A stretch of 46,128 nt of DNA from Lautropia sp. GTDB taxonomy: Bacteria > Pseudomonadota > Gammaproteobacteria > Burkholderiales > Burkholderiaceae_E. A program made the position numbers and the translations under genes. This document shows, in pieces, positions 1 through 46,128 of this stretch. The notes under the pieces are model-generated. The model saw only the letters and a list, made by a program, of their open reading frames with translations. It made no database searches and was not told the DNA's origin. The stretch's first letter is position 1. Every line of letters starts with the position of its first letter. The stretch spans positions 1-46,128 of the forward strand of contig JAUNLD010000017.1 in the NCBI GenBank assembly GCA_030532425.1, in the 5' to 3' direction.

Positions 1-103
1 CGATGCCCGCCGAGTCATAGCCGCGATATTCGAGTTTGCGAAGTCCCTCGATCAGGATGGGGACGATATTGCGTTGTGCGACCGCACCAACGATTCCACA
101 CAT
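1..103 (-). CDS. glmS: Glutamine-fructose-6-phosphate aminotransferase, N-terminal part (cut by window edge)
   Basis: The first 34 residues of GlmS are present, beginning [12 protein letters not shown] and running into [11 protein letters not shown]. These are the hallmark of the class II glutamine amidotransferase domain: Cys2 becomes the N-terminal nucleophile after Met removal, and the YRGYDSAG segment is near invariant. GlmS makes glucosamine-6-phosphate from fructose-6-phosphate and glutamine, the first step towards UDP-GlcNAc. It lies downstream of glmU on the same strand, separated by about 260 bases, so the two may share transcripts. A GAGAGA stretch about 6 bases before the ATG is a usable ribosome binding site. 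The rest of the gene lies outside the window. Confidence 0.95.
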
Positions 104-326
104 AGGTTTCTCTCTCGGGGAAGGGACCGGTTCGTGCTCGAGCCGGTCGGTACAGGGGGTGGCCCGTCCGGGTTCCGAGTGCGTGAGCTGACTCGGGCCG
201 GGGCGGGCCGACATCGGGTTTCAGCTGGCATCCTGTCGTCGTGGCGGGCACCGGCCCGGCAAGGCAGGCCGGGCTGCTGCCCGGGTTGTGCCGTGGGGGG
301 GCGGGGTGAATGCCTGCCGGGGGTCT

Positions 327-343
327 CCCTGCCAGGGGCAGGG
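327..343 (-). terminator. Hairpin in the glmU-glmS spacer (possible weak terminator)
   Basis: A perfect 7-bp inverted repeat, CCCTGCC/GGCAGGG with a 3-base loop, lies about 25 bases after the glmU stop. No U-tract follows, so it may only stabilise a 3' end or mark partial termination between glmU and glmS. The spacer (104-366) shows no other gene-like feature. Confidence 0.3.
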
Positions 344-366
344 GGTGACGGAGGATGCCTCGCCGT

Positions 367-1734
367 TCATGCCTTGGGCGCCTTGGCGGGACGCTTCCAC
401 TCGGGCAGGCTGGTCTGGCGGGTCCGGCTGATCGTCAGCGTGTCGGCCGGCGCCTCCTTCGTCAGCGTCGTGCCGGCGCCCAGCGTGGCGCCGCGACGCA
501 CCGTGACCGGGGCGACGAGCTGCGTGTCGCTGCCGACGAACACGTCGTCCTCGATGATGGTCTTGTGCTTGTTCACGCCATCGTAGTTGCAGGTGATGGT
601 GCCGGCGCCCACATTGACCCGGGCGCCGATCTCGGCGTCACCGATGTAGGACAGGTGGTTGACCTTGCTGCTGCTGCCGGTACGCGCGTTCTTGACCTCC
701 ACGAAATTGCCGATGTGGTTGTCCTCGCCCAGCACGGTGCCGGGGCGCAGGCGGGCGAAGGGGCCGATGCGGTTGTTGGGGCCGGTTTCGGCACTGTCGA
801 TCACGGACATGGGCAATACATGGGTGCCATCGCCGATCACGCAATCCTTCAGCACGCAGTTGGGGCCGATCTTCACGCCCTTGCCCAGCCGGACCTCGCC
901 CTCGAAGACGCAGCCCACGTCGATGGACACGTCACGGCCGCAGCTGAGGTCGCCCCGGATGTCGATCCGGTCGGGGTCGGCCAGCATCACGCCGCTGTCG
1001 GTGAGACGGTCGGCCAGGTTGCGCTGGTGACGGCGCTCGAGAAAGGCCAGCTGGGTCTTGCTGTTGACGCCGAGGGTTTCCCATTCGGCGGCGGGGTGGG
1101 CCGTGGTCACACCGGTGCCATCGGCCACGGCGGCGGCGATCACGTCCGTCAGGTAATACTCGTTCTGGGCGTTGTCGTTCTTCAGGGCAGCCAGCCAGCG
1201 CTTGAGCGGGCCGGTGGGGGCCACCAGGATGCCGGTGTTGATCTCGGTGATCTTCAGCGTGTCGGCGTCGGCGTCCTTCTGTTCGACGATCTTCTGGACC
1301 TTGCCCTGGGCATCGCGGACGATGCGGCCATAGCCGGTGGGATCATCCATGTGCTGGGTGAGCAGCGCCAGCTGGCCACCGGCGGCGGCCCCGGCCAGCC
1401 GCTTCAGCGTCTCGGCGCTGACCAGCGGCACATCGCCATAGAGCACCAGCGTCGGCACGGCCTCATCGAGCATCGGCACCGCCTGTGCCACGGCGTGGCC
1501 GGTGCCCAGCTGCGGAGACTGTTTGGCCCAGTGCAGGTCTTCCTGGCCCTCGAAGGCCCCTTGCACCTGTTCGCCGCCGTGGCCAAAGACCACGACCAGC
1601 CGCTGCGGGCCGAGGGTGCGGGCGGTGTCGATGACGTGCCCCAGCAGGGGCTTGCCCGCCAGGGGGTGCAGAACCTTCGGCAGGTCGGAGTTCATCCGCT
1701 TGCCCATGCCGGCGGCCAGGATCACGATGTTCAT
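367..1734 (-). CDS. glmU: Bifunctional UDP-GlcNAc pyrophosphorylase / glucosamine-1-phosphate acetyltransferase
   Basis: The 455-residue product matches the usual GlmU length (E. coli 456). The N-terminal uridylyltransferase domain has the nucleotide-binding loop [15 protein letters not shown] (residues 6-20) and a YGDVPL motif near residue 100. The C-terminal half (about 230-455) is a left-handed beta-helix with hexapeptide repeats and the acetyltransferase segments GNFVEVKNA and [11 protein letters not shown]. The enzyme acetylates glucosamine-1-phosphate and couples it to UTP, giving UDP-GlcNAc for peptidoglycan and lipid A. glmS follows on the same strand. The large ORF antisense to it is a shadow. 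The ATG at 1734 is supported by the family-typical N-terminus MNIVILAAG. Confidence 0.97.
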
Positions 1735-2429
1735 CTATAGCTCGGAAATCTGTGTGTGGAAAGAGGAAGGGATGGCCGGCTTCCTGTCGGCAAGCCATGG
1801 GCACCCGGTAGGGCCGGGCAGCCTTGCTGTCCGCAAGCGCCGGAGGGGAATCCGCTGGGCTGCGCAATGGGCGGGCACGCCGCAAGGGCCGGGCAGGCCT
1901 GGCGCGCGCGCCAGGAGGGCACGGCGGGGCGGCATGCTGTCGGAAATGCTGCTGCCTGTACGGTATGACATGCTTTCGTGATTGTGCGCGAGCAATGTTG
2001 CGCAGGAATGTCAGCAGGGCATGACTCCGGCAGGAGTTTATGCTGAAACTGACAATCGCTGGGTGAACTATTGCTGCAATCCTGCCGTCCGATGCACGGT
2101 TTGTAACGATTTGCAGCGCTACCCCGACGTCTGGGCTCCGGGCTCCGGGGGCAGGGGCGGGGCATGGGCGCCCCATGGGGAATGGCGGTGCGCGGGCTGG
2201 AGCGGCTTTGGAAGGGGGCGAAACCCGGGGTAAGGGGCGCGCAGCTCAGGGTAAGGGGTGCAGCCCGGGGTGGGGCCTGGCGGGGCCGCAAGTGGGTGGG
2301 GCGGTCCGCTGCGGGGATGGGGACGAGGCCCCGCTGGGTGAGGATGGGCCCGTGTGCCCCAGGGTGGGCGGCACACGGGCATCTCGGGGCGGGCCGCGGG
2401 TGATGGCCGGCTGCGGCCCTCCAGCCCGG
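1735..2429. other. Long spacer between the symporter gene and glmU, no gene seen
   Basis: No convincing protein is encoded in this roughly 695-base gap. The part at about 1950-2110 is less GC-rich and probably carries the glmU promoter, but I cannot fix -35 and -10 boxes. The part at 2110-2430 has a plus strand extremely rich in G (minus-strand RNA rich in C), with a doubled GGGTAAGGGG at 2228-2237 and 2249-2258 and a perfect hairpin at 2348-2380. It lies downstream of the symporter gene and may be a termination zone. Confidence 0.5.
2348..2380 (-). terminator. 11-bp perfect hairpin downstream of the symporter gene
   Basis: GCCCGTGTGCC (2348-2358) and GGCACACGGGC (2370-2380) are perfectly complementary around an 11-base loop, about 50 bases after the stop codon. 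There is no T-run, so it is not a classical intrinsic terminator. Together with the C-rich transcript around it, it could be part of a Rho-dependent end. Confidence 0.4.
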
Positions 2430-3911
2430 TCAGGCCTGGGGCTGGTCGGCGATCCCGCGGCGGCGGGCCTGGTCGACCATCTCGGGGTGGCCCTCGCCGG
2501 CGATGACCGTGGGCGCCAGCGAGCCGACGATCATGCCGAAGATGGCAAAGCCCAGGCCAGCCAGCTGCGGCGGCACCAGCGCATCGGGGGCCAGAAACTC
2601 GGCCGTCTGCCAGCTGATGATGCCCAGTGCCATCGACAGCAGCGCACCCTGCGGCTTGGCCCGCTTCCAGAACAGGCCGAAGACCAGCGGGGTGAAGGCG
2701 GCCACCAGCGTCACCTTGTAGGCATCCTGCACCATCTGGTACATGGATGATTCGCTTTGCAGGGCGAAGAGGGTGACGCCGATGGTGAACAGCACCAGGA
2801 TCACGCGCAGCATGATGAGCATCTTGCGATCGGAGAGCTTGTGGCCCCACAGCGGCTGGACGACGTTCTCGGTGAGCACGGCGGTGGGCGCCAGCAGCGT
2901 GCCGCTGGCGGTGGAGAGAATGGCCGAGAGCAGGGCGCCGAAGAACAGCGCCTGGGCCAGCAGCGGCGTGCGCTCCAGGATCAGCTTGGGCAGCACCAAC
3001 TGGAAGTCACCATCTTCGGTGGCCAGCATGGCGTTGACCATCTGCGGGTCGATCAGCAGGGCCGAGACGGCGATGAACATCGGCACCGCCGCAAACAGCA
3101 GGTAGAACGAGCCACCCAGCAGCGTGCCCATGCGGGCCACCTTTTCATCCCTGGCCGAGGTGACGCGCTGGAACACGTCCTGCTGCGCCACCGAGCCCAG
3201 TGCCATCGTCACGAAGGCGGCGATGAAGGCCAGCCACTCCCGCAACGAGGCCTCGGGGAAGAACTTCAGGCGGTCGGATTCGACGGCGGTCTGGTAGACC
3301 TTTTCGATGCCGCCGGCCATGCCGCTCATCAGCCAGGCGATGTAGATCAGGCCGCCGACGATGACCACGGTCTGCATCAGGTCGGTGAGTGCAATCGACC
3401 ACATGCCGCCGAACATCGTGTAGATGCCCACGGCCAGGGCGCCGATCATGATGCCTTCGGGGATGGAGATGCTGCCCCCCGAGACGGTGTTGATGACGAT
3501 GCCCAGCGCCACCAGGTTGGCCGAACTCCAGCCCAGGTACGAGATGGCGATGGCCACCGCAGCCGCCAGCTCGACGGTGCGGTTGTAGCGCTTCTTGTAG
3601 AAGTCGCCGATGGTCATCAGCTTGAGCCGGTAATAGGGGGCCGCCAGGAACAGCGCCACCAGGATCAGGCAGAAGGCGGCACCGAAGGGGTCACCCACCA
3701 CGCCGTGCAGGCCTTCCTTCAGGAAGGTGGACGAAACGGCCAGAACAAGTTCGGCGCCAAACCAGGTGGCGAATACGGTGGCGGTGTTCATGTAGAGGGG
3801 CAGCGAGCGGCCGGCCACCAGATAGTCCGTCGAGTTCCTGACCTTTCTGGCCGCGTAGAACCCGATGCCGATCGTCAGAGCGAAATAGCATGCAACCAGG
3901 GTAATGAGCAT
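2430..3911 (-). CDS. Sodium:solute symporter (SSS family) permease
   Basis: A 493-residue, very hydrophobic protein with about 13 predicted transmembrane helices. The N-terminal part resembles SSSF permeases: MLITLVACYFALTIGIGFYA forms the first helix, followed by NSTDYLVAGRSLPLYMN, the GR-x-L region of the second helix, and a conserved TWFGAE. It should import a small organic solute with Na+, but substrate cannot be read from the sequence. I chose the ATG at 3911 over an upstream one because it is preceded by AGGAG at good spacing and starts directly at the first membrane helix; the upstream 25 residues look non-coding. It lies 91 bases after ubiB on the same strand. Confidence 0.88.
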   Translation of the reverse strand: MLITLVACYFALTIGIGFYAARKVRNSTDYLVAGRSLPLYMNTATVFATWFGAELVLAVSSTFLKEGLHGVVGDPFGAAFCLILVALFLAAPYYRLKLMTIGDFYKKRYNRTVELAAAVAIAISYLGWSSANLVALGIVINTVSGGSISIPEGIMIGALAVGIYTMFGGMWSIALTDLMQTVVIVGGLIYIAWLMSGMAGGIEKVYQTAVESDRLKFFPEASLREWLAFIAAFVTMALGSVAQQDVFQRVTSARDEKVARMGTLLGGSFYLLFAAVPMFIAVSALLIDPQMVNAMLATEDGDFQLVLPKLILERTPLLAQALFFGALLSAILSTASGTLLAPTAVLTENVVQPLWGHKLSDRKMLIMLRVILVLFTIGVTLFALQSESSMYQMVQDAYKVTLVAAFTPLVFGLFWKRAKPQGALLSMALGIISWQTAEFLAPDALVPPQLAGLGFAIFGMIVGSLAPTVIAGEGHPEMVDQARRRGIADQPQA

Positions 3912-4002
3912 GGGGTCTCCTGTATGTCGGAGGGTGGGCGAAAAGGGCAAGGACTTGCCCGGTGGCCGGCGATGCCGGTGATGCATGACCCGAGGGGTCG
4001 GT

Positions 4003-5589
4003 TCACTGGAGCAGATGGCGCCAAGCTTGCAGGGCCAGCAGTGCAGTCAGCACCACGATGCCCAGTTGCAGCCAGCGCAAGGTTCTTCGCTGGCCCTGGG
4101 CGATCTGTTCGAGCAATCGGCGGTGCTCGGCGGCATCGAGCCTGGGGGCGGCCTGCTGGCGCAGGGCGTCGTGCAGCAGCCGCGGCATTTCGGGCATCAG
4201 CTGTGCCCAGCGCGGCGCCTCGTTGCGCAGCTTGTTTTCAAAGCCGGGCCAGCCCACCTGCTTCTTGATGAAGACTTCGAGGATCGGCTGGGCCGTGACC
4301 CACAGGTCGAGATCGGGGTTGAGCTGCCGGCCCAGACCCTCGATGTTGAGCAGGGTCTTCTGCAGCAGCACCAGCTGCGGCTGGATCTCGACATTGAAGC
4401 GGCGCGAGGCCTGAAAGAGGCGCATCAGCACCAGGCCCAGCGAAATCTCGCGCAGTGGCTTGTCGAACATCGGTTCGCAGCAGGCGCGCACCGCGCCTTC
4501 CAGCTCCTCGGCGCGGGTGTCGGCAGGCACCCAGCCCGATTCGATGTGCAGGTCGGCCACGCGGCGGTAATCGCGCTTGAAGAAGGCGAGAAAGTTCTGG
4601 GCCAGATAGCGCTTGTCGTGGTCGGACAGCGTGCCGACGATACCGAAATCGAGGGCGATGTAGCGGTTGAAGTCGTCCGGGCCGGTGCCGACCAGGATGT
4701 TGCCGGGGTGCATGTCGGCATGAAAGAAGCCGTCGCGGAACACCTGGGTGAAGAAGATCTCGACGCCATCGCGCGAGAGTTTTTCCAGGTCGATGCCGGC
4801 TTCACGCATCTTCTCGATCTGGCCGATGGGGATGCCGCTGACCCACTCCATCACCAGCACGTTGCGCCGGCAGTAATCCCAGTACATCTGCGGGATGCGC
4901 AGCAGGTCGGAACCCTCGAAATTGCGCTTGAGCTGGTTGGCGTTGGCGGCTTCGCGCACCAGGTCGAGCTCGTCGTGCAGATAGTGGTCGAACTCGTCGA
5001 CCACCTCCATCGGCCGCAGCCGGCGGGCATCGGCCGACAGCCGCATGGCCAGCGCGGCACCGGTGCGCAGCAGGCTCAGGTCGTTCTCGATCACGTCGAG
5101 CATGCCGGGGCGCAGCACCTTGACGGCCACCTGCGTGCCGTCGTGCAGTCGGGCGCGGTGGACCTGGGCGATCGAGGCCGAGGCCACCGCCTGTGGCTCG
5201 AATTCGGCAAAGGCCTCGCTGATCGGCATCTCCAGTCCACGCTCGATCTCGGCGATGGCCTGTTCGGCCGGGAAGGGAGGCACCCGGTCCTGCAGCAGCG
5301 CCAGCTCGGCAGCGATGTCGGGTGGCAGCAGGTCGCGGCGGGTGGACAGCACCTGCCCGAACTTGACGAAGATCGGCCCCAGGCTTTCAAAGGCCATCCG
5401 CAGGCGCACCCCGCGTGGTTCGCGGATGGTGCCCAGCCGCATGGCGCGCGTCAGGCGCAGCAGCCACGGCGAGCGGATGCTGCTGGCCGCGCCACTCATC
5501 ACCAGCTCGTCCAGCCCGAAGCGGCGTACCGTCCAGAGGATGCGCAGCAGGCGGCGGCTGTTGGAAAACCAGGATATCGGGTTGTTCAC
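4003..5589 (-). CDS. ubiB: UbiB-type ABC1 atypical kinase/ATPase for ubiquinone biosynthesis
   Basis: 528 residues (E. coli UbiB 546). The ABC1/ADCK signatures are all visible: the KxGQ motif KFGQ (76-79) in [16 protein letters not shown], the Ala-rich nucleotide loop [11 protein letters not shown] (136-146), the lysine in VAVKVLRP (157), the catalytic HADMHPGN (290-297) and the metal-binding LDFG (313-316). A hydrophobic C-terminal helix anchors it in the inner membrane. UbiB proteins hydrolyse ATP and are needed for aerobic ubiquinone synthesis, probably by helping extract lipid intermediates. It starts one base after the stop of ttcA, so the two are probably co-transcribed. I see no ubiE or ubiJ nearby. 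Confidence 0.95.
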
Positions 5590-5590
5590 C

Positions 5591-6661
5591 TCAGTCTTCG
5601 GCCTCGTCGCCCGTGCGTAGCGTGTTGAAATCGTACAGCGTCCGGTCCATCAGGTGCGAGGGGCGCACCCGGCCCAGCGAAGAGAAGATCGAATCCAGGC
5701 GGCCGGGGAAGCGCTTTTCCCACTGGCGCATCAGTTCCTTGGTTTCGGCGCGCTTGAGGTTGGCCTGCCCGCCGCAGAGGTTGCAGGGAATGATCGGGTA
5801 CTGCTGCACCTTCGACCAGCGGATCAGGTCCTTTTCTTCCACGTAGGCCAGCGGCCGGATCACCACGTGGCGGCCATCGTCCGACACCAGCTTGGGCGGC
5901 ATCGTCTTCAGCTGGCCGCCATAGAACAGGTTGAGGAAGAAGGTTTCGAGGATGTCGTCGCGGTGATGGCCCAGCGCGATGCGGGTGGCACCCAGCTCGG
6001 ACGCCACCCGGTAGATGATGCCGCGCCGCAGCCGCGAGCACAGCGAGCACTTGGTCTTGCCCTCGGGGATGACCCGCTGCACCGTGCTGTAGGTATCCTC
6101 GGTCTCGATGTGGTAATCGACCCCGAGCTTCTTCAGGTAGGCAGGCAGCACGTCGGCCGGAAAACCCGGCTGGCGCTGGTCCAGATTGAAGGCGACGATG
6201 GAAAAGGGCACGGGGGCGCGCTTTTGCAGGCCCAGCAGCAGGTCGAGCAGCGCGAAGCTGTCCTTGCCGCCCGACAGGCACACCATCACCCGGTCGTTGG
6301 CGCCGATCATGTCGTAATCGGCAATGGCCTGGCCGGCCAGGCGATACAGCCGCTTGGAGAGCTTGTTGTTCTCGTGGTCTTCCTTGCGCGTGTCGCGCCG
6401 CACGGTCGTGGCCTGGGTGCTGTCTTCGGTGACGCGGGCGCCTGAAGCCGTGGTGGCCGTTGCGATGCGGCTGGCCGCCGGGTGGCCTGCACCGGAGGTG
6501 GGCGGGCGGGCGTCGTCGTGGGCACCCCAGCCATCCGCCGGGCGCGCGTCGGCCGCCGTGGCCGTGCCGGGGCGCCGGATCTCGTCGATACGGATGGTCT
6601 GGATGGCCGGCCGGTCTGTCGGGGTGGGGGTCCCGGCGGGCAGGGTGCTGCTTGCCTGCAT
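5591..6661 (-). CDS. ttcA: tRNA 2-thiocytidine(32) synthetase TtcA
   Basis: TtcA thiolates cytidine 32 of certain tRNAs with ATP and an Fe-S cluster. The PP-loop SGGKDS is at residues 130-135, the Cys pair [10 protein letters not shown] at 205/208, and a second pair CNLCGG at 293/296; ALGHHRDD and IRPLAY are family-typical. With the ATG at 6661 the protein has 356 residues, and about 110 of these precede the conserved core and are low-complexity. A GTG at 6403 would give 270 residues starting [13 protein letters not shown]; neither start has a strong ribosome binding site, so the N-terminus is uncertain. A TATGAT about 170 bases upstream (6834-6829) could be its -10 box. Confidence 0.93.
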
Positions 6662-6955
6662 GACGTCGCTGTAGAAAAAGGAAGGCACGCACGGAGAAGC
6701 CGCCGTGGCCGGAGCCGCAGAAAGCCGTGTCCGCTGTGGATGCAGGGCCGGCGGGCGCAGCGCCCCGACAGGGCGGCCCGGACGGCAAGGCGGGATGCCT
6801 GGCAACCTGAATGGCGGCACGGACCGCAATCATAGCGGCTTTGCAAGCCGCGGGGGCAGGTTTCTGTGGTTTTTGACCTGGTGTTTACAAAAAAGTGGGA
6901 CCAGCCGGTACGGGATGAAGCCCTTTCAGCCCTTTCGATCCACCAGGGCAGGAGA

Positions 6956-7813
6956 TCAGCCGGCCGGAGGGGTTTGCGATGACGTCGGCATGATGGAGGT
7001 GCCGTTCATCAGGCTGGCATCGCGCGGCAGGCCCAGCAGGTGCTGGCCGCCATCCACCAGCAGCGTGGTGCCGGTGATCGAGCGCGTCTTCATCGCAAAG
7101 ACCACGCTGGCAGCGATGTCGTCGGCGGTGCTGGAAGCCCCCAGCGGCGAGAGGGTGCGATGGGCCTCGGCAAAGGCGGCCTCGTCCTGCAGATAGCTGG
7201 GCAGGGTCAGCCCGGGGGCCACCCCCACCACCCGCACCTGCGGCGCCATCGCCTGCGCCAGCATCACGGTGGCAGCAGCCAGCGCGGCCTTGGTGAGTGT
7301 GTACGACAGAAAATCGGGGTTCAGGTTGTAGAGCTTCTGGTCCAGCAGGTTGACGATCACGCCCTGCGGTGCGTCGGGCAGTGCCAGCAGCTGCTGGTGG
7401 AGCGCCTGCGAGAGCAGGACCGGCGCCATCAGGTTGGGGCGGATGTGTTCGTCGAGCTGTGTGCTGCTGAAGCTGCCGATGTCGTCATACTCGAAGCGCG
7501 AGGCGCTGTTGACCAGGCCGCTGACCGGCCCCAGCGCCTGGGCCAGCCGGCCCGGCAGGGCCCGGCAGGCATCGGCATCGTCCAGACGGGCATCCAGGGC
7601 CACGGCCCGCCGGCCCAGCGCCTGCACGTCGGCCACCGTGCGGGCCGCCTCGTCGGCCGAATGCCGGTAATGCACGCCGATGTCCCAGCCATCGGCCGCC
7701 AGCGCCAGCGCGATGGCCCGGCCCAGCCGCTTGCCGGCACCGGTGACGAGCGCCACCCGGGGCAGGGCGGCATCAGCAGGGGTGGCAGTCAGGGCGGCAG
7801 GCGGTGTGTTCAT
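6956..7813 (-). CDS. Short-chain dehydrogenase of the pteridine reductase / FolM type
   Basis: 285-residue NAD(P)-binding Rossmann protein. The dinucleotide motif reads TGAGKRLG (24-31), which fits TGxxxRxG of pteridine reductases (PTR1/FolM) rather than the TGxxxGxG of ordinary SDRs. The catalytic set also fits: Asp158 in LLDQK, Tyr171 and Lys175 in YTLTK, with the same 13-residue Asp-Tyr spacing as in PTR1. The expected reaction is NADPH-dependent reduction of dihydropteridines (dihydromonapterin or dihydrofolate). The start MNTPPAALTA at 7813 precedes the Rossmann fold by 20 residues. It is divergent from midA. The general SDR assignment is secure; the pteridine substrate is inferred from motifs. 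Confidence 0.85.
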   Translation of the reverse strand: MNTPPAALTATPADAALPRVALVTGAGKRLGRAIALALAADGWDIGVHYRHSADEAARTVADVQALGRRAVALDARLDDADACRALPGRLAQALGPVSGLVNSASRFEYDDIGSFSSTQLDEHIRPNLMAPVLLSQALHQQLLALPDAPQGVIVNLLDQKLYNLNPDFLSYTLTKAALAAATVMLAQAMAPQVRVVGVAPGLTLPSYLQDEAAFAEAHRTLSPLGASSTADDIAASVVFAMKTRSITGTTLLVDGGQHLLGLPRDASLMNGTSIMPTSSQTPPAG

Positions 7814-8074
7814 GGCGGGCACTGTAGCACGGCGCGCGGTGAAAACGGACGGAATCTCCGGGGTGGCCCGGGACGGATGCCGGGACGGGCAGTCCCCGTC
7901 ACGGTGTGCCCGGCGGGGGCAGGGGCATACAGGAGCATGACATATGTGGCCGCACAGCCCGGCACGGGCGGGCGGCCGTGTGGCATGACGGGTACAGGGG
8001 GGGCCGCGTGCAGCACGCAGGGCGCCAGGAAAAAGGCGCACAATGGGGGCGCATCCCGTCCGGAAAGCCCCATC

Positions 8075-9301
8075 ATGACCCTTCCCCCGCCTTCGTCTCC
8101 GTCTGCCACCCTGCCCGCCCCGGATGCCGCCGCGCTGGCGCTCAGCCAGCGACTGCTGGAGCGGGTGGTGGCCACCATCCATGCCAGTGGTGGCTGGATC
8201 AGCTTTGCACAGTACATGGAGATGGTGCTGTACGAGCCGGGCCTGGGCTATTACAGCAACCCCGGGCGGGTCTTCGGCGCGGGCGGCGACTTCGTGACGG
8301 CGCCCGAGCTGACGCCGCTGTTTGGCGCCACGCTGGCGCGGCAGGTGGGTGAATGGTTGCAGGACCCGCGCCTGTGCCCGGCGCCCACCGTGCTGGAAGT
8401 GGGGGCGGGCAGCGGCATGCTGGCGGTGCAGCTGCTCAATGCCCTCGACAATGCCGGCTGGCACAGCCTGCGCTATCAGATTCTGGAGCTGTCGGCCGAG
8501 CGGCGCCACCACCAGCGCCAGACCCTGATGAGTCTGGCCCCCGGCCTGCTGGGGCGGGTGGAGTGGCTGGACCGCATGCCCAGCCATTTCTGCGGCGTGG
8601 TGGTGGGCAACGAGGTGCTGGATGCCATGCCGGTGCAGGTGTTCGAATGGCAGCCGCAGGGTGTGGATGAAATGGGGGTGGGCTGGAGCGATGGCCAGCT
8701 GGTCTGGGCAGCCCGGCCGGCCGGCGAGCATCTGGCGGATGCGGTGGGTGCCTTGATGGCAAGACAGCGTCCGTTGCCGCCCGGCTATCGCTCCGAGATC
8801 TGCCCGGCACAGGGTGCCTGGCTGGCCACGCTGGCCGGGCAGATGGATGCCGGTGTCGTGCTGCTGCTGGATTACGGTTTCCCCGAGCACGAGTATTACC
8901 ACCCCCAGCGCGAGCACGGCACGCTGATGTGCCATTACCGTCATCACAGCCACACCAATCCCTTCCTGTGGCCGGGGCTGAACGACATCACTGCGCACGT
9001 GGATTTCAGTGCCCTGGCGCGGACCGGTGTGGCGGCGGGCCTGGTGCCGGTCGGCTATGCGTCGATGAGTTCCTTCCTGCTCAACGCCGGCCTGCTCGAC
9101 GAACTGTCGGCCCTGCCGCGCGAACCCGAGAACTTCTGGTTCTCGCAGGCGCAGGCCGTGCAGATGCTGCTGTCGGAGGCCGAGATGGGCGAGCTGTTCA
9201 AGGTGATCGCCTTTGCCCGCCAGATGGGCGAGCCGCCGTCGGACATGGGCTTTGCGGGCGGCAACCGCCTGGGGCGGCTGCTGGGGGATGTGGGCCGCTG
9301 A
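8075..9301 (+). CDS. midA: MidA/NDUFAF7-family SAM-dependent protein methyltransferase
   Basis: 408 residues. Family segments in order: MVLYEPGLGYYS (50-61), GGDFVTAPELTPLFG (70-84), the SAM-binding LEVGAGSGMLA (107-117), GNEVLDAMPVQVFEW, and the highly conserved LLLDYGF...HGTLMCHYRHH...DITAHVDFSAL block. The eukaryotic homologue NDUFAF7 dimethylates an arginine of a complex I core subunit; in bacteria the role is thought to be similar but is less established. The ATG at 8075 starts after a spacer shared with the divergent SDR gene, and a longer in-frame ORF upstream is read-through of antisense sequence. Its stop lies 19 bases from that of the convergent FNT transporter gene. Confidence 0.92.
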   Translation: MTLPPPSSPSATLPAPDAAALALSQRLLERVVATIHASGGWISFAQYMEMVLYEPGLGYYSNPGRVFGAGGDFVTAPELTPLFGATLARQVGEWLQDPRLCPAPTVLEVGAGSGMLAVQLLNALDNAGWHSLRYQILELSAERRHHQRQTLMSLAPGLLGRVEWLDRMPSHFCGVVVGNEVLDAMPVQVFEWQPQGVDEMGVGWSDGQLVWAARPAGEHLADAVGALMARQRPLPPGYRSEICPAQGAWLATLAGQMDAGVVLLLDYGFPEHEYYHPQREHGTLMCHYRHHSHTNPFLWPGLNDITAHVDFSALARTGVAAGLVPVGYASMSSFLLNAGLLDELSALPREPENFWFSQAQAVQMLLSEAEMGELFKVIAFARQMGEPPSDMGFAGGNRLGRLLGDVGR

Positions 9302-9320
9302 GTGGCGCGTCAGACAGGGC

Positions 9321-10121
9321 TCAGGTGCTGGACGCCTGCCGGCGCTGCTCAGCCTGGTTGCGTCCGGCCATGCAATACAGCCCCGCCACCATCAGCGCTC
9401 CGCCCAGTGCGTTGCCGATCCAGACCGCAACCATGTTGTGGGCGAAGGCGGCCCAGCCGATGTCGGCGCCGCCCCAGATGGCGGCCGGAATCACGAACAT
9501 GTTGGCCACGACGTGCTGAAAGCCGATCAGCACGAAGCTCATCACCGGAAACCAGATGCCGAGGATCTTGCCGCTGGTGCTGTCGGCGCTGTAGCACAGC
9601 CACACGCCCATGCCCACCAGCCAGTTGCAGCCGATGCCGGAGACCAGCGCCGGCCAGAAGGCGGCATCCACCTTGGCGTGCGCGGCCGCGATGGTCTTGG
9701 GCAGGTAATCGCCTTCGGTGAGGCCCGCCACGTGGCCAAAGGCCCAGGCCACGAACAGGGCGCCGGCCAGGTTGGCCAGGGTGATGATGAAGGCATTGTG
9801 CACAAGGGCCGCCAGCGGCAGGCGTCGCCTGAACCAGGCGGCTGGCAGCACCATCATGTTGCCGGTAATCAGCTCGCCCCCGCCGATCAGGATGCAGATC
9901 AGGCCGAGCGGAAAGACGGCCGAGCCCAGGAAGTGGCCCAGCCCGGCCAGTTCACCATGAAAGGTGGCGGCAATGCGCAGATAGGCCAGGTAGCCGACCG
10001 AGATGAAGGCGCCGCCCAGAAAGCCCAGCGAAAGCTGGGTGGCCCATGGCATCCGGGCCTTGTCGACCCCCTTGGTGACGGTGTTGTCGAGGATCTGCGA
10101 GGGTGCCAGCGGGGCTGCCAT
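9321..10121 (-). CDS. Formate/nitrite transporter (FNT) family channel
   Basis: 266 residues with six or so hydrophobic helices. The FNT signature GGELITGNMM (81-90) and the second half-site GFQHVVANMFVIP (200-212), with the central channel histidine at 203, are both intact, as is GCNWLVGMGVW. The protein should pass formate, nitrite or another small monovalent anion across the inner membrane; the sequence does not tell FocA from NirC or FdhC. No nitrite reductase or formate enzyme lies nearby. Before the AbiE insertion it would have followed cca directly; the duplicated cca tail now ends about 80 bases upstream of it. Confidence 0.92.
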   Translation of the reverse strand: MAAPLAPSQILDNTVTKGVDKARMPWATQLSLGFLGGAFISVGYLAYLRIAATFHGELAGLGHFLGSAVFPLGLICILIGGGELITGNMMVLPAAWFRRRLPLAALVHNAFIITLANLAGALFVAWAFGHVAGLTEGDYLPKTIAAAHAKVDAAFWPALVSGIGCNWLVGMGVWLCYSADSTSGKILGIWFPVMSFVLIGFQHVVANMFVIPAAIWGGADIGWAAFAHNMVAVWIGNALGGALMVAGLYCMAGRNQAEQRRQASST

Positions 10122-10153
10122 GAGGCGGTCGTGAGAGAGAGGAGGATGCGCTT

Positions 10154-10159
10154 ATTGTA
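10154..10159 (-). promoter_or_regulatory. Candidate -10 box for the FNT gene
   Basis: TACAAT on the minus strand lies about 33 bases upstream of the FNT start codon, in a short AT-richer stretch between the duplicated cca end and the gene. No good -35 hexamer is visible at 16-18 bases. Confidence 0.35.
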
Positions 10160-10204
10160 AGGGGGAAGCGGTGTGTGAAGCGCTGTGGGCGGTGGCCAGA
10201 TGGT

Positions 10205-10352
10205 TCAGCGCCGTGTCAGGGTGTGGGAGATGGCCGCGTGGCGGGCGGCGTCGATGGCGTGACGGATGGCCTGGGGGTTGTGGGCGTGCTGGCCGGCGAT
10301 GGTGCCGGTGTCGACGGCCTGTGCAGCCGCCAGCGCCTGGCGGATGCGGGAG
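10205..10352 (-). repeat. Direct repeat copy 1: duplicated 3' end of cca
   Basis: This 148-base segment matches 12068-12215 in the same orientation at 145 of 148 positions. It begins exactly at the TGA stop of the cca frame (10205-10207) and extends into the last 48 codons. It ends 7 bases from the stop codon of the AbiEii gene. The two copies frame the AbiEi/AbiEii module. Confidence 0.97.
10205..10352 (-). pseudogene. Orphan 3' fragment of cca
   Basis: Read on the minus strand, the segment keeps the cca frame open from [16 protein letters not shown] through RHAAISHTLTRR to the stop. Compared with the intact gene it has one silent change and two replacements near the end (Thr to Ser, Ala to Thr). 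It has no start codon, so it is a non-functional tail, most simply the original end of cca displaced by insertion of the AbiE module. Confidence 0.85.
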
Positions 10353-10359
10353 GATTCGC

Positions 10360-11376
10360 TCAGACGGGCGTATTGAGTTGTTGTTCCAGCTGTGTGAGCG
10401 TGGTGATGATGTCGTCAAAGGGCAGGGTGGTGCCGTAAAACATGTGGGCGTCCAGCATGGCCTGGTAGTCGGCGCGTAAGGCCGTCAGCAGTGTGTCGCC
10501 CGGAATCAGGCGAAACTGGCCAGACAGGCAGTGCTGGTAATGGGTGTTGGCGCTGCGATAGAAGGTTTCCTTGATGCTGAGCACGTCATGCAGCAGCTGC
10601 CGGTTGGCCAGTGCTTGCTGGCCAATGGGATGTCGGGTGAGGCGGGCAAGATCGTACCAGTGGCGGGAGAGGCGATCGGCACCAGCGCGCAGGGCTGGCC
10701 GGTGGCATTCAACATGAATCAGCGTCGCTTTTTCCCAGAAGGTGCGTAGAGGAGAGAGCACGCAAACCTGGGCTGAAGGGAGGCTCAGTTGAGGGACAAG
10801 TGGGCTGATGTCAGGCTCGATGGTGATGAGGTCTTGTGGCAGGGTGGCGTTGCGGCCGCCAAATTCGATGAGAATGCTGCTGTGCAGGTAAGGGCTGGGC
10901 TGATCGACGGCACTGGGGTAATGGACCCGGAGTTTTTCTGCATCGTCGCTGAGCTCCAGCGTGACATCGGTGGCGGGCAGGTTCTTGCCGAGCGCGGTAT
11001 GCAGCGCGGGGAGCAGTTCGTCGCGGATGTGCGGGATCAGTGCTGCGCGAATCTGCCCGGACAGCTTCTTGCGTTGTGTGTTGGAAAGGGAGGCGAGGTC
11101 AGGCTCATGATCGAGCAGGCTGCGGTAGTCGATGGTGATGTCGATGTCTTCCGAGAAGCGTTCGATTGCCTGATGAACCTTGGACAGGGAGGTTCCGCCC
11201 TTGAAGGCCATGGGTTTGCGGTTGGGCAGCGCAAAGAGGGTCTGAAGTACCTGGCATAACCAGATGTCCTTTTCGAGGATCTGGGCACGCCGCCCAAGGT
11301 GGGTGGCCATGGCGTGCAGCACTTCTGCCTGTTCGGTGGGCGTGAGTGAGAACCAGGGTGGACGGGTCTCAGGCAT
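10360..11376 (-). CDS. AbiEii/AbiGii-family nucleotidyltransferase toxin
   Basis: 338 residues of the AbiEii (DUF1814-type) nucleotidyltransferase family. Motif I is KGGTSLSK (59-66) followed by FSEDIDI (74-80), the G-S/T plus D-x-D pair of the polymerase-beta fold; later motifs are FWEKATLIH (Lys216) and RHWYDLARL (239-246). Family members are toxins that use NTPs, and the mycobacterial MenT relatives add nucleotides to the 3' acceptor end of tRNA; whether this one does so is inference. The gene overlaps the antitoxin gene by 8 bases, implying translational coupling. Base composition is visibly less GC-rich than its neighbours, consistent with transfer. All core motifs are intact, so the toxin looks functional. 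Confidence 0.9.
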   Translation of the reverse strand: MPETRPPWFSLTPTEQAEVLHAMATHLGRRAQILEKDIWLCQVLQTLFALPNRKPMAFKGGTSLSKVHQAIERFSEDIDITIDYRSLLDHEPDLASLSNTQRKKLSGQIRAALIPHIRDELLPALHTALGKNLPATDVTLELSDDAEKLRVHYPSAVDQPSPYLHSSILIEFGGRNATLPQDLITIEPDISPLVPQLSLPSAQVCVLSPLRTFWEKATLIHVECHRPALRAGADRLSRHWYDLARLTRHPIGQQALANRQLLHDVLSIKETFYRSANTHYQHCLSGQFRLIPGDTLLTALRADYQAMLDAHMFYGTTLPFDDIITTLTQLEQQLNTPV

Positions 11377-11992
11377 GGGTGGGCAGGTGTTTTTCGTAGG
11401 CTGCCAGCGCCTGGGCCATCCAGCTGGGCATCAGGTGCTGGGCCTGGCGCAGGGCATCGAATTCGGTGCTGGAGAGCGTGTGGGCCAGATGGCGGAAAGT
11501 GTCGGCCGTGACATGCTGGCGACCCAGATACCACAGGGCCGAAAGCGCCTGACCCGCGGGGCGGCCGGCCAGTACCAGCTTGCGTGGCGCCGCGTGTTGC
11601 AGCCGGATGACGAGCTTGCCCAGCCGGATCTGGTGAGGGGAGCCACTGGTCTGGAAGATGGCATGCGCTGGAACCTGGGTACTGAGGCCCAGTCGATGGG
11701 CGGCTTCGGCTCCGTGGATGTCGATGCGTGCGCCTTCTGCCTGGGCAATGGCGTGGGCGATCTGCTCGGCAGAAGGCAGAACCTTGATGCCGAAGCGGTT
11801 GGTGTGTGGCACGGCGTAGAGACCGTGGGCAATCCGGTCGATATGACCGGCCTGCTTGAGCCTCATCAGCGCCTGGTCGATGGCAGCACGTGAGCCCAGT
11901 CCGGTGAAACGTGACGGACAGAAGGGTTGCCCAGGCGGCAGCAGGGCGAGCTGGGCGCGGATGGCTTGGGTGGTGTTGGCGTTGGCAGGCAT
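11369..11992 (-). CDS. AbiEi-type antitoxin / autorepressor (DUF6088-like)
   Basis: 207 residues, first gene of the pair. The N-terminal 65 residues look like a winged helix (FCPSRFTGLGSRAAIDQALMR... then AGHIDRIAHGLYAVP); the Gly-x-Tyr-x-x-Pro wing is typical of AbiEi and DUF6088 antitoxins. The C-terminal part contains the usual antitoxin segment with LVLAGRPAGQALSALWYLG. In this family the antitoxin represses its own operon by binding inverted repeats and neutralises the toxin without a stable complex (type IV). A perfect palindrome directly touches the start codon, which fits such autoregulation. No Shine-Dalgarno sequence can lie outside that palindrome, so the mRNA may be leaderless or nearly so. 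Confidence 0.85.
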   Translation of the reverse strand: MPANANTTQAIRAQLALLPPGQPFCPSRFTGLGSRAAIDQALMRLKQAGHIDRIAHGLYAVPHTNRFGIKVLPSAEQIAHAIAQAEGARIDIHGAEAAHRLGLSTQVPAHAIFQTSGSPHQIRLGKLVIRLQHAAPRKLVLAGRPAGQALSALWYLGRQHVTADTFRHLAHTLSSTEFDALRQAQHLMPSWMAQALAAYEKHLPTHA

Positions 11993-12025
11993 GATGTCAG
12001 ATATTTTATGTAAATATCTGACATC
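11993..12025 (-). promoter_or_regulatory. Palindromic operator/promoter of the AbiE operon
   Basis: GATGTCAGATATTT (11993-12006) and AAATATCTGACATC (12012-12025) form perfect 14-bp arms around a 5-base centre. The AT-rich centre includes TAAAAT on the minus strand, a good -10 candidate, and the palindrome ends at the base before the AbiEi ATG. A repressor bound here would cover both promoter and start codon. The -35 region is weak. Confidence 0.85.
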
Positions 12026-12067
12026 AGTGTAGTGCCGGGCTGATGACCGGACAGCGATCAGCTGGGC

Positions 12068-12215
12068 TCAGCGCCGTGTCAGGGCGTGGGTGATGGCCGC
12101 GTGGCGGGCGGCGTCGATGGCGTGACGGATGGCCTGGGGGTTGTGGGCGTGCTGGCCGGCGATGGTGCCGGTGTCGACGGCCTGCGCAGCCGCCAGCGCC
12201 TGGCGGATGCGGGAG
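12068..12215 (-). repeat. Direct repeat copy 2: 3' end of the intact cca gene
   Basis: This is the partner of 10205-10352, at an offset of exactly 1863 bases, with 3 mismatches. It forms the last 48 codons plus stop of the full cca gene. The 1715 bases between the copies hold only the AbiE promoter and two genes; no integrase or transposase is present. Confidence 0.97.
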
Positions 12216-13405
12216 AGGGTTTCATCGAGGCGGGTCTGGATGTTGTCGGGGCTGGTGTGGCTGGTGCGATCGGTGGGGGACGCGCCCGTGCCGATGCCGG
12301 CCAGGCGCCGTGCGGCCAGCAGCAGCTGTTCCAGCCGCTCGGGGCGGCGCCAGGCATCGTGGCGGTTGAAGAGCGCCAGCAGCGTGTCGGGTTGCAGGCG
12401 CTCGGGGGCGCTCAGCCACCGCCGGGCTGTCGTGGGCACGGGGCCGGGCATTTCGCTGGCCAGGCGGCGGGCGGCATCGAGGCAGTCGTTGGGCGCACGC
12501 AGGCGGCGGGCCAGCTGTTCGACGCGGGCGGCGGCTGGCTGGGGGGCGGTGTCAGGCGCAGGGCTGGGCCCGTCGTCGACGGCGCCGGCCAGCAGGATGG
12601 CAAAGCGGACAGGCAGTGGATCGTGCGCGGCGGCGCTGGCATCCAGTGCGGCCAGCCAGGCGGGGTGGCGGGCCACAGGTGAGAGCGGTGGCAGCAGGAT
12701 GGCCAGGGCGTGGCTGTCGTCCAGCACCTCCAGCATGCGCGAGGGCCGCTGGCTCATCAGCCCGCGCGAGATTTCCTGCCAGACGCGCTCGGCCACCAGG
12801 GCATCGACTTCGCCGGCGGCGCTCATCGCGCGCATCAGGGCCAGGGTTTCGTCAGCCACCGAAAAATCGGCAAAGCGCGCGGCAAAACGGGCCAGCCGCA
12901 GGATGCGCACCGGGTCCTCGCGGAAGGCGGGGCTGACGTGGCGGAAGATTCTTGCGCGCAGGTCGGGCAGGCCGCCAAAGGGATCGATGAGGCCGGGCAG
13001 CGGTGCGGTGGGCGCAGAACGTGTGGGTGATGACGTGGTGGATGCCGGTGCGGCCGTGGCAGGCGTGGCGCTCGCGCCAGCGGCCGGCACGGCCATTGCG
13101 TTGATGGTCAGGTCGCGGCGCAGCAGGTCGTCTTCCAGTGTCACATCCGGTGCAAAGTGCACGGCAAAGCCCTTGTAGCCGGGGCCGGTCTTGCGCTCGG
13201 TGCGCGCCAGCGCATATTCCTCGTGGGTGCGTGGGTGCAGGAACACCGGAAAATCCTTGCCCACCGGCTTGAAGCCCAGCGCGATCATCTGCCCGGGGGT
13301 GGCACCCACCACCACCCAGTCGTGGTCGCCGGCGGGCAGGCCCATCAGTTCATCGCGGACGGAACCGCCGACGCGAAAGCACTGCAAGGAAGAAACGGTC
13401 GTCAT
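12068..13405 (-). CDS. cca: CCA-adding enzyme (tRNA nucleotidyltransferase)
   Basis: Class II CCA-adding enzyme that builds the CCA 3' end of tRNA from CTP and ATP. The head domain has GGSVRD (13-18), the catalytic DHD (27-29, E. coli DRD), [19 protein letters not shown] and RRDLTINAM (96-104), then [18 protein letters not shown] and ERVWQE. Two oddities: a Thr/Ala/Ser/Pro-rich insert of about 30 residues (107-137) inside the NTase domain, and loss of the HD phosphohydrolase motif, since the expected CHDLGKG region reads LLAGAVDDG. The ATG at 13405 gives 445 residues; a TTG at 13423 is an alternative. The 3' 148 bases are duplicated beyond the AbiE genes downstream. Confidence 0.93.
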
Positions 13406-13438
13406 CAGGAGCGCACCCGACAAAAGTCCTGTCAGGTG

Positions 13439-13606
13439 TCAATGATCGCACCGGCCTGCCTGAATGGAAAAGCGGCAGGGATCAGGATCCCCCTTGTTGC
13501 ATTCGGCGAGGCGTTCACGCGGCAAATCGTCGAATTCTGCTTGGGTGTATGCGATGAGCAGCCAGAGGGTGTCGTCTTGAACGTTGAAATGGATGACGCT
13601 GGGCGC
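13439..13606 (-). pseudogene. Remnant of a RelE/ParE-like toxin (C-terminal fragment)
   Basis: Starting right after the lytic transglycosylase stop and in the same frame, an open stretch reads VIHFNVQDDTLWLLIAYTQA and then EFDDLPRERLAECN, ending in TGA at 13439. The pattern of an aromatic/acidic strand, LWLL-x-AYT and E-x-DDL resembles the C-terminal half of RelE/HigB toxins (for example IYLLLIYAKNEQDDL). There is no start codon and the N-terminal half is absent, so it is a decayed fragment. The stretch is less GC-rich than its neighbours. The assignment is by pattern only. Confidence 0.45.
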
Positions 13607-16006
13607 TTAGGGCAGGGCCGCCACATCCACCGGCTGTTTGGGGGTGATGGTGGCCAGCCATTGCTTGAGCGACTGCGGCTGGCCGGTGAACAGGCCGGCG
13701 TAATCGACGGTGTTGGAGAGCACGGCCTTCACGTAATGGCGGGTTTCGGCAAAGGGGATGATCTCGGCAAAGATCGCGCCCTCGACGGGGCGGGTGAGGC
13801 GTGCACGCCAGGCATGGGCGCGGCGTGGTCCGGCGTTGTAGCCGGCGCTGGCCAGGACCGGCGAGCCGTCCAGGTCATCCAGGGCGCGCTTGAGGTAATA
13901 GCTGCCAAAGTTCAGGTTGGTGTCCAGATCGTTGAGCTGGCCTGGCTGGTAATGGCTGTACCCCATCTGCCGCGCCACCCATTTGGCGGTGGCGGGCATC
14001 AGCTGCATCAGGCCGCTGGCGCCCACGTGCGAGCGCGCCTGCAGGATGAAGCGTGATTCCTGCCGGATCAGGCCGTAGACCCAGGCCGGGTCGATCTGCT
14101 GCTGGTGGGTGATGCTGAGCAGCTGTTCGGCAAAGGGCGTGGGAAAGCGGATCTGGTAATTGGCCGGCTCTCCGGCCGGGATGCGTTCCTCGGCGTTGAT
14201 GGCACGATCGAGCAGGCCGTGGCGGTTGGCCCAGACGGCGGCAGCCCGCAGGTGGGCGGTGTCCAGGCCACGCATCTGGTAGTTCCATTCGCGGTTGGCC
14301 TCGCTGCGCAGGCCCAGGGCATAAAAGGCCATCGCCTGGCGGATGCCGGGCCGGGCATCGATGGCGTCGACCAGCGATTCGGCGGGTGCCTTGGGCGTGG
14401 CCGGCAGGGTCAGCGGTTTGCCCAGTTCCTCGCGCGCCAGCTTGCCGTAGTAATCATGCCGTCTGGCCAGGCTTTCGTAGGAACGGCGGGCGGTGGCGGT
14501 GTGGCCCAGGGCCGCGCGGGCGCGGGCGTGCCAGTAGGTCCAGGTGGGGGTGTTGCGCAGTTCGGGCTGCATCTTGCGCAGCACGCGCTCCAGCAGCGCC
14601 CAGTCCTGCGCGGCCAGCGCGGCGCGCGCCTGCCAGACGCGGGTGCTGTCGCTGATGGTGGCCGGCAAGGCCTGCCGGGTCCAGGTCAGCGTGGCGGGGT
14701 CGAGCCGCTGCGCACCTTGTGCGGCAATCTGTGACCACAGGAAATGGCGATCAGCGCTGCTGAAGCGCAGTGTCTTGCTGGTTTGCAGCTGCTGCGCTGC
14801 CCTGGCCGGATCGAGACGGGCCAGGCGGGCGATGGCGATACGCGCCAGTGTGGCCGAGCCGGGCTTGCGCAGCGCGTGTGCCGGCTTGTTCAGCGCCTGT
14901 TCCAGGGCCTTGGGGCTGGGTGGTTTGGGCAGAAGCGCCACGGCCTGACGGATGTCGGCCGGCGAATTGATCTCCAGTGCCAGGTCGAGACGGCGGCGCA
15001 GTTGCTGTGGGCTGAGCAGTTTGCGATCGGCCATCACCTGCAGCAGCGTGGTGCAGGGGCCGTTCAGGCGCTCGGGTTGCAGCAGCAGGCCGCTGGCGGT
15101 TTTCAGCACCCTGGTGGGGGGGCGCTTGCCTTCGGGGCTTTTGGCCAGGGCCGAGAGCGAGGCCAGGCAATAAGGTGCCCGTTCGTCTTGCAGCACCCAC
15201 TGTGGAAACAGCGTGTCGATGCTGCGCCAGTCCTGTCGGCGGCCTGCTGCCAGCATCCAGTCGCGGCGCAGCAGATCGGCCGTGAGGGTGTGAGGCTGAC
15301 GGGCGATGTAGCGGCGGGCGTCGGCGGTGGCGGCCTGGTAATCGGCATCGCTGGCGCCGGGCTGTTGCAGGCGCAGACGCAATTGCCAGTAATCAAGATA
15401 ACCGGACAGCACATGGCCGCGTGGCACCAGCCCGGCACTGGCCTGGAAAGCGGCCAGGTTGTTGTCGGCAAAGGCCTTGCGGGCCGCCAGGATGGCCAGG
15501 TCGGTCGGGTCGGTGGTGGGGGGCGCGGTGTAGACGATGGCGGGTTTCAGCCGCGCCAGCGTGCTGCTGATCCCGGGAAGCAGGGGGGCGGCTTCGGTGG
15601 CGCTGAGGGGCGGTGCCGGTGGGCGGTTGCCCAGGGTCTGGGGCAGGGCCTCATCCGCCAGTACGGCGGCGTTCTCTTCCGGGCTGGGGGTGTTGACGGC
15701 CGTGGTGGCGTGGCCCGCCGGCAGGTTGGCCGTGGCCGGCTGCTCGGCGCCCGCGGGCACGCCCTGGTTGCTGGCCAGCCGGGGGCCGGATGGTTGGGGC
15801 GGGGTGAGGGGAGCGGGCCGCGCATCAGGCTGTGCGTGGTGTGCGCCAACAGCCGGCGTCCGGGAGGCAGACGGTGCGGTCGCGGCCGGGGTGGCCTGTG
15901 CGGCACCTTGCCATCCTGCCAGTGCGGACAGCAGTGCCAGCGCGCCGGCCCTCAGCAGGCGGGCAGGAGGCCGCGCGGGCGTTGGCAGTGTGTTTAGAAT
16001 CGGCAT
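13607..16006 (-). CDS. slt: Soluble lytic murein transglycosylase (Slt-type, GH23)
   Basis: 799 residues with a signal peptide at the N-terminus (RLLRAGALALLSALAGW, likely cleaved near AAQA-TPA), a Pro/Ala-rich linker up to about residue 150, a long helical superhelix domain and a C-terminal SLT domain. The catalytic Glu is in LIRQESRF near residue 650, followed by SHVGASGLMQLMPATA and SAGYNAGP, the three standard GH23 motifs. The enzyme cleaves peptidoglycan glycan strands to 1,6-anhydro-muropeptides in the periplasm. The ATG at 16006 was preferred to one 60 bases upstream because it starts the signal peptide directly. It begins at the base next to the divergent 5-FCL start, so each promoter must lie within the other gene. 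Confidence 0.92.
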   Translation of the reverse strand: MPILNTLPTPARPPARLLRAGALALLSALAGWQGAAQATPAATAPSASRTPAVGAHHAQPDARPAPLTPPQPSGPRLASNQGVPAGAEQPATANLPAGHATTAVNTPSPEENAAVLADEALPQTLGNRPPAPPLSATEAAPLLPGISSTLARLKPAIVYTAPPTTDPTDLAILAARKAFADNNLAAFQASAGLVPRGHVLSGYLDYWQLRLRLQQPGASDADYQAATADARRYIARQPHTLTADLLRRDWMLAAGRRQDWRSIDTLFPQWVLQDERAPYCLASLSALAKSPEGKRPPTRVLKTASGLLLQPERLNGPCTTLLQVMADRKLLSPQQLRRRLDLALEINSPADIRQAVALLPKPPSPKALEQALNKPAHALRKPGSATLARIAIARLARLDPARAAQQLQTSKTLRFSSADRHFLWSQIAAQGAQRLDPATLTWTRQALPATISDSTRVWQARAALAAQDWALLERVLRKMQPELRNTPTWTYWHARARAALGHTATARRSYESLARRHDYYGKLAREELGKPLTLPATPKAPAESLVDAIDARPGIRQAMAFYALGLRSEANREWNYQMRGLDTAHLRAAAVWANRHGLLDRAINAEERIPAGEPANYQIRFPTPFAEQLLSITHQQQIDPAWVYGLIRQESRFILQARSHVGASGLMQLMPATAKWVARQMGYSHYQPGQLNDLDTNLNFGSYYLKRALDDLDGSPVLASAGYNAGPRRAHAWRARLTRPVEGAIFAEIIPFAETRHYVKAVLSNTVDYAGLFTGQPQSLKQWLATITPKQPVDVAALP

Positions 16007-16600
16007 GTGAACAATCCAGATCAATCCAGCATAGCACGCACGGCGCTGCGCAAGCAGTTGCTGCAACAGCGTGTCGACATCCCGCCAACGCAGCGTGCAG
16101 ATTTCGACGCCCTAATCTGCCAGCATTTGCTCGACGGCGATCTTTTGGGAAGCGCGGTGAATATCGGTGTTTATTCGCCGATTCGTGCGGAACCGGACCT
16201 GTCTGCCTGTTATGCGGTTTGGCGGGCGCAGGGGCGGCGGCTGTCGTTGCCGGTGGTCGACAAAACCACCGGGCAGCTGCATTTTCGGGCATGGGATGCC
16301 GATACGCCGTTGCAGGTGGCGGATTTTGGCGTGGCGGTTCCGCCCGCCGATGCCGGGCTGCTGGAGCCCGATGTGCTGCTGTTGCCGTGTGTGGGCTTCA
16401 ACGTGGTGCAGGGGCGCCCCTACCGCCTGGGCTATGGGGGCGGTTTTTATGACCGGACACTGGCGGCCCGGCCCTGTCGCACGATCGGTGTGGCCTACGA
16501 TTACGCGATGGCGTCTTCGTGGATGCCTGACAGTTGGGACATGCCGTTGTCGGCACTGGTCAGGCCGTCGGGCTGCATGGTGGCCATCGCCTCGCCCTGA
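16007..16600 (+). CDS. 5-formyltetrahydrofolate cyclo-ligase
   Basis: 197 residues of the MTHFS/YgfA family, which converts 5-formyl-THF to 5,10-methenyl-THF with ATP. The signature YRLGYGGGFYDR (139-150) is intact; the N-terminal ALRKQLLQQR is the usual substrate/ATP helix and VNIGVYSPIRAEPDL matches the family. It starts with GTG, immediately adjacent to the ATG of the divergent lytic transglycosylase gene, and its 3' end overlaps the convergent EAL gene by 100 bases. The folate role fits with metF a few kb away, but they are not in one operon. Confidence 0.9.
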   Translation: MNNPDQSSIARTALRKQLLQQRVDIPPTQRADFDALICQHLLDGDLLGSAVNIGVYSPIRAEPDLSACYAVWRAQGRRLSLPVVDKTTGQLHFRAWDADTPLQVADFGVAVPPADAGLLEPDVLLLPCVGFNVVQGRPYRLGYGGGFYDRTLAARPCRTIGVAYDYAMASSWMPDSWDMPLSALVRPSGCMVAIASP

Positions 16601-17880
16601 TTGAAGCGCGTCACCCAGTCGACCAGTTCGTCGGCGGGCAGTGCGCGCGAATACAGGAAGCCCTGCACACGGTCGCAGCCAAATTCGCGCAGCAGGTGTA
16701 CGGCGGCCGGATCGTCCACGCCTTCGGCCAGTGCCCGCAGATCGAAGGCATGGGCCAGGTCGATCAGTGCCTTGACGATCTGCTGGTCGCCATGGTCGCT
16801 GACCAGGTTCTGGATGAAGACCCGATCGAGCTTCAGTTCGTGCACCGGAAACTGCCGCAGATAGGCAAACGATGAATAACCGGTGCCGAAATCGTCGATG
16901 GAGAGTTCGCAGCCGATGTTGCGCAGCGCGTGCATGCACTCGATGGTGGCGTGTTCGTTGCGCACGATCGAATCTTCGGTCAGCTCGAACAGCAGGCGGT
17001 CGGGCGACAGGCTCCAGGTTTCGCAGGCCTGGGCCACCTGGGCGGCAAAACCCGGGTCGTTGGCTGTCTTGGCCGAAAGATTGATGCCGATACTGAGGTC
17101 GATGCCTTCGGCCTGCCACAGCATCTGCTGACGCAGCACGGTGTTGATGACGAACTGCGTGAGCTGGCCGATCATGCCACGGTCGTCGCAGATCGAGGCG
17201 ATCATGGCCGGACTGACCTGCAGCGGATGGTTGCGCGGCCAGCGGATCAGGGCTTCGGCCGCATGGCACTGGTTGGTGGCCAGGTCGATCTGCGGCTGGA
17301 AATGCACTTCCAGTTCGTTGCTGAACAGGTGGCGGCGCAGCGCGGTTTCGATCTCGGCCATGCGGGCAGCGTTGTCGTCGGCGCCGATGCGCTGGACGTG
17401 CAGACGCTGTTCGCTTTCGGTGGCCATCTGCCGGCTGTCCCACGCGCCCTGCAGCAGCCCGCCGATGCTGACGGCATTGCTCTGGCTCCAGGCGCCACCG
17501 ATGACGGGTTGCAGCTGGGCGGTCAGCGTCTGGCTGTTTTGCAGCGGCAGGTGGATCGGCACGTACAGGGCTTCGCGGAAGGCGGTGGCCACGGTGGTGG
17601 CCACGGCTTCGTTGGGCACGTTGGCGATCAGGATCCAGACTTCGTCGAAAGCTGCGGTGGCGACACGATCTTCGGCACGCAAGCGCTTGCTGATGCGCTG
17701 GATGACTTCGCCCAGCACCAGATTGGAGTGCGGGTCACGGGCCAGCGCCTGCAGCTGATCGGAACGGTTCAGGCCGATCGTGAGCAGCAGGGGGTGGCTT
17801 GAGACTTTCCGGCCGAGCAGTTGCTGGCCGTAAGCCAGCAGTTCATTGGGCGTCAGCCGCTGATTGAGCGATGCTTGCAT
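16501..17880 (-). CDS. EAL-domain cyclic-di-GMP phosphodiesterase with degenerate GGDEF
   Basis: 459 residues, no membrane segment. Residues 30-110 are a worn GGDEF-like domain: AAFDEVWILI stands where GGDEF would be, so no cyclase activity is expected. The EAL domain has every catalytic element: EAL (209-211), Asn267 in NLSA, ELTE (299-302), DDFGTG (329-334), Lys350, Glu386 in AEGV and QG (406-407). It should hydrolyse c-di-GMP to pGpG in the cytoplasm. The ATG at 17880 (MQASLNQRL) overlaps the 3' end of the HD-GYP gene upstream by 38 bases, implying co-translation. The 3' end overlaps the 5-FCL gene tail-to-tail by 100 bases. Confidence 0.9.
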   Translation of the reverse strand: MQASLNQRLTPNELLAYGQQLLGRKVSSHPLLLTIGLNRSDQLQALARDPHSNLVLGEVIQRISKRLRAEDRVATAAFDEVWILIANVPNEAVATTVATAFREALYVPIHLPLQNSQTLTAQLQPVIGGAWSQSNAVSIGGLLQGAWDSRQMATESEQRLHVQRIGADDNAARMAEIETALRRHLFSNELEVHFQPQIDLATNQCHAAEALIRWPRNHPLQVSPAMIASICDDRGMIGQLTQFVINTVLRQQMLWQAEGIDLSIGINLSAKTANDPGFAAQVAQACETWSLSPDRLLFELTEDSIVRNEHATIECMHALRNIGCELSIDDFGTGYSSFAYLRQFPVHELKLDRVFIQNLVSDHGDQQIVKALIDLAHAFDLRALAEGVDDPAAVHLLREFGCDRVQGFLYSRALPADELVDWVTRFNQGEAMATMQPDGLTSADNGMSQLSGIHEDAIA

Positions 17881-19603
17881 GCTGTGTCGGTGCCTCGTCG
17901 AGGTAGTAGTCTTGCAGCTTGAAACCGTAGGTGCCGGCAGGCAGGCCACGCATGATGCGCAGGGGTTTGGCCTGGCGCCCGCGGGCATTTCTCGACTCCT
18001 GATAGAGGTCGCGCTGAAGCGGGGTGTCGAGCGGGCGCTTGTCGGGGGTGGACAGCACCAGCACGCGTGGCTCCAGGCGGCGCACCCGGTTGTGGGCCAG
18101 TACCACCGCCACTTCGCCGCTGCTCAGTTCGACCAGACTGCCTACCGGGAACACGCCGATGGCCTGCACGAACTGTTCGACCAGCGGTTCGTGAAAGGAG
18201 GTGCCGCTCCATTCGTAGAGGCTCATCATGGCGTCCTGGGGTGCCGAGGCCTTGGCGTAGGGACGGGGCGTGATGAGTGCCGCAAAGGAATCGGCAATGG
18301 CGGCCATCTTGCCGTAGATGCTGATGCGCGGTCCTTTCAGCTGATTGGGATAGCCCGAGCCGTCGATGCGCTCGTGATGCTGGCCAATGCCCAGCAGCAC
18401 CTGCGTAGGCAGCTTGGGGCCACTGTTGAGGATGTGCAGGGAGAGATTGACGTGCTCCTTGACCAGCGCAAATTCGGCACTGCTGAGCAGGCCGGGCTTT
18501 TCCAGCAGTGAGCGCGGAATCTTGGTCTTGCCGACGTCGGCCAGCATGCCGATCTGGCCCAGGTAGCTGAGTTCCTGGCGCGGAAATCCCAGGTGCCGGC
18601 CCAGTGCCACCAGGTAGAGGGCCACGCGCACACCGTGGTGATAGACGTGGATGTCTTCCTCGCGCAGCCGTGCAATCCACATCATGGCATCGGGGTTGTC
18701 CAGCATGCTGTCGACCATGCCGTCGACCGAGCCGGCGATGGCATCCATGTCGAGGGCGTTGCCGCTGCGGATGCTGTCGATCAGCTCGTTGAGGGCCGTT
18801 TCACTGGAGCGCAGCGCATGCCGTGCACGCGGCAGCTCTTCTTCCATCGGCCGCTTGATGGTGTGCTGCGTGAGCTTGAAATTGGCCTTGCGCAGTTCGG
18901 GAAGCTGCTTCAGCGTGCGCTTGTGCTGTTCCAGTTCGCGGTTGTGGGCCAGATGATCGGTCAGCCAGTACAGCATCCGCTCCAGCACGCCCTGCTCGTC
19001 TTCACGGTTGTGGTTGGCTGTCTGTTTGACCAGGTTGCGGAAGCGGTCGCGCGTTTCTCTTGAAACCTTGATATCGGCGCGCGGCTTGTAGCGGCGCCTG
19101 GGTCGCGGCGCACCGCTGACGGCGCCGAGAATGCGGGTCTTGGGGTCGACCGGTTCGGCCGTTGCCTGCTTGCGTGCGGCGGCGATCGCCTTGGCGCGAC
19201 GCAAGTGCGGATCGATGTCGGGGGCTGGCGGAGGTGGCGATGCTGGCGTGTCGGCGGCGTGTATGACGGTTTTGGCCTCGCCGATGGCGGGGATGCGGGC
19301 GGCGGTGGATGAACGTGCCTGCGCCGGGGTCAGCGGGGTGGTGTCGGGGGCTTCGGTTTCGGCAGTCCGGCCAAAATTGGCATCGGCGATGCGGATGGCC
19401 ATGGCCACGCCGGGTGACGACAGCTCCAGATCGACATAGACGTAATTGCAGTAGCGTGCCAGGGTGTCCAGTTCCACCTGGTCGTCGATCAGGAAACCCT
19501 GCAACAGGAATGGCGTGTCCAGCCAGGGGCGATCCAGTTCCACAACGAACATGTTCAGTTGCAGATCCTGGACGGCGATCCGGTAACGGCGGTTGGCCGT
19601 CAT
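17843..19603 (-). CDS. HD-GYP-domain protein with N-terminal DUF3391, non-canonical metal site
   Basis: 586 residues. Residues 7-60 fit DUF3391 (RIAVQDLQLNMFVVELDRPW). A low-complexity linker and a helical region follow, then an HD-GYP domain at about 310-450 with HHGVRVALYLVALG, KEHV (382-385), GQHHERIDGSGYP (407-419) and AIADSF. The signature HD pair is changed: the expected LLHDIGK reads LADVGK (354-359), with Ala355 in place of the metal-binding His. It may be a sensor or a weak phosphodiesterase rather than a standard one. The C-terminal ~130 residues are the usual PVGSLVELSSGEVAVV extension. It overlaps the EAL gene downstream. Start chosen from DUF3391 position; upstream ATGs are possible. 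Confidence 0.88.
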   Translation of the reverse strand: MTANRRYRIAVQDLQLNMFVVELDRPWLDTPFLLQGFLIDDQVELDTLARYCNYVYVDLELSSPGVAMAIRIADANFGRTAETEAPDTTPLTPAQARSSTAARIPAIGEAKTVIHAADTPASPPPPAPDIDPHLRRAKAIAAARKQATAEPVDPKTRILGAVSGAPRPRRRYKPRADIKVSRETRDRFRNLVKQTANHNREDEQGVLERMLYWLTDHLAHNRELEQHKRTLKQLPELRKANFKLTQHTIKRPMEEELPRARHALRSSETALNELIDSIRSGNALDMDAIAGSVDGMVDSMLDNPDAMMWIARLREEDIHVYHHGVRVALYLVALGRHLGFPRQELSYLGQIGMLADVGKTKIPRSLLEKPGLLSSAEFALVKEHVNLSLHILNSGPKLPTQVLLGIGQHHERIDGSGYPNQLKGPRISIYGKMAAIADSFAALITPRPYAKASAPQDAMMSLYEWSGTSFHEPLVEQFVQAIGVFPVGSLVELSSGEVAVVLAHNRVRRLEPRVLVLSTPDKRPLDTPLQRDLYQESRNARGRQAKPLRIMRGLPAGTYGFKLQDYYLDEAPTQHASIAQSAADAQ

Positions 19604-20037
19604 CGACGGAGTGGCTCGACTTGGCTGATCGAGGACGGTGGACAAGACAGACGCTCCAGGTGAGCCGCAACGCGGCACGAACGACATCAGACACGCTGCC
19701 ACACCCGTGCCGCAGCTGGGCTGACGGGTGATGGGTCTGTCATCTTAACCAGCCGGTTTCGGCGGACCAAGCCTGCGGGGGATGGGCGGATCGTGCCGGC
19801 CCATGGCACCTGACGGACGGCACCTGGGCCGTTGTGTGAGCGGGGAGGAGGCCTGCTGTCCCGGTATTGTCTTGCCTACAAGACGGCGGGATGAGGGCAG
19901 GAGAGAAGGCGGGGATGGGAAAAGGCTGCAGGGAGGCAGGCCCCGCCGGTGTAGGGCGGGGCAAGGCAGGACGTGCCCTGGTGCCCGGGGGAAGGGGTGC
20001 GACAGGTGGGACCAGGGGGCCGGCTGGCGTGACAGGC
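19604..20037. other. Spacer between metF and the HD-GYP gene, no gene seen
   Basis: No protein-like frame is convincing. The segment after about 19780 is strongly G-rich on the plus strand, so the metF transcript running into it is C-rich. It contains a perfect 8-bp hairpin, GCCCCGCC/GGCGGGGC (19940-19947 and 19955-19962), without a U-tract. The 19604-19780 part should hold the promoter of the HD-GYP/EAL operon, but I cannot place the boxes. Confidence 0.5.
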
Positions 20038-20895
20038 TCAGGGCCGTGTGCGGCCGAGCGCCTGCCAGATGGCGGTGGTGGGGGCGGCCTGGTTCATCGT
20101 GTAGAAATGCAGGCCGGGCACGCCGGCACTGAGCAGCTCGTCACACAGCTGCACCACCACATCGTGACCGAAGGCCCGCAGTGAATCCAGGTCGTCATGG
20201 AAGGCGGCCAGCCGCAACCGGATCCAGCGCGGGATTTCGGCGCCGCAGTTGTCGGAGAAGCGGGCCAGCTGGGTGTAGTTGAGGATCGGCATGATGCCGG
20301 GGATGATCGGGATGGTGACACCGGCCTGCTGCGCGCGTTCGACAAAATCGAAATAGGCGCGGGCGTTGTAGAAGTACTGGGTGATGGCGGTGTTGGCACC
20401 GGCCTGCACCTTCTCGACAAAATGGCGCAGGTCGGTGTCGGGCGAGGTGGCTTGCGGGTGTGTTTCGGGGTAAGCGGCCACTTCGATGGTGAACCAGTCG
20501 CCGCTGTGTTCGCGGATGAAGCGCACCAGGTCGGTGGCGTGATGGAAGTCGCCCATGCTGACCATGCCCGAAGGCAGGTCGCCACGTAGTGCAACGATGC
20601 GGCGAATGCCTTGCGCGCGGTAGCCGTCGAGCAGCGCACGGATGTTGTCGCGGGTGGCACCCACGCAGGTGAGGTGCGGGGCCACGTCGGCTCCGGTGGC
20701 GGCAATGCGGCTGACGGTTTCGGCCGTGCGGGCCTGGGTGCTGCCGCCGGCCCCGAAGGTGACGCTGTAGTAATCGGGCTTGAGGGCTTGCAGGGCTTGC
20801 AGCGTGTCTTGCAGCTTGGTGGCGCCGGCATCGGTGGCAGGCGGGAAGAACTCGAAGCTCAGGCCGAAGTCTTCAGACGGGAGAGGTGCGGTCAT
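20038..20895 (-). CDS. metF: 5,10-methylenetetrahydrofolate reductase
   Basis: 285 residues, close to E. coli MetF (296). Landmarks: SFEFFPP at 13-19, SVTFGAGGS, HLTCVG, IVALRGD, a YPETHP segment, KVQAGANTAITQYFYN and PGIMPI. The FAD enzyme reduces methylene-THF to 5-methyl-THF, the methyl donor for methionine synthesis. It is the last gene of the minus-strand run ahcY-tlyA-metF, 39 bases after tlyA, so it is probably under the same SAH riboswitch. This places the supply of methyl groups and the removal of SAH under one signal. Confidence 0.96.
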   Translation of the reverse strand: MTAPLPSEDFGLSFEFFPPATDAGATKLQDTLQALQALKPDYYSVTFGAGGSTQARTAETVSRIAATGADVAPHLTCVGATRDNIRALLDGYRAQGIRRIVALRGDLPSGMVSMGDFHHATDLVRFIREHSGDWFTIEVAAYPETHPQATSPDTDLRHFVEKVQAGANTAITQYFYNARAYFDFVERAQQAGVTIPIIPGIMPILNYTQLARFSDNCGAEIPRWIRLRLAAFHDDLDSLRAFGHDVVVQLCDELLSAGVPGLHFYTMNQAAPTTAIWQALGRTRP

Positions 20896-20934
20896 GATCG
20901 GGGGAAGGGGATGAGGGCAGGTTGCTGAAAACGC

Positions 20935-21771
20935 TCAGGGCGCATGCGACGACGTGACAGGCCTGATGGCAGTGCGGCGGGCAACCAGAAAGTACTCCTG
21001 GTTGCCGTCGCCGCCAACCAGGGCGCAGGGCTGCCAGTGGGTTGGCTGCCAGCCGGCCGCTTCGGCCCGCTGGAAGACAGATTGCCGCAGTGCCTCGATA
21101 TCGGCATCGGCCCGGACGATCCCCTGCTTGTTGCGGGCATCCGGCCCCAGCTCGAACTGGGGCTTGATGAGACACAGCAGCCATGCGTTGGCCGCGGCCA
21201 GCGTGGCCAGGTGACCCAGCAGCTGGCTGGCGGCGATGAAGGAGAGGTCGACGACGATCAGCGCAAAGCCTGCGTCGGGGCTGCGGCCGTCGGGCAGGTG
21301 CAGCGAGGCCAGGCGTACGTCACGGATGTGGGTGTGTTCCAGGCAGGCCACGCGCGGGTCTGCCTGCAGGCGGGGATCGAGCTGGCCGTGGCCCACTTCG
21401 ATACCCAGCACCTGCCGGACGCCGTGGTTGAGCAGGCAGTCGGTGAAGCCGCCGGTGGACATGCCGACGTCGAGGGCATCGAGACCGCGGCAGTCCAGAC
21501 CCGTGGCCTGCAGCAGGGCCTCCAGCTTGTTGCCCCCGCGTGAGACGAATCGGGTGGTATCTGAATCGAGTACACGCAATGGCTGGTCGGGCCAGACCGG
21601 CTGCGCAGCCTTGGTGACGGTGATTTCGTGGTGGCCCTCACCCAGGCGCACGGCACCGTCCTCGATCAGCCGGCGGGCCAGGGTGCGGGAGCGCACCAGA
21701 CCACGCTCGACCAGCGCCAGATCGGCCCGGAGCGGATGCAGGGGAGAGGTGGATGGAGGGGGTGAAGCCAT
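20935..21771 (-). CDS. tlyA: TlyA-family S4-domain rRNA 2'-O-methyltransferase
   Basis: 278 residues: an N-terminal S4 RNA-binding domain (RADLALVERGLVRSRTLARR, about 15-34) followed by an FtsJ-like methyltransferase domain with FVSRGGNKLEALL, the SAM-binding DVGMSTGGFTDCLLNHG (about 101-117), VVDLSFI and IKPQFELG. Characterised TlyA proteins methylate ribose 2'-OH in 16S and 23S rRNA; some were called haemolysins for historical reasons. The Met in DVGMSTGG replaces a more usual Ala/Cys. The ATG at 21771 was chosen because upstream residues are low-complexity. It sits between ahcY and metF, in an operon controlled by SAH, which is the product of its own reaction. Confidence 0.9.
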   Translation of the reverse strand: MASPPPSTSPLHPLRADLALVERGLVRSRTLARRLIEDGAVRLGEGHHEITVTKAAQPVWPDQPLRVLDSDTTRFVSRGGNKLEALLQATGLDCRGLDALDVGMSTGGFTDCLLNHGVRQVLGIEVGHGQLDPRLQADPRVACLEHTHIRDVRLASLHLPDGRSPDAGFALIVVDLSFIAASQLLGHLATLAAANAWLLCLIKPQFELGPDARNKQGIVRADADIEALRQSVFQRAEAAGWQPTHWQPCALVGGDGNQEYFLVARRTAIRPVTSSHAP

Positions 21772-21898
21772 CGGGGCGTGTACAGGGCATGCCGTTGGAC
21801 AAGTGCCTGGCACGCCCACGGAGAGCGTTGCGGCAGGGCCGGGACGCCCGCCGGGGCAGGCCCGGCGGGAGGGCGGCACGGCCCGTGGTGGGGCGTGC

Positions 21899-23326
<1,428 letters not shown>

Positions 23327-23384
23327 GAATGCTCCGAAGTGGGTGGCAGCCGTGGCCCGGATGGCCCCGGTTGCCGCTACAGGC

Positions 23385-23426
23385 AAAAAAAAGACGCCTG
23401 CAGCCGTTGAATGGGTTGCAAGCGTC
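23385..23426 (-). terminator. Riboswitch-controlled intrinsic terminator of the ahcY leader
   Basis: On the minus strand GACGCTTGCA (23426-23417) pairs over ten positions, with one G-U, with TGCAGGCGTC (23402-23393) and is followed by eight Ts (23392-23385). The 5' arm is part of the SAH aptamer core, so aptamer and terminator exclude each other. SAH binding should therefore permit read-through into ahcY. Confidence 0.85.
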
Positions 23427-23490
23427 GTTTTGCTTCATGCCCGGCCGAGCCTGGCCAGGCAGGGCCTGGTCGCAACGCTTCTCGATCGGG
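23412..23490 (-). promoter_or_regulatory. SAH riboswitch aptamer upstream of ahcY
   Basis: The minus strand contains the SAH riboswitch consensus in order: CGAGAAGCGTTGCGACC, a variable hairpin (AGGCCCTGCCTGG), CCAGGCTCGG closing the first helix, a linker, and AAACGACGCTTGCAACCC, which pairs back with AAGCGTTGC and supplies the pseudoknot. The class is known from ahcY leaders of beta- and gammaproteobacteria and switches genes on when SAH accumulates. I identified it by recalled consensus; a covariance search would confirm it. Confidence 0.88.
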
Positions 23491-23503
23491 TCGGATGGCG
23501 GCG

Positions 23504-23509
23504 ATTATA
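23504..23509 (-). promoter_or_regulatory. -10 box of the ahcY operon promoter
   Basis: A perfect TATAAT on the minus strand lies about 15 bases upstream of the riboswitch aptamer, so transcription would begin near 23497, just before the aptamer. The -35 region is not recognisable. Confidence 0.6.
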
Positions 23510-23661
23510 GGCTGCCATCCGCAAAACCGTATGCTGTCTGCGGCCTTTGGTGTGGTGGTTTCTGCCGTGTGGCGGCAGGACAACGGCTCCGAAGGACCCG
23601 GACGGCTGCGGCCGCCGTCCGGTGCGGCCGGCCAACCGGCCGGCTGCCACAGCGGGAAGGA

Positions 23662-24825
23662 TCAGAGACCGGCGTCGGCGCGCAGGGCTGCGGCCTTGTC
23701 GGTGGCTTCCCACGAAAACTCGGGCTCTTCACGGCCGAAGTGACCATAGGCTGCGGTCTTGCCATAGATCGGGCGCAGCAGGTCGAGCATCTGGACGATG
23801 CCCTTGGGCCGCAGGTCGAAGTGCTTGCGCACGAGTTCGGTGAGCTTCTCGTCGGAGATGGCGCCCGTGCCGTAGGTGTCGACCAGGATCGAGGTGGGGC
23901 GGGCCACGCCGATGGCGTAGCTGACCTGCACCGTGCAGCGCTTGGCCAGACCGGCGGCGACGATGTTCTTGGCCACGTAACGGGCGGCATAGGCGGCCGA
24001 GCGGTCGACCTTGGTGGGATCCTTGCCGGAGAAGGCGCCACCGCCGTGCGGCGCGGCACCACCGTAGGTGTCGACGATGATCTTGCGACCGGTCAGGCCG
24101 CAGTCACCCTGCGGGCCACCGATGACGAAACGGCCGGTGGGGTTGATGAGATACTTGATCTCACCCTTGACCAGCTCGGCGGGCAGCACCGGCTTGATGA
24201 TTTCCTCGATCACCGCTTCCTTCAGGTCTTTCTGGGCGATGTCGGGGTGATGCTGGGTGGACAGCACGATGGTGTCGATGCTGTGCGGCTTGCCGTCGAC
24301 ATAGCGCAGCGTGACCTGCGACTTGGCATCGGGGCGCAGCCAGTTCAGGCGGCCGTCACGGCGCAGCTGGGCCTGGCGCTCGACGATGCGGTGGGCGTAG
24401 TAGATGGCGGCCGGCATCAGCACCGGGGTCTCGTCGCAGGCGTAGCCGAACATCAGGCCCTGGTCGCCGGCGCCCTGGTCGAGGTTGTCGTCCTCGGCGC
24501 GGTCGACGCCCTGGGCGATGTCGGGGCTCTGCTTGTCGTAGGCGACCTGGACCGAGCAGCCCTTGTAGTCGATGCCGTACTCGGAGTTGTCGTAGCCGAT
24601 GCGCTTGATGGTGTCGCGGGCGATGCCGATGTAGTCGATGTTGGCCTGCGAGGTGATTTCACCGGCCAGCAGCACCAGACCGGTGGTGCAGAGGGTTTCG
24701 GCGGCCACGCGGGACTTGGGATCCTGCGCCAGCAGCGCGTCGAGGATGGCGTCAGAGATCTGGTCGGCGACCTTGTCCGGGTGACCTTCGGACACCGACT
24801 CGGAGGTAAAGAGGTATTCGCTCAT
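23662..24825 (-). CDS. metK: S-adenosylmethionine synthetase
   Basis: 387 residues, matching E. coli MetK (384). Visible landmarks are [17 protein letters not shown] (6-22, His15 catalytic), [12 protein letters not shown], the phosphate loop [19 protein letters not shown] and the C-terminal HFGR. It makes SAM from methionine and ATP. The start [10 protein letters not shown] at 24825 is the family start; an ATG 15 bases upstream is less likely. It stands just upstream of the ahcY operon on the same strand with its own long leader; together they supply SAM and clear SAH. A 7-bp GC hairpin at 23625-23642, about 20 bases past the stop, may mark the end of its mRNA. Confidence 0.98.
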
Positions 24826-25054
24826 GTTGTTGTGGGGCATTCCCGAAAGGTTGAGAGGGCTTGGGTCCGGTGAGGCACAGGCCCGGGGCCTGTCGCTTTT
24901 CCGGCGTTGCCAGCTTCGGGGGAAGCCGCGACGCTTTAGCGGATCGATTTAATTTGCTTCAATACGGACATGCGCACAGCTTGCACGACGTCTGTATCGG
25001 GCCACCCCGCAAGTTGTCCCAATTAACTCAGTGGCTGCGTAAATTATAGCGACG
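24826..25054 (-). promoter_or_regulatory. metK promoter and long leader, shared with divergent lpxL
   Basis: TATAAT on the minus strand at 25048-25043 would start a metK mRNA near 25036 with a leader of about 210 bases. The leader contains small hairpins, GCTTC/GAAGC with a CCCC loop near 24915 and ACAGGCC/GGCCTGT at 24877-24893. I do not recognise a known SAM riboswitch class here. On the plus strand TAAATTAT lies only a few bases before the lpxL GTG, so lpxL mRNA starting here would be almost leaderless. Confidence 0.5.
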
Positions 25055-25996
25055 GTGTCTTCATCTGCGACGGAAATCAATCACACTGACCGCGCCTCGA
25101 GCTGGCTGGTGCGGGTGGTCAGAGGGCTGGGGCAGCTGCCCTTGTGGGTGCTGCACGGGGCTGGCGCGTGTCTGGGCCGTCTGGCCTGGCTGGGCAGCAG
25201 CGGCATGCGGGCCAAGACCCGCAATAACCTCCAGACCGCAGGGTTATACCGGCCGGGCCTGGCTTGGGAGAGTGCGGCGGCGGCCGGACGGGCGGCGCTG
25301 GAGAGCGCTTTCGTCTGGTTTCGGCCCAACCACGACCTGATGGCCTACTGTGACCGCGAGGCGGCCACCCGGCTGGCCCGTGAGGTGCTGGAGCGGCAGG
25401 CGGCGGGCGATGGCCGCGGGCTGGTGCTGCTGACCCCGCACCTGGGGTGTTTCGAGATGGGGGCGCGTGCCTATGGGGCGACGGCGCCGATCACGGTGCT
25501 GTACAAGGCACCGCGCAATCCGGCCGCGCATCATCTGCTGAAGGTGGCGCGCAACCAGGCCGGCGTGACGCCGGTGCCGGCCGACACCGGTGGGGTGCGG
25601 GCCCTGCTGCGGGCGCTCAAGCGTGGCGAGGCCGTCGGCATCCTGCCCGATCAGGTGCCTTCGGCCGGGGATGGCGAGTGGGCCGATTTCTTCGGCCGTC
25701 CGGCCTTCACCATGACGCTGCCGATGCGGCTGGCCGAGAAAACCGGTGCCCGTGTATGCTTGCTGGCCGTATGGCGGCGGCCGGGCGGGCGCGGCTGGGA
25801 TGTCGAGATCGAGGACATCGACGAGCTGCCGACACCGCAGGTGCTCAATGCCCGGATCGAGGCGCTGATCCGTCGCCATCCCGAGCAGTACGTCTGGAAT
25901 TACAACCGTTACAAGGTGCCAGCCGGTACGATGCCGCCGGGGCCCGCGTCCGCGGCTCCCGATGCACCCCCAACCGGAGAGGAAGGCAAGTCGTGA
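25055..25996 (+). CDS. Lipid A biosynthesis acyltransferase, LpxL/HtrB family (first copy)
   Basis: 313 residues. The lysophospholipid acyltransferase core has the catalytic HX4E motif TPHLGCFE (His129, Glu134), then VLYKAPRNPA and GILPDQVPSAGDGEWADFFG, the substrate-loop region of LpxL proteins. A hydrophobic stretch near residues 28-46 is the membrane anchor. It should add a secondary acyl chain to the lipid A precursor at the inner membrane. Only a GTG at 25055 is available, because an in-frame TAA lies 12 bases upstream and no ATG occurs until residue 51; no Shine-Dalgarno is evident. It overlaps the next acyltransferase gene by four bases (GTGA). Confidence 0.9.
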   Translation: MSSSATEINHTDRASSWLVRVVRGLGQLPLWVLHGAGACLGRLAWLGSSGMRAKTRNNLQTAGLYRPGLAWESAAAAGRAALESAFVWFRPNHDLMAYCDREAATRLAREVLERQAAGDGRGLVLLTPHLGCFEMGARAYGATAPITVLYKAPRNPAAHHLLKVARNQAGVTPVPADTGGVRALLRALKRGEAVGILPDQVPSAGDGEWADFFGRPAFTMTLPMRLAEKTGARVCLLAVWRRPGGRGWDVEIEDIDELPTPQVLNARIEALIRRHPEQYVWNYNRYKVPAGTMPPGPASAAPDAPPTGEEGKS

Positions 25997-26901
25997 ATCT
26001 GTCGCGCCTGATGCTGGCGCTGTTCCGCAGGATGGCGGGGCTGCCCTATGGCTGGTTGCGTCGCCTGGGCAATGGGGCGGGGGTGTTGCTGTATCACGGT
26101 GCCCGTGAGCGGCGGCGGATCGCCGACATCAACCTGCGCCTGTGCTTTCCGGAGATGCCGGCCCGCGAGCGTCAGGCCATCATCCGGGCGCATTGCCAGT
26201 TTTTTGCGCGCAGCTTTCTCGACCGTTTCATCCTGTGGTATCGGCCCGCGCAGGAAATCGAGCGGCTGGTGCAGGTGCAGGATCTGCACCTGTTCGAGGC
26301 CCATGCGGGCAGGCCGCTGATCCTGCTGGCCCCGCATTTTCTGGGGATGGATGCGGGGGGAACCCGGCTGACCATCGATCACCGGATGTTCACGATGTTT
26401 GCCAACCAGAAGAACAAGGCCTTCAACGAGGCGATGCGCGAGGGGCGCTCGCGTTTCAGCGGGGCCGAGGTGGTGTCGCGTCAGGAAGGGTTGCGCGGCA
26501 CGATCCGCAAGATCCGTGAGGGGATTCCGTTCTATTTTCTGCCGGACATGGATCTGGGGGCACGTGATTCCGTGTTCGTGCCCTTTTTTGGTGTGCCGGC
26601 GGCCACCGTCACCTCGGTGGCGCGGCTGGCGCAGATGACGGGCGCGCGCGTGGTGCCCTGCGTGACGCTGATGACGGATGAGGGGTATCTCACCCGCTTC
26701 TACCCGGCCTGGGAAGATTTCCCGGGGGATGACGTGGAGGCGGCCACCCGGCGGATGAATGCTTTCATCGAGGCACGGGTGCTGGAGGCGCCGGCCCAGT
26801 ACCTGTGGACGCACAAGCGCTTCAAGACCCGGCCGCCGGGCGAGCCGGACCCCTATCGACGCGAGCCGGCGGGCGTGGCCGGACAGGAGACGCAGGCATG
26901 A
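25993..26901 (+). CDS. Lipid A biosynthesis acyltransferase, LpxL family (second copy)
   Basis: 302 residues, paralogous in fold to the preceding gene. The catalytic HX4D is LAPHFLGMD (His115, Asp120), followed by [14 protein letters not shown] and the conserved [23 protein letters not shown]. It starts with GTG at 25993 inside the stop of the first acyltransferase (GTGA overlap) with GGAAGG upstream, and ends in an ATGA overlap with dapF, so the three are translationally coupled. The two enzymes probably add the two secondary acyl chains of lipid A; which adds which cannot be read here. Confidence 0.9.
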
Positions 26902-27914
26902 AGCTGCCGATTACCAAGATGCACGGCGCCGGCAACGATTTCGTGGTGATCGACGGGACGCAGGGCGCGCCCGAACTGACGCGGGCGCAGTGGCGCTGGC
27001 TGGCCGACCGGCATGTGGGCGTGGGCGCCGACCAGATCCTGGTCGTCGAGCGCCCGACGGCCGTGCAGGAGGCGGACGCGGGCCCGGCCGGCCTGGATTT
27101 CGTCTACCGGATCATCAATGCCGACGGCATCGAGGTGGAGCAGTGTGGCAACGGGGCGCGCTGCTTCGTGCGCTTCGTGCACGAGCAGGGGCTGACCGAG
27201 AAGACCCGCATCCGTGTGCTGACCCGTGGCGGCATCATCGCGCCGCGCCTGCTGGATGACGGCATGGTGGAAGTGGACATGGGGCCGCCTTCCTTCGAGC
27301 CGGCCAGCTTGCCTTTCGATGGCACGGGCCTGACGCCGGTGACGCAGGGACAGGCGTTGCGGTGGCCGTTGCGCCTGGGAGAGACGCCGGACGGGGCTGT
27401 TGCCGGAGCAGCGCCCGGGCACCGTCCGGGGCGTGGGCCGGGGGCACAAGGCACGTCGGACACGGGCGAATCGCGGGAGACGGGCCTGCCCGGCGTGGTG
27501 CGGGAGGTGGTGCTGGTGTCGATGGGCAACCCGCACGCGGTGCAGGTGGTGGCCGATGTGCAGACGGCCCCGGTGCGGGCAGAAGGTCCGCTGATCGAGC
27601 AGCATCCCCGCTTTCCGGCGCGGGTCAATGCCGGATTCATGCAGGTGCTGGATGCGCACGAGATTGCGTTGCGGGTGTACGAGCGTGGGGCGGGAGAAAC
27701 CCTGGCCTGCGGGACGGGGGCCTGTGCGGCAGTCGTTGCCGGCATGCAACAGCGGCTGCTCGTTTCGCCGGTACGGGTTCGCGTGCCGGGCGGAACGCTT
27801 ACCATCAGCTGGCAGGGGCCGGGCACGTCGGTCTTTCTGAACGGTCCGGCGCAGACGGTGTTCTCGACCGTGGTCGATGTGCCCGATGATCCCCGGCCGG
27901 GTCTGGTGTGCTGA
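26898..27914 (+). CDS. dapF: Diaminopimelate epimerase
   Basis: 338 residues, about 60 longer than E. coli DapF (274). The two catalytic cysteines are in EQCGNGARC (Cys83) and LACGTGAC (Cys271), and [13 protein letters not shown] opens the protein. It converts LL- to meso-diaminopimelate for lysine and peptidoglycan. The extra length is mainly a Gly/Ala/Pro/Arg-rich insert at about 160-200, before VSMGNPHAV, absent from usual family members. It overlaps the upstream acyltransferase gene by four bases (ATGA), with an AGGAGA about 10 bases before the start. dapF followed by a DUF484 gene and xerC is a widespread proteobacterial order. Confidence 0.96.
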
Positions 27915-27984
27915 GCAGGGGCCCGTGGGCCGGATCCGGCGCGGCCGGGTGTGGCGCGTGTTGTCTGCAAGTGAGTATTGAGGG

Positions 27985-28725
27985 ATGAACCTTGTATCGC
28001 GTCCGGGCATGGGCCCGGCGGAGGATGTCGATGGGGCCGCGGCCCGGGCGGCCGGGCTGGATGCCGGGCAGGTGCTGGCATGGCTGCGGCAGAACCCGGA
28101 TTTCTTTGAAAGCAACCACGAGTTGCTGAGCCAGCTGACCCTGAAGCATCCCCATGGCGGGCGTGCGATCTCGCTGATCGAGCGGCAGGTGACGGTGCTG
28201 CGTGATGCCAACCGTAGCCTGGAGAAGCGGCTGGCCGACTTTCTGCGCATCGGCCGCGAAAACGATGCGCTGTCGATGAAAATGCAGGGCCTGGCGCATG
28301 CCCTGCTGGGCGAGCGCGATCCGGCCCGGTTGCCGGCACTGCTGTGTCAGGGGTTGCGGCGCGGGTTTGACGTGCCCTTCGTGCTGGTGCGGCTATGGGC
28401 CGAGGTGAACCTGCCCGAGGCCTCGACGGGGCCGGTCAGTGCCAGCCTGCGCCAGTGGGCCGACCAGCTGGAGCATCCCTATTGCGGGCCGTGCTCGCTG
28501 GAAGAGGTGGTGAGCTGGTTCCCCGAGCGGGACGAAGGGCTGGCCTCGATGGCCGTGATGGCATTGCGTGCCGGCAATGAGGCCAAGGCCTTTGGCCTGC
28601 TGGTGATTGCCAGCGATGATGCGCGGCGTTTCCAGGCGGGAATGGGCACGGTGGTGCTGGAGCAGCTGGCCGACATGGCGGGGGCTTCGCTGTCACGGGC
28701 GCTGCCCCCCAGGGCGGCGGCCTGA
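27985..28725 (+). CDS. DUF484 family protein
   Basis: 246 residues. The N-terminal VLAWLRQNPDFFESNHELL, followed by LKHPHGGRAISLIERQVTVL, is diagnostic of DUF484, and the C-terminal two thirds look like a GAF-type domain (LLVIASDDARRFQAGMGTVVLEQLADM). The function is unknown; in many proteobacteria the gene lies between dapF and xerC, as here, and may serve the recombinase or cell-envelope genes around it. A short coiled-coil region is likely at about 60-95. It begins 70 bases after dapF and ends 67 bases before the called xerC start. Confidence 0.88.
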   Translation: MNLVSRPGMGPAEDVDGAAARAAGLDAGQVLAWLRQNPDFFESNHELLSQLTLKHPHGGRAISLIERQVTVLRDANRSLEKRLADFLRIGRENDALSMKMQGLAHALLGERDPARLPALLCQGLRRGFDVPFVLVRLWAEVNLPEASTGPVSASLRQWADQLEHPYCGPCSLEEVVSWFPERDEGLASMAVMALRAGNEAKAFGLLVIASDDARRFQAGMGTVVLEQLADMAGASLSRALPPRAAA

Positions 28726-28792
28726 AGCCCGCCCTGGCTGGCCCGTCGTGGTGCCGCCGCCAGGGGGATGAGGGCCCGAGGGGGATGATGAC

Positions 28793-29929
28793 ATGGCCAG
28801 TCGTGGCAGGACTGATGGTGGCCAGACGGCGGGGAGCCGGACCGGGGATGGGCCGACCCGGCAGGGTGGTCCGTTCGGCGAGGGGCGCATGGCTGATGAC
28901 GGGATGCCCCGTGGGGGCGCAGCGCTGGATGGCGGGGCGGCAGATCTGCCCGACGAGGGGGTGATGGCGCCGCTGCGGGCCGATGTCGAGCAGTACCTGC
29001 ACCGCTTGCAGACCGAGCGTGGCTATTCTGCCCACACGCTGGCGGCCTACCGGCGCGAGCTGATGGCGTTGCTGGTGGCGGTGAGCGGCTTGCCGGCACC
29101 GGCCTGGCAGGCCATCGATGATCTGCAGATGCGACGCTGGGTGGCCGACGCCGCCCGTGATGGACTGGCGCCGGCGTCGCTGGCGCGTCGCTTGTCGGCC
29201 TGGCGGGGATTTTTTGATGCGCTGGCCCGTGAGGGGCGCTTGCGGATGAATCCTGCGGCCAGCGTGCGTCCGCCCAGGCGCCCCCGCCGTCTGCCCAAGG
29301 CGCTGCCGGTCGATCAGGCGGTGCTGCTGGTGGAGGGGGAGGTGGCGGCCGAGCAGGCTTTCGTGGCGGCCCGGGACCGGGCGATGGCGGAGCTGTTCTA
29401 TTCCAGCGGTTTGCGCCTGTCGGAGCTGACGGCGCTGGACCATTGTTGGCAGGACGCATCAGTGAGCGGCCGCCAGTCGTCGGCCTGGCTGGACCGCCCG
29501 GCGGCCGAGGTGCGGGTGCTGGGCAAGGGGGGACGCCGGCGCACGGTGCCGGTGGGGCGGGCTGCCCTGCAGGCGCTGGAGCACTGGCTGACGGTGCGCG
29601 CGGCCTGGCTGGGCACCCATCCCGCTGCCGATGCTGCCGCGCTGTTCCTGTCGGTGCAGGGGCGACGGCTGACCAACCGGTCGGTACAGCTGCGGCTGGC
29701 GCGGCTGGCCCGTCAGCGGGGCCTGCCCACGCATGTGCATCCCCACGTGCTGCGCCATTCTTTCGCCAGCCACCTGTTGCAGTCATCCGGCGATCTGCGG
29801 GCCGTGCAGGAGCTGCTGGGCCACGCCAGCATCGGGTCCACCCAGATCTATACGGCGCTGGATTTTCAGCATCTGGCCTCGGTTTACGATGCCGCGCACC
29901 CGCGCGCGCGCCGCCGCCCAGGCACCTAG
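28793..29929 (+). CDS. xerC: Site-specific tyrosine recombinase XerC
   Basis: 378 residues as called. An N-terminal SAM-like core-binding domain (YLHRLQTERGYSAHTLAAYRR) precedes a catalytic domain with all active-site residues: Arg208 (GLRLSE), Lys245 (GKGGRRR), His318 and Arg321 (HVLRHSF), His344 (LGHAS) and Tyr353 (IYTALD). With XerD it resolves chromosome dimers at dif. The dapF-DUF484-xerC context marks it as the housekeeping enzyme, not a mobile-element integrase. The first 57 residues are Gly/Arg-rich and unlike the family; an ATG at 28964 would give a more typical 321 residues, so the start is uncertain. Confidence 0.93.
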   Translation: MASRGRTDGGQTAGSRTGDGPTRQGGPFGEGRMADDGMPRGGAALDGGAADLPDEGVMAPLRADVEQYLHRLQTERGYSAHTLAAYRRELMALLVAVSGLPAPAWQAIDDLQMRRWVADAARDGLAPASLARRLSAWRGFFDALAREGRLRMNPAASVRPPRRPRRLPKALPVDQAVLLVEGEVAAEQAFVAARDRAMAELFYSSGLRLSELTALDHCWQDASVSGRQSSAWLDRPAAEVRVLGKGGRRRTVPVGRAALQALEHWLTVRAAWLGTHPAADAAALFLSVQGRRLTNRSVQLRLARLARQRGLPTHVHPHVLRHSFASHLLQSSGDLRAVQELLGHASIGSTQIYTALDFQHLASVYDAAHPRARRRPGT

Positions 29930-30259
29930 CGGGTGTCGTGGCATGTGCCAGCGCATTCCTAGGTGTTTTCCCGAAACAGGGTGGGGCAGGCTGTAATCTG
30001 GGTGTTTCAGCGGCAGGGAGAAGCGGGTTTTATGGCCAAGGCTGTTTCCAATGTTCCGCTTCGCTGAAAGTGTGCAAAATAAGTTTACTTGTTGGCGGGG
30101 CGGGAGCGCGTACAATCCGCGATCCTTCGATGCTGCGTCAGGGAGGCTCCTGACCATGGCATCGTGTCATCGGCCTGGAGCGAACCTGATGCGGCCTTCG
30201 TTCCGGTTTGATCACGTCCCGCGCAGTTGGTCTTTCCGGCAGTTCCGCATAGGTGTGAC
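29930..30259 (+). other. Spacer xerC to COG0523 gene with a promoter and leader hairpin
   Basis: This 330-base gap has no gene. It contains an AT-richer block at about 30070-30120 carrying a sigma-70-like promoter and, in the transcribed leader, a perfect 6-bp hairpin GTCAGG/CCTGAC (30137-30154). A half-palindrome AAGTTTACTT lies at the upstream edge of the promoter. I compared it with Zur and Fur boxes and it does not fit well. Confidence 0.5.
30089..30116 (+). promoter_or_regulatory. Promoter of the COG0523 GTPase-dksA unit
   Basis: TTGTTG (30089-30094), a 16-base spacer and TACAAT (30111-30116) form a reasonable sigma-70 promoter. The mRNA would have a leader of about 140 bases before the GTPase start. 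Confidence 0.55.
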
Positions 30260-31234
30260 ATGGCAAACGATCTGATCCCGACAACCATCCTGACCGGCTT
30301 TCTGGGCAGTGGCAAGACGACGCTGCTGAACAAGATCCTGAAGGACGATCACGGCCTGAAGATTGCCGTCATCGAGAACGAGTTCGGCGAGGAGGGGATC
30401 GACAACGACCTGCTGCTTCAGGGCGACGAACAGATCGTCGAGATGAACAACGGCTGCATCTGCTGTACCGTGCGGGGGGATCTGGTACGCATCCTCACCG
30501 ACCTGAAGACGCGGCGTGATGCGGGCGAGATCAGCTTTGACCGTGTAGTCATCGAGACCACCGGCCTGGCCGATCCCGGCCCGGTGGCCCAGACCTTCTT
30601 CATGGATGACGAGGTGGCGCAGAGCTATCTGCTCGATGCGGTCATCACCGTCGTCGATGCGCTGCATGGCAACCAGCAGCTGGACGAGACCAAGGAGGCG
30701 CAGGCGCAGGTCGGTTTTGCCGACCGCATCCTGATCTCGAAGACCGATCTGGTGAATGACGAGGCGCTGGCAGCACTGCGTCAGCGCCTGGTGCAGATGA
30801 ATCCGCGTGCCCAGATCCGGGCCATCCAGTTCGGCAACGTCGACATCGCCGAGGTGCTCGACATCAAGGGCTTCAACCTGAATGCCGTGCTGGAGGTGGA
30901 CCCCGGCTTTCTGGAGAGCGACGAGCACACGCACAGCGATGCGGTCTCGTCCTTCGTGTTCAAGTCGAAGCGGCCCTTCGACGGCATGAAGCTGGAGGAG
31001 TTCCTGGGCGGCATGATCCAGGTGTATGGTCCGGATCTGCTGCGCTACAAGGGGGTGCTCTACATCAAGGGCTCGCCGCGGCGGATGGTGTTCCAGGGCG
31101 TGCACATGATGATGGGCGCCGATGCAGGCCGCAAGTGGGAAAACAACGAAAAGCCGTCGAGCAAGATGGTCTTCATCGGCCGGAATCTGCCGAAGGACGT
31201 CTTCATCGCCGGTCTCAAGCAGTGCCTTGTGTAA
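30260..31234 (+). CDS. COG0523 (CobW/ZigA-type) GTP-dependent metal chaperone
   Basis: 324 residues of the G3E GTPase family. Walker A GFLGSGKTT (13-21), the family metal motif CICC (66-69) in NNGCICCTVRGDL, ETTGLADPGPV and SKTD for guanine binding are present, followed by a C-terminal CobW domain. No His-rich tail exists. Such proteins load metals, often zinc, onto target enzymes; cobalamin is unlikely since no cob genes are near. It sits directly upstream of a DksA lacking three of four zinc-finger cysteines, a pairing that in other proteobacteria is linked to zinc homeostasis. The ATG at 30260 starts the family-typical LIPTTILTGFLG. Confidence 0.9.
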   Translation: MANDLIPTTILTGFLGSGKTTLLNKILKDDHGLKIAVIENEFGEEGIDNDLLLQGDEQIVEMNNGCICCTVRGDLVRILTDLKTRRDAGEISFDRVVIETTGLADPGPVAQTFFMDDEVAQSYLLDAVITVVDALHGNQQLDETKEAQAQVGFADRILISKTDLVNDEALAALRQRLVQMNPRAQIRAIQFGNVDIAEVLDIKGFNLNAVLEVDPGFLESDEHTHSDAVSSFVFKSKRPFDGMKLEEFLGGMIQVYGPDLLRYKGVLYIKGSPRRMVFQGVHMMMGADAGRKWENNEKPSSKMVFIGRNLPKDVFIAGLKQCLV

Positions 31235-31252
31235 ACCTTCGCTCCCGGTTTT

Positions 31253-31281
31253 TTGACAAGACGACGGGGCGATGACCGAAT
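31253..31281 (+). promoter_or_regulatory. Candidate promoter for dksA
   Basis: A perfect TTGACA at 31253-31258 stands 17 bases before CCGAAT, a weak -10 box. It lies in the 101-base gap before dksA and could give dksA separate transcription. Confidence 0.35.
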
Positions 31282-31335
31282 GCCGGGGGCACGGGCCATC
31301 GTCCGCCAGGTTCTCCGCATCCTGAAGGAGTTTTG

Positions 31336-31761
31336 ATGACGACCACCAGACAGGCCACATTGACCGAAGCCGAAATCCTCGCCATGCCGGAGGCCGATTA
31401 CATGAATCAGGCGCAGCTGGATTTCTTTCGGGAACGCCTGCGCCAGATGGAGCAGGAAATCCGCAACAATGCCGGTGAAACCACCGAGCATCTGCGGGAG
31501 ACCGTGATCGTGCCGGACCCGGCCGACCGGGCGACGATCGAGGAGGAGCATGCGCTGGAGCTGCGCACCCGCGACCGTGAGCGCAAGCTGCTGAAGAAGA
31601 TCGAACAGGCGCTGGCCCAGATCGACAGTGGCGATTATGGCTACTGTGAGGAAACGGGAGACCCGATCGGCATCCCGCGTCTGCTGGCCCGGCCCACGGC
31701 CACCCTGTCGCTGGAGGCCCAGCAGCGGCGCGAACTGCGTCAGAAGCTTTACGGCGACTGA
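31336..31761 (+). CDS. dksA: RNA polymerase-binding transcription factor DksA (Cys-Thr-Ser-Ala finger)
   Basis: 141 residues. The coiled coil has the tip DPADRA (61-66), with acidic residues in the place needed for RNA polymerase secondary-channel activity, then EEHALELRTRDRERKLLKKI. The C-terminal globular region has Cys104, Thr107, Ser125 and Ala128 at the exact spacing of the canonical C-x2-C-x17-C-x2-C zinc finger, so zinc should not be bound in the usual way. Such DksA forms work with ppGpp and do not depend on zinc. The ATG at 31336 has AAGGAG at perfect spacing. An intrinsic terminator follows. Confidence 0.95.
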   Translation: MTTTRQATLTEAEILAMPEADYMNQAQLDFFRERLRQMEQEIRNNAGETTEHLRETVIVPDPADRATIEEEHALELRTRDRERKLLKKIEQALAQIDSGDYGYCEETGDPIGIPRLLARPTATLSLEAQQRRELRQKLYGD

Positions 31762-31832
31762 ACGTCCGTCTGGCCATGACCGGCGGCCTGGGCGGGTGGG
31801 CAGGCTGTTGCCGGAATGCCGCGGTGTTGCAG

Positions 31833-31857
31833 AAAAAGGGGCGCAGGCCCCTTTTTT
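31833..31857 (+). terminator. Intrinsic terminator after dksA
   Basis: AAAAAGGGGC (31833-31842), a GCAG loop and GCCCCTTTTT (31847-31856) form a 10-bp stem followed by more T. The A-run on the left makes it usable in both directions, but no minus-strand gene approaches here. Confidence 0.9.
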
Positions 31858-32026
31858 GTTTGGCCTGAACGGGGGGTGTCGGCCGCCAGGCGGCGCTTGA
31901 AAAGGAGGCAAACCATGATGTCTGCCAACTGGATGGTGTCGACCGACTGACGGGGCATGAACGGTATGGCGGCTGCCGGCCCCGGTGCTACACTGAAATT
32001 CGAGGCCAGTCAGGGGGCATACGCCA

Positions 32027-33349
32027 GTGGGATTCTTCTCCTTTTTCAGCAGGAAAAACAAAAACCGGAGCAAGGGTGATGCTGCCCAGGCGCCGGAGTC
32101 GGCCAATGGGCTGAGCGCCCGCGAGATTGCACGCCGCACCGCCGAGAAGATCGACGAGATCGAATCACAGATGGTGCAGGAGGGCACGTCGCTGGCTGCA
32201 CCGGGGCCTGCCCAGGCGCCGGCCGGGCCGGCGGCAACTCCGCCTGCGGCGACGAGTGATGCCTCGCGCACGATCACCGACCTGGGCAACCGTCTGGCGC
32301 GCCCGCGCGAAGGTGCGATCGAGATTCAAAGCTCGGGCCTGCTGCCGCTGCTGGAAGAAGTGTCGATCCTGTTTGCCAATGGTCAGGTGAACGAGGCGAC
32401 CGTGATGCTGCGCACCGCCATCCACGAGGAGCAGCTGGGCGAGCACACGCGCCTGGCCTGGAAGATGCTGCTGGAGCTGTATCAGGCCAGCGGCCTGCGT
32501 GCCGAGTTCGAGAATCTGGCGGTGGAATACGCCTCGTCCTTCGAGCTGTCGCCGCCGGCCTGGGCCGATGAACTGGTGCCGGCCGTGGCCAGCGACAGCC
32601 CGGCAGCCCTGTCGTCGACGGTGCTGTTTCCGCCGGTGCTCGATGCGCAGATCGTCAAGCAGACCGAGCAGATGAACCGCGCCATCTCGCGCAAGCGCAA
32701 TGTGCGGGTTGATTTCAGCCGCGTCACCAGTGTCGACATGATCGGTGCCGACCTGCTGCTGCGCATCTTTCGTGATTTTCGCAAGGCGCGCCACGAGCTG
32801 ACGGTGTGTGGTGTGGAGGCGCTGGAAAAGGCGCTGGCGCCGATGACCGAGAGCGGACGGCGCGACCCTGACGAGTATGCGTGGCAGTTGCGGCTGATGG
32901 CCTTGCGGATGCTGGGGCGCCAGCAGGATTTCGAGGACCTGGCAATCGATTACTGCGTGACCTACGAGGTGTCGCCGCCATCGTGGGAGCCGCTGCCGGA
33001 TTCGGTGACGGTGGTGCTGGCCGACAGCCAGCCGGTGGACGACAGCCCCGAGACGCAGCAGCCTTATGTGGGCGAGACCTTCGTGCTGGCCGGGGTGCTG
33101 ACCGGCCGTGCCGAGGCGATGTTCCACCGGATGCGGGCCTGGGCCGAGCCGCGCCGCGAGGTGATGTTCGATTGCCGTCAGCTGGTGCGTATCGATTTCG
33201 CCTGCGCCAGCGAGCTGTTGAACGAGGTGGTGGCGCTGCAGGCGGCCGGCAAGACGGTGACGATCAATCAGCCCAATTATCTGGTGGCCTATCTGATGAT
33301 CGTGATGGGCCTGGGCGAGCTGGCCGATCTGCGCCTGCGGCACGCCTGA
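32027..33349 (+). CDS. STAS-domain protein with duplicated helical-STAS units
   Basis: 440 residues, no signal peptide. After a Pro/Ala-rich linker the protein has two copies of the same unit. Unit 1 has helices ending EFENLAVEYASSFELSPPAW (about 160-180), then a STAS-like stretch with VRVDFSRVTSVDMIGADLLL; unit 2 has DFEDLAIDYCVTYEVSPPSW (about 305-325), then EVMFDCRQLVRIDFACASEL. STAS domains occur in anti-sigma antagonists and lipid or anion transport; here the role is unknown. The gene lies ahead of hslV/hslU with a 138-base gap. It starts with GTG at 32027 and has an AGGGGG upstream. TACACT at 31989-31994 could be its -10 box. Confidence 0.75.
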   Translation: MGFFSFFSRKNKNRSKGDAAQAPESANGLSAREIARRTAEKIDEIESQMVQEGTSLAAPGPAQAPAGPAATPPAATSDASRTITDLGNRLARPREGAIEIQSSGLLPLLEEVSILFANGQVNEATVMLRTAIHEEQLGEHTRLAWKMLLELYQASGLRAEFENLAVEYASSFELSPPAWADELVPAVASDSPAALSSTVLFPPVLDAQIVKQTEQMNRAISRKRNVRVDFSRVTSVDMIGADLLLRIFRDFRKARHELTVCGVEALEKALAPMTESGRRDPDEYAWQLRLMALRMLGRQQDFEDLAIDYCVTYEVSPPSWEPLPDSVTVVLADSQPVDDSPETQQPYVGETFVLAGVLTGRAEAMFHRMRAWAEPRREVMFDCRQLVRIDFACASELLNEVVALQAAGKTVTINQPNYLVAYLMIVMGLGELADLRLRHA

Positions 33350-33487
33350 CGACGCCGGCGCGGTCCCGCTGGGCCACGTTTCGTGCCCGATCGGCAGCCC
33401 GTGGCCGGTCAGGGGGCGTTGTCGCCCCCATTGAAAAGCCGGAGGCGCCACCCCATGTAGTCCTGAAACCACAACTTCAGGACAATC

Positions 33488-34006
33488 ATGACGACCATCG
33501 TATCGGTGAGGCGTGGCGAGCAGGTGGCTCTGGGCGGTGATGGCCAGGTTACCCTGGGCAACATCGTCATCAAGGGCTCGGCCCGCAAGATCCGTCGCCT
33601 GCATGGCGAGAAGGTGCTGGCCGGTTTTGCCGGTGGCACGGCCGATGCCTTCACCCTCTTCGAGCGCTTCGAGGCGCAACTGGAAAAACACCCGGCCAAT
33701 CTGCTGCGGGCTGCGGTCGAGCTGGCCAAGGAATGGCGCACCGACCGCATGCTGCGCCGGCTGGAGGCCATGCTGGCCGTGGCCGACCGGCAGTATTCCC
33801 TCATCATCACTGGCAACGGCGACGTGCTGGAACCCGAGCATGGTCTGGTGGCCATCGGCTCGGGCGGCGCCTATGCGCAGTCGGCGGCACTGGCCCTGCT
33901 GCAGAACACCGAGCTGGCGCCGGGCGAGATCGTCGCCAAGGCCCTGCAGATTGCCGGTGACCTCGACATCTATACCAACCAGAATCATTCGATCGAGACG
34001 CTATGA
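33488..34006 (+). CDS. hslV: ATP-dependent protease subunit HslV
   Basis: 172 residues, the usual HslV length. It begins MTTIVSVRR, so that Thr2 becomes the N-terminal nucleophile, followed by [27 protein letters not shown] and [12 protein letters not shown]. HslV forms the proteolytic double ring of the bacterial HslUV protease. The stop overlaps the hslU start (ATGA), giving translational coupling. AGGAC a few bases before the ATG serves as ribosome binding site. Confidence 0.98.
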
Positions 34007-35355
34007 CGCAGATGACCCCCCAGGAGATCGTCTCCGAACTGGACAAGCACATCATTGGCCAGGACAAGGCCAAGCGGGCGGTGGCGATTGCGTTGCGCAA
34101 CCGCTGGCGCCGGCAGCAGGTGCCCGAGCCGATGCGCCACGAGATCGTGCCGAAGAACATCCTGATGATCGGCCCCACCGGGGTGGGCAAGACCGAAATC
34201 GCCCGGCGGCTGGCCCGCCTGGCCAATGCGCCCTTCATCAAGATCGAGGCCACCAAGTTCACCGAGGTCGGGTATGTTGGCAAGGATGTCGATTCGATCA
34301 TCCGCGATCTGGTCGAGGCGGCGATCAAGGATGAGCGCGATCGTGCCAAGCAGCGCGTCGATGCGCGTGCCCGTGATTTTGCCGAGGAGCGGGTGCTGGA
34401 TGCGCTGTTGCCGCCCGGCTCGCATTCGCGCACACCGCCCAATTACAGCGATCCCGATGCGCCGGCCATCAAGGCCGATGATTCGGTGGCACGACAGAAA
34501 TTCCGCAAGCGTCTGCGTGAAGGGGATCTCGATGACAAGGAAATCGAGATCGACATTGCCCAGCCGATGCCGTCGGTGGGACTGATGGGGCCGGCCGGCA
34601 TGGAGGAGTTCACCCAGCAGCTGCAGGGCATGATGCAGGGATTGCAGGGCAAGCCACGTGCCCGCAAGATGCGCATTGCCGATGCGATGAAGCTGCTGGT
34701 GGACGAAGAGGCCGGCAAGCTGGTCAACGATGAAGAAGTGAAGGTGCAGGCGCTGGCCAATGTCGAGCAGAACGGCATCGTCTTTCTGGACGAGATCGAC
34801 AAGATCGCCGTGCGCAGTGGCGTGCACGGTGGGGATGTCTCGCGCCAGGGCGTGCAGCGTGACCTGCTGCCACTGGTCGAGGGCACGGCGGTCAATACCC
34901 GCCATGGTGTGGTCAAGACCGATCACATCCTGTTCATCGCCTCGGGCGCTTTCCACATGGCCAAGCCCTCCGACCTGGTGCCCGAGTTGCAGGGGCGCTT
35001 CCCCATCCGGGTCGAGCTGGAGTCGCTGTCGGTCGGCGATTTCCGCCGCATCCTGACCGAGACCGATGCCTGCCTGACCAAGCAGTATCAGGCCTTGCTG
35101 GCCACCGAGGAGGTGACGCTGGATTTCCGTGATGATGGCATCCAGAAGCTGGCCGAGACGGCTTTCCATGTCAACGAAGGGACCGAGAACATCGGTGCCC
35201 GGCGCTTGCAGACGGTGATGGAGCGGCTGCTCGAAGAGGTGTCCTATCAGGGCAGCCGTCAGTCGGGCCAGACGGTGGTGATCGACGCGGCCTTTGTCGA
35301 GCAGCGTCTGGGCGATATCGCCCGCGACGAGGATCTGTCGCGCTACGTGCTGTAA
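34003..35355 (+). CDS. hslU: HslU ATPase subunit of the HslUV protease
   Basis: 450 residues (E. coli 443). Walker A GPTGVGKT is at 57-64 and Walker B lies in [12 protein letters not shown]; the pore region [17 protein letters not shown] and the C-terminal tail ending SRYVL, which inserts into HslV, are intact. The AAA+ ring unfolds substrates such as SulA and feeds them to HslV. It overlaps hslV by four bases. The intermediate domain (about 110-240) has a Met/Gln-rich stretch ([16 protein letters not shown]), usual for this family. Confidence 0.98.
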
Positions 35356-35733
35356 GCGGCGCGGCCGGTACGGACGGTGGTTCGTGCCGGCGTGGCCTTC
35401 GTCCGCCGTTGTGGCGGTGTTGACCCCAGCCGGCAGCTGATGCGGGCAGCTGGTGTGCGTACCCTGCTGGCAGTGGGGATGACGCGCGCGTTGCCTGCAC
35501 GCCACGCGCCGGCTGTCGTGCGGGGGCGAATGGGGGTGCCGTTCAGGGCGCCTGCCGTGCCCGTCCGGCCGCTCCCGGGTCGTCGTGCAGGGGGCGCTTG
35601 TTTAGATTGGCTGCCGGTGGGCAACCCGCTGAGGGCTGCCTGGTCAACCCTGTCTGGAGCCGGCAATCGACATGAAGGACGATACACGGGCGGCATGCCG
35701 CCATGAGGTCCTGTGCGCGCTGGGTGTGCCGGC
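35356..35733 (+). other. Spacer hslU to GGDEF/EAL gene
   Basis: The 378-base gap holds no sizeable gene. A short palindrome GGCGGCATGCCGCC is at 35689-35702. A 21-codon ORF at 35672-35737 runs into the start of the GGDEF/EAL gene. I see no clear terminator for hslU and only weak promoter-like boxes around 35600. Confidence 0.5.
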
Positions 35734-35737
35734 ATGA
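35672..35737 (+). CDS. Possible 21-residue leader ORF overlapping the GGDEF/EAL start
   Basis: ATG at 35672 opens MKDDTRAACRHEVLCALGVPA, whose TGA overlaps the ATG of the next gene (ATGA). A GGAG lies about 13 bases upstream, which is too far to be strong. If translated it would couple to the downstream gene. There is no homology evidence, so it may be chance. Confidence 0.2.
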   Translation: MKDDTRAACRHEVLCALGVPA

Positions 35738-37680
35738 GCACGCCGCACGCCGTGCCGGTTGCCCCTGCCGCTGCGCCGGCGGGCCGGGGATCGTTGTGGC
35801 GCAGCAGCCTGGGCCGCGGGCTGGCGGTGCTGGGGATCATCGGGTTGCTGGCTGCGCCCACGGCTTATCTTTACCACGCCGTCAGCTCGGTCGAGGCCGC
35901 CATGCAGGGCGAGGCCACCCGGTATGCGGCTTTTCTGAATGAGCGCCTGGGGGCCGGGGGGGCAACGCCGGGGCCGGCGCAACTGGAGCGCCTGGCCGCC
36001 GATCCGGCCGTGCCGGGACATGCCGAGGGACGCCGCATCGTGCGCGATGCGTCGGGCCGCATCCTGTCGGATGTCGGCAGCGTCGGGCAGGGACCGATGT
36101 TTGCGGTGACGGTGCCGGTGCTGCTGGCGCAGGGTCAGCGGATCGAGGTCGAGGTGCAGCGCAGCAGTCATCCGGTGCTGTGGCGCGCGCTGGGCATGGG
36201 CTCGCTGGCGCTGGTGCTGGGCGCCCTGATCGCGCTGGTGGTGGTGCAGGGCTATCGCCGTGGCCGTGGGCCCGCTGCCACCGCCGCATCGACGCAGGAG
36301 CATCTGCCCACGCTGCGTCCGGAGGTGGCCCGGCATGAAGGCTTGCTGACCCGTTCGGCCTTTGTCGAGCAGGTGCGGGCATCGATCGAACGTGCGGCCC
36401 AGCAGGGTGACGAGTGCTCGATCTTTCATCTTGATCTCGATCATTTCAAGATGATCAATGGCGCCGTGGGCCAGACCTGGGCTGAAGAGCTGCTGGACAA
36501 GGTGGCGCTGGTTGTTCGTGAGCGAATTGATTCGCTGGTCCTGGAATCGGATCTGCCGCCCGCGTACATCGGTGCGCCGGGCGGGGATGTCTTTCTGATC
36601 GTGGTGGAAAAGCTGCCCTGCAACAAGCAGGTGACGGAAGCCTTTGCACGCGGCGTGCTCGATTCGCTGGGCTCGGCGTTCGAGGTGGGGCCGTATCAGC
36701 TGTATCTGTCGGCCAGCATCGGGGTCAGTCATCTGGCCGGGCGCCAGGTGGCGGCCGAGCGTCTGATCCGTGAGGCGGAGCTGGCCAAGATTTTTGCCAA
36801 GCGGCAGGGCGCGGGCAGCTATGCCATTCACGACAGCCAGATGGATGTGAAGGCTGATGAGCTGGACGAGCTGGGGCAGCGTTTGCGTCAGGCGCTGACG
36901 CGCGACGAGTTCCTGCTGTATTACCAGCCCAAGGTACATCTGGCCACGGGGGTGGTCACGGGCGTGGAGGCGTTGTTGCGCTGGCAGCCCGAGGGTGAGG
37001 CGATGGTGATGCCGGATCGCTTCATTCCGGTGCTGGAGGAAACCGGGCTGATCGTGCCGGTGGGCGCCTGGGTGCTGCGTGAGGCCTGTCGGCAGGTGAT
37101 GGCGTGGCGCGCGCGCGGCATGCCGCCGATCAGTGTGGCGGTCAACGTGTCGGCCCGGCAGCTGCAGCAGCGCTGCTTTGTCGAGACGGTGGAGTCGGTG
37201 CTGAAGGAGACCGGGCTGGAGCCACGTTATCTGGAGCTGGAGCTGACGGAGACGATCTTTGTCGACAACGCCAACGACAATATCCGCATGCTGGCGCGGC
37301 TGGCCGAGCTGGGCGTGAGTCTGGCGATCGATGATTTCGGGACCGGCCATTCATCGCTGAGCTATCTGAGCAATTTCAGTCCGCGCACGCTGAAGATCGA
37401 CCGCTCGTTCCTGGTGGAGGCACAGGACGGTGCCGACAACATTGCCATTGCCCGTGCCATCATCGCGCTGGGGCATGGCATGGGGCTGTATGTGGTGGCC
37501 GAAGGGGTGGAGACCGAGGCGCAGGCGGATTTCCTGCGCGGCTATGGTTGCGACCAGATGCAGGGCTATCTGCTGAGCAGGCCGCAGTCGGCCGAGCAGA
37601 TGGAGCAGTGGCTGCGGGCAAGGCTGAAGGGGCTGGAGAGCCTGGCCGAGGCACGACGCTCGACGGTGCTGGCGGGCTGA
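35734..37680 (+). CDS. Membrane GGDEF/EAL protein, likely cyclic-di-GMP phosphodiesterase
   Basis: 648 residues. Two membrane helices (about 28-50 and 152-173) bracket a periplasmic sensor region of about 100 residues. The GGDEF domain (205-370) reads GGDVF at 283-287; Val replaces the catalytic Glu, so cyclase activity is doubtful. The EAL domain is complete: EAL (412-414), NVSARQ, ELTE (503-506), DDFGTG (533-538), LKIDRSF, AEGVE and QGYLLSRP. The protein probably degrades c-di-GMP, perhaps activated by GTP bound at the worn GGDEF site. The ATG at 35734 is preferred to a GTG at 35713. It has no operon partner and is the second EAL protein of the window. Confidence 0.9.
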   Translation: MSTPHAVPVAPAAAPAGRGSLWRSSLGRGLAVLGIIGLLAAPTAYLYHAVSSVEAAMQGEATRYAAFLNERLGAGGATPGPAQLERLAADPAVPGHAEGRRIVRDASGRILSDVGSVGQGPMFAVTVPVLLAQGQRIEVEVQRSSHPVLWRALGMGSLALVLGALIALVVVQGYRRGRGPAATAASTQEHLPTLRPEVARHEGLLTRSAFVEQVRASIERAAQQGDECSIFHLDLDHFKMINGAVGQTWAEELLDKVALVVRERIDSLVLESDLPPAYIGAPGGDVFLIVVEKLPCNKQVTEAFARGVLDSLGSAFEVGPYQLYLSASIGVSHLAGRQVAAERLIREAELAKIFAKRQGAGSYAIHDSQMDVKADELDELGQRLRQALTRDEFLLYYQPKVHLATGVVTGVEALLRWQPEGEAMVMPDRFIPVLEETGLIVPVGAWVLREACRQVMAWRARGMPPISVAVNVSARQLQQRCFVETVESVLKETGLEPRYLELELTETIFVDNANDNIRMLARLAELGVSLAIDDFGTGHSSLSYLSNFSPRTLKIDRSFLVEAQDGADNIAIARAIIALGHGMGLYVVAEGVETEAQADFLRGYGCDQMQGYLLSRPQSAEQMEQWLRARLKGLESLAEARRSTVLAG

Positions 37681-37867
37681 GGCGCCAGGCGCCGGTGTCT
37701 GCCTGCATCGCGGCAAGGCATGGCGGGCAGGCGATGCCAGGGTGCAAGAGATGCAACAAGTGGTGTCGATTGTGGGGGTAAACGCACCAGTCTGCGGGTT
37801 ATCCCTGAGCGGGTGGGGGACGCCTTGCTAGCATGGCCGACTGTTTTTTCTTTTCTGACGGTCGGGC

Positions 37868-38260
37868 ATGGACCTCCTGAGCATTTTCGAGACGACCAAG
37901 ACCCTCATCACCAGCATCACCCACATCCAGCGCGATGCGCTGCACGTGCATGTGGGGCTGGTGATGTTTCTGGTCATGGCGGTGGTGTTTCGTGGCGAGC
38001 GACGTTTTCGCCACGCCTTTGTCGCGCTGGCGGCGCTGACGCTGCTGGGCGAGGCGTTCGACACCATCAACCGGCTGAGCGACGGCAAGATGCCGGGGGT
38101 GCGCGATTCGGTCAAGGACATCTTCAACACCTTGCTGTGGCCGTGGCTGTTGTACCGCTTTGGCGGGCGGCTGGCAGGGCTTCTGGGCTTGTCGGTCTTC
38201 GATAGAATCGGTTACCGTCGGGCGGAGGTGCCGCCACAGACCTTTTCCCGCCCGGGCTGA
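37868..38260 (+). CDS. Small integral membrane protein, unknown function
   Basis: 130 residues with three hydrophobic stretches (about 28-42, 48-63 and 88-108). The segment LLGEAFDTINRL followed by DSVKDIFNTLLWPWLL recalls VanZ-like proteins, in which an acidic residue within a helix and a D-x-x-N pattern recur, but the match is loose. The coding look of the frame (codon use, membrane pattern) supports a real gene. It ends 54 bases upstream of argB and may be transcribed with it. I do not recognise a function. Confidence 0.65.
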   Translation: MDLLSIFETTKTLITSITHIQRDALHVHVGLVMFLVMAVVFRGERRFRHAFVALAALTLLGEAFDTINRLSDGKMPGVRDSVKDIFNTLLWPWLLYRFGGRLAGLLGLSVFDRIGYRRAEVPPQTFSRPG

Positions 38261-39199
<939 letters not shown>

Positions 39200-39583
39200 C
39201 GCGGGCATCCGCCTGGCCGCAGGGGCAGTCCCATGCGGGCCGCCGGGCGATGAACTGGCCCGGTTGGTGCCGGACCGGGCCGGCTTGTGCGGCGCGGGGC
39301 TGATCAGACAGGGAGGTCCTGTCGCGGGCCACGGCCTGGTTGGGGATGTTCCGATCGGGGATGCCTCCATTGCCGTCGTTGGCGGCTCGGGCATCCTGGC
39401 AGCGGTGGCCTGACAAGACGTTAAAAATGGCGGAGAAAACCGCCAGTCATCGTCTGTTTCGCCGCAGTCACGGCCAATATCGGCGACGGCGGCGGGCAGG
39501 GCGGCTACAATCGGCCGACAGGGTGCGGGCCATCCCGTCACCTGTTCGCCAGGGCCGTGGCCCTTTGCTTCCTCTGACCGAGC
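39200..39583 (+). other. Spacer argB to slmA
   Basis: No gene is visible. A hairpin TGGCGG/CCGCCA with an AGAAAA loop is at 39428-39445, preceded by TTAAAAA; it lacks a T-run on the plus strand, so it is at most a weak terminator. TACAAT at 39506-39511 may be a -10 box for slmA, without a good -35 partner. Confidence 0.45.
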
Positions 39584-40333
39584 ATGAACGATCCCACCGA
39601 TCACTCCACTTCCCAGCCGTCCGGTGAGGCGCCACCACCGTCGCCGGCGGGTCAGCCTGCCGATGCAGCCGGTTCGGGGGCGGTTGCGCCTGCTGCCGGG
39701 GCTGCTGCGGCCGCAGGGACCGAGGGGGATGGCGGGCAGGCTCGCCGGCCGGTGCGCAAGCGCCCCAAGCCGGGTGAGCGGCGTCTGCAGATCCTGCAGG
39801 CGCTGGCCGAGATGCTGGAGCAGCCGCGGGGTGACCGGGTGACGACGGCGGCGCTGGCCGCGCGGCTGTCGGTGTCCGAGGCGGCGCTGTACCGGCATTT
39901 TGCCAGCAAGGCACAGATGTTCGAGGGGCTGATCGAATTCATCGAGTCGACGCTGTTCGGCCTCATCAACCAGATCACGCGCGACGAGGAAAATGGTCTG
40001 GCGCAGGTGCAGCAGATCGTCAGCCTGCTGCTGACCTTCTCCGAGCGCAATCCGGGCATGACGCGTGTGCTGGTGGGCGATGCGCTCATCAACGAGGATG
40101 AGCGCCTGCAGGTGCGCATCAACCAGCTGATCGACCGGCTGGAGCTGTCGGTGAAGCAGTGCTACCGGACGGCGGCGGTGCAGGGCGGCCTGCCGGCTGA
40201 TGCCGATGCGGGTGCGCATGCCGATCTGCTGATGTCCTATGTGCTGGGGCGCTGGATGCGCTATGCCAAGGGCGGTTTCAAGCGGATGCCCACCGAGAGC
40301 ATGCAGGTGCAGCTGGCGCGCTTTGTGGGCTGA
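39584..40333 (+). CDS. slmA: SlmA-like TetR-family nucleoid occlusion factor
   Basis: 249 residues. After a Pro/Ala/Gly-rich tail of about 55 residues, a TetR helix-turn-helix is clear: RRLQILQALAEML... then VTTAALAARLSVSEAALYRHF, followed by ASKAQMFEGLIEFIESTLF, which matches SlmA closely. SlmA binds chromosomal sites and blocks FtsZ assembly over the nucleoid. E. coli SlmA has 198 residues, so the N-terminal extension is unusual. Argument for slmA over a metabolic TetR repressor: the YRHFASKAQMFEGLI segment and the C-terminal GRWMRYAKGGFKRMP. Confidence 0.85.
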   Translation: MNDPTDHSTSQPSGEAPPPSPAGQPADAAGSGAVAPAAGAAAAAGTEGDGGQARRPVRKRPKPGERRLQILQALAEMLEQPRGDRVTTAALAARLSVSEAALYRHFASKAQMFEGLIEFIESTLFGLINQITRDEENGLAQVQQIVSLLLTFSERNPGMTRVLVGDALINEDERLQVRINQLIDRLELSVKQCYRTAAVQGGLPADADAGAHADLLMSYVLGRWMRYAKGGFKRMPTESMQVQLARFVG

Positions 40334-40474
40334 GCGCCTGACGGGCGCGCAGGGGCTGCTGCCAGAAATCTCCAGTTTTGGTAGCGGTCTGTAAAAGGCG
40401 TCGGTGCTGAAAACATGATGCGGTAGGATCAAACACCGCCGGGGTGGCCTGGTATCCCGTGCCTTGCGGCATTC

Positions 40475-42553
40475 ATGATGATTCAGCGTTATCTGTCCTG
40501 TTTTCCCGTGCGCCGGTCGAGGGCGCTTCCTTCTCTTGTTGGCAGCCTGCTGGCTGTCGCGCTGGCCTGGCCGGTGATGAGCCGGGCCGCGTCGGCGGGG
40601 TTTGTCGACCATGGGGTGCCGGCACCGATTGCCAACGCGCGTGGTGTGGTCTCGACGACCGATGGCCAGGGCCGTGATGTGGTGCTGAGCTGGTTGCAGG
40701 ATCACCGGGGGGGATACGCGCTCCTGATGGTGGATGCGCAGACGGGCGAGGCCAGGCAGTTTCCGATCGATTTCAGTGACCGGGCGGCGTCGCGGGCACA
40801 GGTTTCGGCATCGGGCACGGTGGTTGCCCGGGCCGTTGCCGGTGAGGCCGCCCAAGAGGTCGATGTGCCGGTGAAGGAGGCCGACGAGCCGTTTGCCGTG
40901 CATCTGTCGTCGCGCAACCGCTTCTACACGCTGTTCAACCGGCATCTGGTCGAGTTTGATGTGGCCACCCGCCAGCTGGTGACGCAGCGTCTGCCCGGCA
41001 AGGTGCGGGCCAGGACGGCGATGAGCCTGACCGAGGACCGCCAGGGCCGGATCTGGGCAGCCACCTATCCCGACAACACCCTGTTTGCCTACGAGGTGGG
41101 GGCACGGCCCGAGGAGGGGCGGCTGAGCCTGCAGGGCACCCTCGGCCAGGAGCGCTGGGATCAGTATCCGCGGTCGGTGGCGGCGGATGCCTACGGCTGG
41201 ATTTACGTGGGGGTGGGGATGAAGGCCTCGCAGCTGTATGCCTTTCATCCCGGGGATGGGCTGCGGCGCCGGCTGCTGCCCGAGAATGAGCGGCTGCAGA
41301 CCACGGCCGAAGTGGTGCAGTCACGGGGGGACGTGGTTTTTGCCCGCAATGGTGCGCATCGTTATCAGCTGGCCCAGGGACGCATCAGCCAGCAGTTGCC
41401 CGATGGCAGCCCGACCCAGCCCAGTGCGGTCCTGACGGGGGCGCAGAATCTGGTGCACCGGCAGTTTCCGTCCGGGCGCCGCCTGGTGAGCCTTGATCTG
41501 CGCAAGGGTGAGCTGGTGACGCAGGATGCTGCCGGGAAGGCGCACCGGGTGAGATTCAGGTATGAGACCGATGGGGCTGCGCTGACTTATGTCTGTGCCA
41601 CCGAGGCGGGGCAGGTCTGTGGGGGAACGCGTTTTCCGATGGCGCTGTTTACCCTTGATCCGGCTGCAAGTGCCCCGGGCTTTCGGTATCAGCCGCTGGC
41701 ACGCCAGCCCAACCTGATCGTGCCGGTGGGCGGGCAGCTGTATGTGGCTGCCTATCCGGGTGGGATGCTGTTTGAGCAGGCCTTGTCGGCCAGCGGTTTC
41801 GGGCCGGCAGCCGAACGCCTGGCGATGGTGGCGCCGCGTGTCAATCGTCCCCATGCGATGGTGGTGCAGCCACGCACGGGGCAGGTCATCATGGGTGGCA
41901 CGCCCGAGTACGGCCATGCCGGTGGTGGGCTGATGTTCTGGAGGCGGCAGGCCGATGGCAGGCCCGCGGTGCAGACCCTCCCGGACCGGCGACTGGTGCC
42001 GGGGCATTCGGCGCAATCGATGCTGCTGCTGTCGGGGGGCGGGCTGCTGGTGGGCACTACCCGTCAGGCCGGTACGGGGGGTGAGCAGGCGGGGGTGGCG
42101 TCAGCCGTGCTCTATCTGCTGGATCCGGCCAGTGCCGACAAGAAGGTGTTGTGGTCGGGCATGCCGGTGCCGGGTGTGACCGAGATCACCGACCTGGTCG
42201 AGGGCGATGATGGGCTGGTGTATGGCATTGCCGGCAGCCGCTGGTTGTTCCGCTTCGACCCCAGCACCCGCCAGCTGGTGGGAAAACCGGAAAACTTTGG
42301 CAGGAGGCTGGGTGCAGCCGCCGTCTTTGCCCAGGGCACACGGGCCTTCGTGAAGGTGCCGCAGGCGCCGGGGCGTGCGGGCGGCATCCACGTGCTGCTG
42401 CTGGATGGTGTGGCCCGGCTGAACCCCAGGGGGACGCCGCTGCTGGAGCGGGTGGCCACGTCGCCGGTGGAGATCACGGCAGGTGGGGCGCACGCGGGCG
42501 GGCGGATCTATTTTGCTTCGCACAGCCATCTGTACAGCTGGCGGGTACCCTGA
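40475..42553 (+). CDS. Secreted beta-propeller-like protein, unknown function
   Basis: 692 residues with an N-terminal signal peptide (SLVGSLLAVALAWPVMSRAASA). The rest has repeated short strand patterns with Gly-aromatic turns, such as DAYGWIYVGVGMKASQLYAF, VGGQLYVAAYPGGMLFEQ and GLVYGIAGSRWLFRFDP, as in seven- or eight-bladed propellers of the PQQ/NHL/lyase kind. I cannot name the family and see no catalytic signature. It is followed, after a strong promoter, by wecB, a glycosyltransferase and a deacetylase, which suggests but does not prove a role in envelope polysaccharide. Two adjacent ATGs (40475 and 40478) are equally possible starts. Confidence 0.7.
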   Translation: MMIQRYLSCFPVRRSRALPSLVGSLLAVALAWPVMSRAASAGFVDHGVPAPIANARGVVSTTDGQGRDVVLSWLQDHRGGYALLMVDAQTGEARQFPIDFSDRAASRAQVSASGTVVARAVAGEAAQEVDVPVKEADEPFAVHLSSRNRFYTLFNRHLVEFDVATRQLVTQRLPGKVRARTAMSLTEDRQGRIWAATYPDNTLFAYEVGARPEEGRLSLQGTLGQERWDQYPRSVAADAYGWIYVGVGMKASQLYAFHPGDGLRRRLLPENERLQTTAEVVQSRGDVVFARNGAHRYQLAQGRISQQLPDGSPTQPSAVLTGAQNLVHRQFPSGRRLVSLDLRKGELVTQDAAGKAHRVRFRYETDGAALTYVCATEAGQVCGGTRFPMALFTLDPAASAPGFRYQPLARQPNLIVPVGGQLYVAAYPGGMLFEQALSASGFGPAAERLAMVAPRVNRPHAMVVQPRTGQVIMGGTPEYGHAGGGLMFWRRQADGRPAVQTLPDRRLVPGHSAQSMLLLSGGGLLVGTTRQAGTGGEQAGVASAVLYLLDPASADKKVLWSGMPVPGVTEITDLVEGDDGLVYGIAGSRWLFRFDPSTRQLVGKPENFGRRLGAAAVFAQGTRAFVKVPQAPGRAGGIHVLLLDGVARLNPRGTPLLERVATSPVEITAGGAHAGGRIYFASHSHLYSWRVP

Positions 42554-42615
42554 AACAAAAAACAGACCTCGCGTTGCTTGGCAAGCATACTTCATGGAAA
42601 GTCCGGGCCTTTTCA

Positions 42616-42643
42616 TTGACGCCGGGAGGCGGGCCGCTATAGT
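42616..42643 (+). promoter_or_regulatory. Strong sigma-70 promoter of the wecB unit
   Basis: TTGACG (42616-42621), a 16-base spacer and TATAGT (42638-42643) give 5 of 6 matches in each box, the best promoter in the window. Transcription would begin near 42650, about 27 bases before the wecB ATG. Confidence 0.75.
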
Positions 42644-42676
42644 CATGGCAGCCTCTTTTCCGTGAGTTTTCGTGAC

Positions 42677-43783
42677 ATGTCCAAGCAGCGCATTTTTTCG
42701 GTGGTAGGTGCCCGGCCGCAGTTCGTCAAGGCTGCCATCGTCAGCAAGGCCCTCGAAAAATATCCCGATGTCCGGCACGAGATCGTGCATACCGGTCAGC
42801 ACTATGACCAGGACATGTCGGACATCTTCTTCCAGGAGCTGGGCATGCCGGCACCGGCCTTCAACCTCAACATCTCGGCGGGTGGCCACGGGGCCATGAC
42901 CGGGCGGATGCTGGAGGCTCTGGAAAACCTCTACCTGACCGAGAAGCCGGACGTGATCGTCGTGTATGGCGACACCAACAGCACGCTGGCCGGCGCGCTG
43001 GCAGCCGCCAAGATCCACCTGCCGCTGGCTCACGTCGAGGCGGGGTTGCGCTCGTTCAACCGCATGCCCGAGGAGATCAACCGGGTGCTGACCGATCACG
43101 TGACCGATGTGCATTTTTCGGTGACGGATGTGTCGACGGCCAATCTGCTGCGCGAGGGCATCAGCGGACCACGCGTGGAGCAGGTGGGCGACGTGATGTA
43201 TGACTGCGCGCTGCAGATGGCCGAGGTGGCCGAGCGCCGCTCGAAGGCGCTGGAGACCTTTGGCGTGGAGGCGGGCAAGTTCGTGCTGTGCACGGTGCAC
43301 CGGGCGAACAACACCGATGATCCGGCCCGCCTGCGCTGCCTGCTGGAGGGGCTGGACCTGCTGTCGCAGCATCTGCCGGTGATCCTGCCGCTGCATCCCC
43401 GTACCCGCGCCCGTGTGAGGGATCTGGGCTTTACGCCGGCTTCCAGTGGTTTTCATATCGTCGATCCGGTCGGCTACATCGACATGGTGCGGCTGGAGCG
43501 GGCGGCGGCGCTGGTGGTGACGGATTCGGGCGGTGTGCAGCGCGAGGCCTTCTTCCACAAGGTGCCGTGCGTGACCTTCCGGGATGAGACCGAATGGACC
43601 GAGCTGGTGGACTCGGGCTGGAACGTGCTGGCTCCGCTGGACGATGCCGGCCGCTTCAGGGACATCTGTCTCTCGCGGGTGGGCACCCGTGGCGACGGGC
43701 GCGAGCACTATGGGCACGGTGATGCGGGCGAGAAGATTGCCGAGACGTTGGTAAAAATGCAACACATGGTCTTCAAACGCTGA
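42677..43783 (+). CDS. wecB: UDP-N-acetylglucosamine 2-epimerase (non-hydrolysing)
   Basis: 368 residues, as usual for WecB (E. coli 376). Signatures: GARPQFVKAA (11-20), HTGQHYD, VYGDTNSTLAGALAA (Asp99), HVEAGLRS (Glu121), PEEINRVLTDH (Glu132-133), TVHRANN (His208) and TDSGGVQREA. It interconverts UDP-GlcNAc and UDP-ManNAc for surface polysaccharides, drawing on the same precursor pool as GlmU at the window start. The ATG at 42677 was chosen for the family-like MSKQRIFSVVGARP; a GTG at 42662 is an alternative with an even shorter leader. The glycosyltransferase gene follows after about 190 bases. Confidence 0.95.
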   Translation: MSKQRIFSVVGARPQFVKAAIVSKALEKYPDVRHEIVHTGQHYDQDMSDIFFQELGMPAPAFNLNISAGGHGAMTGRMLEALENLYLTEKPDVIVVYGDTNSTLAGALAAAKIHLPLAHVEAGLRSFNRMPEEINRVLTDHVTDVHFSVTDVSTANLLREGISGPRVEQVGDVMYDCALQMAEVAERRSKALETFGVEAGKFVLCTVHRANNTDDPARLRCLLEGLDLLSQHLPVILPLHPRTRARVRDLGFTPASSGFHIVDPVGYIDMVRLERAAALVVTDSGGVQREAFFHKVPCVTFRDETEWTELVDSGWNVLAPLDDAGRFRDICLSRVGTRGDGREHYGHGDAGEKIAETLVKMQHMVFKR

Positions 43784-43973
43784 TTTGTCGTTTGTGTCGG
43801 CCAGAGGGTCGATGGAAACTAACGGCGGGGTCGGGCAACCGTCCCCGTGAGCGTATGGGTCAACCGGCCTGACCATGACGCGCCAGTCTGAGGGTGCCGG
43901 ACAGCCGCTGCGTGCGGTTCCTTCCGGCACACGCGGGCCGGCTGCGCCTTGCGATGGACGCCAGGTGCAGAGC

Positions 43974-45224
43974 ATGAAAGCACGTCTGAAAATCACCTTC
44001 CTTACCGACAACTTTCCGCCCGAGCGCAATGCGCCGGCCATGCGGACCTGGGAGCACGTTTCCCGCTGGGCCAGGGAGGGGCATGAGGTTGTCGTCATCA
44101 CGACAGCCCCCAACTTTCCGCAGGGCAAGCCGATTGCCGGCTACAAGAACCGCTGGTATGCCGTCGAGATGATGGGCGCAGTGAAGGTGGTGCGGGTCAA
44201 GACCTACATCGCGCCCAACGAGGGCTTCGTCAAGCGCATCCTCGATTTCCTGTCGTTCATGGTCTCGGGCGGCATTGCGGCGATGTTCGAGCGCCGGCCC
44301 GACGTGCTGATCTCGACCTCGCCGCAGTTCTTCTGTGCGGTGGCGGGCTGGGTGGTGTCGCGGCTGCGGCGCCAGCCCTGGATCTTCGAGCTGCGCGACC
44401 TCTGGCCGGCCTCGATCGTGGCGGTGGGGGCGATGAAGGAGGGGTCGCCGGCGATACGGGCACTGACCTGGCTGGAGATGACGATGTACCGTGCGGCCGA
44501 CCGGGTGGTGGCCGTCACCAATGGCCTGAAGCAGGATCTGGTCGATCGCGGGATTCCGGCCGACAAGGTGAAGGTGATCCGCAATGGGGCCGATACCTCG
44601 CGCTTTTCCCCGCGCCCCAAGGATGCTGCCCTGGTCGAGCGCTTTGGCTTGCAGGGCAAGTTTGCGGTGGGGTACTACGGCACCATCGGCATGGGCGCCG
44701 GCGTCGATACCGCGGTGCGGGCCGGCATGCTGCTGCGTGACCGCGATGACATCGTCATCCTGCTGGCCGGCGCCGGGGCCGAGTACGACGAGGTGGCCAG
44801 GCTGATCGAGGACGAGAAACTCACCAACGTGAAGCTGCTGCCTTCGTTCGAGCAGGCCGAGATGCCCGCCGCCTGGAGCCTGCTGGATGCGGCGCTGGTG
44901 ATGATGAAGGATCGGCCATTGTTCAGGGCCACGATCTCGTCGAAGACCTTCGAGGCGCTGGCGATGGGCCTGCCAGTGCTGATGAGCCTGCCGGCCGGAG
45001 AGGCCACCGGCCTGGTGGATGAATATGGTTTCGGCCTGAACGTGCTGCCGGAAAACCCGCAGGATCTGGCCGACAAGATTCGTCAGCTTGCCGATGACCG
45101 TGCGCTGTGCGCTGCACTGGGTGAAAAGGCGCTGGCCAGTGCGCCGACCTTCTCCCGCGAGCGTTCGGCGCAGGTGATGATGGACGAGATCCAGCAGATG
45201 CTGGCTGCGCGCGACACGCGCTGA
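43974..45224 (+). CDS. GT4-family glycosyltransferase (WbuB-like)
   Basis: 416 residues of the GT-B fold. The N-terminal domain begins with ITFLTDNFPPERNAPAMRTWEH, the acceptor loop typical of WbuB/WcaI-like enzymes, followed by ELRDLWPASIVAVGA. In the donor domain VIRNGADTSRF, YYGTIGMGAGV and a TFEALAMGLPVLMSLPAGEATGLV stretch supply the nucleotide-sugar-binding pattern. It probably transfers an amino sugar (perhaps N-acetylated) to a lipid-linked glycan, in keeping with the adjacent wecB and deacetylase. The ATG at 43974 is supported by homology pattern; an upstream ATG at 43875 would add 33 unlikely residues. Confidence 0.88.
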   Translation: MKARLKITFLTDNFPPERNAPAMRTWEHVSRWAREGHEVVVITTAPNFPQGKPIAGYKNRWYAVEMMGAVKVVRVKTYIAPNEGFVKRILDFLSFMVSGGIAAMFERRPDVLISTSPQFFCAVAGWVVSRLRRQPWIFELRDLWPASIVAVGAMKEGSPAIRALTWLEMTMYRAADRVVAVTNGLKQDLVDRGIPADKVKVIRNGADTSRFSPRPKDAALVERFGLQGKFAVGYYGTIGMGAGVDTAVRAGMLLRDRDDIVILLAGAGAEYDEVARLIEDEKLTNVKLLPSFEQAEMPAAWSLLDAALVMMKDRPLFRATISSKTFEALAMGLPVLMSLPAGEATGLVDEYGFGLNVLPENPQDLADKIRQLADDRALCAALGEKALASAPTFSRERSAQVMMDEIQQMLAARDTR

Positions 45225-45329
45225 AGATCACGGCGCCCAGGAGCCGGGTGCGCATGCCCTGGCCCATGAAGAACCCGCAGGGCCGTGGGTGTGCCGCAGC
45301 CCCGCAAAGACAGGAATCACAGAAACACG

Positions 45330-45983
45330 ATGGACAAGTTCTTACCCGCCGGCAAGCCGGCCACCATCATGGTGCTTGCACCGCATACCGATGATGCCGA
45401 GCTGGGCTGTGGGGCCACGGTGGCCAGGCTGATCTCGCAGGGGCACCGGGTGGTGTCGGTATCGTTTTCGGCGGCCGAAGACTCGGTGCCCGAAGGTTTT
45501 CCGCGCGACATCCTGCGCACCGAGGCGGTGGATGCAGCCAGCGAGCTGGGGGTGCGGCGTGAAGATTGTCTGGTGCTGGATTTTCAGGTGCGCACCTTTC
45601 CCGAGAACCGGCAGCGCATCCTCGACACGATGATCCGGCTGAACCGTGAGTACCAGCCGTCGCTGGTCTTTCTGCCCAGTGCCACCGACACGCACCAGGA
45701 CCACAAGACGATTGCCGACGAAGGTTTCCGGGCCTTCAAGCGCACCACCATCCTGGCCTACGAGGCGCCATGGAACACGATGGAATTCTCGATGCGCTGC
45801 TTCGTGCCGGTGTCGGAAGAGGATATCGGCAAGAAGATCAAGGCACTGTCGCGCTACCAGTCGCAGGCCGGCCGCATCTACGTCAATGGCGACTATGTGC
45901 GTGCACTGGCGCTGGTTCGGGGCACGCAGGTTTCCAGACCGCTGGCCGAGGTCTTCGATGTGCCGCGGCTGATCCTGGACTGA
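45330..45983 (+). CDS. PIG-L/LmbE-family zinc deacetylase
   Basis: 217 residues. The metal-binding motif APHTDDAELGCG (18-28; His19, Asp21, Asp22) and the second motif HQDH (122-125) are intact, so it should be an active zinc-dependent N-deacetylase of the GlcNAc-PI/bacillithiol/LmbE type. The substrate is probably an N-acetylated sugar made or transferred by the two upstream enzymes, which is inference from position. It starts at ATG 45330 with AGGAA some distance upstream; a GTG at 45285 is less likely. A strong terminator lies about 60 bases after its stop. Confidence 0.9.
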   Translation: MDKFLPAGKPATIMVLAPHTDDAELGCGATVARLISQGHRVVSVSFSAAEDSVPEGFPRDILRTEAVDAASELGVRREDCLVLDFQVRTFPENRQRILDTMIRLNREYQPSLVFLPSATDTHQDHKTIADEGFRAFKRTTILAYEAPWNTMEFSMRCFVPVSEEDIGKKIKALSRYQSQAGRIYVNGDYVRALALVRGTQVSRPLAEVFDVPRLILD

Positions 45984-46044
45984 GGCCGGATTGGCGGGAA
46001 CGCGTGCCGTGATGACGGCCGTGCCCCGGGATGGGGCCGGCATG

Positions 46045-46077
46045 AAGAAAAGCCGCTCATCGAGCGGCTTTTCTTTT
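46045..46077 (+). terminator. Intrinsic terminator of the wecB-glycosyltransferase-deacetylase unit
   Basis: GAAAAGCCGCTC (46047-46058), an ATC loop and GAGCGGCTTTTC (46062-46073) form a perfect 12-bp stem, extended by two A-T pairs and followed by TTTT. It closes the transcript and is immediately followed by the intron-like sequence. Confidence 0.93.
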
Positions 46078-46079
46078 GG

Positions 46080-46128
46080 GTGCGCCCGGCACGGGCGCAC
46101 TCCTGGAGGTGAAAGTCCTCCCATAAGT
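46080..46128 (+). mobile_element. Likely 5' end of a group II intron (cut by window edge)
   Basis: The last 49 bases begin GTGCGCCC, form a perfect 8-bp hairpin GTGCGCCC-GGCAC-GGGCGCAC, then continue with CTCCTGGAGGTGAAAGTCCT. The GTGCG start and GGAGGTGAAAGTCCTCC element are what I recall from the 5' ends of bacterial group II introns. The position, just behind the T-run of a terminator hairpin, is the known preference of group IIC introns. The ribozyme body and reverse transcriptase would lie beyond the window, so this rests on a short match. Confidence 0.6.

Follow-up and report, generated by a model that had tools for sequence, protein, structure and literature searches.

An AbiE toxin-antitoxin operon between two copies of the cca gene end in Lautropia: a probable case of a known kind of insertion, with a new cargo

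How does a toxin-antitoxin (TA) operon come to lie between two copies of the end of cca, the gene of the CCA-adding enzyme? The question bears on how chromosomal TA genes move without a visible mobile element, and the islet described here is small, bounded to the base and in principle reversible. It lies in a window of 46,128 nucleotides (the whole stretch of DNA that was analysed) from a Lautropia MAG of 3.12 Mb in 125 contigs, 88.8% complete. On the minus strand the order is cca, 75 bp, AbiEi, AbiEii, 7 bp, a distal cca end, 83 bp and a formate/nitrite transporter gene (9321..10121, minus strand, PF01226 E 5.8e-70). The cca gene (12068..13405, minus strand) is open and encodes 445 aa; its protein, searched as residues 2-445, had its best NCBIfam match in the model of the CCA addition/repair protein with 392.5 bits, under the cut-off of 451. 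The top four named matches of this cca come from Lautropia.

The two copies form a direct repeat of 148 bp, at 10205-10352 and 12068-12215, identical at 145 of 148 positions, in register and 1863 bp apart from start to start. Read on the minus strand, each comprises the last 48 codons and the stop of cca: the proximal copy (12068..12215) lies within the whole gene, the distal one (10205..10352) is a truncated 3' end adjoining the transporter gene. One edge of the repeat is the cca stop, the other lies 7 bp from the AbiEii stop, and at the gene-internal edge the copies share an exact block of 30 bases. They differ from their partner bases at 10222, 10228 and 10322, with one silent change and two amino-acid changes (T/S, A/T). 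The next direct-repeat family in the surrounding 5 kb measured 34 bp (the longest among the 20 listed of 34), and chance is therefore not a serious option for the origin of the 148-bp repeat. Within the own assembly, cca-end copies were found in these two places only, with 40 of 190 first-look candidates scored.

The 1715 bp between the copies have a GC content of 61.7% compared to 66.4% for the window, a modest drop. They hold two genes, neither an integrase, and a search for tRNA and tmRNA genes across the window yielded none. Hallmarks of a transposon were not seen either: a 148-bp repeat with three mismatches is not a short exact duplication, no terminal inverted-repeat pair was listed, and the perfect 15-base inverted repeat present stands at the AbiEi start, not at the islet termini. 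When 1863 bp were removed by script, in two ways, cca stayed open at the same length. On all these points (the position and content of the repeats, the AbiE pair between them, the lower GC content, the repeat edge on the stop codon with the cca frame kept, the lack of an integrase and an intact cca after removal) the original prediction, made from the letters alone, was borne out.

Both genes of the islet could be assigned. AbiEii (10360..11376, minus strand, 338 aa) is a nucleotidyltransferase toxin (PF08843 E 1.8e-35; PADLOC AbiEii E 5.8e-98). AbiEi, the antitoxin and autoregulator (11369..11992, minus strand, 207 aa), lies upstream of it on the same strand with an overlap of 8 bases; its match to the Pfam AbiEi_4 model fell below the cut-off, and it was recognized as DUF6088 (PF19570 E 2.5e-30) and by PADLOC AbiEi (E 1.9e-62). 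A nucleotidyltransferase of the AbiEii family with an adjacent upstream AbiEi-type regulator assigns the pair to AbiE by sequence. The operon looks intact, since the family matches cover most of both proteins.

Is the islet an insertion? We searched nine genomes of the genus, the window's own included, so that the comparison is one at genus level. The transporter gene was present in three of the nine, the window's, G008 and G003. In G008 (apparently JAUMUG010000005.1) and G003 it directly follows cca, 115 and 306 bp past the stop; only one cca end is present and AbiE is missing from the site, so that empty sites, for which the original prediction had proposed to look, occur in congeners. Since the junction of cca and transporter gene is uninterrupted in both, the islet has the look of an insertion, and the distal copy, which stands where they have their own cca end, may be read as the resident cca terminus. 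At genus level, the two congeners thus show a single target copy without insert; for a target duplication, the defining comparison is one within a species. The spacers between cca and the transporter gene, 83 bp in the window, could not be aligned by eye with those of the two congeners.

The place after cca is variable within the genus. Frames inspected by eye gave a queC-like gene in G002 and G007 and pirin- and LysR-like genes in G005. AbiEii-like proteins occur in three of the nine genomes, the window's, G001 and G003; those of G001 and G003 are 38% and 36% identical and are not encoded on the cca contig. G004 gave no cca match, and in the eight stretches from the seven congeners that did, no second cca end was found; other cargo between cca-tail repeats, a further check proposed at the outset, did not turn up there. 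As a side observation, G006 has an MmeI-type restriction-modification gene after cca (L125 742-3837, assigned by Pfam), without a cca-end repeat. With AbiE in the window, two Lautropia thus carry defence genes after cca.

Our preferred reading, which we hold to be probable, is that a self-contained AbiE operon was inserted at the cca 3' end by integrase-independent recombination, with long target duplication. We infer this mechanism from the anatomy of the islet, the islet-free site in two congeners and the like anatomy at other genes described below. The incoming DNA would have carried a close relative's cca end with the AbiE operon behind it. Two routes of entry are conceivable: a circularised fragment may have integrated through one crossover inside the 148 bp, or one side may have been joined by homologous recombination within cca and the other by an illegitimate event, 148 bp ahead of the resident stop. 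Either route would yield an uninterrupted cca, then the cargo and last the resident cca end, now displaced. A gene of ComEC type, found in the window's genome and altogether in seven of the nine genomes, makes DNA uptake possible. A 148-bp repeat of 98% identity should let ordinary recombination lose the islet again and restore cca, and addiction to AbiE would select against such loss.

This kind of insertion has precedents. The term long target duplication was used for restriction-modification (RM) genes of H. pylori by Nobusato et al. 2000, as described in PMC1643837, and for some RM systems insertion is described as producing target duplications that are long, of the order of 100 bp, and variable (PMC3874152; likewise PMC3031569). 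RM systems have been likened to TA systems in addiction and apparent mobility, citing Nobusato et al. 2000 (PMC2654758). The likeness is close: an addictive defence module lies between long direct copies of its target (about 100 bp), without a mobility gene. The difference is that here the cargo is a type IV TA pair and the target the cca 3' end, and that the comparison was made within a genus. In the islet, too, long target copies stand at both ends and neither a transposase nor an integrase lies inside, and length and site vary among the like cases below. The idea that no element of this form had been described does therefore not hold for the kind: the islet looks like a known kind of insertion with new cargo, and its anatomy is not confined to this contig. 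In the open-licence literature we found no paper on an AbiE islet with direct repeats, on target duplication by a TA system or on cca as an integration site.

The crossover of a circularised fragment has an experimental counterpart. In E. coli, an experiment aimed at one-sided illegitimate insertion yielded something else in 56 of 60 clones, namely a lacZ duplication detected by PCR; it measured 109-950 bp in the 14 clones sequenced and was attributed to trimming and circularisation followed by one crossover (PMC3240628). The product has the anatomy of the islet, with part of a homologous gene duplicated around inserted DNA, although a laboratory plasmid in E. coli is compared with a natural islet. 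One-sided homology with an illegitimate join would yield the same anatomy. Homology-facilitated illegitimate recombination was proposed for the displacement of T6SS effector-immunity modules (PMC5361080). There, toxic cargo is likewise anchored by homology on one side and the old sequence pushed downstream, but whole immunity genes are kept, compared to 48 codons of a gene end here.

What addiction to AbiE can do is illustrated by two systems. The AbiE of Streptococcus agalactiae stabilised pUC19, which was lost to about 80% without AbiE and not at all with it (PMC3985639), and in S. suis an ICE is reportedly stabilised by AbiE together with a type II system (PMC11062541). The S. agalactiae system shares with the islet the AbiEi/AbiEii operon and palindromic repeats, which lie near the promoter there; it differs in that the AbiEi of the islet is of the DUF6088 type and that the islet is known from sequence.

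Does this anatomy recur at other AbiE loci? The sample comprised 98 loci (the window, 80 genome stretches and 17 viral contigs), which formed 95 groups after merging of near-identical ones; 83 had at least 600 bp on both sides. Six partial AbiEii rows (from four genomes) and one second gene piece, out of 50 other rows in one search, were left out, and two AbiEii places on one stretch of G830 were counted once. Direct repeats of at least 40 bp and at least 80% identity, within about 600 bp on each side of the pair, flanked six of the 98 loci: the window, L196, L205, L213, L233 and L239. The repeats involve gene ends or starts in four of them (cca, brnA and twice hsdR), a frame without assignment in one and a dispersed repeat in one. 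The repeat of L196 (133 bp, 89.5%) is a gene end from a gene that encodes the BrnA antitoxin domain (PF14384), and an HTH gene lies inside as well. In L205 and L213 it is the start of hsdR (PF04313), over 69 and 45 bp. The 291-bp repeat of L233 (94.5%) belongs to an open frame without Pfam match and is only perhaps a gene end, since the upstream part differs between the copies. The repeats of L173, L174 and L175 fell inside a wider limit of 3 kb and outside the tight one.

The arrangement at hsdR has its own features. AbiE lies just before hsdR in L205 (5135-7116) and L213 (6331-8102), and a duplicate of the start of hsdR remains upstream; in both loci the stop codon of AbiEii overlaps the beginning of hsdR. 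In L239 (5902-7853), AbiE is flanked by a palindromic dispersed repeat of the ATTTGGGGTCAGAGTAAAAA type, REP-like by eye, and not by a gene end.

For comparison, pseudo-pairs of equal length placed in the same AbiE loci had such repeats in 3 of 1772 placements, all three from one repeat. With cca as the centre none of 78 loci had tight repeats, and placements in cca loci gave 2 of 4851. Under the 3-kb limit the counts were 9/98 for AbiE vs 9/254 and 10/1318. Leaving out the window, 5/97 vs 3/1772 corresponded to p 2e-5. Against the cca-centred loci, 6/98 vs 0/78 gave p 0.03, 5/98 without L239 p 0.05, and 5/97 without the window again p 0.05; AbiE and HipA loci (see below) taken together, without the window and L239, gave p 0.06 at 6/137. 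All p values are rough, as control placements overlap and the 98 loci amount to 95 groups, and the contrast with cca-centred loci is marginal. Direct repeats around small insertions are in themselves nothing unusual: PMC2884548 reports them for 10-18% of small variable segments, counting repeats as short as 11 bp. It also counts against our preferred reading that none of the 12 plasmid loci, out of 399 AbiEii-matching records, had tight repeats, even at 25 bp, and that true one-sided illegitimate insertion was very rare in E. coli (PMC3240628). A within-species comparison in E. coli, with four AbiE operon queries, gave no match among 20,395 records.

The positions at which the copies differ carry a further hint. 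Differences fell on third codon positions in 9 of 14 instances in L196 and in 5 of 10 and 3 of 4 in the hsdR cases, together 17/28 (p 0.003, a pooling of L196, L205 and L213 chosen after the differences had been seen). The counts were 4 of 16 for L233 and 1 of 3 for the window, so that all five cases reach 22/47 (p 0.04). The excess in L196, L205 and L213 would fit two functional alleles that evolved separately, not fresh local copies; the three differences in the window do not discriminate between a donor and a local copy. The genes, the use of ends or starts, the lengths (45-291 bp) and the edges all differ between cases, which disfavors a single recombinase; taken with the third-position differences, this variety accords with incoming DNA that used a shared gene as its anchor for recombination.

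The anatomy is not specific to AbiE. Tight repeats flanked two of 40 HipA loci, L277 and L286 (40 of the first 49 rows, nine being skipped by choice; 34 of the 40 had at least 600 bp on both sides). At about one in twenty of the AbiE (6/98) and HipA (2/40) loci examined, such repeats provide a cheap signature for genome-wide searches. In L277 (4788-7096), the 116-bp repeats around HipBA correspond to a gene end, that of a small antitoxin-like gene (names given by eye), and one copy is joined in frame to a truncated RelE-like frame. L286 (G000:C10, 13100-24631; 4561-7930) is a second TA locus of the window's own genome. It starts with a mazG-like gene (PF12643), a PIN-domain gene (PF01850) with a neighboring frame without Pfam match, and a mazG start joined to a mazG-like end; then follow HipA (PF07804), a partial copy of the PIN gene, another mazG-like end and an oxidoreductase. 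This order is suggestive of stacked insertions. The corresponding 3.3-kb stretch of G006 has one mazG and the PIN-gene region in a different order, and the join in the window's genome, compared with G006, falls within a shared stretch of 17 bases. A further 20 stretches from this genome of the window (328 kb in all) contained no repeat of at least 45 bp at a spacing of 500-7000 bp. A 400-kb sample of G007 contained four repeat pairs which, by eye, bordered masked bases in one case, belonged to a transposase-like gene in another and to repetitive-looking proteins in two.

As a more general proposal, and a tentative one, TA operons may be self-mobile without a recombinase gene: fragments of an operon with a gene end would slot into the homologous gene end by host recombination and duplicate it, could stack at one gene (here mazG, the PIN-toxin region and HipA), could leave by way of the repeat, and would be held by addiction only.

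Three other explanations of the islet were weighed. The mazG/PIN locus, which in comparison with G006 resembles a permuted or tandem-duplicated unit joined at the 17-base shared stretch, lends something to a local rearrangement, by which AbiE landed after cca without a repeat, the cca end and AbiE were duplicated in tandem and the second AbiE was lost. However, this takes two steps instead of one: a second deletion would have had to stop exactly at the end of cca and leave an 83-bp spacer, which is by eye unlike the spacer on the AbiE side. We consider such a history unlikely.

Integrase-encoding islands integrate at tRNA genes and at some protein genes, and those that end in gene 3' ends leave the gene end whole, with a direct repeat at both ends, as here; their attachment sites resemble the cca-end repeat. 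The islet could be a small non-autonomous element of this kind, with its own cca end as attachment site and an integrase acting in trans. A repeat that ends at the stop codon, a gene left whole and the exact 30-base block at the gene-internal edge all agree with this, and in an assembly 89% complete an integrase could be missing. The islet differs from such islands in having no integrase among its two genes and in that no fixed site was found. The original prediction had taken the islet to target the end of cca in the manner of islands at tRNA genes. Yet its AbiE proteins had no match in the 88 stretches around cca, which represent about 83 distinct loci (four congeners were included twice, one in two halves), cca had none in the other 97 AbiE loci, and the seven congeners lacked a second cca end. 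Like anatomy occurred at unrelated genes, in two cases at the hsdR start, and no shared core or common edge was seen by eye among the five cases. Targeting of cca is thus not supported. The assembly has three tyrosine-recombinase matches; the only one in the window (PF00589, 29360-29872) lies behind a DUF484 gene and resembles XerC, with 332.9 bits just below the XerC cut-off of 335.15. Site-specific integration in trans appears improbable to us.

An assembly artefact, with the MAG joining a cca-AbiE strain to a cca-transporter strain, is conceivable at 125 contigs and 88.8% completeness, but the copies differ at three sites and other assemblies, although drafts too, have like anatomy, which makes it very improbable.

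A last observation concerns the start of the operon. A perfect 15-5-15 palindrome (11992..12026), found by repeat search, has the AbiEi start codon at its edge and is the probable operator of AbiEi; a promoter scan found no sigma-70-type site at this predicted operator. Of 20 other AbiE pairs examined, 12 have half-sites like those of the window in their upstream region, as GTCAGA/TCTGAC in five and as one-base variants (GTTAGA/TCTAAC, GTCCGA/TCGGAC) in seven. The best palindrome of the remaining eight was of a different kind or only partly alike. With 15 bases, the arms of the window's palindrome are longer than those of the 20 other pairs, where they reach at most 11.
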